The translations under genes and the position numbers were made by a program. 64,000 bases of DNA from Bryobacterales bacterium (GTDB lineage: Bacteria; Acidobacteriota; Terriglobia; Bryobacterales; Bryobacteraceae): positions 1 through 64,000 of the forward strand of contig JAFAQY010000069.1 of NCBI GenBank assembly GCA_019261985.1. Reading direction: 5' to 3'. Under the pieces are notes generated by a model, which ran no database searches, was not told the DNA's origin, and worked only from the letters and a program-made list of their open reading frames with translations. Numbering within the stretch: position 1 is the stretch's first letter; each line of letters starts with the position of its first letter. Positions 1 to 64,000 of the stretch are shown one piece after another.

Positions 1-1
1 T

Positions 2-1087
2 GGCGGGCTGCTCTTCGCGCTGTTCCTGTTCGGGTGGGGGCTATCGATGTTGTGGGGTCCCGTTGGCGACCGGTTCGGCAGAGTGAAGACGCTGATGCTC
101 ACTATTCTTTGCTACTCCGTTTTCACCTTCGCGGGAGCGATCGCGACGAGCGTTTGGCAATTGGCCTTGTTCCGGCTTCTGGCGGGTGTGGGGATCGGCG
201 GTGAGTGGACCCTCGGCGGGACGTTTGTCGCCGAGGAGTGGCCGGAATCGCGCCGCAAGATGGGGGCAGGGCTGATGCAGACCGGATACTACTTCGGCAT
301 TCTTATGGCGGCGCTGCTGAACGCGACAATCGGCGCGGCATTCGGATGGCGCGTCATGTTCGCCATCGGGGGATTGCCCGCCTTTCTCGTTTTGTTGATC
401 AATAAGGGAGTGCATGAGCCTTCGCGGTGGAAACCGCCGGAGTCGGCGCGGCGCGCAATGGCGATGCTGTTTTCGCCGGAGTACCGGAGACGGACGCTGT
501 TGAACGCGATCTATCTGTTGGTGTCGATCGCGGGTTTATGGGCGGGCACGGTTTACGTTCCCTCGGGAGCCGCCTTCCTGGCATCCAAAGCAGGCGCTAA
601 CGCTTTAGAGGCTACTCGCATGGGTTCGTATGCCACGGTGCTGGTCGCTGTCACGACGATCTTGGGTTGCGTGGCGCTTCCGCCGCTGGCGGAGCGGTTC
701 GGCCGCCGCTGGACGCTGGCCGCTTATTTTCTGCTGATGTTTGTCGCGATCGCTTATGGATTCGGATACGCATATTATTTAGAGAGCAACGCGCTGGGGT
801 GGTTCCTGGCGAGCCTGGCCGTGCTGGGCTTCGGCGGCGCGAACTTTACTATGTACTCGCTGTGGCTGCCGGAACAATACCGCACGGAATGCCGCGCCAG
901 CGCCTTCGGATTCGCGACCTCCGCGGGACGCTTTCTAGGCGCGGGCGTGACGCTGCTGGTGGGATGGGCCGTGGGACGCATGCAGACCATCGGGACCCCG
1001 GTCGCGTTTACCTCACTCGCATTCCTGGTGGGCATCTTCCTGTTACCTTGGGGGGTGGAAACTAAGGGGCAGGAACTACCGGATTGA
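2..1087 (+). CDS. MFS transporter, C-terminal part (5' end outside window)
   Basis: This is a multi-pass major facilitator superfamily permease of the metabolite:H+ symporter type. The frame is open from base 2, so the true start lies upstream of the window and about 360 residues are visible. The hallmark TM2-TM3 loop is seen as GDRFGRVK, and its second-half counterpart as PPLAERFGRRW; the AGVGIGGEW segment after the first loop is typical of the sugar/organic-acid branch. The stop overlaps the TTG start of the next gene by four bases, so the acyl-CoA ligase is probably translated from the same mRNA. Together they suggest uptake and CoA activation of a small organic acid; that link is inference. 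Confidence 0.85.
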   Translation, partial: GGLLFALFLFGWGLSMLWGPVGDRFGRVKTLMLTILCYSVFTFAGAIATSVWQLALFRLLAGVGIGGEWTLGGTFVAEEWPESRRKMGAGLMQTGYYFGILMAALLNATIGAAFGWRVMFAIGGLPAFLVLLINKGVHEPSRWKPPESARRAMAMLFSPEYRRRTLLNAIYLLVSIAGLWAGTVYVPSGAAFLASKAGANALEATRMGSYATVLVAVTTILGCVALPPLAERFGRRWTLAAYFLLMFVAIAYGFGYAYYLESNALGWFLASLAVLGFGGANFTMYSLWLPEQYRTECRASAFGFATSAGRFLGAGVTLLVGWAVGRMQTIGTPVAFTSLAFLVGIFLLPWGVETKGQELPD

Positions 1088-2481
1088 ATCTACGTCAAAT
1101 TTTCGATCTTTCGCTGGTGAAGCGGCGCGATCAGCCGGGGCTCGAATGGGGCGGATCGGTTTACACTTTCGGCGAACTCGACGCGCGCAGTAATCGTATC
1201 GCGCATGCGCTTAGGGCGCGGGGATTGACGCAAGGCGACCGGCTCTGTGTGTACCTCGCGAATCGCATCGAATTCATCGATCTGTTTCTTGCGGCTATTA
1301 AACTGGGCGCGATATTCGTTCCGGTGAACATCCTTTATCGCGAGCGGGAGCTATCGCACATCCGCGCGGATGCAGAGCCGAAACTTTTCGTGACAGAAGC
1401 TGAACTGCCGGCGTTGATCGCCGAAGCGGAATCTCAGCCGGACACGCTTGAGTCGCTGCCGCTTGAGGGGGACGCTCCCGCGGCGCTGGTTTACACGTCT
1501 GGAACGACGGGGACCAGCAAAGGCGCGATCCTCACGCACAATAATTTCAGCGCCAACGCAATGAATCTCACCGGCTGCTGGCAGATCACGGATCGCGACC
1601 GGTTCCTGTTGGCCCTGCCGCTTTTCCATGTACACGCCCTCGGGAATGGAGTGCACTGCTGGCTGGTGTCCGGTTGCCGCATGCGGCTGCTGGAGCGCTT
1701 TGAACATCAAACTGCCGCGGCCGTGTTCCTGGATTTCAAACCGACGCTGTTTTTCGGCGTGCCGACCGTTTACGTTCGCCTGCTAGAAACAGCCCTGGAT
1801 GCCGCGCGCGAGATAGGGGCTCGAATGCGGCTGTTCGTCTCCGGCTCGGCGCCGCTCCCGGCGCATGTACTGGAGGAATTTCGCGAGAAATTCGGCCACA
1901 CCATATTGGAGCGGTACGGCATGACCGAAACTCTTATGAACATCTCGAATCCGTACGCGGGCGCGAGAAGGCCCGGCAGCGTGGGAATGCCATTGCCGGG
2001 AGTTTCCGTGCGAATCGACGAATCTACCGGGGAACTGCTGTTAAAAGGCCCGAATGTGTTCACCGGCTACTGGAAGCGAGAAGACGCGACGCGCGAGGCC
2101 TTTGTGGACGGCTGGTTCAAGACCGGCGACATCGCCACGCGATCGGCGGACGGCTACTACACGCTGCATGGCAGGCGCAGCGATCTGATCATTTCCGGCG
2201 GGTTCAATATCTATCCGCGCGAGATCGAGGAGTTCCTGATGGAACAACCGGAAGTGGCGGAAGCCGCGGTGGTCGGTGAACCAGACCGCGTGCGAGGCGA
2301 GATTCCCATAGCATATTTGGCGCCGCGAGGCATTTGCGACTGCTCCGTTCTGGAGGCGCGCTGCCGCGAAAAACTGGCATCGTTCAAGATTCCGCGGCGG
2401 TTTGAATTGGTTGAGACGCTGCCGCGGAACGCGCTAGGCAAAGTTCAGAAACACCTGCTGGCGAGGGCATCGCAAAGCTAA
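1084..2481 (+). CDS. Acyl-CoA ligase, MatB-like (malonyl/methylmalonyl-CoA synthetase type)
   Basis: This is an ANL-superfamily acid:CoA ligase of 465 residues, short for the family because the N-terminal region is reduced. The phosphate-binding motif YTSGTTGTSKG lies near residues 137-147. The segment MRLFVSGSAPLPAH followed by ERYGMTETLMNISNPY closely matches malonyl-CoA synthetase (MatB), as does GKVQKHLL at the C-terminus with its catalytic lysine. Expected reaction: carboxylic acid + ATP + CoA to acyl-CoA + AMP + PPi. It starts at TTG overlapping the transporter stop and ends directly before glgA. Malonate or methylmalonate as substrate is a likely but unproven assignment; other short dicarboxylates are possible. 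Confidence 0.75.
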   Translation: MNLRQIFDLSLVKRRDQPGLEWGGSVYTFGELDARSNRIAHALRARGLTQGDRLCVYLANRIEFIDLFLAAIKLGAIFVPVNILYRERELSHIRADAEPKLFVTEAELPALIAEAESQPDTLESLPLEGDAPAALVYTSGTTGTSKGAILTHNNFSANAMNLTGCWQITDRDRFLLALPLFHVHALGNGVHCWLVSGCRMRLLERFEHQTAAAVFLDFKPTLFFGVPTVYVRLLETALDAAREIGARMRLFVSGSAPLPAHVLEEFREKFGHTILERYGMTETLMNISNPYAGARRPGSVGMPLPGVSVRIDESTGELLLKGPNVFTGYWKREDATREAFVDGWFKTGDIATRSADGYYTLHGRRSDLIISGGFNIYPREIEEFLMEQPEVAEAAVVGEPDRVRGEIPIAYLAPRGICDCSVLEARCREKLASFKIPRRFELVETLPRNALGKVQKHLLARASQS

Positions 2482-3894
2482 ATGGCCCGCGTTCTGATGG
2501 TGGCTTCCGAAGCCGCGCCCTTCGCCAAATCCGGAGGATTAGGCGATGTTTTGGGATCGCTTCCTCCAGCGCTGGCGCGCTTGGGGGATGAGGTCGCGGT
2601 CGTGTTGCCGCGGTACCGCGGGATGACTCTTCCGCGAGAGCGCATCTGGGATAGTTTGCCCATCCAAGCCGGCGCATTCTTTTACTTCACGGGTATCGAC
2701 CAAGTGGTTCGCCAGGGAGTGCGGTACATGTTTGTCGATTGTCCGGTGCTCTATGACCGGCCGGGATTTTATGCGGATTCGACGGGCGATTACATCGACA
2801 ACCATATTCGCTTCGGGGTGCTGTGCCAAGCCGCGCTGAACATATCGCGCCACATTTTCCGGGCGGATGTTCTGCACGCCCATGACTGGCAAGCTGGCCT
2901 GGTACCGGTATATCTGCGTGAGAATTACTCCGGCGATCCAACGTTTTTCAAGATGCGCTCCGTTTTCACGATTCATAATCTCGGATATCAGGGGCAGTTT
3001 CCGGCCCGCGCGTTATCCGATCTGACGTTGGACCGCCGCCTGTTCCACCTGGAGGGCCTTGAATTTTACGGGGGCTTGAACTTCTTGAAAGCCGGTGTGG
3101 TTTGGGCGGATGCGGTTACAACCGTCAGTCCCACTTACGCTCGCGAAATTCAAACGCCGGAATACGGCTTCAACATGGATGGGCTGCTGCGGTCCCGATC
3201 CACGAAACTTAGCGGCATCCTGAACGGCGCCGACTATAACGAATGGAACCCTGAAACCGACAGCTATATTACGGCGCACTATTCGCTGGAGAATTTAGCG
3301 CCGAAGCGTGCATGTAAGCTGGACCTTCTGCGCGAAATGCGCTTGCCGTCCGATCCGGACCGGCCGGTATTCGGGATCGTGTCGCGTCTGGCGCCTCAAA
3401 AAGGGATGGACTTAGTGGCGGCGGCAGTACCGAGCCTGGTGGACCGCGGCGCTTTCGTCGTGGCCCTGGGCTCGGGTGACAGCGGGCTGGAACGCGCATT
3501 TCGTTCCCTGAGCGATTCTTTTGCTTCGAGAGTTTCCGTGCGCATCGGGTACGACGAAGGCCTGGCGCACAGAATCGAGGCCGGCGCGGACTTATTTCTA
3601 ATGCCGAGCCGTTATGAGCCCTGCGGTTTAAATCAGATCTACAGCCTGCGATACGGCACCGTTCCAGTGGTGCGCGCAACCGGGGGTTTGGAAGACACCG
3701 TGGACGATGAGACCGGGTTCAAATTCCGCTCGGTGTCCGCTACCGAATTAGCCGCCGCTGCGCATGCCGCTCTCGAGGCGTTTCATGACCGCGCAGCTTG
3801 GATGGCTCGCATGCGGCTCGGGATGTCAAAGGATTTTTCGTGGGATGCTTCGGCGCGGGCGTATCACAGGTTGTATGAAACGGCGGGCGTCTAG
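2482..3894 (+). CDS. glgA: Glycogen synthase (ADP-glucose type)
   Basis: This cytoplasmic GT5 enzyme transfers glucose from ADP-glucose to growing alpha-1,4-glucan. Its 470 residues are the normal bacterial GlgA length. The ADP-glucose binding motif KSGGLGDV starts at Lys16, the HDWQAGL motif sits near residue 135, and the C-terminal donor-site block contains EPCGLNQIYSLRYGT and GGLEDTV. The ATG follows the stop of the ligase gene with no gap. No glgB, glgC or glgP is visible, so other glycogen genes must lie elsewhere. Assignment by family motifs is firm. Confidence 0.95.
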   Translation: MARVLMVASEAAPFAKSGGLGDVLGSLPPALARLGDEVAVVLPRYRGMTLPRERIWDSLPIQAGAFFYFTGIDQVVRQGVRYMFVDCPVLYDRPGFYADSTGDYIDNHIRFGVLCQAALNISRHIFRADVLHAHDWQAGLVPVYLRENYSGDPTFFKMRSVFTIHNLGYQGQFPARALSDLTLDRRLFHLEGLEFYGGLNFLKAGVVWADAVTTVSPTYAREIQTPEYGFNMDGLLRSRSTKLSGILNGADYNEWNPETDSYITAHYSLENLAPKRACKLDLLREMRLPSDPDRPVFGIVSRLAPQKGMDLVAAAVPSLVDRGAFVVALGSGDSGLERAFRSLSDSFASRVSVRIGYDEGLAHRIEAGADLFLMPSRYEPCGLNQIYSLRYGTVPVVRATGGLEDTVDDETGFKFRSVSATELAAAAHAALEAFHDRAAWMARMRLGMSKDFSWDASARAYHRLYETAGV

Positions 3895-3898
3895 AAAT

Positions 3899-4126
3899 CT
3901 ACCCGCGCTCTTCCAGGTGCTTTAAACGGGCGTCGATGACCTCTTCGACGCGGCGAAGCTCGGCGCGCCATAGGTCGCGCATGTCGTCGAAACGATTTTC
4001 GATCGCGTCTAAGCGCGAGTTCACGGCGTCGAACTTGGAATTGGCGAGTGCAATGAGGATTCCGACGATGGTGGCGTTAAACAGCATGGGAATTCCGATG
4101 GCGAGATAGAGCTGTTCGTTGGTCAC
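3899..4126 (-). CDS. Small membrane-anchored coiled-coil protein, copy 1
   Basis: Unrecognised protein of about 75 residues with one transmembrane helix (LYLAIGIPMLFNATIVGILI) followed by a charged heptad region (NSKFDAVNSRLDAIENRFDDM) and a basic/acidic C-terminal helix ending in KHLEERG. A GTG start at 4126 is preferred. The frame shared with the downstream paralogue is kept only from this point on, while the DNA upstream differs by indels that change the frame, although a longer open frame extends to 4237. It converges on glgA and is one of two tandem copies about 352 bp apart. The single TM plus coiled coil suggests a membrane-tethered oligomer; function unknown. Confidence 0.6.
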   Translation of the reverse strand: MTNEQLYLAIGIPMLFNATIVGILIALANSKFDAVNSRLDAIENRFDDMRDLWRAELRRVEEVIDARLKHLEERG

Positions 4127-4250
4127 CAAATATAGTGCGCTCCGCTGGTCACAATCTTGCACAGAGTGATGCCGCAATTGCGGATGAAGGCGAATTCCGC
4201 GATTTTGCTGAACGGCGCAGTTCAGTCGTCCGCGCAAGCGGCGCGGATTG

Positions 4251-4562
4251 CTAGCCGCGCTCTTCCAAGTGCTTTAAACGGGCGTCAATGACCTCTTCGA
4301 CGCGGCGAAGCTCGGCGCGCCATAGGTCGCGCATGTCGTCGAAGCGATTTTCGATCGCGTCCAATCGCGAGTTCACGGCGTCGAATTTGGCGTTTACAGA
4401 GTCAAACTTGGTGTTCACTCCATCAAACTTGGTGTTCACTCCATCGAACTTGGCGTTGACAGCCTCGAATTTGGAGTTTACGAACGCTATCAGGACCCCG
4501 AGGATGGTGGCATTAAAGAGCATCGGAATACCGATGGCGAGATAGAGCTGTTCGTTGGTCAC
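4251..4562 (-). CDS. Small membrane-anchored coiled-coil protein, copy 2 (expanded heptads)
   Basis: This is a paralogue of the preceding gene with the same TM segment and the same C-terminal 40 residues, but with four extra seven-residue units of the type KFDGVNT between them. The expansion is encoded by 21-bp tandem repeats at 4381-4485. The GTG at 4562 is chosen as start for the same reason as in copy 1; an in-frame ATG at 4637 lacks an evident ribosome binding site, but cannot be excluded. The heptad unit places F and V at regular positions, as expected for a lengthened coiled-coil stalk. Function unknown. Confidence 0.6.
   Translation of the reverse strand: MTNEQLYLAIGIPMLFNATILGVLIAFVNSKFEAVNAKFDGVNTKFDGVNTKFDSVNAKFDAVNSRLDAIENRFDDMRDLWRAELRRVEEVIDARLKHLEERG
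4381..4485. repeat. Five 21-bp tandem repeats encoding heptads
   Basis: Five consecutive 21-bp units start with TC(A/G)AA; units 2 and 3 (4402-4422 and 4423-4443) are identical. Read on the minus strand, each encodes one seven-residue step of the coiled coil. The paralogous gene has only one such unit, near 4029. Confidence 0.9.
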
Positions 4563-4782
4563 CAAAGATAGTGCGCTCCGCTGGTCACAATTCTCGCACA
4601 AGGTGAATGCCGCAATTGCGGATGAAGGGGAATTCATACACCGGCGTTCCGCGGTCCGGCAGATGCGGTAATATCAGTTCTACCCGCGTTCACCGCCCCA
4701 CGGCTGGGGTGGAGGTGAAACTCTGTCATTTCCCGCGCGTCCTTAATGACGCGTTGTTCTGGAAGTGCAAGGAGGGCGGGTA

Positions 4783-5589
4783 GTGGCACAGCCACAGCAG
4801 AATCCGGGCGAACCCAAACTCAGCGGTCAAACCATCATCGGCGAGCTACTCCGGAATATGGAACTCGGCCGGTTTGAGCTGGCTTATTCCGTCCTGCTGC
4901 CCTGCGTTTTCCGGGTGTACCTCAACCCGGAAGATCATGCGCGTCTGGCCGGCGTTGTCGATCTAATCGTCGAAGACGCGGCACGGGCGCTTCGCAGCCG
5001 CGTGGCCGAATTGAACCGCCACGCAGGCAACGGCATGTTGCGCCGCGCTCCCAAAAATAAAAAAGAGTTCAAAATTGCGTGCCGCGATTGGATTATCGAT
5101 TTACTTCCCGATCCCGAAGTCCCGGCGGGCAATGTCGAAATTCACTCCGAACTGAACGAAATCCCGCAGCCGGGCTATCGGGGAGTTAAGACAACGCTCA
5201 CCGGCCGCGATCCCACCGTCACTTCGCAACGCGTTACGGCGCCCTCCGATACCCGTCGCGCCGGTGAACGCGTCTACGCGGAGATCCACTACGAAGACGA
5301 TTCCGGACCGCAGACCTTGTTGGTTACTCAGAATGAGGTCCGCGTGGGGCGTGGCGGGGACAATCAGCCGATGGATCTGGCGCTGTACGCGAGCGACGAG
5401 GTCTCGCGCGAGCACTTATTGCTTCGGCGCGATCCCGCGACGGGCGTCTTCGTGATCATCGACCAGAGCACGAATGGCACCTGGGTGGATGGCCGGCGGC
5501 TGAAGCGCGGCGTGGAAGAAGTTCTGCCCGATCAGGCTCAGATTAAGGTCGCCGAAGTGGTCAGCTTGGTATTTGAGGTTCGCAAATGA
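4783..5589 (+). CDS. FHA-domain phosphothreonine-binding protein (FhaA-like)
   Basis: This cytoplasmic adaptor of 268 residues is predicted to bind phosphothreonine peptides made by the kinase encoded downstream. The C-terminal FHA domain (about 180-268) has the canonical residues: GR at 189-190, SREH at 208-211 and STNGTW at 229-234. The N-terminal 130 residues resemble the DUF3662-type region of actinobacterial FhaA, a tentative match. The GTG at 4783 is chosen because a perfect AAGGAGG lies seven bases before it; an earlier in-frame GTG at 4765 would put that site inside the gene. It is first in the operon, and its stop overlaps the start of a 30-residue peptide gene (ATGA). Confidence 0.85.
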   Translation: MAQPQQNPGEPKLSGQTIIGELLRNMELGRFELAYSVLLPCVFRVYLNPEDHARLAGVVDLIVEDAARALRSRVAELNRHAGNGMLRRAPKNKKEFKIACRDWIIDLLPDPEVPAGNVEIHSELNEIPQPGYRGVKTTLTGRDPTVTSQRVTAPSDTRRAGERVYAEIHYEDDSGPQTLLVTQNEVRVGRGGDNQPMDLALYASDEVSREHLLLRRDPATGVFVIIDQSTNGTWVDGRRLKRGVEEVLPDQAQIKVAEVVSLVFEVRK

Positions 5590-5678
5590 CTCTGCTGTAC
5601 AGCGCGCATGTTCCTTTTGTGGCCGTGTTTCTTGTGTTTGTCGCTGCCTTGGCGGGTGTGCATTGGAGGCGGCGATGA
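5586..5678 (+). CDS. 30-residue single-pass membrane micro-peptide, coupled at both ends
   Basis: This small reading frame begins with the ATG of an ATGA overlap with the FHA gene and ends in an ATGA overlap with the PP2C gene, so it exactly fills the gap between them. GAGG lies seven bases before its ATG. The peptide starts MTLLYSAHVPF, continues with a hydrophobic helix (VAVFLVFVAALAGV) and ends HWRRR, a classical single-span membrane peptide with a positive cytoplasmic tail. The double coupling makes chance unlikely, but a pure translational-coupling leader for the phosphatase remains possible. No family is recognised. Confidence 0.65.
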   Translation: MTLLYSAHVPFVAVFLVFVAALAGVHWRRR

Positions 5679-7222
5679 CTGGCGCGGTCACATGGACGGC
5701 CGGCATTGCAACTCACCCTGGGCTGCTGCGCTCCAACAATGAAGATCGCGTCTTTGTGGACGAGACGGACGGAATTTTTCTTGTGGTGGATGGAATCGGC
5801 GGCCAGGCGGCGGGCGAGACCGCCGCGGAAACGGCAGTGCGCGTCATCGCGGAACAGCTTGCGCATTCGAACGGCAGCGCCGAAGAACGAGTGCGCGGGT
5901 CCATTACCGCGGCCAACAACGAAATCTTCGACCTGGCGCAAGCTCAACAAGACTGGCGGGGCATGGCATGCGTCCTGACGCTGGCGGTCATCGACGACGA
6001 TCGTGTTGTGGTGGGGCACGTCGGCGATTCGCGCCTGTATGTAATGCAAGGCGGCAAGCTGCGCAAGCTGACCTCCGACCACTCGCCTGTCGGCGAGCGC
6101 GAAGACCAGGGCGAGATCAGCGAACGTGAAGCGATGGCGGACCCTCGCCGTAACCAGGTCTTTAGGGATGTGGGATCGCGTCCGCGCCAGCCCGACGAAG
6201 ACGACTTCATCGAAGTGCACAGCTTTCCGTTCCGCGCGGACGCGGCGCTGCTGCTGTGTAGCGATGGGCTGAGCGATTGCGTGCCTTCGATCGATATCAC
6301 CGCGATTATAGAAACCTACGACGGGGATGCCGAAGCAGTCAGCCAGCGTTTAACGGATGCGGCGAACGAGGCCGGGGGTAAGGACAATATCAGCGTTATT
6401 TTCGTCGCGGGCGCGGATTTCTCGGGCGCCGCGGCGGCACGGGCGCGCCGGCGTCATGCCATCACGCGCCTGCGGCAGAAACCCTGGAAAATCGCGCTGA
6501 GCCGGGCGGTTTGGCTTTTAGGCGGAATGCTGATGGGAACAGCGCTGTGGGCGTTTCTGAATCGCAGCACGCTAGATCATTCGCAAGGCGCGAGCCGCCG
6601 CATCGCGGTGGCCGCGTCCGATCCGCGAGCGATTGCTTCCGCGCTTAGCGTGGCGCAGCCTGGCGATACTCTGGACGTCGCTCCCGGCGAATATTTTGGG
6701 CCTATCGAAATGCGCGATGAGATCAACCTGATCAGCCGGACGCCAGGGGCGGCAATCATTCGACTCGACCCAGCGGCAGTGGCGGATGCCGGCATCGCCT
6801 TTGCGGCGCGAGGCATTCACCACGGCCGGATCAGCGGCTTCCGGATTGCGGGCAGCAAGGCAGTACCGCTTGCCACCGGAATTCTTGTGGACGGCGCCAA
6901 TCTCGAAATCGACGACGTTGATATTTCAGGCGCTGCGGACTGCGCCATTCGCATCGTGTCGGGTTCGTCGCCCGTAATCCACGCGAGCGATCTGCACGAT
7001 AACCCGGGCTGCGGGATTTGGATTGGAGGCGACAGCTCACCGCAGATTGCCGGAAACCGGATTGCCGGCAACGGAATCGCAAGGGACGCGCCGCGGGCGG
7101 GAATCGAACTTCATCCCCCCGCGGCGCCCACGATTGAGCGCAACATTATTACGGGCAATGGCGCGCCTAACGTTGAAGAAGATATCGGCCGCGCCAACGT
7201 CACCGGGGAGGGCAAGCCATGA
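5675..7222 (+). CDS. PP2C-type Ser/Thr phosphatase with TM helix and extracytoplasmic beta-helix
   Basis: This 515-residue protein dephosphorylates Ser/Thr-phosphoproteins and is the partner of the kinase downstream (compare PstP). PP2C metal motifs are complete: SNNEDR near 24, DGIGG from Asp39, VGHVGDSRLY, LTSDHS, CSDGL and GGKDNIS. A TM helix follows at about 277-297, then about 200 residues with the imperfect repeats of a right-handed parallel beta-helix (for example GDTLDVAPGEYFGP, SSPVIHASDLHDN, SSPQIAGNRIAGN), like NosD/DUF1565 carbohydrate-binding helices. The ATG at 5675 has GGAGG six bases upstream. PstP enzymes normally lack a folded external domain of this type. External ligand: unknown; a cell wall glycan is the inference. 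Confidence 0.88.
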   Translation: MTGAVTWTAGIATHPGLLRSNNEDRVFVDETDGIFLVVDGIGGQAAGETAAETAVRVIAEQLAHSNGSAEERVRGSITAANNEIFDLAQAQQDWRGMACVLTLAVIDDDRVVVGHVGDSRLYVMQGGKLRKLTSDHSPVGEREDQGEISEREAMADPRRNQVFRDVGSRPRQPDEDDFIEVHSFPFRADAALLLCSDGLSDCVPSIDITAIIETYDGDAEAVSQRLTDAANEAGGKDNISVIFVAGADFSGAAAARARRRHAITRLRQKPWKIALSRAVWLLGGMLMGTALWAFLNRSTLDHSQGASRRIAVAASDPRAIASALSVAQPGDTLDVAPGEYFGPIEMRDEINLISRTPGAAIIRLDPAAVADAGIAFAARGIHHGRISGFRIAGSKAVPLATGILVDGANLEIDDVDISGAADCAIRIVSGSSPVIHASDLHDNPGCGIWIGGDSSPQIAGNRIAGNGIARDAPRAGIELHPPAAPTIERNIITGNGAPNVEEDIGRANVTGEGKP

Positions 7223-9192
7223 TGGTGCGCAAGCGCTTCGACCAGTATGAAATTGTTCGCAAGCTCGGCCGCAGCATGACCGACGTGTATCTGGCTCGTG
7301 ACACCGAGACGGATCGGCGGGTGGTGCTGAAGCTGGTGGAGCAATCGGGCGATCAGTTCACGCAAATTGTCATAGAGGCGGAGCGCCGCGGGGCTGAGAT
7401 TCAGAAGCAACTCCATGACGCCGATCCTCGCATCCTCGAGGTGTACGAATTCGGCGAACGCAACGGCTGTTTCTTCGTTGCGATGGAGCATTGCGAAGGA
7501 CGGAGCATTGCTGAAATTCTCGAGGTGGAGCGCCGCTTGGATCCGCAGCGCGCCGCGCGTTATGCAGTCGAGGTTCTGTCCCAATTGGACCGGCTGCACT
7601 CTTTCGTAACCGATCTCGATGGCCGCAACCGCGCGGTTGTGCACGGAGACATCAAACCTTCGAATATTCAAATCGCAGCGGGCGATCAGGTCCGGCTGCT
7701 CGATTTCGGCATTGCGAAGGCCATCACGAATACCCATCACTTGACGCACCACAACCTGGGTAGCCCAACGTATTGCTCGCCGGAGCGCCTGGAAAAGGCG
7801 CAGGTGGAACCGCAGGCGGATCTTTGGGCTGTAGGCGTGAGCCTGTATGAGATGATCGCGGGCTCACTGCCCTATCAGGCGGCGACCACCCGCAAGCTGG
7901 AAGTGCTGATTGAATCGCGCCGACCGCCGCGAGCATTACCCGCCGACTGCCCTGGCCCGCTGCGGGCAATTATTCAAAAGTCACTCGGCGCGCGGGTGGA
8001 GCGCCGCTACGCTTCGGCCGCGGACTTCGCCGATGACCTGCGCACGTTCCTCAATGGCTGCCCGACGCGGGCCGAAAAAGAGATTCCCGCCTGGGAATCG
8101 CCCGAAACCGTACAGCAAGCCCGCCCCGCACAGCAGGGCCGCGGGTTCAGGTTTCCGTCGCTATCGAGCAACACCACAGGCGCGCTGCGCGCGTTGGCGG
8201 CAGGGGTCGTTATCGGCTTGCTGCTCGTGATTCCAATGCACTATCTGCTCGGGTTCGAGCGCTCAATGCAGCCCCTCCGCGAATCGCGCGATTATTCGCG
8301 CCTGAGCGCAGCCGATATTGCTGCGGATTGGAATGTGTATCAAAAGCTAAAACGCGACGGGGTATTTTTGGGGAGATTTTCGCCTGCTCCCGGACTGGCG
8401 CAGGCTTTCCGCCAGCGACTGATTTCCGCGGCGGATTCGGTTGTCGAGAAATACCGGAACAGCTCGGACCCGGCTCTGGCGAATTTTGAATGGTCGAAGG
8501 CGCAGCTTGCGCTCACGCATGCGGTGGAAATCGATGGGGCGGACCGGGAATCGCGCGGCAAGCTCGCCCTTTGCGAGGGGTACCTGAATCTGATCCGCAA
8601 CCCGCAACTTCCGAAGGCCGAGCAAAGTGAAACCAGTTTCCAAGTTGCCGCGGCAGACTTGCCGCGCTCGCCCGATCCTCATCTGGCGCTTGCGTACCTG
8701 TACACATATGTGTTTCACAATGCCGGCAAAGCGATGGGCGAATTTGCCGAAGCGGAGCGCCGCGGGTTTGAATCCGGCCCGCGCGAATTCGAGCAGCAGG
8801 GCGACGCGTATCTGTTTCGAGCCGAATACGAGCTTCGGCAAGCACAGCGGTTGGTTGGATCGTCGCGCGTCGAATCGAGCCGGTGGGTGCGCCAAACCAA
8901 CAACGACCTGGATCGCGCGCGAGATCTTTATGAACCCATCGCCGGCTTTTCAAACGTGAACGTCGGAATCGAACGAATTTATCGCGATCGCGGAGAGGCG
9001 GAGCAATTGGCGGAGGCTCTGGCGAAACCTCAGCGGAAACCTCCAGCGGCCGCGCGAACAAGACCGCCATCCGCGCCGCGGCGCTTGCAGTCCCCGCCCC
9101 AGCAAAAGTACACCGACCCCAAAAATCCACAGCCTCCGGCGCTCGAGTCGAAAAATCCCCCGTACGTGGAAGACCCCGCCTATGATTACTAA
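7219..9192 (+). CDS. Transmembrane Ser/Thr protein kinase, non-RD type
   Basis: This 657-residue Hanks-type kinase has its catalytic domain at about 8-275, TM helix at about 325-347 and an extracytoplasmic region of 300 residues rich in helical repeats, ending in a Pro-rich tail. The ATP lysine (Lys38), HGDIKPSN loop (His142, Asp144, Lys146, Asn149) and DFG (Asp162) are present and the segment SPERLE closes the activation loop. Two oddities: the glycine loop reads GRSMTD instead of GxGxxG, and HGD replaces HRD, so activation-loop phosphorylation may not control it. There are no PASTA repeats. Start overlaps the phosphatase stop (ATGA), end overlaps the RodA-PBP gene by 11 bases. Confidence 0.88.
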   Translation: MMVRKRFDQYEIVRKLGRSMTDVYLARDTETDRRVVLKLVEQSGDQFTQIVIEAERRGAEIQKQLHDADPRILEVYEFGERNGCFFVAMEHCEGRSIAEILEVERRLDPQRAARYAVEVLSQLDRLHSFVTDLDGRNRAVVHGDIKPSNIQIAAGDQVRLLDFGIAKAITNTHHLTHHNLGSPTYCSPERLEKAQVEPQADLWAVGVSLYEMIAGSLPYQAATTRKLEVLIESRRPPRALPADCPGPLRAIIQKSLGARVERRYASAADFADDLRTFLNGCPTRAEKEIPAWESPETVQQARPAQQGRGFRFPSLSSNTTGALRALAAGVVIGLLLVIPMHYLLGFERSMQPLRESRDYSRLSAADIAADWNVYQKLKRDGVFLGRFSPAPGLAQAFRQRLISAADSVVEKYRNSSDPALANFEWSKAQLALTHAVEIDGADRESRGKLALCEGYLNLIRNPQLPKAEQSETSFQVAAADLPRSPDPHLALAYLYTYVFHNAGKAMGEFAEAERRGFESGPREFEQQGDAYLFRAEYELRQAQRLVGSSRVESSRWVRQTNNDLDRARDLYEPIAGFSNVNVGIERIYRDRGEAEQLAEALAKPQRKPPAAARTRPPSAPRRLQSPPQQKYTDPKNPQPPALESKNPPYVEDPAYDY

Positions 9193-12100
9193 AAGCTGGG
9201 AACGCGAAATCAGCATCAAACTAGCCGGAGAAACTACTCCGGCTGAGCGCCGCATCGAGCTGCGCTGGCTGGCTGGAGCATCGGTTTTAGTAGCATGCGG
9301 GTTGGTTCTGGTGGGCGCCGCGAAAGTTCGCGATTTTGGTGAAGCTTCCGCGCGGCTCGCCGCGGGAGATTTGCTGAACCTGAATTCGTTGACAGACGCG
9401 GAACACATCCAGCCATTTTTGTTGGCAATCACGGACCGGGACAGCCGCGCTCTCGCCGCACAGGCAATTTTAGATTACGTGGAATCCCATCCGGATGTCG
9501 CCAACGATGGCGCGCTCGCGCGAATTCGGTTTGACGGCGATCGCCTTCCGCTGCCGAAAATCAAACCTCTTTTAGTAGTCCGGACACCGCGTGAATTTCT
9601 AGTTCAGTACACGCTCTGGTGCCTGATCTATGTCACTTCGTTCTGGATGGTTCACTTGCTGTGGCGATGGCGGCAATTTCGCGGCGACCCCGAGCTGCTC
9701 CCGGTGTTGCACCTGCTTACGGGAATCGGGCTGATGCTGGCCGTTAGCCTGCGTGATCCGCTCCGCGATACGCTCGAGTTCCGGAAATTCGCGTGGGGTG
9801 TCGCGCTCGGCTGCGCGCTACTGCTTCTGCCGCTGCTGCGGTTCTTCCATCATCAGAATTTCGCCAAGCTGACCTATACGCCGCTGTTTGCCGCGCTCGG
9901 ATTGTTTTTGCTACTGCTGGTTCGCGGCACCGGCCCGACCGGAAGCGACGCGAAGGTCAACCTCGGCCCGTTCCAGCCCGTGGAGCTTATAAAAGTGCTG
10001 CTGGTTCTGTTTCTCGCGGGTTATTTTTCCCGCAAATGGGAGTGGCTCCGCGAACTCAATCAGCGCAAAATCCCATGGGTGCCGGTTCCGCGCCTCGCCC
10101 ATGCGGTTCCGGTAATGACTGGAGTCGCGGGTGCGTTGGTAATGTTTTTCGTGCTGAAAGACATGGGGCCGGCGTTGGTCACGGGATTTTTGCTGCTGGT
10201 GATGTTCGCGGCGGCGCGCAACCGTAGCGGGCTTGCGCTGGCGGGCGTAATCGTACTCGTGGCGGGAGTAACGGCCGGATACCGCTACGGCAAACCCAAA
10301 ACGGTTGTCGAGCGCGTCTCAATGTGGCTTTCGCCTTGGGACAACGACGTGCGCGGAGGCGATCAGCTGGCGCATTCGCTTTGGGCCTTTTCGACCGGAG
10401 GCCTTACCGGGTCCGGCCCGGGTTGGGGCGATCCGGAAGTCATTCCGGCCGGTCATACCGATTTAGTTTTGCCTGCAATTGCTGAAGAGTGGGGCTTCGT
10501 TGGCGTTGTCACGATCGGGCTGCTGTTCGTGTTGCTGCTTCGCCGCGTGTTTCTAATCGCGCTGCGCGCGCCGGATGAATTCGCGATGTTTGTCGCGCTC
10601 GGACTGGGCGCTCTACTCGCGCTGGAAATGCTGCTGATATCGGGCGGCGTATTGGGGGCTATTCCGCTTTCGGGCGTAGTTTCGCCATTCCTGAGCGCGG
10701 GTAACACGGCCATGCTGGCGAATTTCCTGATAATCGCGTTTATCGCCGGCATTTCGAGCCGAAGTTCCGGAAAACTGCTGCATCCGCCGTTCCTGCGTCC
10801 GGTACGCGGAATTTCTATTACTCTAGCCGCGCTCACAGCCGCTTTGGCGGCTCGCGCGGGCTACATTCAAGTTCTGCACGGCCCCGAATTCATGATCCGC
10901 GACGCACGGGTGATTGAGCAGGACGGGGTGAAGCGGCCGCAGGTGAATCCGCGGCTGCATTCGCTTGCGGCCGAAATTCCGCGCGGCACGATTTCGGACC
11001 GCGGCGGCATCCCGCTGGCGACTAGCGACTGGCGGGAACTTGAAGCGCATCGCGCGGATTACGAAAAGCTCGGAGTGTCGATCGACGAAGCCTGCACGCG
11101 CATCGAATCGCGCCATTATCCTTTCGGAGCCGCGACGGCGCATTTGCTCGGCGATTTGCGCACGGGCGAAAACTTCCACGCGTCCAATGCATCGCTGATC
11201 GAGCACGATTCGAACGCGCGGCTACAAGGCTATTCCGATATTCATGACCTCGCGCCCCTGGTGCGCGCGCGCCATCAACCGTTCAATCCGGGAATGCGCG
11301 CTCTGCTGTCGAAAGATCGCAGCGTGCGGAGCACTATCGATGCCCGGCTGCAACAGCGCGTCGCGCAGCTCATGAAAAAGACTCTACAGCCGGCTCGGAA
11401 AGACGGAGCGCTGGTTGTGCTTGAGCCAGAAACGGGCGATGTGCTCGCGCTTGCGAGTTATCCCAGCCCGGGATCCGCCGGACTTTCCACTCCGGAAGAA
11501 CTGCTGGATCGCGCGCGTTATGGGCAGTATCCACCCGGATCAACGTTTAAATTGGTGACCGCAATCGCGGCTTTACGCATCGACCCAAAGCTCGCGGATC
11601 GTAAGTATGAGTGCCGCCGTCTTCCGGATGGGCGCGCGGGGGCGGTGGTGGACGGATGGCGCAGGCCGATTCGCGACGATATCGGCGACCATCCGCACGG
11701 CGCGTTGAGCATGAAGCAAGCGCTGACGGTCTCCTGCAACGCTTACTTCGCGCAGCTTGGAACGTACGATGTCGGCGCGCGTTCGCTGCACGATACCGCC
11801 GCGCTTTTTGAGATCCCGGCCGGCGATGTTTCGGAGATCGCGAAAATGATGCCGTTTTCCTCGTACGGCCAAGGCCCCGTGCTGGTGACGCCGTTCAAGA
11901 TGGCTCGCGTGGCGGCCACTATCGCCGCCGGGGGCAAAATGCCGCAAGGGCGCTGGACGATGGACGAATCGAATTCGCGCGCCCAGCCGGCGCAAGAGAT
12001 GATTCCCCCGGAGCACGCCGCTTTTCTCACGTCCGCTATGCGATCGGTGGTGACGGACGGCACAGCGCGGCGGGCGATGAAGGGACTCGACATTGCAGTC

Positions 12101-12298
12101 GCCGGAAAAACCGGCACGGCGCAGGTTGGCGAAGGCGCTCCGCATTCGTGGTTCGCCGGGTTCGCTCCGGTAAGCGGCGAACATCGGATTGCATTTGCCG
12201 TTGTGGTTGAGCACGGCGGCTATGGGTCGCAATTCGCGGCGCCGCTGGCCCGGCAGGTGATTGAAGCCGCCCGCGATTTGGGGATCATTCAACAGTGA
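9182..12298 (+). CDS. RodA-PBP fusion: SEDS glycosyltransferase joined to class B transpeptidase
   Basis: This is a single 1038-residue peptidoglycan synthase. An N-terminal TM (about 28-48) and a 90-residue extracytoplasmic insert precede a SEDS/RodA domain (about 130-535) with LGPFQPVELIK and HTDLVLPAIAEEWGF, in which Asp427 corresponds to the conserved SEDS aspartate. A class B penicillin-binding domain follows, with RGTIS at 601, SxxK at Ser787-Lys790, SCN at 851-853 and KTGT at 976-979, so both active sites look intact. Elsewhere RodA and PBP2/PbpA are separate interacting proteins. Lying in the kinase/FHA operon, it is a probable phospho-regulated elongation synthase. The stop is one base before the ATG of the second FHA gene. 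Confidence 0.92.
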   Translation: MITKSWEREISIKLAGETTPAERRIELRWLAGASVLVACGLVLVGAAKVRDFGEASARLAAGDLLNLNSLTDAEHIQPFLLAITDRDSRALAAQAILDYVESHPDVANDGALARIRFDGDRLPLPKIKPLLVVRTPREFLVQYTLWCLIYVTSFWMVHLLWRWRQFRGDPELLPVLHLLTGIGLMLAVSLRDPLRDTLEFRKFAWGVALGCALLLLPLLRFFHHQNFAKLTYTPLFAALGLFLLLLVRGTGPTGSDAKVNLGPFQPVELIKVLLVLFLAGYFSRKWEWLRELNQRKIPWVPVPRLAHAVPVMTGVAGALVMFFVLKDMGPALVTGFLLLVMFAAARNRSGLALAGVIVLVAGVTAGYRYGKPKTVVERVSMWLSPWDNDVRGGDQLAHSLWAFSTGGLTGSGPGWGDPEVIPAGHTDLVLPAIAEEWGFVGVVTIGLLFVLLLRRVFLIALRAPDEFAMFVALGLGALLALEMLLISGGVLGAIPLSGVVSPFLSAGNTAMLANFLIIAFIAGISSRSSGKLLHPPFLRPVRGISITLAALTAALAARAGYIQVLHGPEFMIRDARVIEQDGVKRPQVNPRLHSLAAEIPRGTISDRGGIPLATSDWRELEAHRADYEKLGVSIDEACTRIESRHYPFGAATAHLLGDLRTGENFHASNASLIEHDSNARLQGYSDIHDLAPLVRARHQPFNPGMRALLSKDRSVRSTIDARLQQRVAQLMKKTLQPARKDGALVVLEPETGDVLALASYPSPGSAGLSTPEELLDRARYGQYPPGSTFKLVTAIAALRIDPKLADRKYECRRLPDGRAGAVVDGWRRPIRDDIGDHPHGALSMKQALTVSCNAYFAQLGTYDVGARSLHDTAALFEIPAGDVSEIAKMMPFSSYGQGPVLVTPFKMARVAATIAAGGKMPQGRWTMDESNSRAQPAQEMIPPEHAAFLTSAMRSVVTDGTARRAMKGLDIAVAGKTGTAQVGEGAPHSWFAGFAPVSGEHRIAFAVVVEHGGYGSQFAAPLARQVIEAARDLGIIQQ

Positions 12299-12299
12299 C

Positions 12300-13088
12300 A
12301 TGGCACTCTTAGATTCGATCGAAAAACTCGGCAGAGCGATTTTTGAATCGTCCTTCACCTCCGGGACCGAAGCACCCGAACTGGCGGAAATCAGGCTCGC
12401 GGTTTTGGATGCCGCAAAAGCTCGCAGCCATCGCGCCGGATCCGTGCGGGTACTTAGCGACAATGTGATTCGAGTGCGACTGCGCGGCATCCCCGATGAA
12501 CAGGCGAATGCGTTTGAGAGCGGAGTGCTTGCCGATTATCTGGCGAGCGCACTTCGCGATGGGTTGTCGCGATCCAGCTTCCGTTTTCCGGAAAATCTGC
12601 GGGTAGAGGTGGCCGCGACGTCACTGCTCCCGAGTCCAGGTCAGGCGTGGGTTGGAGTGGAAACGGCATTGGAAGTAACCGCGCCCGCGCCGGAACAACC
12701 CAAATCACAGCGCACAGGCCGTTTAGTTGTGTTGCAAGGCACCGCGAATAAACCGGAGCTTGCTTTAACCAAAGCTCGGACGAACGTAGGCCGAACGGTG
12801 GATGTATATCAGGCCGACGGCCCGGTGCGGCGGAATGACCTCGCGTTCACGGAAGACAATGAAATCAATCGCACGGTTTCACGCGAGCACGCGCACATTC
12901 TGGGTGAGCGAAAATCCGGGGAATACCGGATCTTCAACGACCGTTGGTACAAAGGCGCGAACTGCGGCCTTTGGATTCTACGCGATGGGCTTAGCCAGCC
13001 CGTGCATCGGGGCGACCGCGGCCTGGTGCTTCGATCCGGCGACGAAATTCATGCCGGCAGGGCAATTATTAAATTTTTGTCGCGCTGA
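12300..13088 (+). CDS. Second FHA-domain protein of the operon
   Basis: This cytoplasmic protein of 262 residues has an N-terminal alpha/beta region (ELAEIRLAVLDAAKARSH...) resembling the FhaA N-terminal domain and a C-terminal FHA domain at about 150-262. The FHA domain keeps GR in NVGRTVDVY and SREHAH from Ser194, but carries a longer, less typical strand 4-6 region (EINRTVSREHAH, DRWYKGANCG). The ATG at 12300 is one base after the synthase stop; an in-frame ATG at 12261 would lie inside that gene. As last gene of the unit it may dock the fused synthase or the kinase through phosphothreonines. Confidence 0.8.
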   Translation: MALLDSIEKLGRAIFESSFTSGTEAPELAEIRLAVLDAAKARSHRAGSVRVLSDNVIRVRLRGIPDEQANAFESGVLADYLASALRDGLSRSSFRFPENLRVEVAATSLLPSPGQAWVGVETALEVTAPAPEQPKSQRTGRLVVLQGTANKPELALTKARTNVGRTVDVYQADGPVRRNDLAFTEDNEINRTVSREHAHILGERKSGEYRIFNDRWYKGANCGLWILRDGLSQPVHRGDRGLVLRSGDEIHAGRAIIKFLSR

Positions 13089-13176
13089 GCAGTGTAATTT
13101 AGGCGCCGGCTCTAGCCCTTTCAGGCTAACCATTCCTGTCGCAATAGTCGCATCCAACAGAGTGGAGGATAGGAAG

Positions 13177-13587
13177 ATGTTCTCGAAAGTATTAAAAGGA
13201 TTACCTGCTCTGGCTCTAGGCACGGCTTTGGCGTTGACACCCGGGACAGCTCTGGCCCAAGGACAGCATGAGCGTGGCGGCGGGCATGCCGCGGGGGGCG
13301 GGCAAGCGTACCATGGCGGACAGGCGTACCATGGCGGACAAGCGTACCATGGCGGACAGGCGTACCATGGCGGACAGGCATACCGTGGCGGCGTACGGGG
13401 GGATTTCGATCAACACCGTGGCGGCCGCTATTTTTATGGCGGACCCGGTTTGTCGTTCGGACTCTTTAGCGACCCCTATTTTTACGGCTATGGTCCGGGC
13501 TACTATTACGGCCCAAGCGCCTGCGGCTACTACGATAGTTTTGGCAATTGGATCGCGACGCCTGGATGCTATCCGTATGGGTACTAA
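13177..13587 (+). CDS. Secreted Gly/Tyr/His-rich protein with GQAYHG repeats
   Basis: This 136-residue protein has a Sec signal peptide (hydrophobic core LPALALGTALALTPG, cut expected after TALA). The mature part holds five GQAYHG hexapeptide units encoded by 18-bp tandem repeats, then a Gly/Tyr-rich segment (YFYGGPGLSFG, YGYGPGYYYGP) and two cysteines near the C-terminus (ACGYY and PGCYP). GGAGG lies about eight bases before the ATG. Low complexity and a His/Tyr-rich repeat suggest an extracytoplasmic structural or metal-binding role, but nothing identifies a family. It stands alone after the phospho-signalling operon. Confidence 0.75.
   Translation: MFSKVLKGLPALALGTALALTPGTALAQGQHERGGGHAAGGGQAYHGGQAYHGGQAYHGGQAYHGGQAYRGGVRGDFDQHRGGRYFYGGPGLSFGLFSDPYFYGYGPGYYYGPSACGYYDSFGNWIATPGCYPYGY
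13300..13389 (+). repeat. Five 18-bp in-frame tandem repeats (GQAYHG)
   Basis: Units begin at 13300, 13318, 13336, 13354 and 13372. They differ only at third codon positions, apart from the last, where CAT becomes CGT (His to Arg). Copy number is likely to vary between strains. Confidence 0.93.
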
Positions 13588-13602
13588 CGCTTAATACCGC
13601 TC

Positions 13603-13652
13603 AGGCGGGCTAAAGCCCGCCGCAGGCTAAAGCCCGGCTAAAGCCTGCCCCA
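13603..13652. repeat. REP-like palindromes, family B
   Basis: Palindromes of the form GCGGGCTAAAGCCCGC and GGCTAAAGCC follow one another and end in CCCCAC (complement GTGGGG). This is the same family as the elements near 22965, 32536 and 53060. The rest of the gap up to 13860 shows no convincing gene; a minus-strand frame there has no ribosome binding site or family features. Confidence 0.85.
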
Positions 13653-13860
13653 CAGCAGACTGTACTCCAATACGGCCTGATGTGATCACAACTTTAGGCA
13701 CTATCTTCGTCTTCCACAGATTCGTCCTCCGCATTGAGGGTGCACTCGAGCGTAATTGGCCGGCATCTTTCGGAAGTCGGAAACATGGAAACGGTTTGGA
13801 GGTGTCGGCGGTCACAGGTGGATCAAAGGCGGGTCGCATCGATTGCATTCTCTCACGGAG

Positions 13861-15336
13861 TTATCGCATGACGAACGGATTCGGGCTGCTCTCGGAAATG
13901 TCGATCCACACGCTCTTCGTCTGCAGATATTCCCGGATGGCGTCCAGTCCGCTCTCGCGGCCGATGCCGGAGCGTTTGTAACCGCCGAAGGGAGACATGT
14001 AGCTTACAGCGCGATATGTGTTGATCCACACGGTTCCTGCTTCAAGCCGCTCCGACATCAGGAGCGCGCGGCGGATGCTGGTGGTCCAAACACCGGCGGC
14101 CAACCCGTATACCGTGCCATTGGCGATGCGCACGGCTTCGTCCTCATCATCGAAGGGAATGATCGAGAGCACTGGACCGAACACTTCTTCATTCGCGATG
14201 CGCATCTTCGGATCGACACCGGTAAATATAGTTGGCTCGACGAACCAGCCGGACTTGCATTCGGCTCGGCGCGCCGCCTCTCCACCCAACCGGCATACCG
14301 CGCCTTCCTCTTTTGCGATGCGAATATAGTCGAGCACTTTTTGGTATTGAGGCTGAGTGGTGATCGGGCCAACCTGCGTCGTCAAATCCTGCGGATCGCC
14401 CATCCGCGCTGTCTTCGCGAGCGCCAGAAGGCGCTCGACGAAAGTATCGTGAATGGACCGCTGAATCAGCGCGCGCGATCCCGCGATGCAGGTCTGGCCA
14501 GTGGCCGCAAAAATCCCCGAAACAACACCGTTGACCGCGCTATCCAGATGGGCATCTTCGAAAACGATGTTGGCGGACTTGCCGCCCAATTCAAGGGTGA
14601 CGGGCTTGATACCGCGAGCGGCAAGTTGATATATGTGTTCGCCGGTGCGGTCGCCTCCGGTGAATGCGACTTTGGCGACATCGGGATGGGTGATCAGAGG
14701 CTCGCCTACTTCGTTGCCATATCCGGTCACGATATTGACGACTCCGGGAGGGAAGCCGGCGCGTTCGAACAACTCGCCGAACTCGAGCGCAGATACGGAG
14801 GAAAATTCGGACGGCTTCCAAACCACCGTGTTCCCGGCGGCAAGCGCCGGCGCCAGCTTCCAGGCCGCTAGCAATAACGGCGAATTCCAGGGCGTAATCG
14901 CCGCGACCACGCCTAACGGCTCCTCGCGCGTGAAGTTGAAGACACCCGGCTTGTCGATGGGAATCACGCGGCCTTCCAGCTTGTCCGCAAGACCGCCGAA
15001 ATAATGAAACCATTGCGGAATGTAGCTTAATTGCGCCCGCATCTCGGCGAACAGCTTGCCGTTATCGGTGGTTTCGACGCGGGCGAGGCGCTCAGCGTCG
15101 CATGCGATCAAATCCGCTAATTTTCGCAGCAGCGCGCCGCGGGCGGTTGCGGTCAGCTTGCGCCAATCTCCATGAAACGCGGTTTTGGCCGCTTCCGCCG
15201 CGATGTCTACGTCATTTTTGGAGCCACGCGGAACCAGCGCCCAAGGCTCGGCGGTGAACGGGTTTACGGACTCAAACCACTGCCCGGAAGCGGAATCGCG
15301 CCACGCGCCTCCAATCAGCATGCGATGTTTTTTCAT
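13861..15336 (-). CDS. NAD(P)-dependent aldehyde dehydrogenase
   Basis: This cytoplasmic ALDH-superfamily enzyme of 491 residues oxidises an aldehyde to the acid. The catalytic cysteine is in GQTCIAG, the general-base glutamate in LELGGKSANIVF, and the Rossmann signature TPWNSPLLLAAWK and the EEVFGPVLSII block are present. The sequence is closest in style to the betaine/aromatic aldehyde branch, but the substrate cannot be told. It is divergent from the SUMF1-like gene with a 48-bp gap that must hold both promoters. No metabolic partner is adjacent. Confidence 0.9.
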   Translation of the reverse strand: MKKHRMLIGGAWRDSASGQWFESVNPFTAEPWALVPRGSKNDVDIAAEAAKTAFHGDWRKLTATARGALLRKLADLIACDAERLARVETTDNGKLFAEMRAQLSYIPQWFHYFGGLADKLEGRVIPIDKPGVFNFTREEPLGVVAAITPWNSPLLLAAWKLAPALAAGNTVVWKPSEFSSVSALEFGELFERAGFPPGVVNIVTGYGNEVGEPLITHPDVAKVAFTGGDRTGEHIYQLAARGIKPVTLELGGKSANIVFEDAHLDSAVNGVVSGIFAATGQTCIAGSRALIQRSIHDTFVERLLALAKTARMGDPQDLTTQVGPITTQPQYQKVLDYIRIAKEEGAVCRLGGEAARRAECKSGWFVEPTIFTGVDPKMRIANEEVFGPVLSIIPFDDEDEAVRIANGTVYGLAAGVWTTSIRRALLMSERLEAGTVWINTYRAVSYMSPFGGYKRSGIGRESGLDAIREYLQTKSVWIDISESSPNPFVMR

Positions 15337-15384
15337 GTTTCTATATCGTATGTTAGAGGAAGTGATTGATCATGGAGGTCGTTC

Positions 15385-16167
15385 GTGCGGAGAAGTTTAG
15401 CAGCGGTGATTGGCACGCTTATCGGTGTGCATGCGAGCTTGTTCGCCTTCCAAAGCAGCGCTAGCAAAGCCACCGCCTCCAAAGCCGCGCCCAAGCCCGC
15501 AGACGTTCGCGTAAACCCGAAGGACGGCCTTAAATACGTGTGGATTCCGCCGGGAAACGTGACCACGGGCTGCTCGCCGGGAGACAACGACTGTTATGAG
15601 GACGAATACCCGTCGCGGAAAGTGACACTCTCTCGAGGGTTCTGGCTCAGCCAAACGGAAGTGACACAAGCCGCGTTCGAGAAGGTTATGGAATACAATC
15701 CCAGCGTTTTCGAAGGCGCGACCCTGCCCGTTGAAATGGTGACCTGGAACGAAGCGGACGAATACTGCCGCGCGATCGGCGGCCGGCTTCCGAGCGAGGC
15801 CGAGTGGGAATACGCCGCGCGCGCAGGCACGACCAGCGCGCGGTATGGGAACCTCGACGAGATCGCCTGGTACTGGCAAAACAGCGATTTTTCTACGCAT
15901 CCGGTGGCGAAGAAGAAGCCGAATGCGTTCGGCTTATATGACATGCTCGGCAACGTTGTCGAGTGGACGTATACCTGGTACTGGGTGCAGCTCAACCAGG
16001 AGAATATCAATCCGACCGGGCCTTCCATCGGCGAATTCAAGTCGCTGAAAGGAGGGGGATGGTGGGACGATCCGGACTTGGTCCGCGCGTCCTATCGAGC
16101 CAGGATCGAGCCAGGCGATACCGACTTCAACATCGGCTTCCGCTGTGTTTCCGAATTTAAGGAGTAG
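15385..16167 (+). CDS. Exported SUMF1/FGE-fold protein (not a true formylglycine-generating enzyme)
   Basis: This 260-residue protein has an N-terminal signal peptide (AAVIGTLIGVHASLFAFQ) and a complete formylglycine-generating-enzyme fold: VWIPPGNVTTGC, LSQTEVTQAAFEKVM, RLPSEAEWEYAARAG and GLYDMLGNVVEWT. The C-terminal block GGGWWDDPDLVRASYRAR lacks the cysteine pair that genuine FGE uses, so it probably binds ligand or has another activity. The GTG at 15385 has GGAGG six bases before it. The cupin gene follows after six bases, so the two form a small operon of exported proteins. Confidence 0.85.
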   Translation: MRRSLAAVIGTLIGVHASLFAFQSSASKATASKAAPKPADVRVNPKDGLKYVWIPPGNVTTGCSPGDNDCYEDEYPSRKVTLSRGFWLSQTEVTQAAFEKVMEYNPSVFEGATLPVEMVTWNEADEYCRAIGGRLPSEAEWEYAARAGTTSARYGNLDEIAWYWQNSDFSTHPVAKKKPNAFGLYDMLGNVVEWTYTWYWVQLNQENINPTGPSIGEFKSLKGGGWWDDPDLVRASYRARIEPGDTDFNIGFRCVSEFKE

Positions 16168-16173
16168 AACGTC

Positions 16174-16629
16174 ATGCTTGCGCTACGACGGTCGTTTCAA
16201 TTCATCGGACTGGCTGCCGCCGCGATCGTACTGATGCCGGGGCGGGGTGCCGAACTCGATCCGAAGGCGATCACCGTTACTTTGCCTGAAAATATCCAGT
16301 GGAAAAAAGGCCAGAATAACGACACCGCCACGCTGTACGGCGATCCTTCGAAGCCAGGCGTCTACGTTCAGATGCTACGCTGGCACGCGGGCTATAACAG
16401 CCGTCCGCATATGCACTCGACGGATCGATACATCACGGTGCTTTCGGGCAACTGGTACATGGGCAGCGGGGCGAAATACGATCCGGATGGTATGAAGCCG
16501 GTCCCGGCGGGATCGTTCGTAATCCACCACGCGAATGAAATCCACTATGACGGCGCCAAGGGCGAGGACTGCGTGTTGTACATCGTCGGCACGGGTCCGA
16601 TGACGACGACGGGGGCGGAGCCGAAGTAG
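16174..16629 (+). CDS. Exported cupin-domain protein
   Basis: This 151-residue protein has a signal peptide (FIGLAAAAIVLMP) and one cupin barrel. Metal ligands are seen in RPHMHSTDRY and the second motif lies around SFVIHHANEIHYDG, resembling the ChrR-like/DUF4437 cupins. The substrate is unknown. It is coupled to the preceding SUMF1-like gene (AAGGAG at that gene's end serves as ribosome binding site). Confidence 0.8.
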   Translation: MLALRRSFQFIGLAAAAIVLMPGRGAELDPKAITVTLPENIQWKKGQNNDTATLYGDPSKPGVYVQMLRWHAGYNSRPHMHSTDRYITVLSGNWYMGSGAKYDPDGMKPVPAGSFVIHHANEIHYDGAKGEDCVLYIVGTGPMTTTGAEPK

Positions 16630-16676
16630 TTAAGAGTAAAAGAGCCGTGGTCCTTCTTCAGGGCCTCCCACTGCGG

Positions 16677-16695
16677 AAGCCGAGGGGCTTTCTTT
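16677..16695 (+). terminator. Possible short terminator after the cupin gene
   Basis: A five-pair stem AAGCC/GGCTT with loop GAGG is followed by TCTTT. It lies between convergent genes, but the stem is short, so this is only a candidate. Confidence 0.3.
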
Positions 16696-16777
16696 GGCCT
16701 CAGAGACGGTTGCGGGCGATTTGAGCTTGCCGCTAGTTTGGCAGATCGACCAGACCGGTCGATGTAGATTCGGGCGT

Positions 16778-17065
16778 TTATGCTTTGCCGTGCACAAGTC
16801 GGTTGTATTCTTCGTGGGTGCCGATCCAAACCCAATAGATCGCATTGTCACGAACTCTAGCCAGCGCGCGATAGTGGTCGCCCACACGGATTGTGAACCG
16901 ATCTTCGCTCCCTTTCAGCCGCCGGAAGTGGAGGGACGGATGACTCGGGTCTTGGACCCAGAGTCTATATTTCTTTACCGCCAATTCTTGAACTTCGGCG
17001 GGCAGGGCATTATAGCGATCCCAGAAACGGCGGGTCCCGATGGACCTCATTCCGTTGGCGGCCAC
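16778..17065 (-). CDS. RelE/ParE-type toxin
   Basis: This 95-residue protein matches the small RelE/ParE fold: FWDRYNALPAEVQELAVKKYRLW, PSHPSLHFRRLKG, RFTIRVGDHYRALARV, IYWVWIGTHEEYNRL. Such toxins either cleave mRNA at the ribosome or attack gyrase; which one cannot be told here. The start overlaps the end of the antitoxin gene by 19 bases; Met6 is an alternative start. Gene order antitoxin-toxin is the usual one. Confidence 0.8.
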   Translation of the reverse strand: MAANGMRSIGTRRFWDRYNALPAEVQELAVKKYRLWVQDPSHPSLHFRRLKGSEDRFTIRVGDHYRALARVRDNAIYWVWIGTHEEYNRLVHGKA

Positions 17066-17259
17066 TCGCGCAAAGTGCCTTTGATAGCCTCGTCCTCGGC
17101 CTCGTCGAATAGAAAATCAAGTTTTCCTGAAGCGGCATCGGCGTCGATCCGGCTGTCCCAGGTGCTTTGCTCGCGCGCATGAAGCCACTGGGCGAGACGC
17201 CGGAATTCATCCGGCGGTAACTGCGCAATGGCTGCTTCGATTTCTTCGACTCGATCCAC
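17047..17259 (-). CDS. Antitoxin partner of the RelE/ParE-type toxin
   Basis: This is a 70-residue acidic protein: VEEIEAAIAQLPPDEFRRL, then WDSRIDADAASGKLDFLFDE and GTLREWP at the end, an arrangement common in antitoxins paired with RelE/ParE toxins. The GTG at 17259 is taken as start because similarity-type features begin there; the frame continues upstream without further recognisable sequence. Such antitoxins usually repress their own promoter. The upstream gap to the divergent sugar isomerase is only 58 bp. Confidence 0.75.
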   Translation of the reverse strand: MDRVEEIEAAIAQLPPDEFRRLAQWLHAREQSTWDSRIDADAASGKLDFLFDEAEDEAIKGTLREWPPTE

Positions 17260-17317
17260 ATCCGAAGTGTAACAATACAGCCTCAAAGCCGCGGCGAATG
17301 GCGATATAGTATTGCAC

Positions 17318-18226
17318 ATGCCCTCTCGACGAACCGTACTCCTTAGCTCGCTCGCTGCTCCGTTGGCTAAAATGGCGATACCCGCAGCGGCGGCGACGTC
17401 CAAAATGAGCTTGTGCATTCACCAGAACACTTCCCGGGCGGCGGGGTATCGCAAGTCGCTGGAGGGCTGGGCGAAGGCGGGGATCAAACATGTCGAGATC
17501 ACGGATAACATGCTGGAAGATTTTCTCAAGACCGATACCCTTCCGGCCGCCAAGCGCGTGCTCATGGATAACGGACTTACGCCGGTGTCCTCCGCGGCCG
17601 TGCTTCAGGATTTGTGGATTCCCGGCCCCGCGCATGCGGCTTCGCTCGAAACCTGGAAGAAGCGATGCGATCAGTTTTCACAGCTTGGGTCGCCGCGGAT
17701 TTATTGCCCTTCCACCACCAATCGAAAGGTCACCAAAGAGGATTACACAGCTACGCCCGGATGCATCCGCGAGGCAGGCGATATCGCTAAGGAGTACAAG
17801 CTCACGGCGATGATCGAGTTCACTCGCGCCTCAACGCACATTTCGACGCTGACTACGGCGCTCAAGACGATCCGTGAGGCTGCGCATGCCAGCGTTCATC
17901 CGCATTTGGATTTTTATCATTTCTGGTCCGGTATGAGTAAATTCGAAGATCTCGATTTACTTCAGCCGGGCGAGCTTGCGCATGTGCATTTTCAGGACAC
18001 GCCGGATATGCCGCGCGAACTGCTGGATCAGCAGAGCCGCGTGATTCCCGGCGATGGCGTAGCTCCGATCGAGAAGATGCTGCGGAAACTGGCGGAGAAA
18101 GGCTATGCGGGATCGCTTTCGGTCGAGCTGTTCCTGCCGGAGTTTTCGCAGGGGGATCCGTATGAGGTGGCTAAGAAGATTCGCGACAAATGCGAGGTTG
18201 TGATGCATAAGGCCAAGGTGGCTTGA
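17318..18226 (+). CDS. Exported sugar phosphate isomerase/epimerase-like TIM barrel
   Basis: This protein has about 302 residues. The N-terminus is a Tat signal (SRRTVLLSSLAAPLAKM..., cut near AAAA), unusual outside Acidobacteriota and Planctomycetes. The rest is an AP-endonuclease-2/xylose-isomerase-like barrel: AGIKHVEITDNMLEDF, MIEFTRAS, HPHLDFYHFW, HVHFQDTP, and YAGSLSVELF with the probable metal-binding Glu. A Tat signal suggests cofactor or metal loading before export. The ATG at 17318 is preferred over a TTG two codons earlier. Substrate unknown. Confidence 0.85.
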   Translation: MPSRRTVLLSSLAAPLAKMAIPAAAATSKMSLCIHQNTSRAAGYRKSLEGWAKAGIKHVEITDNMLEDFLKTDTLPAAKRVLMDNGLTPVSSAAVLQDLWIPGPAHAASLETWKKRCDQFSQLGSPRIYCPSTTNRKVTKEDYTATPGCIREAGDIAKEYKLTAMIEFTRASTHISTLTTALKTIREAAHASVHPHLDFYHFWSGMSKFEDLDLLQPGELAHVHFQDTPDMPRELLDQQSRVIPGDGVAPIEKMLRKLAEKGYAGSLSVELFLPEFSQGDPYEVAKKIRDKCEVVMHKAKVA

Positions 18227-18258
18227 TAGCTGTGGGCGGGGCTTGTACACAGACGACC

Positions 18259-18300
18259 AGCGCGATTGGCAATCGCGCGCAGGATGGCATCCTGCCCCAC
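18259..18300. repeat. REP-like palindromes, family C
   Basis: Two adjoining palindromes, GCGCGATTGGCAATCGCGC and GCAGGATGGCATCCTGC, are followed by CCCAC. They lie directly upstream of the NHL gene and match the elements at 32468 and 56092. Confidence 0.8.
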
Positions 18301-18320
18301 TGGGCACTAGGAGAACTTGA

Positions 18321-19280
18321 ATGAAGAGAGTTGCTGTCGTTTTTGTGCTGGCCGGGTCGTCCGCTCTGTGGGCGCAGCGGCCTTCAAATCCGGCGCTGCT
18401 GATTCCGGAGGTCGCGCCGCCCTTGGACTATGTCGCGGTTCCCAATCCGCTGCCCCTTCCCGAAAACGTCAACATGGGCGCGTCTTCGAGTGTGACTTTC
18501 GACGCGAAGGGCCACCTTTATGTGCTCAGCCGCGGAGCGCAGCCCATCACGGAATTCGACGAAAACGGAAAATTCATTCGCTCCTTCGGCGAGGGGCTGT
18601 TCACGCGCAGTCACGGTTTGCGCATCGACAAAGAAGGCAACATTTGGGCAACCGATGTCGGCGCGCATACAGTGATGAAGATCAGCCCGAAGGGAGACGT
18701 TCTGCTCACGCTAGGCACGAAGGGTAAAGCGGGTGAATGGAATGAGGCTGCTCAGTCGCGACTGTTCAACGAGCCGAACGATATCGTGTTCGCGCCCAAC
18801 GGCGATTTCTTCGTCACGCAAGGGCACACGCCTGGGCCAGGCAAAGGAGATCCCCGCGTGCTGAAGTTCGACAAAGACGGCAAGTTCATCAAGACCTGGG
18901 GCGGCAAAGGGACCGATCCGGGCAAATTCGACGTGGCGCACGGGATCGCGATCGACGCGAAGGGCTTGCTGTGGGTGACCGATCGCGAAAACCAGCGCAT
19001 TCAGATCTTCGATCAGGACGGGAAATATGTGCGGGAAGTGAAATACGCCGGCCTGCCGTGCGCTCTCGATATCGGACGCGAGAATATTTACATGGTCAAC
19101 GGCTTTGCCGGCCAACTGCTGAAGCTGGACCTCGACGGCAAAGTACTGGCGGCGGTTGGAAAACCCGGCAACGGCGTAGGCGAGTTCGGCGAGGCACACT
19201 TCATCGCCGTCAGCCCCAAGGGCGACATCTACGTGGCCGATTCAGTGAACCGCGCGGTCCAGAAGTTCGTCAGAAAATAG
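18321..19280 (+). CDS. Exported NHL-repeat beta-propeller protein
   Basis: This 319-residue protein has a signal peptide (VAVVFVLAGSSALWAQ) and NHL repeats forming a six-bladed propeller: GHLYVLSRG, GNIWATDVGAHTV, GDFFVTQGH, GLLWVTDRENQRIQIFD, ENIYMVNG, GDIYVADSVNRAVQKF. Similar to peptidyl-alpha-hydroxyglycine lyase-type propellers, but no catalytic assignment is possible. The ribosome binding site AGGAG precedes the ATG. It probably acts outside the cytoplasm as a binding module. Confidence 0.83.
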   Translation: MKRVAVVFVLAGSSALWAQRPSNPALLIPEVAPPLDYVAVPNPLPLPENVNMGASSSVTFDAKGHLYVLSRGAQPITEFDENGKFIRSFGEGLFTRSHGLRIDKEGNIWATDVGAHTVMKISPKGDVLLTLGTKGKAGEWNEAAQSRLFNEPNDIVFAPNGDFFVTQGHTPGPGKGDPRVLKFDKDGKFIKTWGGKGTDPGKFDVAHGIAIDAKGLLWVTDRENQRIQIFDQDGKYVREVKYAGLPCALDIGRENIYMVNGFAGQLLKLDLDGKVLAAVGKPGNGVGEFGEAHFIAVSPKGDIYVADSVNRAVQKFVRK

Positions 19281-19290
19281 GCCGGAACTC

Positions 19291-19563
19291 TCAGTACCAG
19301 CTTTCCTGCAAAGGCTGGGAAAAGATCTCCTTGGACACACCTTCGGCGATGGCGGCTTCTTTAGTAGCAATCCAGTATTCGGCCTGCCACCGTTCGCGGC
19401 GATCGTAAGGCGGCCTGTAGATGTAAAAATTCTCAGCCCGGCGCCGCACGCGCTTGTCTATGCGCGTGTCATTTCCCAACTGGTAGGCCTGTTCGAGGGC
19501 CGCTTCCAGACTATCGAAGGGACCGTCGATATAGTCGCGGTGATTAATGATATGCCATTCCAT
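19291..19563 (-). CDS. Small hypothetical protein, 90 residues
   Basis: This basic, aromatic-rich protein (MEWHIINHRDYIDGPFDSLEAALEQAYQ... in abbreviated form; C-terminus PLQESWY) has no TM helix. The first half looks like a small alpha/beta fold. It is convergent with the NHL gene, with an 11-base gap. No family recognised. Coding is supported by a sensible amino-acid composition rather than by homology. Confidence 0.5.
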   Translation of the reverse strand: MEWHIINHRDYIDGPFDSLEAALEQAYQLGNDTRIDKRVRRRAENFYIYRPPYDRRERWQAEYWIATKEAAIAEGVSKEIFSQPLQESWY

Positions 19564-19688
19564 AGGCAGACACAGGAACTAGCAGGCTTCGCCTGCGTGC
19601 ATTCCAAACTCTTCTTCAATTCTTATGATGAGGCCCAGAATCAGTTGGTTTCAAATCCCCACACGGCTCAACTGGCTATCCTGGGGTC

Positions 19689-19991
19689 ATGCACTACCTT
19701 CTATTCTACGAAGTTGAGGCGCAGTATGTCGAGAGGCGGAAGCCATTTCGTGAAAAACATTTGTCCCTGGCGCGGGAAGCGTACGATCGCGGGGAATTAG
19801 TGCTCGCGGGGGCGTTGGAGGAACCGGCGGATCAGGCGGTCCTGGTTTTCAGCGGCTCGGCGCCGGGAGCGGCGGAAGCCTTTGCAAAATCAGATCCTTA
19901 CGTCCAGAACGGGCTGGTGAAATCCTGGCGGGTGCGGAAGTGGAATACGGTGGTCGGGGATGGGGCGCAACCCGTTCAAGGGACAAGTTAA
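19689..19991 (+). CDS. YciI-like protein
   Basis: This 100-residue ferredoxin-like alpha/beta protein is of the YciI/YCII family: MHYLLFYEVEAQYVERR, REKHLSLAREAYDRGELVLAGALEEPADQAVLVF, AEAFAKSDPYVQNGLVKSWRVRKW. The family is thought to have dehydrochlorinase-like or binding activity with conserved His/Asp; His24 and Asp88-equivalents are plausible. It stands alone and converges on the PD40 gene with overlapping ends. In the 125 bp before it there is only a short GCAGGC/GCCTGC hairpin at 19582-19596. Confidence 0.85.
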   Translation: MHYLLFYEVEAQYVERRKPFREKHLSLAREAYDRGELVLAGALEEPADQAVLVFSGSAPGAAEAFAKSDPYVQNGLVKSWRVRKWNTVVGDGAQPVQGTS

Positions 19992-20920
19992 CGGCTTGCT
20001 GCCGGCATTAAAAATCGCGTGCCGGCCGGAGCAGCATCCCAAAACAAAACAGCCGCTGGAACGTTGAACAACGCCTTCGGAGTTCCGGCCTTAAACCCCG
20101 TCCTGGTGTCGATGTCGATAGCGGTCGCGGTCCCGTCCTGCGTAATGTAGAACATCTCCTTTCCATCGCCACGCCACAATGGCGCCCGGCCGCCATCTTT
20201 CGTGATTACAACCGGCTTGCCGATCGATCCGGAAGCGGGATCGAAACTCCGAACGGAAACCTCACTCGCGCCCGATTCATTCGAGGTATACGCGATCCAG
20301 CGGCCGTCGGGCGAGAACCGGGCCGTTATGCTGGTGAACTGCGGATCGACAACGGGCGTGGGCTGGCGATCCGCCGGTCCGTTAAACGCGAGCAGCTTCA
20401 CGTGCGTCGGCTGCCCGAGGCTGTAATAGACCAGGAACCGTCCATCGGGAGACCAACTGGTGGGACCTTTGCCGTCGCTCGATTTGTAAAACAATTCCTC
20501 ATCTCCACCGTTGACATTCTTGACGTAAAGCTCATAGTTGCCGCTCCGGTTGGACGTGAAGACGAGGCGTTTACTATCTGGAGACCACGTGGGAAATGCG
20601 TCCCATCCTGGATCGGAGGTGAAACGGCGGGACATGCCGCCCGCCGAATCTATAATCCAGATGTCCCGGTTTTGCGTTTGCGGATCGCTGTGCTCGAAGG
20701 CAACCTGCTTGCCGTCCGCAGAAACCATCAAAGTGCGGTACAAACCGGGTTCTCCGATCGCGGCAGCAATCTTGCCTTGGCGATCGAACCACGTCAGCCG
20801 CCCCTCTACGGCGCCTTTGGGCGCGGGCCGCGGAGATGCGCCTTGCTGCTGGGCCTGACCGAACAACAAAGCGACGGTTATGGCGAGCGATGAAATTGTA
20901 AACAAGATGATGTTCCGCAC
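19988..20920 (-). CDS. Exported WD40-like (PD40/TolB-type) beta-propeller protein
   Basis: This 310-residue protein has a signal peptide (ILFTISSLAITVALLFG) and repeated PD40 blades: GRLTWFDRQGK, FPTWSPDSKRLVFTS, PTSWSPDGRFLVYYS, ARFSPDGRWIAYTS. The same blade style is the C-terminal sensor of many acidobacterial Ser/Thr kinases; here it is free-standing, without kinase. GTG at 20920 is chosen because it directly precedes the signal peptide; the frame runs up to 20983 but that extension has no signal character. Confidence 0.8.
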   Translation of the reverse strand: MRNIILFTISSLAITVALLFGQAQQQGASPRPAPKGAVEGRLTWFDRQGKIAAAIGEPGLYRTLMVSADGKQVAFEHSDPQTQNRDIWIIDSAGGMSRRFTSDPGWDAFPTWSPDSKRLVFTSNRSGNYELYVKNVNGGDEELFYKSSDGKGPTSWSPDGRFLVYYSLGQPTHVKLLAFNGPADRQPTPVVDPQFTSITARFSPDGRWIAYTSNESGASEVSVRSFDPASGSIGKPVVITKDGGRAPLWRGDGKEMFYITQDGTATAIDIDTRTGFKAGTPKALFNVPAAVLFWDAAPAGTRFLMPAASR

Positions 20921-20994
20921 GCTGCAATTCTCGCATGAAACACGGGCGGGAGCCCCGGCATCACCAAGGGGACTAACGCCCAAAGGAGGAGACT

Positions 20995-21606
20995 ATGGCA
21001 GACGTGAGTATAGAAAAGCGCCCCGGCGCGCAAGAGCACCAGAGCGTTGCCAGAAGGGAATACGATCCATTCAGCCGCCATTTTGGGGTCGCGCCATGGC
21101 GCGGTTTCTTCGATCCGTTCATTTCCAGTCCGTTCTCATTGATGCAGCGGATGCAAGATGAGATGGAGCGCTTCTTCGGGACCGCTGGGCAGGGTGGGCT
21201 TGGCCGCGAAATGACGGCGTGGTCGCCCGCCATGGAGGTCATGGAAAAAGAGGGCAAAATGATCGTGCGCACCGATCTGCCCGGGATCGACAAGAACGAT
21301 ATAAAAGTGGAACTGACGGATGGCAGTCTAACCATTCGCGGAGAGCGCAAACGGGAGCACGAACAGGAGAAGCAAGGCTACCACCGCTCCGAAAGATCCT
21401 ACGGCAGCTTCTTTCGCTCAATCCAGTTGCCGGAAGGAGCAAATCCCGACCAGGCAAAGGCTCAGTTCAGAGACGGTGTTCTGGAAGTGACGATTCCGAT
21501 CCCCGAAAGTCAAAAGGCGCGGACTATTCCGATCGAGGAGGGGACCGAAAAAAAGCAGATCTCTTCGGAGGGCACAAGCAGTACGCGTCAGTCGAAGGTT
21601 GGATAA
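20995..21606 (+). CDS. Small heat shock protein (Hsp20/alpha-crystallin)
   Basis: This is a 203-residue ATP-independent holdase chaperone. The alpha-crystallin domain covers about 80-180: AWSPAMEVMEKEGKMIV, DLPGIDKNDIKVEL, LTIRGERKREHEQEK, RSYGSFFRSIQLPEGANP and FRDGVLEVTIP. The N-terminal arm has the usual Phe-rich region (FSRHFGVAPWRGFFDPF). A strong AAGGAGGAG precedes the ATG. It starts the stress-type gene island that follows on the other strand. Confidence 0.95.
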   Translation: MADVSIEKRPGAQEHQSVARREYDPFSRHFGVAPWRGFFDPFISSPFSLMQRMQDEMERFFGTAGQGGLGREMTAWSPAMEVMEKEGKMIVRTDLPGIDKNDIKVELTDGSLTIRGERKREHEQEKQGYHRSERSYGSFFRSIQLPEGANPDQAKAQFRDGVLEVTIPIPESQKARTIPIEEGTEKKQISSEGTSSTRQSKVG

Positions 21607-21628
21607 CGCCGAGGTGGGTTTAAGCAGG

Positions 21629-21665
21629 CGCGGGACTTCAATGCCGCGGGCATTGAAGTCCCGCG
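21629..21665. terminator. Perfect 17-bp hairpin between convergent genes
   Basis: CGCGGGACTTCAATGCC at 21629-21645 is matched exactly by its complement at 21649-21665, with a three-base loop. It lies between the ends of hsp20 and the BON/SRPBCC gene. There is no T-tract, so it could also be a REP-type element; a bidirectional terminator role is inferred from position. Confidence 0.55.
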
Positions 21666-21668
21666 TGA

Positions 21669-22838
21669 TTAAGCCTTCCCCAATCCCAAATTCAACGATT
21701 GCTTATCCACTCTGACTCCGTGGGCCCGCGTTTTGCCGATTTCGAGCAGCGATTTCAGGCGAACCATATCCTCCTTGATTTCGGACTTCGGATTTGCGCG
21801 GAATAACGAAGTGATGTAATGCCCCAGAACGCCCGCGGGCGGCTTGTAGCGCATCCGGATGGTGACACGCGTCCCGCCGTGCGAGTTCGGATCGAAACGG
21901 ACGACGCCTTCCGTCTCTACCGTCGATCCGGGCACGCTGTGCCACGCGAGGAGCTTGTTCGGCATCGCCTGAATGATTTCCGCATCCCACGAAACCGGGA
22001 TTCCACCGGGGCCTTCGGCAACCCAATGCGACTTGCCATTGCCGAGATCGCGCACTTCCTTCAGGTGCGACATAAATAAGGGCAGCTTGTCATATTGGGA
22101 CCAGTACTTGAAGATTTCTTCGGCAGGCGCCTGAATGTGGATTGTCTTACTGACGTCCACTCCGCGCGCATGATTGCCGACGCCGGTTAATTCGCAAAAC
22201 TGGCGGTTGGAAATGGCGCGGCTAACGAGCGCGGCTCCCGCAAGCCGTCCGGCGATTGCGCCAGGACCGCTCTTGCGAGCCCCATACGAGAGCAGGACAC
22301 CGCCCAACGCACCGGCGGTGACCCGGAGCGCAGGCGTCCAATTTTGTTGCATCAGCTCGGAGCGGCTCTCGCGCCTCTGGCCGCCTTGCAAGCTTGAGAC
22401 GTGCTCCGCGGAATCGTGCGCTTCGAGCTTATTGTCGACGCTTCGCACGCCGGGCACGGCTCTGACGCAGCGGACAAGGTGGGTTTCCTCGTTCCTAAGA
22501 ACAAGACCTGAAAGAGTGACGTTCCCACCGGCGCTGGCAACCTCCACGGCGTGCGGATGGCTGACCAAACGTCCGAGCTTCGATCGCACGCGTTGGACCA
22601 CAATATCGTCCAGTGTGGTGCGGTCGCGAAAGAGGGAGCGCACAGCGCAGGCGGTTCCCTGCACTCGATTGGCCGCATCGCGCCTGGCCTTATCCAGCAA
22701 ACTCGTGAACCTGTTTGAAATTCGAATGGATTGATCGCGGACAAGAGCTCGGCGGCGCTTGCCTCTGTCCGGATCGGAAAAGTACATGTATGCGGCGCCT
22801 GCCGCAAAACCGGAGATTGCAATTTTTACAGCATTCAT
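21669..22838 (-). CDS. BON-domain and SRPBCC-domain membrane protein
   Basis: This 389-residue protein begins with an N-terminal anchor (VKIAISGFAAGAAYMYFS) and a basic stretch. A BON domain lies at about 75-140 (VVQRVRSKLGRLVSHPHAVEV, GGNVTLSGLVLRNEE, PGVRSVDNKLE). Central glycine-rich helices follow at about 170-210, then an SRPBCC/polyketide-cyclase domain at about 228-360 (VSKTIHIQAPAEEIFKYWSQYDKL, VRFDPNSHGGTRVTIRMRY). BON domains bind lipid and SRPBCC domains hold hydrophobic ligands, so a role at the membrane under stress is likely. Neighbouring Hsp20 and the stress genes fit that. Confidence 0.82.
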   Translation of the reverse strand: MNAVKIAISGFAAGAAYMYFSDPDRGKRRRALVRDQSIRISNRFTSLLDKARRDAANRVQGTACAVRSLFRDRTTLDDIVVQRVRSKLGRLVSHPHAVEVASAGGNVTLSGLVLRNEETHLVRCVRAVPGVRSVDNKLEAHDSAEHVSSLQGGQRRESRSELMQQNWTPALRVTAGALGGVLLSYGARKSGPGAIAGRLAGAALVSRAISNRQFCELTGVGNHARGVDVSKTIHIQAPAEEIFKYWSQYDKLPLFMSHLKEVRDLGNGKSHWVAEGPGGIPVSWDAEIIQAMPNKLLAWHSVPGSTVETEGVVRFDPNSHGGTRVTIRMRYKPPAGVLGHYITSLFRANPKSEIKEDMVRLKSLLEIGKTRAHGVRVDKQSLNLGLGKA

Positions 22839-22964
22839 TGGAGATCTCCTATGAGGCGCAAATGGCCTCCAACCAAATTGTGGACCTCTGGTGGGGAGCA
22901 GTCAATATGCATCGGCAGTCGACCGTTCTCTTTCGTCGCGGTGGTGCTTCCGGGTAAGCGCGTT

Positions 22965-23002
22965 GGCGGGCTGAAGCCCGCCGCAGGCTAAAGCCTGCCC
23001 AC
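22965..23002. repeat. REP-like palindromes, family B
   Basis: GGCGGGCTGAAGCCCGCC and GCAGGCTAAAGCCTGC occur in tandem and end in CCCAC. They lie between the promoter side of the BON/SRPBCC gene and the end of the MBL-fold gene. The rest of this 190-bp gap holds nothing else recognisable. Confidence 0.85.
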
Positions 23003-23028
23003 AGCGGGCTGTAGGCTAACTTTGGCAC

Positions 23029-23751
23029 TTACGCGACGTTCAGCTCGAAACCGTCAACGGCAATGCGTGTGCGGATACGCGTGCGGCTGGATAACACATC
23101 AAGTCTTGCCTGTACTGTCATAGGCTCGCCGGAAACTATCTCTGTTCCACAATGAGTGAAGATTGCCGCGGGGACGTGCTCGGCCTTACACCACTCAAGT
23201 TGCATCGCGATCGAGGCGTGGCCGATCAAAACGCCGTCTCGCTTGCGCAGAATCGGGCGCGTAATCGCGGCGCCATCGCCGATATACACCCGGATGCCGC
23301 TCAGCGCTTCGTGGCGCTCGCAAATTTTGGCTACATCGGGAGAATAGAAGATCGTTGCCGCGCCCGAACCGATCCGGTAGCCAACAGCCGGCGCGCGAAG
23401 CGAATGCTCGAGCTCAAAGGCTTCGAACTTTATCGCGTGGACTCCGAAGGGGTCGCGGGGGTTGACTGTTGCCCGGTTCGGGATGGGCCACCGCCCGACG
23501 ATGTCCCATGTCCGCGGAGTCGCAAACACTGGACAACCGATGCCATTTGTCAATCCGCTGATGTGGTCCGGGTGCGCGTGGGTTAATACAATCGCATCGG
23601 GCCGGACGCGATCGACTTCGGACGCCCAGTCCGCTCCGCAGTCGATCATAATGCGCTTGCGGCGGAATGTTATCAGCACTGACGTGTGCATCCGGTGCTC
23701 GGCCGTGCGAGGTTCGATCTCGCCGCGCGTGCCCAGGAACGTAAGCTTCAC
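23029..23751 (-). CDS. Metallo-beta-lactamase-fold hydrolase
   Basis: This 240-residue protein has the two-metal site motif THAHPDH near residue 60 and further ligands in FELEHS and IGHASIAMQ/FTHCGTE. The overall layout resembles RNase Z/PhnP-like phosphodiesterases, but no specific subfamily is certain. It starts at GTG in a GTGA overlap with the permease stop, so translation is coupled to the KimA-like gene. Confidence 0.8.
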   Translation of the reverse strand: MKLTFLGTRGEIEPRTAEHRMHTSVLITFRRKRIMIDCGADWASEVDRVRPDAIVLTHAHPDHISGLTNGIGCPVFATPRTWDIVGRWPIPNRATVNPRDPFGVHAIKFEAFELEHSLRAPAVGYRIGSGAATIFYSPDVAKICERHEALSGIRVYIGDGAAITRPILRKRDGVLIGHASIAMQLEWCKAEHVPAAIFTHCGTEIVSGEPMTVQARLDVLSSRTRIRTRIAVDGFELNVA

Positions 23752-25610
23752 TTGATGTACCAGGGCACATTGACGATAGAGATACGCCGGTCGCCTTTGA
23801 GCAACAGCAGTCCCGAAAGCAGCTCGTTCCGCTCGCTGTGGAGAAAATACTGGTACCAGCGCGGCTCCACAAGCATTGGAATGACGACTGCGATTTCGCG
23901 TTCGGCGTGTTTTTTCTCAAGCGCCAGTATGTGATCGATGATGGGTTGGATTACAAACCGGTACGGAGACGACAGACGGACAATCCTTGGCATCGGCACG
24001 CCGGAATTTTGGGCCGCGTGCTCCACCTCGTGAGCCCAGTTTCGCTGAAGAGGCTCGCAACCTTCGTAGTCGACGTGAACGATCTCGATATCGTTTGAAA
24101 TACCGAAAGCGAAGCGCAGTGCCTTTTGCGTAGTGGAATTCCATTGCTCCATGGGCACGACTGCGATGGGCGGTTGAACCGGGCCGGCGAGCAAACGGCC
24201 CCTGGGCGCGGTTTCGCGATCCACGCGCGCGTAGTGATGCCGCGTGGCCGCCATTGCCGCGAGGATTGCGGGAACAAGCAACACCACAACCCAGGCGCCG
24301 CTGGTGAACTTTGCGGCAAGAATAATGGCCAGCGTTGCGCCCGTCGCAATCGCGCCAATGCCGTTGATCAGCATGCTGCCGCGCGCCCCCCTGCCTCCGG
24401 CTTTTTTCCAGTGGGCAACCATGCCCGCCTGCGACATCGTGAACGCGAGAAAAGCTCCGACGGCAAAGAGTGGAATCAACCGGTCGGTGACGCCTCCGAA
24501 AAGAATCAATACTCCGGCGGAAAGGATTGCGAGAATCCAAATGCCCTCGGAGTAGACCAGCCTGCGGCCACGATTGGTGAGCGAGCGCGGCAGATAGCTG
24601 TCCATCGCCACGGCCCTGCAAACTCGCGGAAAATCCGCAAACGATGTGTTCGCGGAGAGACACAAGACCGACAAAATAGCCGCGATGGTTATCCCGTAGA
24701 ACACGCCCCTTCCGGCGACCGCTTCCGTAAGCTGCGAGAGAACGCTTTGATACCCGGGTTGTCCGGGATCTGTCGCCCCGATGTGGTAAGTCCGCGCGAG
24801 CTCGGCAATTCCCAGCAGCAGCAGGATCAAAATCGAGATAATCACGGTCAGTGTCAGGCGGGCCGATTTGACCACAGGCTCGCGAAACGCCTGCACGCCA
24901 TTACTAACAGCTTCGACGCCGGTCATCGCGGTGCAGCCGCTGGCGAAAGCCTTCAGAACTATCCATGTGCTTGCCGCCGCTTGCGCAGTCTGAAAGGGAG
25001 GCGGCGGAACCAGAGGCTGCGGATGTCCCCCCGAGAGGAGCGAACGCCATAATCCCCATAGAATGACGACGAATAAGCATGCGACGAACAGATACGTGGG
25101 CGCCATAAACAAAGCGCCAGGCTCGCGAATCCCTCGGAGATTCGCAATCGTGATGAGGACGAGGATCACCAGACAGAGTGTGAGCGTGTACGGCTGAAGC
25201 TTCGGAACACCGGACACCAGCGCGCCTACGCCGGCCGAGATGGCGACGGCGACATTAAGCAGGTAATCGATTAACAGGGCAGCCGCCGCAAGCAGCCCAG
25301 CTCCCTCGCCCAGGTTTTCTTTCGCCACCGTGTACGAACCCGCGCCCTGCGGGTATGCGGCGATGGTTTGGCGATAGCTGAAGTAAACAATCGCAAGCAG
25401 AACGACAATGCCGGTTGTGAGGGGAAGGATGTACGTCAGTCCCGCGACTCCGAGCGGCAACAATATCGTCAGCGCCGCTTCCGGACCGTATGCCGCGGAG
25501 GAAAGTGCATCCAGGCCGAAAATCGGCACTCCGCGCGCCGGGCCGACGCGCTGAGACTTCTCGTCGCTTGAGGCAAGAGGAGAGCCTAGAAGGATATCCG
25601 CAAGCGGCAC
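23748..25610 (-). CDS. KimA/YdaO-like APC-superfamily permease, probable K+ importer
   Basis: This 620-residue protein has about 12 TM helices and a soluble C-terminal domain of some 150 residues. The N-terminal half strongly resembles Bacillus KimA: LDALSSAAYGPEAALTIL, FSYRQTIAAYPQGAGSYTVAKENLG, LLIDYLLNVAVAISAGVGAL. KimA is a high-affinity K+/H+ symporter inhibited by cyclic di-AMP through its cytoplasmic domain; whether that holds here is inference. GTG start with AAGG eight bases before. It follows rtcB by 66 bases in the same direction. Confidence 0.8.
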   Translation of the reverse strand: MPLADILLGSPLASSDEKSQRVGPARGVPIFGLDALSSAAYGPEAALTILLPLGVAGLTYILPLTTGIVVLLAIVYFSYRQTIAAYPQGAGSYTVAKENLGEGAGLLAAAALLIDYLLNVAVAISAGVGALVSGVPKLQPYTLTLCLVILVLITIANLRGIREPGALFMAPTYLFVACLFVVILWGLWRSLLSGGHPQPLVPPPPFQTAQAAASTWIVLKAFASGCTAMTGVEAVSNGVQAFREPVVKSARLTLTVIISILILLLLGIAELARTYHIGATDPGQPGYQSVLSQLTEAVAGRGVFYGITIAAILSVLCLSANTSFADFPRVCRAVAMDSYLPRSLTNRGRRLVYSEGIWILAILSAGVLILFGGVTDRLIPLFAVGAFLAFTMSQAGMVAHWKKAGGRGARGSMLINGIGAIATGATLAIILAAKFTSGAWVVVLLVPAILAAMAATRHHYARVDRETAPRGRLLAGPVQPPIAVVPMEQWNSTTQKALRFAFGISNDIEIVHVDYEGCEPLQRNWAHEVEHAAQNSGVPMPRIVRLSSPYRFVIQPIIDHILALEKKHAEREIAVVIPMLVEPRWYQYFLHSERNELLSGLLLLKGDRRISIVNVPWYIK

Positions 25611-25625
25611 GCGTTAACCTTCGCA

Positions 25626-25631
25626 ATTATA
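25626..25631 (-). promoter_or_regulatory. Possible -10 element for the KimA-like gene
   Basis: Read on the minus strand, the sequence is exactly TATAAT, 16 bases before the start codon. There is no good -35 hexamer, so an independent promoter between rtcB and the permease is only possible. Confidence 0.3.
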
Positions 25632-25676
25632 TTGCCGAAGCTGCGTAAGGCTTCGCGCACGATACATGGCCCACTG

Positions 25677-27119
25677 CTAACCCTTTATCACCCCGAGCGG
25701 CCGCAGCCGCGCGACCTTATACGCCAGTCCCGCGCGATGAACCACGTCGATCACTTCATCGACGTCTTTGTACGCCTCGGGAATTTCTTCTAAGATGCCG
25801 TCGCGGGTTTCACTGCGCACGATAATGCCCTGCTTTTCGAGCTGGCTCTTAACCTCCGCCGCGTTCCGGCCTTTCTTCGCGGCCGTGCGGCTGAGCAAAC
25901 GGCCGGCGCCATGGCACACGCTGCCGAATGTTTCGCGCATCGACTGCTCGCCGCCGGCGAGAATCCAGGAAGCCGTACCCATGCTTCCCGGCACCAGAAC
26001 CGGCTGCCCGGTCTCGCGATATGCCTCCGGGAGCTCGGGGTGGCCCGCCGGAAACGCGCGGGTCGCGCCCTTGCGGTGAACCAGCACTTCGAGCGTTGCC
26101 CCATCGACTTCATGACGTTCGTGCTTGGCAATGTTGTGGCAGACATCGTACATCAGATCCAGCTTCGTTTCGGAGCCGAAGATTCGCCGGAACGCTCCGC
26201 GAAGAAAGTGCAAAATGGCCTGGCGGTTGGCCCAGGCGAAATTCGCAGCTGCCCGCATGGCGGCGAGATAGGACTGGCCCTCGGGCGATTGGATGGGAAC
26301 ACAGGCAAGTTGGCGGTCGGGAATGGAGATCCCATATTTCTTCATGGCCTCGCCCATTTGCGCCAGATAATCCGTGCAGACTTGATGGCCGAGACCTCGC
26401 GACCCGCAATGCACCAAAACGACAATCTGATTCTTCTCGATGTTCAGCGCTCGCGCGGCGCGTGTATCGTGAATTTGCTCCACGTACTGAACCTCTAGAA
26501 AATGATTGCCGCTTCCAATCGTTCCAAGCTGGCAACGCCCGCGAGTCTTGGCGCGATCCGAAACTTTTTCCGGATCGGCATTTACCAGGCAGCCGCGCTC
26601 TTCGGAGAACTCGATATCGCGCGGTTCTCCGTAGCCGCGCTCGACCATGCTCGCCGCGCCATCGGTAAGCACCCGATTAAGCTCATCTTTTTCGAGCGTC
26701 ACCGGACCTTCCCCGCCCGTTCCGCATGGAATGTCCCGAAAAACCTGATTAACAAGATCGCGAAGCTTCGGACGAGCTTCGTCGAGGGAAACGGAAGTGC
26801 GCGCCAGGCGCACGCCGCAATTGATATCGAATCCAACACCGCCGGGGGAAACGACGCCCTGCCGCCAGTCGAGCGCGGCGACGCCGCCGATCGGAAATCC
26901 GTAGCCCTGATGGATATCCGGCATCGCAAGGCTCGGCCCGACAATTCCAGGCAGCGCCGCGACGTTCACAGCCTGATCCAGCGATTGATCCTTTCGAATC
27001 TGCTCGATCAACTTCCGGCTGGAGTAGACGACGACATCCGTCCGCATCCCGCGCTCTACGCTTCGCGGAATGCGAAAGCGGAATTCGTCAATCGGCTGAA
27101 GCTCCAGTCTTTCAGACAT
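25677..27119 (-). CDS. rtcB: RNA-splicing ligase RtcB (3'-phosphate RNA ligase)
   Basis: This GTP- and Mn-dependent enzyme joins RNA 2',3'-cyclic phosphate or 3'-phosphate ends to 5'-OH ends, as in RNA repair. It has 480 residues, the long archaeal/bacterial type. The metal-binding cysteine is in GGVGFDINCGVRL, metal histidines lie in GNHFLEVQ and LVHCGSRGLGHQ, and the guanylylated histidine is in SVCHGAGRLLSR. The ATG at 27119 gives the usual N-terminus (MSERLELQPIDEFRFRIP); the frame continues upstream into archease. It overlaps the archease gene by eight bases; the two proteins are known to work together. Confidence 0.96.
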   Translation of the reverse strand: MSERLELQPIDEFRFRIPRSVERGMRTDVVVYSSRKLIEQIRKDQSLDQAVNVAALPGIVGPSLAMPDIHQGYGFPIGGVAALDWRQGVVSPGGVGFDINCGVRLARTSVSLDEARPKLRDLVNQVFRDIPCGTGGEGPVTLEKDELNRVLTDGAASMVERGYGEPRDIEFSEERGCLVNADPEKVSDRAKTRGRCQLGTIGSGNHFLEVQYVEQIHDTRAARALNIEKNQIVVLVHCGSRGLGHQVCTDYLAQMGEAMKKYGISIPDRQLACVPIQSPEGQSYLAAMRAAANFAWANRQAILHFLRGAFRRIFGSETKLDLMYDVCHNIAKHERHEVDGATLEVLVHRKGATRAFPAGHPELPEAYRETGQPVLVPGSMGTASWILAGGEQSMRETFGSVCHGAGRLLSRTAAKKGRNAAEVKSQLEKQGIIVRSETRDGILEEIPEAYKDVDEVIDVVHRAGLAYKVARLRPLGVIKG

Positions 27120-27522
27120 CCAGATAAACCTCGCAGACCCAACGGTCTCCATGGTTTTCGATCTTGAGCTGATGATAGGTGATGCCTTTTACCACCAGCC
27201 TGGTTTCATGCCGCGCGCGATCGCGGCGCTCGCCTTTCGCTTCGGCGATGAGGTGGACGGAATCCAACGCCCGGACCTTGAAAGATCGCGTGGCAAAACG
27301 CTCTCCGTCGAGCCAATACAGCACTTCGCTGAGCCAGTTCACGAGCAGCGATTCGTTCGAGTCACCCTGTGCGGTCAACACAACCGAAGTTGCCGGGCGG
27401 ACATTTTGCGGGTCGAGGACAATTGACGCCAGCGCCTCGGCGGCCGACTCGAACAACTCGGGCAAAGACGCGCCGGTGGCCCGAAAGCCGACGTCGGCCG
27501 GGTGTTCGAGGACCTCAAACAT
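27112..27522 (-). CDS. Archease, activator of RtcB
   Basis: This 136-residue archease speeds up RtcB guanylylation and allows multiple turnover. Seen: FEVLEHPADVGFRATG at the N-terminus with its conserved metal-binding Asp, LLVNWLSEVLYWLDGERF, GITYHQLKI and the terminal VCEVYLDV, all family hallmarks. The ATG at 27522 is used; a TTG three codons earlier (27531) would overlap the CBS gene stop as TTGA and may be used for coupling. Encoded directly before rtcB, as is typical. Confidence 0.92.
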   Translation of the reverse strand: MFEVLEHPADVGFRATGASLPELFESAAEALASIVLDPQNVRPATSVVLTAQGDSNESLLVNWLSEVLYWLDGERFATRSFKVRALDSVHLIAEAKGERRDRARHETRLVVKGITYHQLKIENHGDRWVCEVYLDV

Positions 27523-27527
27523 GTTTT

Positions 27528-28211
27528 TCAAACATGTTGAGGCTGCGATACTTCCATCACCAATTCGGCCGTCTTTTCGGCTTCGCGCATCCGCACTGCC
27601 ACGTCGCCCTGAGAAATGATGCCGACAATGCGGCCGGATGCGTCGAGCACCGGAATGCGCCTAACCCGATGCGCTTCCATGAGCTGCAGCGCCGCGCCGC
27701 AATCGTCATCCGGGGAGCAGGTGACGACATGCAGCGACATGACTTCGGCGATCGTAACCTCACGCGGATCGCGCTCGCCTGCGAGCGCCTTGACCGCCAG
27801 ATCGCGATCCGTGACGACGCCGGCCAGCCGCTTCTCCCTTTGGTCTTCAACGATCGGAACAACTCCGACATCAAACTCCTTCATCATTTGCGCCACCTGC
27901 TGGACACTGTCGCCCGGCAAGCAGCAGAGCGGATCTTTGGTCATCAGATCGCGGCACTTTTCCGGCTTGACGCCGATCATGTAGATCTCGGATTCGCCGT
28001 GATCCTCGTAGCCGGCCGCGCCGCGCGCACCCTGGCCCCATGAGCCCGGTGTCACGATGGGGGCATCACCGGGAGGATGCGGACCGGACATCGGATACAC
28101 TCCCGATTTACCCACGTCTTCGTCTCTTCGCCCGGCGCCCCCGCCGGGCAGTCCGCTTTCGCGCTGTTTCTCTTTATCGTCTTTCGTTGTGTCAGCCATT
28201 TTCGTCTCCAT
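27528..28211 (-). CDS. CBS-pair protein with charged N-terminal extension
   Basis: This 227-residue protein has a low-complexity, Gly/Pro-rich N-terminus of about 75 residues. Two CBS motifs follow (about 85-215): CRDLMTKDPLCCLPGDSVQQVAQMM, GVVTDRDLAVKA, TIAEVMSLHVVTCSPDDDCG, HRVRRIPVLDASGRIVGIIS. CBS pairs sense adenosine nucleotides, which would suit an RNA repair operon regulated by energy state; that is inference. It overlaps comA upstream and archease downstream. A second in-frame ATG lies at 28199. Confidence 0.85.
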   Translation of the reverse strand: METKMADTTKDDKEKQRESGLPGGGAGRRDEDVGKSGVYPMSGPHPPGDAPIVTPGSWGQGARGAAGYEDHGESEIYMIGVKPEKCRDLMTKDPLCCLPGDSVQQVAQMMKEFDVGVVPIVEDQREKRLAGVVTDRDLAVKALAGERDPREVTIAEVMSLHVVTCSPDDDCGAALQLMEAHRVRRIPVLDASGRIVGIISQGDVAVRMREAEKTAELVMEVSQPQHV

Positions 28212-29034
28212 ACGTCATAATGCGCCCCCACACGCTTTTTGTCCCCCATATTCCGGATCGCACGCATTCAAGCTGAACGATCTGGCTGTGGTCGACAAAC
28301 AGGTTCACGCGCGGGCCGTAATTCTTCACGTACCACGTGAAAACTTCCGGGTCGGCGGCTTCAAACATCAGATGCTCAATTCCGAGCGCGCCTGCAAATT
28401 TCGCGACCACGCCGGTGCGCCAGACTTTTACGTTTTCGGTAATCCCTTCCGATTCGATCATGATGACTTCGGCTCCGGCATCGAGCAGCCGTTTCGCCTG
28501 GCCGATGGCCCATGCGGGATCGCGCGTGCCTTCGGCTTCCAACTCTTCCGCGGACGTTGCTCCGCCGGCGCCGAATTGAATACCTATCTCCGGCTTCGGC
28601 TTCAGGCCCGCGGCTTTTACGCACTCGACAAGCCGCAGCCAGTCTTCAACGGGAATGGTGATAAAGCCGCACGAGATTTCGATAATGTCGAATCCGAGCT
28701 CTTTGCATTCGCGAATATATTTGTGAACTGCGTCCTCGCTCTGCCGGAGAACGTATTCCATAAAGCCGCCGGTTGAGACCAGGACCTGATGCTCATGGCA
28801 AAGGTCGATGAGTTCCCGTACCGCCGCGCGCGGCATGAGAGTGAACGAGCCCCCGGCGAATTTGAGCGAATCGATGTAATCGCCCATGGTTTCGAGGATG
28901 TCCTGAAGATAGCGCTTGCCCATCGGCGTGTAATACGGGCCGCGAATTTCGGTTAGCCCGGTTTTGCGTGGCTTGGGCGGACGGTAGTTGGTGCGCAAAA
29001 AATCGAATGCGCGCTCGCCATCATGTTCCGCCAT
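28192..29034 (-). CDS. comA: Phosphosulfolactate synthase (ComA family)
   Basis: This 280-residue TIM-barrel protein of the ComA family adds sulfite to phosphoenolpyruvate to make (R)-phosphosulfolactate, first step of coenzyme M synthesis in methanogens and of sulfolactate formation in some bacteria. Typical blocks: RGPYYTPMGKRYLQDILETMG, IDSLKFAGGSFTLMP, DIIEISCGFI, KPKPEIGIQFGAGG, GAEVIMIESEGI. The later enzymes ComB and ComC are not visible. The gene overlaps both neighbours, MmgE/PrpD and the CBS protein. Activity in this organism, which is not a methanogen, is an open question. Confidence 0.85.
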   Translation of the reverse strand: MAEHDGERAFDFLRTNYRPPKPRKTGLTEIRGPYYTPMGKRYLQDILETMGDYIDSLKFAGGSFTLMPRAAVRELIDLCHEHQVLVSTGGFMEYVLRQSEDAVHKYIRECKELGFDIIEISCGFITIPVEDWLRLVECVKAAGLKPKPEIGIQFGAGGATSAEELEAEGTRDPAWAIGQAKRLLDAGAEVIMIESEGITENVKVWRTGVVAKFAGALGIEHLMFEAADPEVFTWYVKNYGPRVNLFVDHSQIVQLECVRSGIWGTKSVWGRIMTYGDENG

Positions 29035-30430
29035 ATTGCAAATCCTCCGTGAGAGTGCTCGTTGCCACTGGTTCCAGCAGATCGGTCAATTCCCGGACCG
29101 GTTTCATCTCAAGCGTGTCCATGACGCCGATTATCTGTCGTCTTAAAGAAGGGCTAGTATGAGGCGCGCTTAGCCGCTCGAATTTGTCAATCGCCTGCTC
29201 CCAACTTGCGGGACGAGTCATGAAACCTTCGTAATCGCTCTTCTCGATGAAAAATCCGGCTCGATCCTGAAGCCGGACCCAGATGCGACAGGGCATCTCT
29301 CGCGGAAAGCGGTCGCTCAAATCCTGCGCAGGCTTAATGTGGACGTTGCGCAGCAGCTTTTGAACGTCGGCGCGCTGAATGCGCTGCGGTGAATATTGTT
29401 CGGGCATCACGTCGCCGTCCAAGAGCGCCGCGGCGATCAGATAAGGCAAGCTATGATCGGCCTCTTCTTTTGTCCGGACAATCGATTTGTCGCCCTCTTC
29501 ACCGCCACCGATGATCTTGAACGCAACATCGAAGATTTCGATGTCAATGCGTTCGATCGCTGGTGGTTGGAAGCCGTAGCGGTTCCGAAGCTCCAGGACG
29601 CCCTCAAGGGCCGATTGTGAATGAATCTCGGCGTTGTAGCGCTTCACGATGGTGCGCGTCACGCGTTCCAAATCTTCTTGGCACCAATCGATTTCGAACC
29701 GGCCCGAAATCGCATCCATGAATCCCTTGTTGCCTTCGAACACTTCCAAGGGCCCGGTAATTCCGTGCATGGCCAAGAATGCCCCGTGCGTGGCGCAGAA
29801 TGCCGTGTTCGGGTAAGCCAAACCCTTCCAGTTCGACAGAGCGCCGGTTCGGGTTACGCGCAGCGCGTTGAACGCGGTCCCGCATATGGCGAGAGCATTC
29901 GCGGTTTGGTCGCGATTGAGCTTTAGCGCCTTCGCAACTCCCGCGGCGACGGCGTAGGCCCCTTGCGTTGCGTGGTCGAAGCCTTTATCGCGAACCGGCG
30001 CCACATCGCTGAGGCGGCACTGAACTTGATACGCGACCGCGAGCGCGGTGAGGAAATCCTTGCCCGTGCCTCTCGCGTATTCGCATGCGGCGAGCGCCGC
30101 GCCTAGATTATCGCTCGGATGGCATGTTTCGTTTTTCGCCAAATAACTATCGTTGAAATCGAGATAGCGAACCAGCGCGGAATTGTAAAAAGCTGCGCGG
30201 TCGGGAGCGCTTCGTCCGCCGCCGAACATCGTGCAAAGCGGCGCGCCGCCAAATTCGCAGATTTGCTTCCGGATGGCTTGCGTTACGGGGCTGCCCAATG
30301 CCCCGATCGCACACCCCAGCGCGTCCAGCACCCGAATCTTCAATTGGCGGCGCGCCGCTTCGGAAATGCATTCATATTCGGCTTGATTAATGAATGCAGC
30401 GAGCCGTTGTGCGTGAGTCATGCGGGACAC
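29021..30430 (-). CDS. MmgE/PrpD family protein
   Basis: This 469-residue all-helical plus lid-domain protein is of the 2-methylcitrate dehydratase / cis-aconitate decarboxylase family. Blocks: LDALGCAIGALGSPVTQAIR, FYNSALVRYLDFNDSYLAKNETCHPSDNLGAALA, GFDHATQGAYAVAAGVAKAL, IVKRYNAEIHSQSALEGVLEL. No methylcitrate-cycle genes are nearby, so its substrate is probably another hydroxy- or unsaturated acid. The coupling to comA raises the possibility that it acts on a sulfo- or phospho-acid; this is only a context argument. Confidence 0.85.
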   Translation of the reverse strand: MSRMTHAQRLAAFINQAEYECISEAARRQLKIRVLDALGCAIGALGSPVTQAIRKQICEFGGAPLCTMFGGGRSAPDRAAFYNSALVRYLDFNDSYLAKNETCHPSDNLGAALAACEYARGTGKDFLTALAVAYQVQCRLSDVAPVRDKGFDHATQGAYAVAAGVAKALKLNRDQTANALAICGTAFNALRVTRTGALSNWKGLAYPNTAFCATHGAFLAMHGITGPLEVFEGNKGFMDAISGRFEIDWCQEDLERVTRTIVKRYNAEIHSQSALEGVLELRNRYGFQPPAIERIDIEIFDVAFKIIGGGEEGDKSIVRTKEEADHSLPYLIAAALLDGDVMPEQYSPQRIQRADVQKLLRNVHIKPAQDLSDRFPREMPCRIWVRLQDRAGFFIEKSDYEGFMTRPASWEQAIDKFERLSAPHTSPSLRRQIIGVMDTLEMKPVRELTDLLEPVATSTLTEDLQYGGT

Positions 30431-31092
30431 TTCAAGTGCTGAGTGAACCAGTTGCGCGCCAACAGAGAGACCTGTTCGAGGGCGCCGCGCTCCTCAAACA
30501 GATGCGTAGCTCCCGGAACAATCTTGAGTTGCTTTTCGCAGCGCAGCTCGCGCAGCGCCTGCTGGTTCAACTCAATAACAACTTCGTCGCGGCCTCCTAC
30601 AATCAGCAGCGTGGGGGCGGTTACGCGGGGCAAGGCGGCGCCCGCGAGATCCGGACGGCCGCCACGCGAGACAACGGCCCGCACGATTTGGGGTCTTTCC
30701 GCAGCCGCGACCAGCGCGGCGGCGGCGCCAGTGCTGGCCCCGAAATAGCCGATGCACAAACGGCCGGTTCGCGGATCGCGCGCGAGCCAGTCGGTTGCCT
30801 CCACAACGCGGCCGGCCAGCATGTCGATGTCGAAGCGGTAATGAGCGTCGGCGATATCGACTGCCTCCTCGGCCACGGTCAGCAGATCCAGCAGCAGCGT
30901 CGCAAGCCCCGCCTGCTGCAGGACGGATGCGACGTGACGATTCCGCGGACTGTGCCGGCTGCTACCGCTGCCGTGCGCGAATAAAACAACTCCGGTTACG
31001 CTTTTGCCGCCAATGGCGCCGGGAATCGCGAGATCTCCGGCGAGTCCTCCCGGCGGGATTTGGATCGGCTGTTCTGAGGGGGTTGGAATCAT
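30418..31092 (-). CDS. Dienelactone-hydrolase-like alpha/beta hydrolase
   Basis: This 224-residue serine hydrolase has GYFGASTGAAAAL as nucleophile elbow (Ser in GASTG), LIVGGRDEVV carrying the acid and GATHLFEERGALEQV with the histidine. In many bacteria the same domain is fused to, or adjacent to, the type of phosphoribosyltransferase encoded just upstream here. It overlaps the MmgE/PrpD gene by 13 bases and is first in the six-gene overlapping chain down to rtcB. Confidence 0.85.
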   Translation of the reverse strand: MIPTPSEQPIQIPPGGLAGDLAIPGAIGGKSVTGVVLFAHGSGSSRHSPRNRHVASVLQQAGLATLLLDLLTVAEEAVDIADAHYRFDIDMLAGRVVEATDWLARDPRTGRLCIGYFGASTGAAAALVAAAERPQIVRAVVSRGGRPDLAGAALPRVTAPTLLIVGGRDEVVIELNQQALRELRCEKQLKIVPGATHLFEERGALEQVSLLARNWFTQHLKCPA

Positions 31093-31221
31093 GGCATTTT
31101 AAATTTCAACCGGTCCAGATCTTCGCGATCGCCGTGACAGGGGTGCGCCGCCGGTCTTAGAAGTGTGCGGGGAAGTGTACCGGGAAGCATGCCGGAATTC
31201 GGAGCGGCCACGAATATCCTC

Positions 31222-31902
31222 CTAAATCACTCCCACGTCGCGGGGACGATGCTCGCGCGCGGCGCGGGCGAGCAGCTGCTGAACCTCCTCATCCGTAGTC
31301 TGCGTAAAATGTTCGTACCACTCCCCGACTGCAGAAAACGGTTCCGGCGTGGCCGCGCACACGACGCGATCCACGCGTTTGCGAAAGTCATCGCATGTCT
31401 CACGCGAGGCGACCGGAACGGCCACGACGATTTGTTTGGGCCGGCTCTCACGCACGGCTATTGCCGCGGCCAACATCGTCGCTCCGGTCGCGAGGCCATC
31501 ATCGACTAGAATTACCGTGCGTCCCTGCACCGGCTGTGGCGAGCGTCCGTCGCGATATAAATGTTCGCGGCGTTCGATTTCCCGCTGTTCGCGCGCAGCG
31601 ATCTGATCGATTACAGAATCCGGTATGCCGAGATGTTCGATTAACTTCTCGTTTAGGACGCGAACACCCCCGCTGGCGAGCGCTCCCATCGCCAGTTCTT
31701 CCTGGCCGGGGACACCGAGTTTACGGACCAGGAAAACATCCAGATCGGCGTGAAGCGCTTCTGCAACCTCAAATCCGACGGGGACGCCTCCACGGGGCAG
31801 AGCCAGAACAATCAAGTCCCCGCCGGGGATGACAGGTTTGAGGATCCCGCCTAGAACCCTCCCGGCCCCTGCTCGATCGCGAAAAAGGAACTGTCGGGCC
31901 AT
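31222..31902 (-). CDS. Phosphoribosyltransferase-family protein
   Basis: This 226-residue protein has a type I PRTase fold: RDRAGAGRVLGGIL, LPRGGVPVGFEVAEALHADLDVFLVRKLGVP and the PRPP-loop VILVDDGLATGATM. It is of the stress-associated subgroup usually found with the hydrolase seen downstream. The nucleobase substrate is unknown, and some members may act as regulators. The 129 bp between it and the hydrolase show no gene. Confidence 0.88.
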   Translation of the reverse strand: MARQFLFRDRAGAGRVLGGILKPVIPGGDLIVLALPRGGVPVGFEVAEALHADLDVFLVRKLGVPGQEELAMGALASGGVRVLNEKLIEHLGIPDSVIDQIAAREQREIERREHLYRDGRSPQPVQGRTVILVDDGLATGATMLAAAIAVRESRPKQIVVAVPVASRETCDDFRKRVDRVVCAATPEPFSAVGEWYEHFTQTTDEEVQQLLARAAREHRPRDVGVI

Positions 31903-31972
31903 GCGCCGCCCTATTTATGTGATGCTTCAGGCGCGGCGAACCTTTCGCCAAATACACCCGCTGCACGAATGG

Positions 31973-32386
31973 TTAGCGATTTGGCGGCGCGGCGCTAATG
32001 TCGCCGAGAGCGGAAGTGCGATCAATCGACACTGCGAGGTCGCCCAGGGAAACGATTCCAAGCACCTTTCCCTCATCGACCACAGGCAAGCGGCGGACGG
32101 CGCGCTGCCGCATCAACTTCACGGCATCCGAAGTATCCCGATCGGGTGAGATAGTCAAGATTTCGTGGCTGCAAACGGATTCGATTTTCGTGTCCTTTGG
32201 GTCTTTACCTGCTGCAAGCACGCGAACCACGATATCCCGGTCCGTTACGATTCCGCACAGCTTTCCGTCCTTGCGGACAACAATATTGCCAATGTTGTTG
32301 TCGCGCATTGCTTCAGCCGCCTTCATGATGGGCGCCGTGGCGTCCAGAGTCACCGGATTGGTGGTCATGACCTCGCGCACTTTCAT
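31973..32386 (-). CDS. Two-CBS-domain protein
   Basis: This compact 137-residue protein consists only of a CBS pair: MKVREVMTTNPVTLDATAP, DNNIGNIVVRKDGKLCGIVTDRDIVVRVL, SHEILTISPDRDTSDAVKLM, VRRLPVVDEGKVLGIVSLGDL. The start at 32386 is set by AAGGAG eight bases upstream. Such proteins bind AMP/ATP or S-adenosyl compounds and often belong to dormancy or stress regulons. Not overlapping with its neighbours. Confidence 0.9.
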   Translation of the reverse strand: MKVREVMTTNPVTLDATAPIMKAAEAMRDNNIGNIVVRKDGKLCGIVTDRDIVVRVLAAGKDPKDTKIESVCSHEILTISPDRDTSDAVKLMRQRAVRRLPVVDEGKVLGIVSLGDLAVSIDRTSALGDISAAPPNR

Positions 32387-32467
32387 GGAACGTACTCCTT
32401 TCGACATAAGACCGATTTGCGCGGTGGGCTGTTTCCCACGCCAGTGGGGGCGAAGAATTTACGGAGC

Positions 32468-32586
32468 GTGGGGCAGGATGCTATCCTGCGTGCGATTGCC
32501 AATCGCGCTGGACGGGTTAATTGCAGGACCGCCCAGGCGGGCTGAAGCCCGCCGCAGGCTAAAGCGGAGGCTAAAGCCTGCCCCAC
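32468..32586. repeat. REP-like BIME, families C and B in inverted arrangement
   Basis: It opens with GTGGGGCAGGATGC at 32468, followed by palindromes around GGATGCTATCC and GCGATTGCCAATCGC. It continues at 32536 with GGCGGGCTGAAGCCCGCC and GGCTAAAGCC units and closes with CCCCAC. GTGG head and complementary CCAC end enclose the whole, as in paired REP elements. Confidence 0.85.
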
Positions 32587-32596
32587 CACGGATCAG

Positions 32597-33052
32597 TTAT
32601 TTCGCGCGGTACTTTCCAACCAGTTCTGTTTCCTCGACAATGTGCCCGTTGATGGCGGAATCGAGTTCACTCGGCGACGCTCCTGGAGGAAGGTCTACAT
32701 CGCGATCGAGTGCGTACAAGTGGAACTGGTAGCGGTGCGTTCCGCTTGGCGGTTGCGGCCCGCCGTAGCCGACGTTACCAAAGCCGTTCGTGCCTTGCCG
32801 CAGGCCGTTGGATAGCTCGCCGCGCGATTCGACGCCTTCATCGAGGCTTTTGATATCCGGCGGAATATGGTAAACGAGCCAATGTACAAATCTGCCGTTC
32901 GGGGCGTCCGGATCGTCAACCACCAACGCCAAGCTTTTCGCCTGAGAAGGCACATCGGACCAAACCAGCGCAGGAGAGACGTTGCCATTTCTGCGCGCGT
33001 AACGCTCGGGAATCATATCGCCGGGTCCGAATACAGGACATGTGAGCTTCAT
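32597..33052 (-). CDS. YbhB/YbcL-type PEBP-family protein
   Basis: This 151-residue phosphatidylethanolamine-binding-protein fold contains the ligand-site motifs LALVVDDPDAPNGRFVHWLVY and GPQPPSGTHRYQFHLYALD. Kinase-inhibitor-like function has been proposed for bacterial members; actual ligand unknown. The ATG at 33052 follows GGGGAA; the frame extends ten codons further without a ribosome binding site. Nineteen bases separate it from the ligD-type gene, so both are probably co-transcribed. Confidence 0.9.
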   Translation of the reverse strand: MKLTCPVFGPGDMIPERYARRNGNVSPALVWSDVPSQAKSLALVVDDPDAPNGRFVHWLVYHIPPDIKSLDEGVESRGELSNGLRQGTNGFGNVGYGGPQPPSGTHRYQFHLYALDRDVDLPPGASPSELDSAINGHIVEETELVGKYRAK

Positions 33053-33071
33053 AGGGTTCCCCTTTCGCGAA

Positions 33072-33959
33072 TCAGTGTGCAATGCGTATACCAGTGCGGT
33101 CCTTCTTCCACGGATCGCCCACGTGTTCCAGACGATCGAAAATGTTACGAATATTGAACTGGTCCGGGCGGAGCCGCGGGTCTTGGACTTCCTCCCAACT
33201 CAACGGCACGGCAACGGGCGCACCCGCGCGAGCGCGCACGGCGTATGGAGGGGCGGCGGTTTGGCCATAGGCGTTCCGCGCCGTATCGATGAAGATGCGG
33301 CCTGCGCGTTTGTTCTTGCGCACTTCCGTAGTCAGATGCCGCGGATCGGAACCGGCCAACTCGCCGGCAACATCCCGCGCGAACGCCCTTACCGCATCGA
33401 AATTTTTGCGGCGATTTAACTTCACGAGAACATGCAGGCCGCGCGAGCCGGTTGTTTTTGGGAAGCTCTCGTGCCCACCGCGTTCGAGAATTTCGCGCAG
33501 CTTCAGCGCGGCCCGGCGAACAGCGCCGAAGTCCCCGTCCGGAGGATCGAGATCGAAAATCATTTGGTCCGGATAATTCGGCTTGTCGGCGCGGCTCAAC
33601 CAAACATGCGGTGTTATTACGGCTTGGTTCGCCAAGTACACTAGCGTGGCGGCGTTATTGCAAATCACATAGCGGACCGAGCCATTCTGTTTCGGCAGGG
33701 TCGCCGTGGAAATCCAATCCGGATAATACGCCGCGGCTTTTTTCTGAAAAAATCCTTGCAATTCGATGCCGTCCGGATAGCGCTGCATGGCAATTGGCCG
33801 GCCACGCAGGTGCCGCAGCATGACGGGAGCGATCCGCCGGTAATATCCGATCAGCTCGCCCTTGGTGATCGGGTCATTCGGGAAGAGAACTTTGTCCGGT
33901 CGTGTGACCTGAATAGTTTGACGGCCAACCCGGAGCAGCTCGTTTTTTACGCGGCTCAT
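33072..33959 (-). CDS. Stand-alone LigD polymerase domain (PolDom)
   Basis: This 295-residue archaeo-eukaryotic primase-type polymerase is known from the NHEJ ligase LigD. The catalytic FDLDP (Asp136, Asp138) is present, as are TGSRGLHVLVKL with the conserved His and TEVRKNKRAGRIFIDTARN. Neither ligase nor phosphoesterase domain nor Ku is encoded in the window, so they must be separate. PolDom adds ribonucleotides at double-strand break ends. It is the first gene of the long minus-strand run; its promoter must lie in the 190-bp AT-richer gap shared with the dehydratase-like gene. Confidence 0.9.
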   Translation of the reverse strand: MSRVKNELLRVGRQTIQVTRPDKVLFPNDPITKGELIGYYRRIAPVMLRHLRGRPIAMQRYPDGIELQGFFQKKAAAYYPDWISTATLPKQNGSVRYVICNNAATLVYLANQAVITPHVWLSRADKPNYPDQMIFDLDPPDGDFGAVRRAALKLREILERGGHESFPKTTGSRGLHVLVKLNRRKNFDAVRAFARDVAGELAGSDPRHLTTEVRKNKRAGRIFIDTARNAYGQTAAPPYAVRARAGAPVAVPLSWEEVQDPRLRPDQFNIRNIFDRLEHVGDPWKKDRTGIRIAH

Positions 33960-34151
33960 TCGACTTTTATCTTAATTCCGCGCGAACAAATGTTTTTTCG
34001 TGACACTGTTGTGTTATTTTCGCCACACTGGTTCGGGAGGCTGGTGGACGAACCCCCCAAAAAAAATGCGTAACCCAAGAACCCGGCGCTCGATCTAATC
34101 AGAGCGTGGGTAATTGCCCATACACGAATTTGTGTGGGCCGGAGGACATAT

Positions 34152-35933
34152 ATGGAGTCCCCAAGCGATACGCTGGGAAACACACGCCTTGATTCGATTC
34201 TCCAAGCTGAGCGAGCACGCCTGAGCATTCAGGCCGGTTTGGTGCAGCTTCAACACTTCAAAAAACCTGTCGAACGCCCGTTTCGAGCAGAAGAACGCAA
34301 CAAAGTGACGATTTTGTTCGGCGGTCTTACCTGGAAACACGAAAAATTGATTCAAGCGGTATTTCAAGGATCGGGTTATAAGTGCGACATTGTGCCCACG
34401 CCCGACGTAGCTGCATTCCAGACAGGCAAAGAATACGGGAATAACGGACAATGCAATCCCACGTATTTCACGGTCGGCAATTTGGTGCAGTTCTTGCAAG
34501 GCCTCGAAAAACAAGGAATGTCGCGTGAAGAAATTATCGATAAATACGTCTTCTTCACCGCTGGATCGTGCGGCCCGTGCCGCTTCGGAATGTATGAGGC
34601 GGAATACCGCTTCGCGCTCCAGAATGCCGGATTCGACGGCTTCCGCGTGCTGCTGTTTCAACAGCAGGAAGGAATCAAGGCCGCATCAGGCGAGCCCGGC
34701 CTCAAATTCACGGTCGACTTCGGAATGGGAATGTTGAACGCGCTCCACGCGGGCGATACGTTGCAGGACCTCATCCACCAGGTGCGTCCCTATGAGGCGA
34801 AAAAAGGCGAAACCGATCGAGTCTTCGGCGAAGTGGGAGAAGACCTTGCGAAGTGTCTGCGTGAGCGCCCGCCATTTGAAATCCTGCAATCCACTTCAGG
34901 CTGGCTCAACGGATATCTTTCCAGGCCCGAGAAGAAGAAGTTTAAAGACCTTTTAAATACACTGGGCAAAATACGCGAGAATCTGTATGGCAAGCCGTGG
35001 GTGGAAGCGCTTGAATCCGCCCGGCAGCGGATCGACGCCATCGAAGTCGACCGCCTGCGCGTTCGCCCGATCGTGAAAATCACCGGTGAGTTCTGGGCGC
35101 AGACAACGGAAGGCGACGGCAACTTCAATATGTTCCGTTTTCTGGAGCGCGAGGGCGCGCAGGTGCTGGTTGAGCAGATTGCAACCTGGGTCGCATATCT
35201 GCTTTATCAGGCCAAATACAATGCGCAGCGGCGCAAGGAAGTGAAGCAATACAGCACGCGCAAGAAGCTCGCCGCGGAATTCGATTACCGCAAGAAGGTG
35301 TTCGGTCTCGCAATCGGCGAGGTGATGTGGCAATATTTTTATCACCGCGTGACTCGCAAGCTTGGAGGCATAACCCATACGCTTGCGCCGCAACCCGAGC
35401 TTGACCAGCTGGCATCGCCGTTCTACAACCGTTTTGCGCGCGGCGGGGAAGGACACCTTGAAGTCGGCAAGAACGTGTATTACACGATTCATCGCCTGTG
35501 CCACATGGTGCTGGCGCTGAAGCCGTTCGGCTGCATGCCTTCCACTCAGTCCGATGGGGCGCAGTCCGCTGTAATCAACCGCTACAAGGACATGATTTTC
35601 CTGCCGATTGAAACCAGCGGCGAAGGCGAAGTGAACGCGCACAGCCGCGTGCAGATGGCTTTGGGTGAAGCGAAAGCGAAAGCCAAGCTCGAATTCGAGC
35701 AATGTCTCCAGCGGACGGGCAAATCGCTCGAAGAAATCCGTGCCTACATCGATGATCATCCCGAGCTGAAGCGGCCCTTCTACCACGTGCCTCACGTGGA
35801 GGGAATCGCGGGCACGGCCGCGCAGTTTGTGCTTCACGTGGGAAAGCGCATGGACCGCGATACGGGATTGTTCCGCCGCTCGCGTGTGCGAGTTGGACAA
35901 GCTTTAGCTTGTCCAGCGGGCAGGACAAGCTGA
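34152..35933 (+). CDS. 2-hydroxyacyl-CoA dehydratase/DUF2229-like iron-sulfur protein
   Basis: This protein has about 593 residues. Cysteine motifs NNGQCNPTYF, GSCGPCRFGMYEAEY and FGCMPSTQSDG resemble those binding [4Fe-4S] or double-cubane clusters in the HgdB/BcrB family. The ATG at 34152 has GGAGG seven bases before it; an in-frame GTG at 34134 is less likely. The last residues (VGQALACPAGRTS) are encoded by a REP element that has entered the 3' end. The activase gene follows after three bases, so the two proteins almost surely work as an ATP-driven electron donor/acceptor pair. The reaction is unknown. Confidence 0.75.
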   Translation: MESPSDTLGNTRLDSILQAERARLSIQAGLVQLQHFKKPVERPFRAEERNKVTILFGGLTWKHEKLIQAVFQGSGYKCDIVPTPDVAAFQTGKEYGNNGQCNPTYFTVGNLVQFLQGLEKQGMSREEIIDKYVFFTAGSCGPCRFGMYEAEYRFALQNAGFDGFRVLLFQQQEGIKAASGEPGLKFTVDFGMGMLNALHAGDTLQDLIHQVRPYEAKKGETDRVFGEVGEDLAKCLRERPPFEILQSTSGWLNGYLSRPEKKKFKDLLNTLGKIRENLYGKPWVEALESARQRIDAIEVDRLRVRPIVKITGEFWAQTTEGDGNFNMFRFLEREGAQVLVEQIATWVAYLLYQAKYNAQRRKEVKQYSTRKKLAAEFDYRKKVFGLAIGEVMWQYFYHRVTRKLGGITHTLAPQPELDQLASPFYNRFARGGEGHLEVGKNVYYTIHRLCHMVLALKPFGCMPSTQSDGAQSAVINRYKDMIFLPIETSGEGEVNAHSRVQMALGEAKAKAKLEFEQCLQRTGKSLEEIRAYIDDHPELKRPFYHVPHVEGIAGTAAQFVLHVGKRMDRDTGLFRRSRVRVGQALACPAGRTS

Positions 35934-35944
35934 AGCATGTCCTA
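35891..35944. repeat. REP-like pair, family A, spanning a stop and a start codon
   Basis: GTTGGACAAGCTTTAGCTTG is followed by GGACAAGCTGAAGCATGTCC. The element supplies the last codons and stop of the dehydratase-like gene and the ATG of the activase. In other copies the same place reads TTG instead of ATG. Confidence 0.85.
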
Positions 35945-38900
35945 CAAAGCGCAATTCAGCGTCGGCCTCGACGTCGGTTCGACCACTGTAAAAGCCTGTG
36001 TTTTGGATACGGCGGCGGATCACGTCGTCTGGCAGGATTACCAGCGGCACGAAACCAAGCAGCCTGAAAAAGTCCTGGAATTTTTAAGGCGGATGGAAGC
36101 CGAGGCGGGGGTTCGCAACGATAACACTCGCATCTTCATGACCGGCTCCGGCGGGACCACTTTGGCCGAGCGCATCGGAGCGAAATTCGTGCAAGAAGTC
36201 ACGGCGGTCTCGCTCGCCGTGGAAAAGCAGCATCCGGAGGTCTACTCCGTAATCGAACTGGGCGGCCAGGACGCCAAAATCATCGTATTCAAGGACGACG
36301 ACGAAAGCGGCCGGAAGAAGAAGATTCCGTCCATGAACGATAAGTGCGCCGGCGGCACCGGGGCGGTGATCGACAAAATCAACGCCAAGCTCAAAATTCC
36401 GGTGGAAGAACTAGGAAATCAGGGGTACAACGGCATCAAGCTCCACAAGGTCGCCGGCAAGTGCGGAGTATTCGCGGAGACGGACATCAACGGATTGCAA
36501 AAAGAGGGCACGCCGCCCGATCAGCTCATGGCGTCGCTGTTTGAAGCCATCGTGCTTCAAAACCTCAGCGTGCTCACGCGCGGGCATACCCTGCGCCCGC
36601 ATGTTTTGCTGCTGGGCGGTCCGAACAGCTTCATCCGCGGCATGCGCGAAGCCTGGATCGCAAATATTCCGCGCATGTGGAAGGAGCGCAAGGTCGAGAT
36701 TCCGGAAGGAATGACGCCTGACCAGTTGATCAAAGTTCCGCAAAACGCCCAGTACTTCGCCGCTCTGGGCGCTATCGAATTCGGGAGAGATGAAGACGAC
36801 GAAGTCGGCCGCTACACGGGAACGGAGAAGCTCGCACATTACATCGATTACGGACGCGCGGAAGAGAAGGCGGCCGCCGGCGGAAGCGGACTGGCGGCTT
36901 CCAGTTGCGAGCTCGATGCCTTCGAAGAATCTTACCGGCGCAAGAAGTTCGTCCCAGCGCCATTCCGCCGCGGGCAGGTGGTGGCCGGATTTGTCGGCGT
37001 GGATGGAGGCTCGACGTCCACCAAGGCGGCGCTCGTCGATGAGAACGGCGACATTCTCTGCAAGGCGTATCAGCTTTCGAACGGCAATCCCATAGAAGAC
37101 ACCAAGCAGATGTTCGAGAAGCTGCGCGCGCAAGTGGAGGAGCAAGGCGCGAAACTCGAAGTGCTCGGCGTCGGCACTACCGGGTATGCCAAGGACATTT
37201 TGAAGGACGTTCTGCACGGGGATGTCGCGCTGGTGGAAACGGTCGCGCATACAGAATCGGCAATCCGGTTCTATGACGATCCGCACGTGATTGTCGACGT
37301 CGGCGGGCAGGATATTAAGTTGATCGTCCTGAAGAATGGGCGGGTCAAAGATTTCAAGCTCAACACGCAGTGCTCGGCGGGAAACGGTTACTTTCTGCAA
37401 TCGACCGCGGAAGCATTCAATATCCCCGTCGAACATTTCGCTCAAACGGCGTTTTCCGCCCAAAGTATGCCGGTTTTCGGCTACGGATGCGCGGTGTTCA
37501 TGCAGTCTGACATCGTCAATTTCCAGCGCCAGGGCTGGCGCGCGGAAGAAATTCTCGCGGGCCTGGCCGCGGTGCTGCCGAAAAACGTTTTTCTGTACGT
37601 CGCCAGCATCCCCAACCTGGCGAATTTGGGCACAAGATTTGTGTTGCAGGGCGGCACGCAAAACAATCTGGCTGTGGTGAAGGCGGAAGTCGACTTTATC
37701 AATTCCAGCTTTCGTGCTTCGGGTAAGCGGCCTGAAATCATCGTGCACGAGCACTGCGGCGAGTCGGGCGCGATCGGCGCGGCGGTGGAGGCGGTCCGGT
37801 TATGGAAAAACGGCCGCCAAACATCATTCATTGGACTCGACGCGGTGCGCAAGATTAGCTACCGGACTACGCGCAATGAAGACACGCGCTGCTACTTCTG
37901 CAAGAACAACTGCCTGCGCACGTTTATCGATGTAAATACGAACGATGAAGCGCCTGTGATCAACGTCACGGGCCCGGCGACGCGCGAATCGCTCAAGGCG
38001 AGCGTCGAGCCTCTCACGCAGATTCAGCTTTCGGTGGGATCGACAGAGACCGTGAAACTGCCGGAGCCGAAATTCCAGGAGAAGAAGACGAAGGTTCCAC
38101 TGCGGGAGGGCGAGCAGCGCCTGATTATCGCTACCTGCGAAAAGGGCACAGTGGAAGATATCGAGGAGATGAAAGGCATCAAGGGCAATCTGGATGCAGT
38201 GAAGGCGCAGTACCCGAATTTGGTCGAATGGGCTTCGCGCGAAGCTTTCCGTTTCCGTAATACACAGCCGGTAGCGGACCCGCTGCCCCAAGTGAAGTGG
38301 TGGGACCCCAAGAAAGCAGAAGTAAGGAAGCGCATCGAGCTGATGCAGCGACGAAAAGAAGTGCGCATCGCCATGCCGCGCGTGTTTTATATGTATTCGC
38401 ACGCGCAGATATTCAATGGCTATTTCCAGGCGCTCGGCATTCCTTCGGAGAACATCGTCTATTCCGATTACACCAGCGGCGACCTTTACCGCGCAGGCGC
38501 CAATCGCGGAGCGGTGGACCCCTGCTTTCCCGCCAAAATCGGCATCTCCCACGTCCACAACCTGCTATTCGTGAAAGCTTTGAAGAAGAAGATCGATTAC
38601 ATCTTCTATCCGATGTTCGACGTCCTTCCGACAAAGCTGGTTCAACTGCAAGGCTCGAATGCGTGTCCTACCATTACGGCAAGTCCGGAAACGGTAAAGG
38701 CCGCTTTCACGAAGGAAAACGATGTTTTCGCGGAACACGGCGCAGTGTACCTGGACCCGATCCTTAATCTCGCGGATCGCACGTTGTTCGCGCAGCAGAT
38801 GTACGCGGCCTTTCGCGACATCCTGGGGCTCGGTCCGGAAGAGAACGACCGGGCTATTCAGGCCGCATTCGACGCGCAGGAACAATACGAGAAAGAAGTA

Positions 38901-39521
38901 CAGAAGAAAGCTCGAGCGGTTCTGGAAGATCTCGAACGCGAAGACCGCATCGGCCTCGTGCTGCTCGCGCGTGTGTATCATCACGATCCGGGGTTGAATC
39001 ACGAAATTCTCGATGAATTCCAGAAGCTCGGCTATCCGATTTTCAGCCAGAGCACGCTTCCTTACGACGACGACATCCTGGAAAGGCTGTTCGGAGAGGA
39101 AGTCCGCAGGGGCGAAATAAAATCGCCGCTCGAAATCCAGGACGTTTGGAAAAACAGCTACAGCGTCAGCACGAATCACAAGGTTTGGGCGGCGAAATTC
39201 ACGGCGCGCCATCCCAATCTGGTCGCGCTCGAGATGTCCAGCTTCAAATGCGGTCACGATGCTCCAATTTACGGGGTAATCGAAGGCATTATCGAGAAGA
39301 GCGGGACGCCGTATTTTTCGTTCAAAGACCTGGATGAGAATAAGCCAACGGGATCGATCAAAATCCGCGTGGAAACCATCGATTATTTCCTGCGGCGGTA
39401 TCGCGAGGACCTGGTCAAGCGGCGCACGATCGAGCGCGAGATCGACGACGAGATCCGCGCGCTGGCTCGTCGCCTGGAAGAGCACCCGTCCGAGGGATTG
39501 GAGTTAGCAGCCGCGGGTTAG
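35937..39521 (+). CDS. Giant double activase: two BcrAD/BadFG ATPase domains plus DUF2229
   Basis: This protein of 1194 residues has two ASKHA ATPase domains of the 2-hydroxyacyl-CoA dehydratase activase type. Domain 1 (about 5-290) has GLDVGSTTVKA and cluster-type cysteines at 137 and 176. Domain 2 (about 345-635) has GVDGGSTSTKA and cysteines at 479 and 518. A CxxCxxxC knuckle follows (Cys652, 655, 659) and then a DUF2229 region (about 800-1175) with NRGAVDPCFPAKIG and FKCGHDAP. Such activases use ATP to push one electron to a very negative potential. The start codon lies in a REP element, and the ribosome binding site is weak. Confidence 0.85.
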   Translation: MSYKAQFSVGLDVGSTTVKACVLDTAADHVVWQDYQRHETKQPEKVLEFLRRMEAEAGVRNDNTRIFMTGSGGTTLAERIGAKFVQEVTAVSLAVEKQHPEVYSVIELGGQDAKIIVFKDDDESGRKKKIPSMNDKCAGGTGAVIDKINAKLKIPVEELGNQGYNGIKLHKVAGKCGVFAETDINGLQKEGTPPDQLMASLFEAIVLQNLSVLTRGHTLRPHVLLLGGPNSFIRGMREAWIANIPRMWKERKVEIPEGMTPDQLIKVPQNAQYFAALGAIEFGRDEDDEVGRYTGTEKLAHYIDYGRAEEKAAAGGSGLAASSCELDAFEESYRRKKFVPAPFRRGQVVAGFVGVDGGSTSTKAALVDENGDILCKAYQLSNGNPIEDTKQMFEKLRAQVEEQGAKLEVLGVGTTGYAKDILKDVLHGDVALVETVAHTESAIRFYDDPHVIVDVGGQDIKLIVLKNGRVKDFKLNTQCSAGNGYFLQSTAEAFNIPVEHFAQTAFSAQSMPVFGYGCAVFMQSDIVNFQRQGWRAEEILAGLAAVLPKNVFLYVASIPNLANLGTRFVLQGGTQNNLAVVKAEVDFINSSFRASGKRPEIIVHEHCGESGAIGAAVEAVRLWKNGRQTSFIGLDAVRKISYRTTRNEDTRCYFCKNNCLRTFIDVNTNDEAPVINVTGPATRESLKASVEPLTQIQLSVGSTETVKLPEPKFQEKKTKVPLREGEQRLIIATCEKGTVEDIEEMKGIKGNLDAVKAQYPNLVEWASREAFRFRNTQPVADPLPQVKWWDPKKAEVRKRIELMQRRKEVRIAMPRVFYMYSHAQIFNGYFQALGIPSENIVYSDYTSGDLYRAGANRGAVDPCFPAKIGISHVHNLLFVKALKKKIDYIFYPMFDVLPTKLVQLQGSNACPTITASPETVKAAFTKENDVFAEHGAVYLDPILNLADRTLFAQQMYAAFRDILGLGPEENDRAIQAAFDAQEQYEKEVQKKARAVLEDLEREDRIGLVLLARVYHHDPGLNHEILDEFQKLGYPIFSQSTLPYDDDILERLFGEEVRRGEIKSPLEIQDVWKNSYSVSTNHKVWAAKFTARHPNLVALEMSSFKCGHDAPIYGVIEGIIEKSGTPYFSFKDLDENKPTGSIKIRVETIDYFLRRYREDLVKRRTIEREIDDEIRALARRLEEHPSEGLELAAAG

Positions 39522-39612
39522 GTCCAAGGGGGCCTGCAAGCAGCGACTGCTTCTACCGAGTCCCAACGCCGTTCTGATATCATCGCCAGCAAAGCCCACA
39601 CTGGAGGGTTTT

Positions 39613-41121
39613 ATGCGTAAATTAGCGCCGCTGGTCACCGTACCGCTTCTGGCCATCTTGGCCGCAGGGGGCGCCGATGCACCGATTACGAGCAACCCCA
39701 TCCCGGAAAAGATCGTAAAGCGCGGGCTGGCGGTTGAGATCAAAGATCTGGTTCGCCTGCCGGACACGCGAGGGCTGCGGCCCGCCGAACAGGATGTGAA
39801 TCCGTCCGGGTGGGCGCGCGTGAGCTACGTTCGGGATCTGCCCGACGGCCGCCGCTTCGCCAACGACTCACGAGGGTTCCTGTACCTGATCGATGGGAAT
39901 AACCAGTCCCATGTGTACGCCGATATGGCCGCGGCTTTTCCATATGCAGTCTACAATCGCCTGGAGAGCGGCGTTATCGGATTCGTGTTCCACCCTGAAT
40001 TCGCGCGGAACGGACTGTTTTACACCGTCCATGCCGAGATCGGTCCGGGAAATCCGAAAACGCCCGATTTTATTCCGATCGGCTATGGCTTGAAAGATGT
40101 CACGTATCACAACATCATCACGGAGTGGCACGCCACCAACCCGGCTGCGAATACGTTCGAAGGCACGCGCCGGGAAATCCTCCGCGCCGCGCATGTCGTA
40201 GCCAACCTGACGCATCCGATGGGCGCGGTGGAGTTCAATCCCACGGCAAAGCCCGGCGATCCGGATTACGGTTTGCTCTACACCAGCGGCAGCGATTTTG
40301 GATTCAGCAACGGAGGCGGTCCCAACGCGAGTAATCCCGCCCAAACGCAGCGGCTCGATTCGATTATCACCGCTATTTTGCGAATCGACCCGCGCAGCCC
40401 GTCCGTCACGCACGGGCAAAAGGGGCTAGGCGATTACACCATCCCGATGGCAAACAAGTTTGCCGCCGATGGAGACCCCAAAACACTCGGCGAAATCTAC
40501 GCGTACGGCTTTCGCAACGCCCACCGCCTTTCCTGGGACACAGATGGGACGATGTTTGCTTCTGATATCGGCATGGACAACATCGAAGAAATCAACATCG
40601 TCCGTAACGGCGAGAATTACGGCTGGATGAAGCGGGAGGGCTATTTCGAAAACGGCCGGGTCCGCGGTGGCGCGCTCAATCAGCTGTATCCGCTTCCGCC
40701 GGAGATCCTGGATGGACGAGTGAAAGACGGATTTACGTACCCGGTTGCAGTTTACGATCACGATGAGGGCCGATCCGTGACGGATGGCTTCGCCTATCAC
40801 GGGCGCATTCCAGCGTTGAACGGCAAATTCGTCTTCGGCGATATTCAGAGCGGACGCGTTTTTGCCTGCGATCTTGCAGCGATGAAAAAAGCCGACGATG
40901 GTATTCCCAAGACGGTGGCTCCGATCGAGGAAGTGCAGCTGTACATTCGCGATTCAACGGGAAAGCGCGCCGATGTGTCGTTTCAAGAACTCGTGGACAA
41001 GACCATGGGCAAGAGTTTGCCTCGCGCCGATCTGCACATCAGCCGCACGCGGGATGGCGAGCTGCTGCTCACTTCGAGGCAGGATGGCGTGATCCGCATG
41101 CTGGTTCCCGGCAGCCGATAA
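39613..41121 (+). CDS. Exported PQQ-dependent glucose/sorbosone dehydrogenase-like protein
   Basis: This 502-residue protein has a signal peptide (APLVTVPLLAILAAGGADA). A six-bladed propeller of the soluble GDH type follows: IGFVFHPEFARNGLFYTVHAE, YGFRNAHRLSWDTDGTMFASDIG, ENYGWMKREG, FTYPVAVYDHDEGRSVTDGFAYHG, GKFVFGDIQSGRVF. It probably oxidises a sugar or alcohol in the periplasm with PQQ, which would pass electrons to the cytochromes encoded nearby. The ribosome binding site GGAGG precedes the ATG. Confidence 0.85.
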   Translation: MRKLAPLVTVPLLAILAAGGADAPITSNPIPEKIVKRGLAVEIKDLVRLPDTRGLRPAEQDVNPSGWARVSYVRDLPDGRRFANDSRGFLYLIDGNNQSHVYADMAAAFPYAVYNRLESGVIGFVFHPEFARNGLFYTVHAEIGPGNPKTPDFIPIGYGLKDVTYHNIITEWHATNPAANTFEGTRREILRAAHVVANLTHPMGAVEFNPTAKPGDPDYGLLYTSGSDFGFSNGGGPNASNPAQTQRLDSIITAILRIDPRSPSVTHGQKGLGDYTIPMANKFAADGDPKTLGEIYAYGFRNAHRLSWDTDGTMFASDIGMDNIEEINIVRNGENYGWMKREGYFENGRVRGGALNQLYPLPPEILDGRVKDGFTYPVAVYDHDEGRSVTDGFAYHGRIPALNGKFVFGDIQSGRVFACDLAAMKKADDGIPKTVAPIEEVQLYIRDSTGKRADVSFQELVDKTMGKSLPRADLHISRTRDGELLLTSRQDGVIRMLVPGSR

Positions 41122-41126
41122 TCTGA

Positions 41127-41150
41127 AGGACAAGCTGAAGCTTGTCCTAC
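41127..41150. repeat. REP-like single unit, family A
   Basis: One copy of GGACAAGCTGAAGCTTGTCC followed by TAC lies between two convergent genes. As a GC-rich hairpin it could also act as a bidirectional terminator. Confidence 0.8.
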
Positions 41151-41154
41151 TCCG

Positions 41155-42053
41155 TTATTTCGGCAGCGGGACGGCGAATAGCCGGAACGGCCCCTTATCG
41201 GCATCCGGGTTTTTGGCGTCGCGCTGGCGGAGCTTGCCTTCCGCGGTCCAGGCCATGCCTTTCGTGACCGTGACGGCGGGAGTGCCGCCCTCCATGCCGC
41301 CTTCCTTCAGTGTGGTGATTTCGACGGAGTCGCCGTTGGGCACGGCCATCGCCGTACGCCCGACGCCCTCGGCGATGATCAGGCGCTTGCCGTCGATTGG
41401 GCGCATTCCATCAGGGCCTTCGAGCGGACGCGAGAGTTTAAGATCCGTTATCTTCGTGACCTTACCGTCTTTGGCAAGATCGAGGCGGAGAAGCTTGCTT
41501 GTGGTTACGTGTTTACGTACAGCTTGTCAGGGTCGCTTAAGAAGGCGAGGCCGTCGGCTCCGGCTAGCAGCGGGTCGGAAGCTACTTCAACCCCAGCCGT
41601 TGCGCCCTTCGGAAACATGAAGACCTTGGCGCCCGTAGTGTCCGTAATGAAGATGGCGCCGTCGTTGCGCACCGCGAGGTCATTACAAAAAGGATTGGCC
41701 GTGGGAATAGTGAGTGACTCCTTCGCGGCTCCGGTCTTGAGGTCGAAGGTTTTGACGCCTGCCTGGCACACCAGAAGGCGTCCAGATTTCTCGTCGGCGA
41801 GCACGCCGAGCAACGGCCCTTTGTTGGCGCTGGCGTCGGTCCATTGGGAGGCGATGTTCTCGCCGGGAGGAATCCGCCAGACGGTGCTCGTGCCGAAGCT
41901 GCCGATGATGATGGCTCCGTCGGCGGTGGAGGTGATGCTTTCGGGAAACAGGTTCTTACTGCGAATGGTGATGATAGGGTCGGCTGCGTAAAGCGCGCAG
42001 CCGGCAAGCAGGCCAGCGGCCAGACGCCTGGTGCATTTTTGGGCAAGGTCCAT
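41155..42053 (-). pseudogene. Frameshifted exported SMP-30/NHL-like propeller gene
   Basis: The first part (42053 to about 41510) encodes a signal peptide (RRLAAGLLAGCALYAADP) and SMP-30-like blades (ESITSTADGAIIIGSFG, NPFCNDLAVRNDGAIFITDTTG, GADGLAFLSDPDKLYVN) and then hits a stop at 41505-41507. One frame further the protein continues without loss (VTTSKLLRLDLAKDGKVTKI, EGPDGMRPIDGKRLIIAEG) to a stop at 41155. A single missing base near 41508-41512 explains this, so it is either a recent pseudogene or a sequencing error. It lies downstream of, and may be co-transcribed with, the cytochrome gene. Confidence 0.8.
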
Positions 42054-42107
42054 GATGCCTATGATGACCGAAAACGGCCCCGAAGCGCATCTGTTTGTCT
42101 ACGCGGC

Positions 42108-43436
42108 TTATTGCATTTGAACCGGCTGCGCTTGTACGACGGCCGCGATTAGAGCGGTCCAGCGGGGCTTGTCCATAGCGTGTAGAATCTGCCGGGCCCG
42201 GATAAGCGTTTGCGGTGTTCCGCTGAACGGCGTCACCGATCCGCTGGATGAGTAGACCAGCAGTTTTTCGGCGATCGTGCTCCGAAACGCGTCGGGGTAT
42301 TGGAGCAGGACCTGGCGGAGTTCGACGATTCCGTTGAACGGCGTGCCATCCACGAACGCTCCCGAGGCATCGACGGCACCCAACTGGTCCTCCGTGCGCC
42401 AGCGGCCAATCCCATCGAAATTTTCCAGAGCATAGCCGAGTGGAAAGAAGTTGCGATGGCAGTTGACGCAGGGCTGGGCCGGCAGAGTGCGCGTTTGGGG
42501 CGTAATCGGCAACTCCGGTTTTGCCGGCTGCGCGTTAGGAAATGCGCCGGGCGGGCGCGCGCCCAGGAAGTGCATGCGAATCCATATCGCCCGTGTTGCG
42601 GGTGTGGTGTAGCCGGCGTCCACACCGTGTTGATGCCTGGAAGTTGCCATCAGAATGCTCCCCTGACCGAGAAGACCGGCGCGCTCCGGCTTCGATACCT
42701 CAACGCGCCGGAATTGCGGGCCGGTGATGTTGGGGATGCCGTAGTGCCTGGCGAGCTGCTCATTCAAAAACGTGTACTTTGCGGTCCACAATTCGATTGG
42801 ATCGCGGTCGTCGCGCAGTTGACTCAGGAGGAAAAGCTCGGTTTCCTTGGCGAACGAATCGCGCAGGGATGGATCGTAATCGGGGAAATATTTCTTGTCG
42901 GGATCAGCCGCGGCGAGCTTGTCGAGCTGCAGCCAGGGAAAGAAGAAGCGCGCGACGAAGGCTTGGGCACGATCGTCGGCGAGCATGCGCCGGACTTGGC
43001 CCTCAAGAACGGCCGGATCGGTTAGCCGATTGTGCTGCGCATCTTGAAGCAGCTCGTCATCGGGCGTGCTGTTCCATAAAAGTGTTGCGAGGCGGGTAGC
43101 GATCTCCTGGCTGTTGCCACTGGCGGGTGGTTTCCGATCCGCGCCCAGCGCTTGTTCAATGGAGGCGAGCACGTCGCCATAGGTTGCGCGATCGGGGCGC
43201 GGCGAGCCAAAGGGCGGCATGACGCCCGCCTGAAGCTGGCGATACGCTCGTGACCAGAGGTCTGGGTTCGCAGAAATTCGGTCGGCATCGAAGTGGTCGA
43301 GCAATACTCCGGAGGGCGACCGCATGCGGCCGTCATGGCAACCGGAGCAGTATGTCTCGATCACCTTTGGAACGTTCGTCTCCGCGGACAGGCTCGTGAG
43401 AAATAGCAGCGGGAGAAGGTAGCGGCTGGTCATCAT
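42108..43436 (-). CDS. Exported DUF1592/DUF1588/DUF1585-type c-type cytochrome
   Basis: This 442-residue protein has a signal peptide (YLLPLLFLTSLSAE) and two haem-attachment motifs, CSGCH at 30-34 and CVNCH near 335. Between them is the planctomycete-cytochrome set of domains: PWLQLDKLAAADPDKKYFPDY, SLRDSFAKETELFLLSQL, YTFLNEQLARHYGIP, GLLGQGSILMATSRHQHGVD. The block FPLGYALENFDGIGRWR follows the second haem. Start at ATG 43436 chosen for the signal peptide; an upstream ATG at 43490 is possible. Likely an electron carrier for periplasmic oxidations such as those by the PQQ enzymes. Confidence 0.85.
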   Translation of the reverse strand: MMTSRYLLPLLFLTSLSAETNVPKVIETYCSGCHDGRMRSPSGVLLDHFDADRISANPDLWSRAYRQLQAGVMPPFGSPRPDRATYGDVLASIEQALGADRKPPASGNSQEIATRLATLLWNSTPDDELLQDAQHNRLTDPAVLEGQVRRMLADDRAQAFVARFFFPWLQLDKLAAADPDKKYFPDYDPSLRDSFAKETELFLLSQLRDDRDPIELWTAKYTFLNEQLARHYGIPNITGPQFRRVEVSKPERAGLLGQGSILMATSRHQHGVDAGYTTPATRAIWIRMHFLGARPPGAFPNAQPAKPELPITPQTRTLPAQPCVNCHRNFFPLGYALENFDGIGRWRTEDQLGAVDASGAFVDGTPFNGIVELRQVLLQYPDAFRSTIAEKLLVYSSSGSVTPFSGTPQTLIRARQILHAMDKPRWTALIAAVVQAQPVQMQ

Positions 43437-43552
43437 GGCGGTAGTTTGGACGATGGATGACAGGGAGAGCTTCCATAAAAAATACTGCATTTAGAGAAAT
43501 GCCGGAAGGGCTTTCTTGAGATCAAAACATCAGATTCACTACGCTGTGATGT

Positions 43553-43805
43553 ATGAGGACGACGCTTACGCTGGATGATGATGTTGCCGCGCTCCTCCAT
43601 CAAGTTCATAAAGAGCGGAAAGGCTCTTTTAAAGACGTAATCAACGCCGCTCTGCGCGCGGGCCTGGTCGCCATGAGCAGGCCTCCCCAGGCCCGGAAAC
43701 CATTTCGCACGCACCAAGACGCTCATCGCGGGGCCGCGATTGCCGGCAAATATCGACGACACCGCTGAGGTTCTTTCGCTGATCGAGGGTGAGGACTACA
43801 AGTGA
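43553..43805 (+). pseudogene. VapB-type antitoxin gene with frameshift
   Basis: The N-terminus MRTTLTLDDDVAALL and KGSFKDVINAALRAGL are typical of VapB antitoxins. After RKPFRTH the frame is lost and ends at 43768, but the expected C-terminus (ANIDDTAEVLSLIEGEDYK) is present one frame further and ends at 43805, overlapping the start of the toxin remnant. One extra base near 43707-43715 would explain it. Confidence 0.75.
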
Positions 43806-44233
43806 TCCTCGATGACGCGAATTTGCTGATTTATTCTTCAACGGCTTGCCCCGAACGGGAGAAAGCTAGAGATTGGCTTGAGCGCCAGTTCAACGAAAGC
43901 GTTCGTGCCGGGATCCCTTGGCCTACGTTACGGCCTATTTGCGCATCATTACCAACGTCCGTGTGTATGGCAATGGCGCGGCGACTCTCGCCAGAGCGTG
44001 GGCACAAGTCGAAGCCTAGCTTTCCGTGCCCAACGTTTGGATTCCGGCGCCCGCGGAGAATCACCCGGCTATTTCAAACGCATGCTCGCGGCCGCGGGCG
44101 CGAGTAAACATGTCCCCGACGCGCACCTCGCGCTTTAGGAATCGAACACGGTCCTTTGCTCTGCTCCACAGATGGAGATTTCGCGCGGTATCCCGGATTG
44201 CGGTGGATAAACCCGCTCGTCTCGCGCATGTGA
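43802..44233 (+). pseudogene. Decayed VapC-type PIN-domain toxin
   Basis: The GTG at 43802 begins VILDDANLLIYSSTACPERE...GIPWPTL, the N-terminus of a PIN-domain RNase. The frame then changes to AYLRIITNVRVYGNG...WAQVEA, followed by a stop where a Trp codon is expected. It changes again to RMLAAAGASKHVPDAHLAL, and once more to IEHGPLLCSTDGDFARYPG and WINPL. Three frame changes and one nonsense codon make this a clear relic. Confidence 0.85.
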
Positions 44234-44236
44234 CCG

Positions 44237-44265
44237 TTCGCCAATCCAACACTGCTGTATATAAT
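44237..44265 (+). promoter_or_regulatory. Candidate promoter of the PQQ alcohol dehydrogenase
   Basis: A perfect TATAAT at 44260-44265 stands 17 bp downstream of a weak TTCGCC. It is about 50 bp before the ATG, and the AGGGGG ribosome binding site follows. Confidence 0.45.
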
Positions 44266-44313
44266 CGTTGGCAGTATCGCGCGCCGCGCGGCGGGTACTG
44301 AACAGGGGGCAAA

Positions 44314-46470
44314 ATGAAAATTCGCTTCATTTTCTCACTCGCGACAGCAACCGGCACCGTGGTGATCTTGTTTGCGCAGCAGCGGCCGGCAGGACCGTAT
44401 ACGCAAGACCAAGCGGCGGCGGGACGGGCAATTTACCAGATTAATTGCGCTTCGTGCCATTCGGCCGACCTCAGCGGACGCGAAGGGCCGCAATTAGCGG
44501 GCGCGAATTTCATGATTCAGTGGGGCGACCGGACTGCAGGCGAATTGATCAAATACCTGCAATCGACGATGCCTCCCGGCGGAGCCGCTCTTCCGGGCGA
44601 TTCGTATCCGAATCTGGCCGCGTTCATTCTGGATGCCAACAGCGCTCGTCCGGGTACGCAGGCGCTTACGGCCGCATCGAACGCAACTATTCGCAGCGTC
44701 GCAGCCGGCCAGCGCGCGGCATATTTGCAGAACGGTGGCGGCCCGGCGCCCGTCGCGGCCGTCGAAAATTCGAAACAAGGCAAGCAGGGAAAACAGGAAA
44801 GGCAGACACCTCGGGGCTTAACGGTTGAGGGCGAGGTGAAAAACTACGTCCCGATAACCGATGCGATGCTGCGCAATCCTGATCCCGCCGACTGGTTGAT
44901 GATCCGCCGCGATTACAAAGCGAACTCATTCAGCCCTTTGAATCAGATTACGCCGCAGAACGTAAATGAGTTACGGCTGATGTGGAGCTGGTCCATGCAG
45001 GATGGCGCTATCCTCGGCAACCAGCCTGCGCCGATCGTCCACAATGGCGTGCTGTATGTGAACAATAACGGCGGCGTATTGCAGGCGTTGGATGCGAAGA
45101 CCGGTGATCTCATTTGGGAGAATCGCTACGGAACTAATCCCGGCTGGCCCGCCATGCGCGGCATTACCATCTATGGCGATAACGTTTACCTCGCGACCAA
45201 TGAAGCGCATCTGATGGCCTTTGACGCCCGCACCGGCAGGGTGGTCTGGGACTCCACTATCGGCGACCGCTCCCAGGGCGGTTACTCCACTACCAGCGGA
45301 CCACTTGCCGTAAACGGCAAGCTGATCCAAGGTCTCGGCGGTTGCGGAACGTATCGCAAGGAAAAATGCTTCATTAGCGCCTATGACGCTAAAACCGGCA
45401 AAGAATTGTGGCGATTTAACACAGTCGCCGTAGACGGCCAACCCGGAGGCGACACCTGGGGCAACCTACCGAACGTGTTTCGCGCGGGCGCGGAAAGCTG
45501 GATCACGGGCAGCTACGATCCAGATTTGAACCTGACCTATTGGGGAACAGCTCAAGCCAAGCCATGGATGCGAGCGAGCCGGGGCTCAGGCAACGGAGCG
45601 ACGCTCTATGCGAACTCGACGCTGGCACTCAACGCGGACACTGGAAAACTCGTTTGGTATTACGATCACGCGCCGGGCGAGACGCTGGATCTGGACGAAG
45701 TCTTCGAGCGCGTGCTGGTGGACGATCAAGGTCAGAACTATGTGTTCAGCTCGGGCAAAACCGGAATCTTATGGAAGCTCGACCGCAAGACAGGAAAGTA
45801 TCTGGGCCATAAAGAAATGGTGTTCCAGAATGTGTACGACTCTTACAATCCCACCACAGGCGAGCCTCATTACCGCAATGACATCGTAGAGCAACGCATC
45901 GGCGAACCGGTGCTGGGATGCCCTTCTACCGAAGGCGGGAAGAACTGGCCTGCGATTTCGTATTATCAGCCTGGTAACCGGCTGATTGTGCCGCTGAGCC
46001 AAAGCTGCCTCGAATTCACCGCGCAGACGGTCGAGAAAGTGGAAGGGTCCGGGGCGGGGGGCGGCGCGCGGCCGCGCTACTTCGAAATGCCGGGGTCGAA
46101 CGGAAACGTCGGCAAGCTCGCGGCCTACGATGTGCGGACCCTCCGCGAGATCTGGAAATACGAGCAGCACGCGCCATTCCTGACGGGAGTGCTGTCGACA
46201 GCCGGCGGCATCGCGTTCGTGGGCGACCTGAATCGCATGTTCCGCGCCTTCGACGCAAATACCGGCCGCGTTCTGTGGGAGTCACGCCTCCCGGCTTCCG
46301 TGCAGGGCTTTCCGCTAACGTTCAGCGTCGGCGGCAAACAATACGTCGCTGTTACAACAGCCAACGGCGGAGGCAGTCCGCGGAATGTGCCGAGGCTAGT
46401 GGCCACGGACGTGCATTATCCGGAGACTGGCAACGCCCTCTACGTCTTCGCGCTACCGGAGAGGAGGTAG
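44314..46470 (+). CDS. PQQ-dependent alcohol dehydrogenase with N-terminal cytochrome c domain
   Basis: This 718-residue protein has a signal peptide ([15 protein letters not shown]) and an N-terminal c-type haem domain with CASCH at 45-49 and Met ligand candidates in STMPPG. A quinoprotein eight-bladed propeller follows: [90 protein letters not shown]. It oxidises an alcohol or aldehyde in the periplasm and passes electrons to its own haem. Usually the haem is C-terminal, so this order is the acidobacterial variant. Confidence 0.9.
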
Positions 46471-46522
46471 CGCGCTCGGCGTCGCTGGCCGCGCGAATTT
46501 GGCATACTGGTGGGCGCCGATT

Positions 46523-47437
46523 ATGCAAGCTGAGGAATCGCCCGAAACCGGGGGCAATCTGGACGTCGCCCCAGAACTGCATCTGAAAGGCGCCACTGCG
46601 CCAATGATCGTCGCCTATCGGATACCGGGGCATAGGCGGTATCCGGCCATCGTGCCGGCAGCGGCCAACCGTGAATGGATGGACATGGAAACGGGAGGTT
46701 GGGCGAATCGCTGCCTGCCCCTGCGTATTTCGAATCAGGCGGGCTGGTTTCTTCTGAATGACGCCGAATTTGATGTCGCTTGGGCGGGAAAATCGTCATT
46801 GGAGAGTTTAAGAATATTTCCGGCGGATCCCAATAATAGGCCGGCTTTTGCTTCCAGCATGTTCGGGCACGGAATTGTCACGTTTACCGTTCCCTATCTA
46901 TTCCGAACGCCCCCAGGTTATGACCTCATCGTTCGCGGGCCAACCAATATCTTCAAGGATGGCATCAGTCCTTTGGATGGAATTGTGGAATCGGATTGGA
47001 CGCCGTACACGTTTACCATGAACTGGAAATTGACCCGGCGCCTCAAAACCGTCACGTTCAAGCGGGATGAACCATTCTGCATGATCCTCCCGATCCCCAG
47101 ACACGATCTCGGAGCCTTCGAAGGGGAAATTCGCAACCTGCAATCCGCTCCCGAACTACAAAAGGGATACCAGGAGTGGCATGAGCATCGCGTGGCAATC
47201 GTGCGGGAGCAGAAGAGTAAAACACCCGGTGGACCCAGGCGGCCAGTGCAGGGCCACTATATCCGCGGACAAGGCTATTTCGGCGAAAAAGGTGAAGGTC
47301 ATCAAACTAAAGTTTTCACAAAGAATTTTGTCGAAATCGAACCGCCTGTAGAGCTTCCTCCGCATCGCGGGGCCTCTCCAGCATCTACTACACCGACCAA
47401 ACGGCGAGGCTGGCTGCGGCAGTTGTTCCGCTCTTGA
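46523..47437 (+). CDS. DUF6065-like protein
   Basis: This 304-residue protein has no signal peptide. The N-terminal half (IVAYRIPGHRRYPAIVPAAA, GWANRCLPLRISNQAGWFLL) and the middle (FRTPPGYDLIVRGPTN, GIVESDWTPYTFTMNWKLT, FCMILPIPRHDL) look like the DUF6065 family of unknown function; the match is from memory and moderate. The C-terminal tail is Pro/basic-rich. Upstream of the ATG there is no clear ribosome binding site. The place after the PQQ enzyme does not imply a common role. Confidence 0.6.
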   Translation: MQAEESPETGGNLDVAPELHLKGATAPMIVAYRIPGHRRYPAIVPAAANREWMDMETGGWANRCLPLRISNQAGWFLLNDAEFDVAWAGKSSLESLRIFPADPNNRPAFASSMFGHGIVTFTVPYLFRTPPGYDLIVRGPTNIFKDGISPLDGIVESDWTPYTFTMNWKLTRRLKTVTFKRDEPFCMILPIPRHDLGAFEGEIRNLQSAPELQKGYQEWHEHRVAIVREQKSKTPGGPRRPVQGHYIRGQGYFGEKGEGHQTKVFTKNFVEIEPPVELPPHRGASPASTTPTKRRGWLRQLFRS

Positions 47438-47480
47438 GCCGCTGAGTCGTGGAATTCTCCGACCGCTGGGATGTCGCAAA

Positions 47481-47981
47481 TCAACCCGCGCGCCCGCAAA
47501 CCTCATCGGGAAGCTGATGTTCGTCAAACAGCGCTGTCTCCTCAGGAGCCGGTGCTTGAAAAATGTCCATCCATCGGGACAGGTCTTCCCGTTTGACGGG
47601 AGGGCTCTCTCGACCTCGGCGTTGCAATCTTTCGAAAAGAATTTCCGCAGGCGCGGAGACATAGTGCAATTCAACAGCAGCGCCAAGCTCCCGAGCTCCA
47701 AGGCGCAGCGCGTCTCGCTCAGACCTCGCCCATGTGCCCCATTCAATGATGACGGTCGCGCCGAGCGCGAGGAGATCCTGAGCCAGCTTCCACTGCAGCG
47801 CCTCGATCTTCCCGCGCAGATCTTCTCGGCGGAGGTTGATTGAAAGCGCGTCCAACCACTCATCCGGACAAAGGCGAACTGCATGGAGCTTACTCTCAAG
47901 AGCCTTTGCCAGAGTAGTTTTGCCCGAACCCGGCAAGCCGCAGATGATGATCAATCTCGCGGCGGCTTCGGGTCTTTCCAT
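47481..47981 (-). CDS. P-loop AAA_33-type kinase
   Basis: This 166-residue protein has a Walker A motif GLPGSGKTTLAKALE near residues 15-28, the CPDEWLDAL acidic segment and VIIEWGTWARSERDALR as strand 3/Walker B region. The lid is ERLQRRGRES. The family includes polynucleotide, chloramphenicol-phosphotransferase-like and zeta-toxin-like kinases. The substrate is unknown. It is divergent from the MazEF-like pair with 62 bp between. Confidence 0.8.
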   Translation of the reverse strand: MERPEAAARLIIICGLPGSGKTTLAKALESKLHAVRLCPDEWLDALSINLRREDLRGKIEALQWKLAQDLLALGATVIIEWGTWARSERDALRLGARELGAAVELHYVSAPAEILFERLQRRGRESPPVKREDLSRWMDIFQAPAPEETALFDEHQLPDEVCGRAG

Positions 47982-48024
47982 GAAAGGATTATCGCCCCGA
48001 CGTCGCCGGCGTTCAAAGAGGTAA

Positions 48025-48055
48025 GCTGGTAAGGATGTAAGGCATGCTTACCAGC
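48025..48055. promoter_or_regulatory. Inverted repeat over the mazE start, probable autoregulatory operator
   Basis: GCTGGTAAG at 48025-48033 is repeated exactly in inverse at 48047-48055 (CTTACCAGC). A 13-base spacer separates the arms. The ATG of the antitoxin at 48044 lies inside. AbrB/MazE antitoxins bind such palindromes to repress their own operon. Confidence 0.6.
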
Positions 48056-48271
48056 AAGGTGACGAGTAAGGGACAAACCACTCTCCCGCGGGAAATCCGG
48101 GTACGGCTTAACGTAGGGCCAGGGGATCACATCGTGTATCGGAACACCAGCGCGGGCGTGCTGATTCGTAAAGCGCGGCCGTTCGACGCCGCCTGGCACT
48201 CCGGTATTTCGAAGACGTTAGAGGAGGAATGGAACTCGCGCGAGGACGAACAGGATTTTCGTGATCTGTGA
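48044..48271 (+). CDS. MazE/AbrB-type antitoxin
   Basis: This 75-residue protein has a swapped-hairpin AbrB domain: SKVTSKGQTTLPREIRVRL, GPGDHIVYRN. An acidic C-terminal tail (EEEWNSREDEQDFRDL) is expected to block the toxin. It overlaps the toxin gene by 11 bases. Complete and without damage, unlike vapBC. Confidence 0.88.
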   Translation: MLTSKVTSKGQTTLPREIRVRLNVGPGDHIVYRNTSAGVLIRKARPFDAAWHSGISKTLEEEWNSREDEQDFRDL

Positions 48272-48596
48272 AGCGTGGACCATCGTGGTGGTGCCGTTTC
48301 CGTTCAGCGATTCCCCGCACGTGAAATTCCGGCCGGCGGTGGTCCTATCGACTCGCGGGTTCAATCGATGTGGGCTCACCATCATGGCCATGGTGACCTC
48401 CGCGCGTCACTCGAAAATGCCGGGCGATATTCCGATCAAGCCCGGCACAGCCGGGTTGAGCACGGATTGCATCATCCGAATGAAGCTCTTTACGCTGGAC
48501 AACCGGCTGATCCGCGACAAGCTGGGTGTTCTGCCGGAAGAAACAGGCGGGCAATTGGATCGCACGCTCCATTCGATTCTGCACGGGCCGGAGTAA
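48261..48596 (+). CDS. MazF/PemK-type toxin
   Basis: This 111-residue mRNA-interferase-like protein has WTIVVVPFPFSDSPHVKFRPAVVLS with the catalytic Arg, IMAMVTSARHSKMPGDIPI with the catalytic Ser/Thr region and RMKLFTLDNRLI. The GTG start lies inside the antitoxin end. It is the last gene before the mraZ promoter. Confidence 0.87.
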   Translation: MICEAWTIVVVPFPFSDSPHVKFRPAVVLSTRGFNRCGLTIMAMVTSARHSKMPGDIPIKPGTAGLSTDCIIRMKLFTLDNRLIRDKLGVLPEETGGQLDRTLHSILHGPE

Positions 48597-48653
48597 GGGC
48601 TTCCTTATCGCCTGGCGAACAACCGGCGAAGCAAATTCCTGCAAACAAAACTC

Positions 48654-48681
48654 TTGCATTCAACTACATTAGCGTTATAAA
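48654..48681 (+). promoter_or_regulatory. Sigma-70-type promoter of the dcw cluster
   Basis: TTGCAT at 48654-48659 and TATAAA at 48676-48681 are separated by 16 bp. Transcription would begin near 48688, just before the GTGG boxes. The region is markedly AT-richer than its surroundings. Confidence 0.7.
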
Positions 48682-48690
48682 TTTAACTCA

Positions 48691-48720
48691 GTGGCCTAAT
48701 GTGGTCTGAAGTGGACCGTG
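48691..48720 (+). promoter_or_regulatory. MraZ operator: three GTGG boxes at 10-bp spacing
   Basis: GTGG occurs at 48691, 48701 and 48711, exactly one DNA turn apart, between the promoter and the mraZ start. MraZ is known to bind direct repeats with 10-bp period upstream of its own gene, for example TGGGN units in E. coli, so autoregulation is expected here. Confidence 0.75.
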
Positions 48721-49209
48721 ATACCCGAAATCGATCAACTCAACCCCCTGATAGCGGAGCCGCCCCACTCCATAGAGCAGGCTTCCGTCGACGACAAGGG
48801 GCGTTTGAAACTGCCCGCGAAGGTAGTAGAATACCTGTCCGCGATTGGAGTAACCCAAGTTTTCATCACCACGGTCGACTTCCGTCAGGTACGAATATAT
48901 CCGCTGAATGTTTGGAAGAGCAACGAAATTCTTTTCAAGAGCGCGGGCGAGAACTCGGCCGCCGCGGAACGGCTAGCTCGCTTGGCGAAGCATTTCGGAG
49001 GCGACGCCGCGATCGACAACTCGGGGCGGGTGCTGTTGCCGGCAGCACTGCGGACGGAGATGGGGCTCGAAAGGCAGCCGGTGATGGTGGACGTCTACAA
49101 CGGCCGTGTGAACGTCGTCAGCCGCAAGATCCACGACGAGCTTCTACAAGTGGCGCGGGCGAGCGTGGCCGACGATTTGAAGACGCTGGAGAAAATGGGA
49201 TTCAACTAA
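48718..49209 (+). CDS. mraZ: Transcriptional regulator MraZ
   Basis: This 163-residue protein has two AbrB-like MraZ domains: SVDDKGRLKLPAKVVEYL and AAIDNSGRVLLPAALRTEMGL. It forms ring oligomers that bind the repeats upstream and control the division cluster. The GTG start at 48718 overlaps the third GTGG box and has no clear ribosome binding site; the N-terminus is about 15 residues longer than usual, so the start is uncertain. First gene of the dcw cluster. Confidence 0.88.
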   Translation: MIPEIDQLNPLIAEPPHSIEQASVDDKGRLKLPAKVVEYLSAIGVTQVFITTVDFRQVRIYPLNVWKSNEILFKSAGENSAAAERLARLAKHFGGDAAIDNSGRVLLPAALRTEMGLERQPVMVDVYNGRVNVVSRKIHDELLQVARASVADDLKTLEKMGFN

Positions 49210-49227
49210 CCGGGATGGTGAAGAACG

Positions 49228-50091
49228 ATGCAGCACTATCCCGTTATGCTCCGCGAGTGCTTGGAGTACCTGAATATCCGTCCAGACGGCATTTACTGCG
49301 ATGCTACTTGCGGACTGGGCGGCCACTCGGGCGCGATTGCGGCGCGGCTGTCTACGGGCGTGCTGATCGCCTGCGACCGCGACGCGGAGAGCCTGGAACT
49401 CGCGCGCGCGAATACCGCCGGCCTCGGAGAGCGAATCCGTTTTCACCAGGCTTTGTTCTCGCAACTGGCAGAGGCGCTTGCCGCCGAAGGCATATCGCAA
49501 GTGGACGGGCTGCTGGCGGATCTGGGGGTATCGCGGTACCAACTTACGGCGGGAGAGAGGGGATTCTCGCTGATGGCGGACGGTCCGCTGGACATGAGAA
49601 TGTCTCGAGGGCAGCAGCGGACCGCCGCCGAGATAGTGAATTTCGAATCCGAACACGAGCTTGCCCGGCTCATCTACACGCTGGGCGAAGAAAGGAGGAG
49701 CCGGAAGATAGCCAGAGCAATCGTGCGGGGCAGGCCGATTACAACCACCGGTCAGTTGGCCAAGCTGATCGAGGGGGTCGCGCCCCGTGCGGGAAAACTG
49801 CATCCAGCAACGCAAACATTTATGGCGCTGCGCATGGCGGTGAACGACGAGATGGAAGAGCTGGACGCGCTGCTGGAGTGTATTCCGAAGCTGTTGCGCT
49901 CGGGCGGACGCGCGGTTATTGTGACGTTTATGTCGCTGGAGGACCGCAAAGTGAAACAAAGTTTTCAGGCGATGGCGAAAGCCGGGCGGGCGCACTTGCT
50001 GACCCGGCACGTCGTGCGGCCTGCAGAGGAAGAGACGCGGGACAACCCGCCATCGCGAAGCGCGAAGCTTCGCGCGATCGAAGTGCTGTAG
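49228..50091 (+). CDS. rsmH: 16S rRNA m4C1402 methyltransferase RsmH (MraW)
   Basis: This 287-residue SAM-dependent enzyme methylates N4 of C1402 in 16S rRNA. Motifs: HYPVMLRECLEYL, DATCGLGGHSGAIAARL (SAM site), LLADLGVSRYQL, ERGFSLMADGPLDMRMSRG, HPATQTFMALRMAVNDE, and RSAKLRAIE at the end. The length is slightly below the usual 300-310. Follows mraZ as in most bacteria. Confidence 0.95.
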   Translation: MQHYPVMLRECLEYLNIRPDGIYCDATCGLGGHSGAIAARLSTGVLIACDRDAESLELARANTAGLGERIRFHQALFSQLAEALAAEGISQVDGLLADLGVSRYQLTAGERGFSLMADGPLDMRMSRGQQRTAAEIVNFESEHELARLIYTLGEERRSRKIARAIVRGRPITTTGQLAKLIEGVAPRAGKLHPATQTFMALRMAVNDEMEELDALLECIPKLLRSGGRAVIVTFMSLEDRKVKQSFQAMAKAGRAHLLTRHVVRPAEEETRDNPPSRSAKLRAIEVL

Positions 50092-50113
50092 CAAGTCGGA
50101 GGCAATAGGGAAT

Positions 50114-50584
50114 ATGGCAACGCTAGATCATGTCTGGGGCAGGATGGCGGCGGCGCCCAGGGCTGAGCTGAAACAGCCTGTGCGGCGCGCGGATCCACAC
50201 GCGCGTGTGCGCGCGTTCGCCAACGAAGATATCCTTTTTTACGTGAAGCGCATCGACAACAGCGGCGTGGTGCGCCAGGCAGATCCCGGGGCCCGCGCCC
50301 GCTGCATGAAGATGGCCGGATCGGTATTCGCGGCCGCCGTGCTGCTGATCTTCATCCTATTGCCGAGCGCCTACGGCTTGCTGGCGGGTTATCGCATTCA
50401 GTCCCTGAAGCAGGAGAGCGAGCGTCTGGAGGCCGCGCGTGCATCGCTCGAGCTGCAGGAGTCGCAGCTTCTGTCGCCCGCGCGGATGGAAGAACTCGCG
50501 CGCGAGCAGCAGTTTGTCGATCCGGCTCCGCAAAAAGTCGTTTACCTTGAAGACAAGCAAGGTTCGCTGGCGATGAACCAGTAG
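50114..50584 (+). CDS. ftsL: FtsL-like division protein
   Basis: This 156-residue bitopic protein has a cytoplasmic N-terminus of about 68 residues, a TM helix (VFAAAVLLIFILLPSAYGLLAG) and a coiled coil (IQSLKQESERLEAARASLELQE). A short conserved end follows (RMEELAREQQFVDPAPQKVVYL). Assignment rests on position between rsmH and ftsI and on this architecture, since FtsL is poorly conserved. The cytoplasmic part is longer than in E. coli. Confidence 0.8.
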   Translation: MATLDHVWGRMAAAPRAELKQPVRRADPHARVRAFANEDILFYVKRIDNSGVVRQADPGARARCMKMAGSVFAAAVLLIFILLPSAYGLLAGYRIQSLKQESERLEAARASLELQESQLLSPARMEELAREQQFVDPAPQKVVYLEDKQGSLAMNQ

Positions 50585-50597
50585 GAGCCTCCCGCCG

Positions 50598-52685
50598 ATG
50601 CCGGAAACGCAATCCACCCGCCGGCTGCGATGGCTCCTGAGACTGCTGCTGGTCTGGGTAGCGGCCATTTTCGCGCGTCTGGTTTGGCTCCAGGTTATTC
50701 AGCACGACACGCTTCTGGCGCAAGCGCAGCAACAGCAGCAAAAAACGGTCGAGATCCCCGCCATGCGCGGGTCGATATTCGATCGCCTGGGGCAGCCGCT
50801 GGCGAAAACGCTGCCCGCGGAATCCATTTGCGTTAATCCTCAGCACATCCCCGATCCCGCGGTCGCGGCGGATCTGCTGGCGCCCACGCTGAACCTGGAC
50901 CGCGACACGCTTTACGAGCGCATCGCTTCGGCCAAGCGGCGGCGCAGCGGTTTCCTGTGGGTGAAGCGCAAGGTGGATGAAGAAACGGCCAGCCGCGTAC
51001 GCGACATGAAGCTCGATTACGTCGAATTCCGCGAAGAGATGCGCCGTTTTTATCCGCACGGTTCGCTCGCATCGCATGTGATCGGCTCCATCGGGAAGGT
51101 GGATGAGGAAGACGCCGAGCGCGGAAACGCCGGTATCGAAATGGAGTTCGACGAAGAGCTATCCGGGCGCCCCGGATTGGCGCGTGTTTACACTGACGTT
51201 AAACAAAACGCCTACGACTCTTCGGTTGCGCGTACGCCGGAGCCCGGCGAGGACCTGGTCCTCACGATCGATCCGAACTTGCAATACGAAGCGGAAAAAG
51301 AACTGGATAAGAGAATCGTCACGAGCCACGCGAAAACCGGATCGATCGTCGCAATCGATCCATATACGGGCGAAATCCTCGCGATGGCTAACTTTCCGCG
51401 GTTCGATTCCAACCTGCCGCCCCAACCGGATGAGCCGCCGAACGCGCGCAGCAACTTCGCCATCACTACGCCGTACGAGCCAGGCAGCGTTTTCAAAACC
51501 GTCACGCTCTCGGCGGCGCTGGAGACCACGAATCTTCGGCCGGAATCGATCATTAACTGCGGCAACGGCAGCATTAACTTGTTCGGCCGCATCATCCACG
51601 ACCACAATAGCTACGCCGCGCTGAGCATGGCCGACGTGCTGGCAAAATCGAGCAACATCGGCGCGATTAATATCGGCCTCAAGGTCGGCGACCGCAAGCT
51701 GTACGACTACGTCCGGCGTTTCGGCTTCGGACAGAAGACCGGAATCGACCTGCCCGGCGAATCTTCAGGCATGCTCCGGCGGGTGGAGCAGTGGACGCCC
51801 AGCTCTATTGGCTCGGTCGCGATGGGGCATGAAGTAAGCGCCACGGCGCTTCAACTGGCGATCGCCGGAGCGACCATAGCCAACGGCGGCATGCGCGTGA
51901 GGCCGCAGATCCTGCTGGCCCGCCGCAAACCGGGTGAGCCCGAAGAGCGGATCGCTTCCGAAAAACCGGAGCGCGTCATCATGCCCGAGACGGCGATCGC
52001 GATGCGGCAAATGATGGAAGGCGTGGTCCTCCATGGCACGGGAAAGGGTCTCGCGAACCTGCGCGGGTACACCTCGGGCGGAAAGACCGGCTCGGCGCAG
52101 ATCTACGATTTGAAAGCGCACGTTTACACGCACTCATACAATGCGAGCTTCCTTGGGTTTGCGCCGGTGGCAAACCCGAAGATCGTCATCGCGGTTACGC
52201 TGAATGGGACTACGGGCGGGAGCGCGGGTTATGGAGGGCCTGTCGCGGCGCCCGTTTTCCGGGAAGTCGCGATGACCGCGCTGCGAATACTCGATGTTCC
52301 GAAGGATCTTCCCGAAACGACCTCGCGTACGGCGACGAAGCCCTCGAAGGAAAACGATTTGTCCATTGCCGGGGTCGATGGTCCTCCACAAATTTTTGAG
52401 GCGGCCACCGATACCCAGTCCGCATCCTCCGTCACTCCGCCGCCGGTCCACGCCGATCCGGGGGTTAACCCTATAATCGACGCGGACCGGCGGCCTTTTT
52501 TATCGGCCGCAGGGCCAAAGGTGCCGGACTTTCGGGGCTTGTCGTTGCGGGCGGTGCTGGAGCAATCCTCCGCCGCGGGGCTGCGGGTGCAGGTGGAGGG
52601 AAGTGGATTAGCGAAGAATCAGGATCCGCCGCCGGGAGCGCCGATACCGGCGCACGCTGGGGTTAGGATCCAGTTTGGGAATTAG
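50598..52685 (+). CDS. ftsI: Division transpeptidase FtsI (PBP3) with C-terminal PASTA domain
   Basis: This 695-residue class B PBP crosslinks septal peptidoglycan. It has a TM helix at about 11-30, the dimerisation region with MRGSIFDRLGQPLAKT, and the transpeptidase with SxxK at Ser297-Lys300, SSN at 351-353 and KTG at 496-498. After a low-complexity linker comes a single PASTA domain at about 640-695 (VPDFRGLSLRAVLEQSSAAG). The codons for its last 35 residues are part of a tandem DNA repeat that goes on past the stop. Confidence 0.95.
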   Translation: MPETQSTRRLRWLLRLLLVWVAAIFARLVWLQVIQHDTLLAQAQQQQQKTVEIPAMRGSIFDRLGQPLAKTLPAESICVNPQHIPDPAVAADLLAPTLNLDRDTLYERIASAKRRRSGFLWVKRKVDEETASRVRDMKLDYVEFREEMRRFYPHGSLASHVIGSIGKVDEEDAERGNAGIEMEFDEELSGRPGLARVYTDVKQNAYDSSVARTPEPGEDLVLTIDPNLQYEAEKELDKRIVTSHAKTGSIVAIDPYTGEILAMANFPRFDSNLPPQPDEPPNARSNFAITTPYEPGSVFKTVTLSAALETTNLRPESIINCGNGSINLFGRIIHDHNSYAALSMADVLAKSSNIGAINIGLKVGDRKLYDYVRRFGFGQKTGIDLPGESSGMLRRVEQWTPSSIGSVAMGHEVSATALQLAIAGATIANGGMRVRPQILLARRKPGEPEERIASEKPERVIMPETAIAMRQMMEGVVLHGTGKGLANLRGYTSGGKTGSAQIYDLKAHVYTHSYNASFLGFAPVANPKIVIAVTLNGTTGGSAGYGGPVAAPVFREVAMTALRILDVPKDLPETTSRTATKPSKENDLSIAGVDGPPQIFEAATDTQSASSVTPPPVHADPGVNPIIDADRRPFLSAAGPKVPDFRGLSLRAVLEQSSAAGLRVQVEGSGLAKNQDPPPGAPIPAHAGVRIQFGN

Positions 52686-52795
52686 TGGGGCGGGATGCCA
52701 TCCCGCGGCGGGTTGCCAACCCGCCTGCCGCGGATTTCTGAAACGCGGCCAGCGCCGGTTGGCAACCGGCGCGCAGGTTTGCAACCTGCCCCACA
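52684..52795. repeat. REP-like pair, family C (first copy)
   Basis: It starts GTGGGGCGGGATGCCATCCCGC, shown here as head GTGG plus palindrome GCGGGATGCCATCCCGC. Palindromes GCGGGTTGCCAACCCGC and GCCGGTTGGCAACCGGC follow, and it ends CAGGTTTGCAACCTG plus CCCCAC. Head and end are complementary, as in an inverted REP pair. A second copy lies at 52902-53013. Confidence 0.88.
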
Positions 52796-52901
52796 AGGCT
52801 GCGGATGCAGGTGGAAGGAAGCGGATTAGCGAAGAATCAGGATCCGCCGCCGGGAGCGCCGATACCGGTGCACGCCGGGGTGAGGGTCCAGTTTGGGAAT
52901 T

Positions 52902-53013
52902 AGTGGGGCGGGATGCCATCCCGCGGCGGGTTGCCAACCCGCCTGCCGCGGATTTCTCAAAACCCCGCCAGCGCCGGTTGGCAACCGGCGCGCAGGTTTG
53001 CAACCTGCCCCAC
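52902..53013. repeat. REP-like pair, family C (second copy)
   Basis: Nearly identical to the copy at 52684-52795 apart from small changes around the spacer (TTTCTCAAAACCCC against TTTCTGAAACGCGG). It was duplicated together with the ftsI tail. Confidence 0.88.
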
Positions 53014-53059
53014 AAGGCTGCGGGTGCAGGTGGAGGGAAGCGGATTAGCAAAGAATCAG

Positions 53060-53131
53060 GTGGGGCGGGCTTAAGCCCGCCATACTCGACTGGCGGACTG
53101 AAGTCCCGCCGCAGGCTTAAGCCTGTCCCAC
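53060..53131. repeat. REP-like pair, family B
   Basis: GTGGGGCGGGCTTAAGCCCG opens the element and GCAGGCTTAAGCCTG plus TCCCAC closes it, with a weaker palindrome (GGCGGACTGAAGTCCCGCC) between. It lies directly before murE. Confidence 0.85.
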
Positions 53132-53184
53132 TCGGTCTTGGAATTTTATTGTGCATGAGCACACAACGGAGTAGCTGAATCACT

Positions 53185-54660
53185 ATGACGCTGCGCGAAG
53201 TATTGGCGGGCGTGAAGATTAACGGGGCATTGCCGGGGACTTTGCAAGAGCTGAGCGTGGCGGGGCTGGAATACGACTCCCGCCGCGTAAACAAAGATTT
53301 TGTGTTTTTTGCGTTTCGAGGAAGCCACATGGATGGCGCACAGTTTGCGGCCGATGCGCTGGCTCGCGGCGCGTGCGCATTCGTGAGCGAAGAGGGGCCT
53401 CCCGCGAATTTCGCCGGCCCTTGGATCCAGGTCGAGCATGGCCGCCGCGCCCTGGCGACGGCGTCGTCAAATTTCTTTAATCATCCCGACCGGCGCGTGC
53501 GCTTCACGGGCATTACGGGAACGAACGGCAAGACCACCACGTCGTACCTTCTTGAATCGATCCTCCGCGAGGCTGGATTCACTACGGGACTGCTTGGCAC
53601 TATCGAATACCGGCTGGCGAATGAAGCAAGGCCCGCGCCGAACACGACGCCCGAATCGATAGATACGATGCGCTTCGCGGCGGAGCTCGAGCAGCGCGGC
53701 GGCGCGCATTTGGTCTCTGAGATTTCCTCGCATGCGCTGGCGCTCGGGCGCGTGTGGGGTTTCCACTTTCATACCGCGGTCTTCACGAATCTCACGCAGG
53801 ACCACTTGGATTTCCACGGTACGATGGAAGCTTACGCCGCGGCTAAGCGCTATTTGTTTGTGCCCCCCGAAGGTCCCGCTCCCGTCTGGGCGGTGTTGAA
53901 TTCAGATGATGCCGCGAGTAAGTCCATGGAGCCGTCCCCGCCGGCTCAGGTCCTCTGGTATGGGCTTTCACACCAGGCCGATCTGCGCGCGGAAAACATC
54001 CGGTCCGGATTCGATGGGCTGCATTTTGAGCTGTGCTGGAAAAACGAACGGCAGCCGGTAGATTCTCTTCTCGCCGGCCGAATCAATATTCTGAACATTC
54101 TGGCCGCCTCGGGCGCGGCGCTGAGTTATGGCATCGGTCTGCCCGCAATCGCGCGGGGCGTGGCCGGGTGCAAGGCGGTGCCGGGGCGGTTCGAGCGCAT
54201 CGAGGCCGGGCAGCCTTGTCTGGTGGTTGTGGATTACGCGCACACGCCGGACGCGCTGCGCAATGTGATTCAGATTGCGCGCGAATTGACCCCAGGCCGC
54301 GTGATTACTCTGTTTGGCTGCGGCGGCGATCGCGATCGCTCCAAGCGCCCGCTGATGGGCATGGCGGCCGCGGAGCTGAGCGATTACGTGGTGCTGACCT
54401 CCGACAATCCGCGTTCGGAAGACCCGATCGGCATTATGAACGACGCGCTGGTAGGGCTGCGCCGCTTCGACACGCCCCATTCGATCGAGCCCGATCGCGC
54501 CGAAGCGATCCGCGTGGCGATCAAGCAGGCTCTGCCGGGCGACGTGGTGCTGCTGGCGGGGAAAGGACATGAGACGTATCAGATTCTGAAAGACCGCACG
54601 ATTCATTTCGATGACCGGGAAACAGCGCGGGAGGCGCTGAGATCGTTCGGTTATGTGTAG
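53185..54660 (+). CDS. murE: UDP-MurNAc-tripeptide synthetase MurE
   Basis: This 491-residue cytoplasmic ligase adds the third residue to UDP-MurNAc-L-Ala-D-Glu. The ATP loop is ITGTNGKTTTSYLLES; the central domain has NTTPESIDTMRF, EISSHALALGRV and HLDFHGTMEAYAAAKRYLF, with its carbamylated lysine. The C-terminal domain has VVDYAHTPDALRNVI and DNPRSEDP. The DNPR motif is the known signature of meso-diaminopimelate as third residue. Confidence 0.96.
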   Translation: MTLREVLAGVKINGALPGTLQELSVAGLEYDSRRVNKDFVFFAFRGSHMDGAQFAADALARGACAFVSEEGPPANFAGPWIQVEHGRRALATASSNFFNHPDRRVRFTGITGTNGKTTTSYLLESILREAGFTTGLLGTIEYRLANEARPAPNTTPESIDTMRFAAELEQRGGAHLVSEISSHALALGRVWGFHFHTAVFTNLTQDHLDFHGTMEAYAAAKRYLFVPPEGPAPVWAVLNSDDAASKSMEPSPPAQVLWYGLSHQADLRAENIRSGFDGLHFELCWKNERQPVDSLLAGRINILNILAASGAALSYGIGLPAIARGVAGCKAVPGRFERIEAGQPCLVVVDYAHTPDALRNVIQIARELTPGRVITLFGCGGDRDRSKRPLMGMAAAELSDYVVLTSDNPRSEDPIGIMNDALVGLRRFDTPHSIEPDRAEAIRVAIKQALPGDVVLLAGKGHETYQILKDRTIHFDDRETAREALRSFGYV

Positions 54661-54668
54661 GGTGGAGC

Positions 54669-56090
54669 ATGCGATTGCAGTTGCGCGAGGTCGCGCGGTA
54701 TCTAGATCTTTGTGGGCCGGACGATCGGGGTTCGTCCGCCTACGCGAGCGCGGACGGGACCGTCACCGGATGGTCCGTCGACTCGCGCACTATTCAACCT
54801 GGAGATCTCTTCTTTGCTTTGCGAGGACCAAATCATAATGGGCATGCATACATCGACGAAGTATTCCGGAAGGGCGCGATGGCCGTGGTTGTGGATGAAG
54901 GCATTGATGGCCAAACGGCGGAAGCGGGCCGAATACTGCGGGTGGAGAACGTTCTACAAGGGCTCGGGCGCTTGGCGGCGCGGGCGCGGCAAAGATGGGG
55001 CGGCCGTGTGGTGGCGATAACCGGCAGCGCCGGAAAAACCACCACGAAGGACATTATCGCGGAGATGCTGGCGGACGGTTTTCGGACAGCGAAGAATGAG
55101 GGCAATCTGAACAATCAGATCGGCGTGCCGCTGTCCTTGCTGCGGATGGACAACAGCGCTGAGATCGCGGTCATCGAAATGGGAATGAACCACTCGGGCG
55201 AAATTCGCGCGCTGGCCGAGATTGCCCGGCCGGAGACCGGAGTGGTGACGAATGTCGGCTGGGCGCATATCGAAAATTTCGATTCGATCGAGGGGATCGC
55301 GGCGGCGAAGCGAGAGTTGATTGAGGCATTGCCGGCAAACGGCACAGCCGTGTTGAACGCAGATGATTCCAGGGTGGCTGGGTGGGTAGGACAAGCTTCA
55401 GCTTGTCCATTTACGGGACAAGCTGAAGCTTGTCCTACTGTCTTCTATGGTCTTTCGCAATCCGCGCACATCCGCGCCGAAGACGTCCATTATCTCGAAA
55501 ACGGAACCACTTTCCGCGTGGGCGACGTCCACTTCGAAACTTCCCTTACAGGCCGGCACAACGTCTCCAATCTGCTCGCGGGCATTGCCGTTGCGAACGT
55601 TTACGGCATCGAGCCCGCGCGCCTTACCGCGAAAGTGAGAAATTTTTCGGCCGCAAAAATGCGCGGCGAACGCTTCCATTGCGGGGGCGTTTTGGTGTAT
55701 AACGATTGCTACAACTCCAATCCAGACGCGGTTCGGGCCATGTTGGATGTCCTGCGGGACACTCCCGCGCGGCGGCGCATCGCGGTTCTGGGGGAGATGC
55801 TCGAACTCGGCCACTGGGCTGAGCCGCTTCATCGCGAGATAGGCAACTATGCAGCGCTGAGCGGTATTAATGTGCTCGTTGGGATACGCGGCGCGGCCTG
55901 CCACATGCTGGATGCAGCCAAGCGTGCCGGCCTTAGGGCCGACGCCGCGTTTTTTTTCGACGAGCCGGCCGAAGCAGGGCGCCTGGCGCGCTCGCTCGCG
56001 CAGCCCGGGGATGCCATACTCTTCAAAGGGTCCCGCGGAGTGCACGTGGAGAAGGCTCTCCAGCAGTTTGTGGGAGAGTGTGATGTATGA
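54669..56090 (+). CDS. murF: UDP-MurNAc-pentapeptide synthetase MurF with REP-encoded insertion
   Basis: This 473-residue ligase adds D-Ala-D-Ala to UDP-MurNAc-tripeptide. Seen: VDSRTIQPGDLFFALRG, ITGSAGKTTTKDIIAEML, NEGNLNNQIGVPLSLL, AVIEMGMNHSGEI, VYNDCYNSNPDAVRAMLD and LGEMLELG. Residues 240-257 (VGQASACPFTGQAEACPT) are encoded by a REP pair inserted in frame between the NADD segment of the central domain and the next strand. Other motifs are undisturbed, so the enzyme is presumably active. murE ends eight bases upstream. Confidence 0.95.
   Translation: MRLQLREVARYLDLCGPDDRGSSAYASADGTVTGWSVDSRTIQPGDLFFALRGPNHNGHAYIDEVFRKGAMAVVVDEGIDGQTAEAGRILRVENVLQGLGRLAARARQRWGGRVVAITGSAGKTTTKDIIAEMLADGFRTAKNEGNLNNQIGVPLSLLRMDNSAEIAVIEMGMNHSGEIRALAEIARPETGVVTNVGWAHIENFDSIEGIAAAKRELIEALPANGTAVLNADDSRVAGWVGQASACPFTGQAEACPTVFYGLSQSAHIRAEDVHYLENGTTFRVGDVHFETSLTGRHNVSNLLAGIAVANVYGIEPARLTAKVRNFSAAKMRGERFHCGGVLVYNDCYNSNPDAVRAMLDVLRDTPARRRIAVLGEMLELGHWAEPLHREIGNYAALSGINVLVGIRGAACHMLDAAKRAGLRADAAFFFDEPAEAGRLARSLAQPGDAILFKGSRGVHVEKALQQFVGECDV
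55386..55439. repeat. REP pair, family A, inside murF
   Basis: A 23-bp arm beginning GTAGGACAAGCTTCAGC is followed by the seven-base loop ATTTACG and the exact inverse arm ending GAAGCTTGTCCTAC. Each arm is itself a near-palindrome. With one flanking base the element adds 54 bp, a multiple of three, and has no stop in the murF frame. Confidence 0.93.
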
Positions 56091-56091
56091 C

Positions 56092-56204
56092 GTAGGGGCG
56101 CAGGCTGCCAGCCTGCAGCGGGTTGCGAACTCGCCCGCCGACTATTCAAAAACGCTTGACCAGCGCCGGTTGGCAACCGGCGCGCAGGATCGCATCCTGC
56201 CCCA
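56092..56204. repeat. REP-like pair, family C, between murF and mraY
   Basis: Starts GTAGGGGCGCAGGCTGCCAGCCTGC, given here as head GTAG plus palindrome GCAGGCTGCCAGCCTGC, then continues with GCCGGTTGGCAACCGGC and CAGGATCGCATCCTG and ends CCCCAC. It fills the whole gap between the two genes. Confidence 0.85.
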
Positions 56205-56222
56205 CTATGGCGAGACTGAATA

Positions 56223-57365
56223 ATGCTGTACTGGCTGTGCTACGAAAAGCTGTTCCATCTCAATTCCCACTTCTCCCCGTTCCGCGTATTTCAATACGCG
56301 ACGTTTCGCACGGGGATGGCCAGCATCACAGCGCTGCTGATGGCAATCCTTCTCGGACCCTGGCTGATCGCGCGGCTGCGCGCGTTTCAGATCGGGCAGC
56401 ACATCCGCGAAGACGGCCCGCAAACACACCACAAGAAAGCGGGGACGCCGACAATGGGCGGGCTGCTGATTGGCGTATCGATTCTTGTTCCCACGCTGCT
56501 GTGGTCGAATCTCAGGACGCCGGCTGTGTGGGTGGCGCTCGCCGGCCTGGTCACGTTCGGCGCCGTGGGATTTCTGGACGATTACCTAAAGATAAGAAAC
56601 AAGCGCAACCTTGGGCTGCGCGTAAAGCAGAAGCTTGCGTTGGAATTGCTTTCGGCTCTGCTGATCGGCGTGATGTTGCTGGCGATGAACGCGAAGGGCG
56701 TCTACTCTACCAGCATGAACGTGCCGTTCTTCAAGAACTTCAATCCGGATCTTCTGGTCCACGCATGGCTGCGCAACATGTGGAGCTACCCGCTCGCGTT
56801 CGTGTTCTTTTTCGCGTTCATCGCGCTGGTCCTTGTGGGCTGCTCGGATGCTGTGAACCTGACAGACGGCCTGGACGGCCTGGCGATCGGATTGATGGTT
56901 ATCGCGGCGGGCGCGATGACCGCGCTCGCCTATCTCTCGGGCCACGCCGAGTTCGCCCGCTACCTGGAACTTTTGCGCGCGCCGGGAGCTTCGGAACTGG
57001 CGATCTTCTGCGGCACGATGACCGGAGCTTCCCTCGGTTTTCTTTGGCACAACGCGCATCCAGCCGAGATCTTCATGGGCGATGTGGGTTCCTACGGGCT
57101 GGGAGGCGGTCTGGGCACGGTAGCGGTGTTGTTGAAGCAGGAGATTCTGCTGCTGTTTATCGGCGGAGTCTACGTTATCGAAGCTCTTTCAGTGATCCTA
57201 CAGGTGGGGAGTTACAAGCTGCGCGGCAAGCGCGTTTTCAAAATGGCGCCGTTGCATCATCACTTCGAGCAAATCGGGTGGTGCGAATCCAAAGTGATCG
57301 CGCGCTTTTGGATCGCGGGTTTGATTCTCGCCCTCTTCGCGCTGACAACTCTGAAATTGCGATGA
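56223..57365 (+). CDS. mraY: Phospho-MurNAc-pentapeptide translocase MraY
   Basis: This 380-residue protein with about ten TM helices makes lipid I from UDP-MurNAc-pentapeptide and undecaprenyl phosphate. Motifs: THHKKAGTPTMGGLLIG, FLDDYLKIRNKRNLGLRVKQK, DAVNLTDGLDGLAIG, NAHPAEIFMGDVGSYGLGGG and MAPLHHHFEQIGWCE. The N-terminus (MLYWLCYEKLF) is standard. The stop overlaps the murD start (ATGA). Confidence 0.96.
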   Translation: MLYWLCYEKLFHLNSHFSPFRVFQYATFRTGMASITALLMAILLGPWLIARLRAFQIGQHIREDGPQTHHKKAGTPTMGGLLIGVSILVPTLLWSNLRTPAVWVALAGLVTFGAVGFLDDYLKIRNKRNLGLRVKQKLALELLSALLIGVMLLAMNAKGVYSTSMNVPFFKNFNPDLLVHAWLRNMWSYPLAFVFFFAFIALVLVGCSDAVNLTDGLDGLAIGLMVIAAGAMTALAYLSGHAEFARYLELLRAPGASELAIFCGTMTGASLGFLWHNAHPAEIFMGDVGSYGLGGGLGTVAVLLKQEILLLFIGGVYVIEALSVILQVGSYKLRGKRVFKMAPLHHHFEQIGWCESKVIARFWIAGLILALFALTTLKLR

Positions 57366-58651
57366 AAATAGACGGCGCTCGAGTGGCGGTGGTAGGAATG
57401 GCCCGAAGCGGCCGCGCCGCGACGAAGTTACTGACGGAACAAGGCGCGGTGGCGATCGGTGTCGATCAATATCCGGCGGACCCGTCAATACGGCCACAAA
57501 CGGCCGAGGCGTTTGCCGACGTCGATTTGATCGTCCTTTCGCCGGGCGTCCCGGCCGATTTGCAAGAGCTGAACGCCGCGCGGAAACGAGGGGTCCCGGT
57601 GATCGGCGATCTGGAGCTGGCAAGCTGGTTTCTTCAGGGCGATATCGCTGGCATAACCGGCTCGAACGGAAAAACCACGACCACCGCTCTCACCGGCCAC
57701 ATCCTGAAAGAAAGCAAGATTCCCGCACAGGTCGGCGGTAATATCGGTACGCCTCCGGCTTCGATGGTCGACACGTCGCGAAAAGGCCAATGGAACGTTT
57801 TAGAGTTGTCGAGTTTTCAATTGGAAACCATCAATTCTTTCCACGCGCGCATTGGCGCGGCGCTGAATGTCACCCCCGACCATCTGGACCGCCACCATAC
57901 GCTTGAGGCCTACGCGGCGGCGAAGGGCCGGCTGTTCGAGACGCAAACGCGGAACGATTATGCCGTGCTGAATGCGGACGATCCCATCACGCGCGCCTAC
58001 GCGAAACGCGCGCGCAGCGCCATTCTATGGTTCAGCGTGAAAGAGCGGGTTTCCCCAGGAGCCTACCTGGACGGCGAGAGCATCGTCTTGGACAACCTGC
58101 CGTTAATGACCGTTCGCGAAATTCCGCTGCGCGGGCGGCACAATGTCGAAAATACGCTGGCTGCGGCGCTGGTGGCCTGCGTTGCAGGCGCGAGACATTC
58201 GCAGATTCGCGCGGCTGTAATGAGCTTCCCCGGCGTGGAGCACCGGCTCGAGTTTGTACGCGATCTGGACGGCGTGGCCTGGTACAACGATTCAAAGGCC
58301 ACGAATGTCGATGCGACCCTGAAGGCGATTGCGGCATTCGAGGGTGGATTGTGGGTGATTCTTGGCGGAAAAGACAAGAACACGGATTACAGCCCGCTGG
58401 CCGCTCCGCTGCGCGAGAGGGCGCATTCGGTTTTGCTAATCGGCGCGGCGGCAGCAAAAATCGAAAGCCAGTTGAATGGAGCCGTTCCGATGACCGGCTG
58501 CGGCACTCTCGAGGCCGCGGTTAAACAGGCTCGCGCGCGAGCGCATCCGGGAGATACCGTCCTGCTCGCGCCTGCTTGCGCCAGCTTTGACCAATTCGAG
58601 AATTTCGAGCACCGGGGCCGGGAGTTCAAGCGAATGGTGGGGGAACTGTGA
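57362..58651 (+). CDS. murD: UDP-MurNAc-L-Ala:D-Glu ligase MurD
   Basis: This 429-residue cytoplasmic ligase adds D-glutamate. Seen: VAVVGMARSGRAATKLL (UDP site), LIVLSPGVP, GITGSNGKTTTTALTGHIL, GGNIGTPPASMV, LELSSFQLETI, NVTPDHLDRH, WYNDSKATNVDATLKAI and LAPACASFDQFENFEHRG. The ATG at 57362 in the ATGA overlap with mraY is the true start, although the frame is open far upstream inside mraY. Confidence 0.96.
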   Translation: MKIDGARVAVVGMARSGRAATKLLTEQGAVAIGVDQYPADPSIRPQTAEAFADVDLIVLSPGVPADLQELNAARKRGVPVIGDLELASWFLQGDIAGITGSNGKTTTTALTGHILKESKIPAQVGGNIGTPPASMVDTSRKGQWNVLELSSFQLETINSFHARIGAALNVTPDHLDRHHTLEAYAAAKGRLFETQTRNDYAVLNADDPITRAYAKRARSAILWFSVKERVSPGAYLDGESIVLDNLPLMTVREIPLRGRHNVENTLAAALVACVAGARHSQIRAAVMSFPGVEHRLEFVRDLDGVAWYNDSKATNVDATLKAIAAFEGGLWVILGGKDKNTDYSPLAAPLRERAHSVLLIGAAAAKIESQLNGAVPMTGCGTLEAAVKQARARAHPGDTVLLAPACASFDQFENFEHRGREFKRMVGEL

Positions 58652-58659
58652 ACCTTAAT

Positions 58660-58714
58660 GTAGGACAAGCTTTAGCTTGTGCTGGACAAATGGGCAAGCT
58701 GAAGCTTGCCCTAC
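58660..58714. repeat. REP pair, family A, between murD and ftsW
   Basis: GTAGGACAAGCTTTAGCTTG opens and CAAGCTGAAGCTTG closes the element, which ends CCTAC. The arms are less perfect than in murF. Confidence 0.88.
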
Positions 58715-58729
58715 ACGGCGGAGCGCGTT

Positions 58730-59869
58730 TTGAAGCTCAAAACTGACTGGATCCTGTTCCTCGCCATCCTCACGATGACCAGCTTCGGGATCGTGATGGT
58801 TTATAGCGCCTCCAGCGCCGCGGCCGAGCCATTCTATAAAGTGCCGCCGTACTTTTTCGTGCTGCATCAGCTTGCGTTCGCGGTGATTTCCTTCGCCGTG
58901 ATGATGTACTTTAAGCGGCTGAACTATCGCAATCTCAATACGCCCGCATGGGCGTTCACTTCGCTCGGCCTTGTGCTCGCGCTGCTTGTGGCGGTCTATT
59001 TCGCCGATTCGCGCGCGCACCGCTGGTTCCGAATTCCCGGCGTAGGCTCGCTCCAGCCTTCCGAGTTCGCCAAGCCCGCGCTGGTCCTCTTTATCGCGCA
59101 TTTCCTTTCGCGCCGCGCCCAGACGATCAACCAGCGGAAAACTTTGCAGCAAGCTTGCCTGGCGGTGGCAGTGTTGGCTGCGCTGGTGGTGGTTGCAGAC
59201 TTGGGCACAGCCATGGTCCCGGTGCTGACGGTCGTCATCGTGTTTTGGATTGCCGGTCTCGAGTGGAAGTACATGCTTCGCGTGGGCCTGGCAGGTTTGC
59301 TGCTGTGCATACTCGCGGTATTTTCGCGTGGATATCGTCTCGGCCGCGTCATTGCTTATCTCGATCCCGACTACTCCAAGATCGAGCTCATCGACACCCA
59401 CCAACGGATCCGAAATTACATCCAGCGTTCCACCACCGTGCGCGACGCGGGCTATCAGCCGCGCCAATCGAAGATCGCCGTCGGCACCGGCGGAGTTCTC
59501 GGGGTCGGCCTTACGCAGAGTAAGCAAAAGCTCATGTTCCTCCCCGAAGCGCATACCGATTTCATTTACGCCACCATCGGCGAAGAGCTCGGATTATGGG
59601 GAGCTAGCGCGGTACTGGCCGGTTTCGTCGTGTTGCTCTGGCGCGGGCTGCGGCTATTTCTGCTCGCGCGGGACGACTTCGGCAAATACTTGGCTCTTGG
59701 CGTCACCGTAAGCATTGTTCTTCAGGCGCTGCTGAACATAACGGTTGTGCTTGACATGGCGCCCACGAAGGGATTTCCATTGCCGATGATCAGCTTTGGA
59801 GGCAGCTCACTGGTTAGCACGATGGCATCGCTCGGCATGCTGCTGAGTGTCAGCGAGCATGAGGGATGA
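58730..59869 (+). CDS. ftsW: Septal SEDS glycosyltransferase FtsW
   Basis: This 379-residue protein with about ten TM helices polymerises lipid II at the septum with FtsI. Motifs: VMVYSASSAAA, WFRIPGVGSLQPSEFAKPALVLF, GGVLGVGLTQSKQKLMFLPEAHTDFIYATIGEELG with the conserved Asp, and PLPMISFGGSSLVSTM. TTG 58730 is chosen since GGAG lies eight bases before; an in-frame TTG at 58706 sits within the REP element and would add eight residues. Confidence 0.94.
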   Translation: MKLKTDWILFLAILTMTSFGIVMVYSASSAAAEPFYKVPPYFFVLHQLAFAVISFAVMMYFKRLNYRNLNTPAWAFTSLGLVLALLVAVYFADSRAHRWFRIPGVGSLQPSEFAKPALVLFIAHFLSRRAQTINQRKTLQQACLAVAVLAALVVVADLGTAMVPVLTVVIVFWIAGLEWKYMLRVGLAGLLLCILAVFSRGYRLGRVIAYLDPDYSKIELIDTHQRIRNYIQRSTTVRDAGYQPRQSKIAVGTGGVLGVGLTQSKQKLMFLPEAHTDFIYATIGEELGLWGASAVLAGFVVLLWRGLRLFLLARDDFGKYLALGVTVSIVLQALLNITVVLDMAPTKGFPLPMISFGGSSLVSTMASLGMLLSVSEHEG

Positions 59870-59880
59870 AGTGACCCCGC

Positions 59881-60936
59881 ATGGCGACTTTCATCATGGC
59901 CGGCGGCGGGACCGGCGGCCACGTGATTCCCGGTCTGGCCGTCGCGCGCGAGCTACGCGATCGGGGCCACAATGCGTTATTTATCGGCACCCGGCGCGGC
60001 ATGGAAGCGCGGCTGGTTCCGGCGGAGAATTTTCCAATCGGATGGATCGAGATCGGCGGGTTGAAGCGCGTGGGGCTTCGCAAAACTTTTTCAAGCTTAA
60101 CGGCGCTGCCATCGAGCGTGTGGCAGGCACGGCGCATGGTGGAGCGAGCAAAAGCAGCGGCTGTCTTTTCGACCGGCGGATACGTCGCCGGACCGGTGCT
60201 GCTCGCGGCCTTGGGGATGCGCCTACCGATCATCGTAATGGAGCCGAATGCAGTCCCCGGGTTCACGCACCGCCACTTGGCGCGTTTCGTGACGCGAGCT
60301 CTGGTCAGTTTTCCGGAATCGCAGGCGTGCTTTCCCGAGGGGCGCAGCGAAGTCACCGGCATGCCGGTGCGCGCCGAGTTCTTCGCGATCCCGCGGAAGC
60401 GGCCTGCGAACAAATTGACCGTGCTGATCACCGGCGGCAGCCAGGGCTCGCGCACGCTGAATCGAGCCGCCGCCGAGAGTTGGGGAGCCTTTCGCGTAAT
60501 TCATCAAACCGGAGCGTCGGCTTACGAAGAGCTGGCGCGCAAGTTCAACGTGTCGGGCGCGGAAGGGGAAATACGCGGGTTTATCGACAATATGCCGCAA
60601 GCGTATGCACAGGCGGATTTAGTGGTGAGCCGCGCGGGCATGAGCACCATCAGCGAGCTTGCGGCTGCGGGCAAGCCGTCGATCCTGGCGCCGCTGCCGA
60701 CCGCCAGCGATCAGCATCAGTTGCGGAATGCCGAAGCGTTCGAGAAGGCGGGCGCGGCGCGGCTGGTTCTGGATTCCGAAATGAATGGGGCGCGTTTGAT
60801 CCAGGAAGTGCAACGGCTGGAGGCCGATCCGCGGCGACTGGAAGCGATGGGCGAAGCCGCCCGAGGTTTTGCAAAGCCGGACGCCGCGCGCCGGGCCGCG
60901 GAGATTTTGGAGGAGGTGGGGTGGAGCGGGCTCTAG
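59881..60936 (+). CDS. murG: UDP-GlcNAc transferase MurG (lipid II synthase)
   Basis: This 351-residue GT28 enzyme on the inner membrane face adds GlcNAc to lipid I. Motifs: MAGGGTGGHVIPGLAVA, STGGYVAGPVLLAA, EPNAVPGFTHR, ITGGSQGSRTLNRAA, GFIDNMPQAYAQADLVVSRAG, STISELAAAGKPSILAPLPTASDQHQLRNAE. The last residues GWSGL and the stop codon are read from the first bases of a REP element. Confidence 0.96.
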   Translation: MATFIMAGGGTGGHVIPGLAVARELRDRGHNALFIGTRRGMEARLVPAENFPIGWIEIGGLKRVGLRKTFSSLTALPSSVWQARRMVERAKAAAVFSTGGYVAGPVLLAALGMRLPIIVMEPNAVPGFTHRHLARFVTRALVSFPESQACFPEGRSEVTGMPVRAEFFAIPRKRPANKLTVLITGGSQGSRTLNRAAAESWGAFRVIHQTGASAYEELARKFNVSGAEGEIRGFIDNMPQAYAQADLVVSRAGMSTISELAAAGKPSILAPLPTASDQHQLRNAEAFEKAGAARLVLDSEMNGARLIQEVQRLEADPRRLEAMGEAARGFAKPDAARRAAEILEEVGWSGL

Positions 60937-61012
60937 CCTGCAACGCCGGCTTCAACCGGCGCGGCCGAGCGCGGGGGCTAAAGCCCCCGTTGCAGGCTGA
61001 AGCCTGCTCCAC
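60921..61012. repeat. REP-like pair overlapping the murG end
   Basis: Starts GTGGAGCGGGCTCTAGCCTG inside murG, where CTC TAG ends the gene. It continues with GCCGGCTTCAACCGGC and GGGGGCTAAAGCCCCC and closes with GCAGGCTGAAGCCTGC plus TCCAC. No further gene lies before murC. Confidence 0.88.
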
Positions 61013-61059
61013 CGGGTTATTGACACTGCGCTCCAAACCCGAAACAATACGTAATTAAA

Positions 61060-62430
61060 ATGTTTTTTAAGCCCCAGCCTGTCCACTTCGTCGGCATCGG
61101 CGGCATCGGCATGAGCGGTCTCGCCGAAGTGCTGCTCGAAATGGGCTATCGGGTCAGCGGCTCCGACCTTCGCTCCTCCCCGATCACCGAGCGCCTCGTG
61201 AGCCGTGGCGCCACCATTCACCTGGGACATCAAGCGCCCAATCTCGGAGAAGCCAAAGCTGTCGTGGTCAGCTCCGCTGTAAACTCCGATAACCCGGAAG
61301 TGATCGAAGCGCGCCGGCGCGCGCTGCCCGTTATCCCACGCGGCGAACTCCTTGCCGAGCTCATGCGGCAGAAGTTCGGGATCGCCGTGGCGGGCAGCCA
61401 CGGTAAAACCACGACCACTTCGATGACTGCCGCTATCCTGAGCCACGCCGGTCTCGATCCGACGGTTGTCGTCGGGGGCCGCGTCGGCAGCATGGGGGGC
61501 GCCAACGCGCGATTCGGGCGCAGCGATTATCTCGTGGTCGAAAGCGACGAAAGCGACGGAAGTTTTTTGAAACTCGCGCCGATTTTCGCAGTCGTCACCA
61601 ATATCGACCGCGAGCACTTGGATCACTACTCCGGGATCGAGGAGATCCGCCAGGCCTTCGCCGAATTCATAAGCAAGGTTCCGTTTTACGGCGCGGCCAT
61701 CCTCTGCCTGGATGACGAAAATATCCAGCAACTTTTGCCGTCGATCAACCGGCGAACGGTTACTTACGGCGTCTCCGCGCAAGCCAATCTGCGCGTGACC
61801 CACTGCTCGGCCGGTCACATGGCGAGCCAATTCCATCTCCGCTGGGGCGGCCATGACCTGGGCACGTTCCGCTTGCGTCTTCCGGGGTCGCACAACGCGC
61901 TCAACGCGGCCGCGGCAACCGCAATTGGTTTGGAACTCGACATCCCCATACAGACAATACGCGAGGCTCTCGAAAACTTCACCGGAGTGGAGCGCCGTTT
62001 CCAAGTACGCGGCACGGAGCGCGGAGTGGCAGTTATCGACGATTACGGTCACCATCCCACCGAGATTCGCGCAACGCTCGCGGCCGCTCGCGGATGCCGT
62101 TTCTCGCGGGTGCACGTGCTGTTTCAACCGCACCGCTATACGCGCACGCAAGCGCTTATGGACGAGTTCGCGCGGGCTTTTCACCAGGCCGATAGTGTAT
62201 TCGTGATGGACATCTACGCCGCCTCTGAGCCGCCGATTGAAGGCGTCGCATCAGAGGTTTTGATCGAGCGCCTGGAAGCGTTCGGCCACCGCAACGCTCA
62301 CTACGTCGGCTCTATGGACGCCGGAATCGCGGCCGTTATCGGCGCTGCCAGCGAAGGTGACGCGATCGTCACGTTGGGCGCGGGCAGCGTCTCGCAAGCG
62401 GGAGACAGAATTCTGGAGCAACTGCGATGA
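61060..62430 (+). CDS. murC: UDP-MurNAc:L-alanine ligase MurC
   Basis: This 456-residue ligase is the first of the Mur ligases. Seen: [95 protein letters not shown] and [12 protein letters not shown]. It ends 113 bases before ftsQ. The usual following murB is absent. Confidence 0.96.
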
Positions 62431-62435
62431 GAACA

Positions 62436-62493
62436 GTAGGACAAGCGTCAGCTTGTCGCTTCGCGGGAAAGGACAAGCTGAAGCTTGTCCTAC
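62436..62493. repeat. REP pair, family A, between murC and ftsQ
   Basis: GTAGGACAAGCGTCAGCTTG and the inverse arm GGACAAGCTGAAGCTTGTCC followed by TAC, separated by about 16 bases. It fills the gap where murB would often be found. Confidence 0.9.
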
Positions 62494-62542
62494 TGCCGAG
62501 GAAATGCTAGATGGCCCGCAACGCAATAACGAGGGCACGCTG

Positions 62543-63343
62543 ATGCTGCCCGGCATGGAGGGCCCGCCGTCTTCTTCTCTGGCATCCAAGGCGCGCGGCC
62601 GCACCGCTCCATCAGTGCCGCGCATCGTCGGCGGGGCTCTCGTGACCGTGGCGCTAGTTGCAACCGCTCTTTTCGCGCTCCATCGCATCGAGCAGTTCCT
62701 CATCGCCGACCCGTTTTTTTCGTTCGACGACCCGGGGGATTCCCTTTTCATCGCGGGAGCGGAACACGCCTCCCGGCGCGCCATCGATGCTGTCTTCGCC
62801 GGCGATAAGGGCCGCAGCGTATACCTCATTCCGATCAACGACCGCCGCATCACGCTCAAGACGATCGATTGGGTTAGAGAAGCAACTGTCGCGCGCTTGT
62901 GGCCAAACCGGTTGGTCGTCCAGATCGCCGAACGAAAACCCGTGGCCTTCCTCACGCTCTCCGCCGGGCGCGTGGGTCTCATCGACGAAGACGGAGTGAT
63001 TCTGGCGCAGGCTCACGATCGTTTCGTGCTGCCGGTGGTCACCGGCGTCCACGCCACCGATTCATTGCCCGAGCGCCGCGAACGCATCTCGCGCATGCTC
63101 CGCGCGATGAAAGAAATCGGGGATGCCGGTAAAAACATTTCCGAAATAGATGTCGCCGATCGCGACAATCTGAAAATTCGGCAGCCGTATGAAGGCCGGA
63201 TTGTGACGCTTCTGATTGGGGATAGCCATTTCGCCGCTCGCTATCAGAATTTCTTGACGCATTACGCCGAGATCAAGCGCAAGCTTCCGGGCGCGTCGAC
63301 GCTCGATCTTCGTTTGGAAGACAGAATCACGGTGGTGGAGTAA
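62543..63343 (+). CDS. ftsQ: Division protein FtsQ/DivIB
   Basis: This 266-residue bitopic protein has a cytoplasmic N-terminus of about 30 residues and a TM helix (IVGGALVTVALVATALFAL). The POTRA domain covers about 65-135 (FIAGAEHASRRAIDAVFAG, IDWVREATVARLWPNRLVVQIAERKPVAF), and the FtsQ beta domain ends in LDLRLEDRITVVE. ATG 62543 is chosen because GAGGG lies eight bases upstream; an in-frame ATG at 62504 is poorly spaced from its GAGG. A ten-codon frame from 62511 ends in TGATG at this start and could couple translation. Confidence 0.9.
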   Translation: MLPGMEGPPSSSLASKARGRTAPSVPRIVGGALVTVALVATALFALHRIEQFLIADPFFSFDDPGDSLFIAGAEHASRRAIDAVFAGDKGRSVYLIPINDRRITLKTIDWVREATVARLWPNRLVVQIAERKPVAFLTLSAGRVGLIDEDGVILAQAHDRFVLPVVTGVHATDSLPERRERISRMLRAMKEIGDAGKNISEIDVADRDNLKIRQPYEGRIVTLLIGDSHFAARYQNFLTHYAEIKRKLPGASTLDLRLEDRITVVE

Positions 63344-63345
63344 AC

Positions 63346-64000
63346 GTGGCGGCGAAACATCAACTCGCGGTGGGAATCGATACCGGGAGCCTTTGGACGC
63401 GGTGCCTGATCTGCGCGCTCGAAGGCGAGTACCTGCGGTATCTTGCCCACGGCGTCGCGCCGTCGGCGGGTTGGGCGAAGGGGCGTATCAGCGACCCCGA
63501 AGCCGCCGGCGAATCGATCCGCGCGGCCATTATGGATGCCGAGCGGGGCGCGCGCATCAACGTGGAAGCAGCCACGCTGGGAATCGGGGGTGAACACGTC
63601 CACGGAGCCCAAAGCCGCGGATTATATGAATTCGGCCGCCCGCGCGAAGTGAGTCCGGAAGACCTGAGCTACGCCGCGGAGATGGCGTCCGAGGTCCATC
63701 TGGAGCCGGGGCGGATGCTGCTTCACGTGCTGCCGCAAGACTTCGTGCTCGATGGCCGGGCAGGATATCGCAAGCCGCACAAAGGCATCTGCTCGCGCCT
63801 GGAGGCGAACGTTCACCTTGTGACAGCCGCCGCGCAGGAGCACCACGCGCTGGTTGCCGCCGCGCACATGGCGCACCTGGAAGTGGAGGAAACGGTGTTC
63901 GAGCCGATCGCGGCCGCCTACGCGTGTTTGCTTCCCGAGGACCGCACCAGCGGCGTTGCGCTTTTGGATATCGGCCTGCACGCGTCCGGGCTGGTCATTT
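63346..64000 (+). CDS. ftsA: Division protein FtsA, N-terminal part (cut by window end)
   Basis: Open from the GTG at 63346, two bases after ftsQ, to the window end; about 218 residues are visible. Actin-like signatures: LAVGIDTGSLWTRCLI (phosphate-1 loop), the SHS2/1C-domain stretch RISDPEAAGESIRAAIMDAE, ATLGIGGEHVHG, SYAAEMASEVHLEPGRMLLHVLPQDFVLDG and FEPIAAAYACLL. The phosphate-2 loop reads LLDIGLHASGLVI, where GGGTTD-like residues are expected. FtsA anchors FtsZ to the membrane. ftsZ should follow outside the window. Confidence 0.9.
   Translation, partial: MAAKHQLAVGIDTGSLWTRCLICALEGEYLRYLAHGVAPSAGWAKGRISDPEAAGESIRAAIMDAERGARINVEAATLGIGGEHVHGAQSRGLYEFGRPREVSPEDLSYAAEMASEVHLEPGRMLLHVLPQDFVLDGRAGYRKPHKGICSRLEANVHLVTAAAQEHHALVAAAHMAHLEVEETVFEPIAAAYACLLPEDRTSGVALLDIGLHASGLVI

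Follow-up and report, generated by a model that had tools for sequence, protein, structure and literature searches.

A six-gene cassette in Acidobacteriota combining a SEDS-bPBP fusion gene with a kinase, a phosphatase and two FHA proteins

Within the window (the whole 64,000-nucleotide stretch of Bryobacterales DNA analysed), six genes make up a locus that we read, with slightly better than even confidence, as a self-contained cassette: it would encode a third, phospho-regulated SEDS-bPBP peptidoglycan synthase and be related to the actinobacterial fhaA-pstP-rodA-pbpA-pknB cluster (Table 1). Established at the level of sequence are its parts, their fixed order, the fusion with its intact motifs, the presence of separate canonical SEDS and bPBP genes, and a patchy spread. 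Matches to the Pfam families FHA, PP2C, Pkinase, FTSW_RODA_SPOVE and Transpeptidase confirmed the gene identities that an initial annotation had read from motifs. That annotation had also described every junction as an ATGA-type overlap or a one-base gap. The operon is indeed tight, with 4-nt overlaps at the FHA1/microprotein, microprotein/PP2C and PP2C/kinase junctions and a single base between synthase and FHA2, all read from the sequence, but the kinase and synthase genes overlap by 11 nt, so this junction is not of the ATGA type. A scan for promoters and terminators returned sites no commoner than in shuffles.

Table 1. Coordinates of the cassette and its genes in the window
Feature	Position	Strand	Basis or remark
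Whole cassette, six genes	4783..13088	+	Compact; gene placement matches the initial annotation
FHA1, FhaA-type: FhaA_N-like N-terminal domain and FHA domain	4783..5589	+	Pfam FHA 3.8e-12; FhaA_N 21.2 bits
Single-TM microprotein, 30 residues	5586..5678	+	Overlaps both neighbours by ATGA
Membrane PP2C phosphatase; weak TM at about 273-291; C-terminal right-handed beta helix	5675..7222	+	Pfam PP2C, Beta_helix; hydropathy
Membrane Ser/Thr kinase; variable linker with Thr297; TM 326-344; helical (TPR-like) outside domain	7219..9192	+	Pfam Pkinase 9e-37; model pLDDT 83
SEDS polymerase-class B PBP transpeptidase fusion, 1038 aa	9182..12298	+	Pfam FTSW_RODA_SPOVE and Transpeptidase, single frame
Codons of cytosolic synthase N-terminus M-x-[VI]-T-[RK]-S (here MITKSW), candidate phosphosite Thr4	9182..9199	+	Motif conservation
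FHA2: N-terminal domain like that of actinobacterial FhaA (probable) and FHA domain	12300..13088	+	FHA matches of relatives; N-half profile

We examined gene order across Acidobacteriota, as the initial annotation had proposed, in the best 80 of 194 confirmed loci, leaving out matches of 40 bits or less. The order was kept: 54 of the 80 loci had all five large genes, on a single strand and in the window's order, the remaining 26 were colinear but incomplete, and none contradicted it, which places the arrangement beyond chance. The 80 loci are kin, so this conservation partly reflects descent. A complete operon is present in the cultured soil strain Occallatibacter savannae AB23 (L089). The handles L038, L069 and L078 stand for loci already listed as L027, L028 and L029. 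One locus separate from this count, L037, had a rearranged order. No shared partner gene beyond the six was found in the flanks of 81 loci, where the commonest family, represented by a response regulator, occurred at nine loci in varied places. PP2C was not found in three loci with room for it, and the microprotein has a counterpart in 39 of the 60 loci holding both FHA1 and PP2C, with none found in the other 21. Since the microprotein, PP2C and the beta helix are each absent from part of the loci, all three appear dispensable in some lineages. Chance can nonetheless be ruled out as the source of the microprotein frame by its conservation and by a pN/pS of 0.49, compared with 0.95 and 1.45 in the shifted frames; by these sequence measures it is under purifying selection.

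The two signalling enzymes differ in part from their first description. The kinase had been said to lack PASTA repeats, and the window protein gave no PASTA match at E up to 0.1; against the PASTA-kinase equivalog NF033483 (Stk1/PknB) it scored 178.5 bits, compared with a cut-off of 450, over the kinase part only. For its outside domain, TPR_19 was matched in 14 of 25 family members and is absent from the window protein's own match list, while a Foldseek search with the kinase model gave kinase domains in its top 50 matches and, among these, no fold match for the outside domain. The linker is variable, yet Thr297 within it was kept in 74/76 kinases (the L037 kinase, which is not orthologous, was left out of the kinase profiles). 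An external sensor-like domain had been ascribed to the phosphatase. The window PP2C does carry a transmembrane segment and an outside domain with a beta helix, but the kinase also has an outside domain, and 21 of 63 PP2C relatives are short, with no room for the helix (matches of 300 bits or less left out).

Both FHA proteins resemble FhaA to differing degrees. For FHA1, the FhaA_N score in the window lies below the cut-off of 25, and FhaA_N was matched in nine of ten relatives (E up to 0.01); judged from these profiles, FHA1 is FhaA-type. A Pfam search gave no match for the window's FHA2, whereas the FHA domain was matched in 9/11 members of its family; its N-half profile matched FhaA in two of three actinobacterial loci (27.8 and 14.7 bits), so that FHA2 is probably FhaA-type as well. 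A hydrophobic segment was looked for in FHA2 and none was found. We also considered whether FHA1 and FHA2 are recent duplicates and rejected this, as their whole profiles align over the FHA domain only and the N-halves gave a probability of 0.2%.

The joining of rodA and pbpA in one gene, claimed at the outset, was borne out by SEDS and transpeptidase families lying in the same frame. The synthase motifs HTD, SxxK, SCN and KTG were invariant in 12/12 and 27/27 relatives, and HTD aligns with solved RodA. The corresponding window residues (T426-D427, S787/K790, S851-C-N853 and K976-T-G) are what we take to be the SEDS and bPBP catalytic motifs. With these motifs intact, the fusion belongs broadly with SEDS-bPBP peptidoglycan synthases, and its activity is predicted. 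A model of the fusion (pLDDT 86, pTM 0.75) adds an N-terminal TM pair and a small outside domain, for which searches with two members returned no Pfam name at E up to 10. In structural comparison, the model's seven top matches were all M. tuberculosis PbpA. At the very N-terminus, T[RK]S occurred within the first 12 residues in 63/80 synthase relatives, and the Thr4 motif is absent from the Spirosoma synthase and some Acidobacteriota. Thr4, like Thr297 of the kinase, is conserved inside an otherwise variable segment.

Within the phylum the cassette was present in 10 of 396 genomes (match at E 1e-70), and some genomes hold two copies. A relative lies on a plasmid of Spirosoma (Bacteroidota), where the fusion stays with kinase, phosphatase and FHA genes. 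Such an accessory, patchy element, sometimes doubled and once plasmid-borne, with outside domains on both kinase and phosphatase, could be a backup for stress or antibiotic tolerance: a spare synthase, silent in normal growth, that would come into play once the wall is damaged or the canonical enzymes are blocked. We regard this as unlikely, since no resistance or stress genes turned up as conserved neighbours and the transpeptidase motifs are ordinary.

We then placed the SEDS half in trees in which the window and 22 selected loci of its type represented the fused family. It grouped with RodA of actinobacteria and with SEDS proteins of other FHA clusters, outside the canonical group, and a branch with support of 100/99.7 split canonical RodA and FtsW from all FHA-cluster SEDS. 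AU tests, from which Spirosoma and nine canonical rows were left out, rejected grouping with canonical RodA (p 0.000109) and with canonical FtsW (p 0.000616), so that the fused gene is an orthologue of neither. The AU test did not reject a sister relation to actinobacterial RodA (p 0.377), and the larger tree joined the two without firm support (66/87). The place of the Spirosoma fusion inside the fused clade is unsure because of its long branches (1.41 and 4.39). E. coli FtsW took, with weak support, a basal position in the canonical group, outside the acidobacterial group taken for FtsW. The genome to which the window belongs encodes elsewhere PBP2, FtsI and two canonical SEDS proteins, one of them RodA, and 11 of 13 fusion-bearing genomes also hold two full canonical SEDS genes.

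These results make the label "elongation synthase" in the initial annotation doubtful. Its implied reading, that the fusion is the lineage's ordinary RodA-PBP2 elongation synthase under kinase control, draws on pbp2_mrdA being the best-scoring model for the PBP half in 12/12 members and on actinobacterial RodA, a growth enzyme, as the possible nearest SEDS. It is nevertheless quite unlikely: besides the rejected grouping with canonical RodA, the FtsW model outscores the RodA model for the window's SEDS half, the genome's separate RodA and PBP2 group with those of E. coli, and a match at E 1e-70 was missing from 386 of the 396 genomes of the phylum.

The actinobacterial fhaA-fhaB-pstP-rodA-pbpA-pknA-pknB cluster likewise has an FhaA-type protein, a membrane PP2C, a transmembrane kinase and tight junctions, with SEDS followed by a PbpA-like bPBP in the same order. 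It differs in having two kinases, one with PASTA, where the cassette has a single PASTA-less kinase ahead of the synthase; in keeping rodA and pbpA separate; and in FhaB, an N-terminal TM with an FHA domain, whose place is taken here by a TM-only microprotein. The last gene of the cassette encodes a further FHA protein. Other Acidobacteriota carry unfused clusters (L142, L144, L146, L152 and L154) in which the same FHA, PBP, SEDS, PP2C and kinase functions adjoin and the SEDS also falls outside the canonical RodA and FtsW group. Unlike the cassette, these have the kinase after the phosphatase and a separate PBP ahead of SEDS (7/7 unfused clusters holding both), opposite to the fusion. A polymerase and a transpeptidase also share one chain in a natural single-ORF SEDS-PBP fusion of Rhodococcus RHA1, as cited in passages of PMC10449877. 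Canonical RodA-PBP2 and FtsW-FtsI belong to the same two enzyme families with motifs intact; the cassette SEDS is set apart by its rejection from both groups and by the additional N-terminal elements.

The cassette had been proposed as an independent way of linking wall state to phosphorylation. The FhaA-type FHA1 and probably FHA2, the PbpA structural matches, the actinobacterial SEDS-then-PBP order, the unfused acidobacterial clusters and the exclusion from the canonical group shared with actinobacterial RodA all speak against independence, and we prefer to see the cassette as a variant of a single ancient cluster. Assembly of the genes within Acidobacteriota, apart from that of the actinobacterial cluster, would fit the different order, the lack of PASTA, the reversed succession of PBP and SEDS in the unfused clusters and the loose joining of the fused SEDS, and likewise of the transpeptidases, to their actinobacterial counterparts, but the FhaA-type proteins, the PbpA-like PBP half and the shared exclusion make it highly unlikely. 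Carried by this soil bacterium and by many relatives, the cassette packages in an unusual way a control system most familiar from actinobacteria.

For the phospho-regulated third synthase that we prefer, the kinase outside domain, together with the PP2C beta helix where present, would read envelope state. The kinase would phosphorylate its own linker at Thr297 and the cytosolic synthase N-terminus at Thr4, both candidate sites, and FHA1 and FHA2 may bind both phosphothreonines, either recruiting the synthase or gating it. The microprotein, which stands where FhaB is found in actinobacteria, could act as a membrane adaptor, and PP2C would reset the system. Because the fusion holds polymerase and crosslinker at 1:1, one switch would control both. 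Two published findings favour this reading: in M. tuberculosis the phosphorylated PknB linker binds FhaA (PMC12077195), and in E. coli an engineered RodA-PBP2 fusion works (PMC6207328). More tentatively, and at somewhat less than even confidence, the locus may be a portable cassette of synthase plus switch. It would represent a third SEDS-bPBP lineage, of fused type, that travels between lineages, even between phyla, in company with its kinase and phosphatase, two readers of phosphothreonine and the conserved single-TM microprotein. Control would run through a phosphothreonine at the extreme N-terminus of the synthase, read by the cassette's own FHA proteins, independently of the host RodA and FtsW machinery.

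The cassette bears on the question of how SEDS-bPBP synthases are regulated by Ser/Thr kinases and FHA proteins from neighbouring genes, a field in which the roles published for mycobacterial FhaA are described as hard to reconcile (PMC11898655). Here the system comes down to six genes, a single chain unites polymerase and crosslinker, and both candidate phosphosites are well conserved, which brings the question within reach of work on purified components. The conserved microprotein is so short that usual gene-length limits could miss it. The locus also suggests that Acidobacteriota have, in addition to RodA and FtsW, a third lineage of SEDS proteins.

Domain searches bore out each gene identity that the initial annotation had read from motifs in this six-gene cassette, including a SEDS polymerase and a class B PBP transpeptidase joined as one gene, a 1038-aa frame. 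Successive genes overlap by 4, 4, 4 and 11 nt and the last two are separated by one base; the description of the junctions as ATGA-type overlaps or one-base gaps thus holds except between kinase and synthase, where the overlap of 11 nt is not of that type. The synthase start agrees with relatives, whose N-terminal pattern M-x-[VI]-T-[RK]-S is matched by MITKS. Upstream lie two tandem small genes that share 95% identity over 140 nt and 86% over 137 nt, each encoding one TM segment and a charged coiled-coil-like tail; in the second copy an expanded 21-bp repeat encodes seven residues, FDxVNxK. Immediately 3' of the operon, a gene with 18-bp tandem repeats encodes a small, probably secreted Gly/His/Tyr-rich protein.

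Coordinates of the cassette and other features (window positions unless an accession is given)
Feature	Position	Strand	Basis or content
Tandem small gene	3899-4237	-
Tandem small gene	4251-4637	-
FHA1	4783-5589	+	domain searches
30-residue peptide (microprotein)	5586-5678	+	overlaps both neighbouring genes
PP2C	5675-7222	+	domain searches
Ser/Thr kinase	7219-9192	+	domain searches
SEDS-transpeptidase fusion	9182-12298	+	domain searches
FHA2	12300-13088	+	domain searches
Gly/His/Tyr-rich protein gene	13178-13587	+
Region 3' of the Gly/His/Tyr-rich gene	13603-13652		short repeats, palindrome of GGCTAAAGCCCG type
FtsI-like gene	about 51042-52280	+	~40-50 kb downstream
Canonical FtsW-like gene	about 58754-59863	+	~40-50 kb downstream
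Spirosoma oryzicola cassette (L191)	NZ_CP089545.1, 2652-13208		FHA, 27-residue TM peptide, PP2C, two kinases, fusion, FHA, consecutive

A profile built from 12 fusions and run on one-per-species genomes gave 194 confirmed loci, of which we fetched the best 80: 79 are labelled Acidobacteriota, chiefly Bryobacterales and relatives, and cultured Occallatibacter savannae is among them. Gene order is conserved across these best 80 loci, with FHA1, PP2C, kinase, fusion and FHA2 in the window's order on one strand in 54, at least one gene absent in 26 (many through a contig end) and a contradicting order in none. PP2C was not found in three loci (L052, L054, L059) although room is present, and a rearranged cassette (L037) lies outside the 80-locus count. 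Two copies occur in ten assemblies among the best 80 loci. The fusion of Opitutaceae bacterium palsa_1470 (L070), a MAG labelled Verrucomicrobiota-like, is 57% identical to the window's and split over two frames; this is perhaps a misbinned acidobacterial contig.

Cassette loci share no flanking genes, and distribution is patchy both in the phylum (10/396 genomes at E 1e-70, counting the window's own) and in the genus (2/23). Among 72,556 plasmid records searched at the protein level, one has a match covering more than 80% of the fusion; it is a 137-kb plasmid from Spirosoma oryzicola (Bacteroidota), predicted to be non-mobilizable. Searching plasmids by nucleotide sequence gave no further plasmid copy. 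The Spirosoma fusion is 29% identical to the window's, has a long tree branch and carries an insert in the N-terminal outside region. Patchiness, contexts and this one plasmid record suggest that the cassette may have been transferred between lineages.

The synthase had initially been taken for a RodA-PBP elongation enzyme. Taken alone, HMM scores leave the SEDS half ambiguous (FtsW scores above RodA) and mark the PBP half as PBP2-like. In a tree whose canonical SEDS (ordinary RodA and FtsW) came from Acidobacteriota and E. coli, a 100/99.7 branch separates these from all SEDS of FHA clusters (fused, actinobacterial RodA, one Bacillota and unfused acidobacterial), whose branches are long. Grouping the fused SEDS with canonical RodA (p 0.000109) or FtsW (p 0.000616) was rejected; grouping with actinobacterial RodA (p 0.377) or unfused acidobacterial SEDS (p 0.286) was not. 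Elsewhere the genome encodes RodA, PBP2 and FtsI, each grouping with its E. coli counterpart, and a second canonical SEDS taken for FtsW. This rejection, with RodA and PBP2 elsewhere, speaks against the RodA assignment. Two full canonical SEDS genes also occur in 11 of 13 fusion-bearing genomes (11 with the window-type fusion, two with a second type). The window's own contig carries an FtsI-like and a canonical FtsW-like gene.

The arrangement had also been considered independent of the actinobacterial cluster; FhaA-type N-terminal domains, PbpA-like structural matches and a shared SEDS-then-PBP order argue that it probably is not. The FhaA N-terminal domain was recognised in 9 of 10 FHA1 relatives, the window's FHA1 falling below the curated cut-off. 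A profile of the FHA2 N-half was searched in the open frames of three actinobacterial loci and of 20 loci that carry FhaA_N genes. It matched the FhaA of two actinobacteria, at 27.8 bits in Nonomuraea and 14.7 bits in Actinomyces oris, but in the third actinobacterial locus, that of Tsukamurella, it did not match FhaA. The seven best Foldseek matches to the predicted fusion model (pLDDT 86, pTM 0.75) were all M. tuberculosis PbpA chains; by sequence, PbpA came second to 6pl5 chain B, a PBP2/FtsI. SEDS precedes PBP in the actinobacterial cluster as inside the fusion, whereas E. coli mrdA-mrdB has the reverse.

FhaA_N genes are present in 47 of 396 genomes of the phylum. We fetched 20 stretches of DNA around such genes; in seven of them PBP and SEDS are separate genes, in several cases with PP2C and kinase as well. 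PBP comes first in all seven, opposite to the fusion, so these unfused clusters are relatives and not obvious ancestors. In five stretches (L142, L144, L146, L152, L154) the unfused pair stands beside FHA, PP2C or kinase genes. Two of the 20 (L141, L145; Acidobacteriota) carry the second, diverged fusion type directly 3' of a PP2C gene, its transpeptidase showing no clear grouping with the first.

A TM peptide lies between FHA1 and PP2C, often with ATGA overlap, in 39 of the 60 loci holding both genes and was not found in the other 21. Counterparts in the 39 loci measure 27-38 aa, one 51 aa, and many share M-x-x-L-Y-x-x-H-[IT]-P-F-V-x-x-F-L-x-F; in Spirosoma the peptide likewise follows FHA1. 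Substitution patterns show selection on this microprotein, with pN/pS of 0.49 in frame versus 0.95 and 1.45 in shifted frames (14 disjoint pairs). It is kept in L054 and L059, two loci where PP2C was not found, and may serve as an adaptor. In the actinobacterial cluster its slot is filled by FhaB, which starts with a hydrophobic stretch.

The outside parts of kinase and phosphatase are candidate sensors. By hydropathy the kinase has a single TM (326-344) and the window's PP2C a weak one (1.52; above 1.8 in 10 of 11 aligned relatives). The kinase outside part is helical in the predicted model, and TPR_19 matches 14 of 25 members, the window's own kinase not among them. The external domain ascribed to the phosphatase is a right-handed beta helix in the window, and Beta_helix matches 7 of 12 members; it does not extend to 21 of 63 relatives, which are too short for one. 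At its N-terminus the modelled synthase carries an additional TM pair around a small helical outside domain with no Pfam match.

Two threonines show signs of constraint, short of proof since related sequences share ancestry. T[RK]S falls inside the first 12 residues of 63/80 synthases, where about 0.7 would be expected and, with two alternative starts permitted, no more than about 1.3; a wider N-terminal pattern with Thr4 fits 64/80, and at positions 8-24 no residue exceeds 52%. The motif is absent from the Spirosoma and some Acidobacteriota synthases. Thr297, in a kinase linker of low model confidence (293-318), is kept in 74/76 kinases, with no other residue within ten positions above 66%. 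Excerpts of PMC12077195 report that phosphorylated PknB linker binds FhaA in M. tuberculosis and infer that linker sites are non-conserved among bacterial kinases, which makes the conservation of Thr297 notable. Both threonines would be candidates for phosphorylation, upon which the FHA proteins might dock.

Excerpted sources describe the actinobacterial operon (PMC11898655), single-ORF SEDS-PBP fusions (Rhodococcus RHA1 genome, as cited in PMC10449877) and an active engineered RodA-PBP2 fusion (PMC6207328), so a fusion as such is not new. The searches made of open-licence PMC literature gave no match for the six-gene cassette or its spread, for the SEDS lineage separate from RodA and FtsW, or for the microprotein and the two threonine motifs. 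What the initial annotation observed is confirmed, and its interpretation holds in part, independence being unlikely and the elongation role doubtful. Parts, order, motifs and tree placement are established at the sequence level, and the most likely reading of the cassette is a third SEDS-bPBP synthase that is portable and regulated by phosphorylation.
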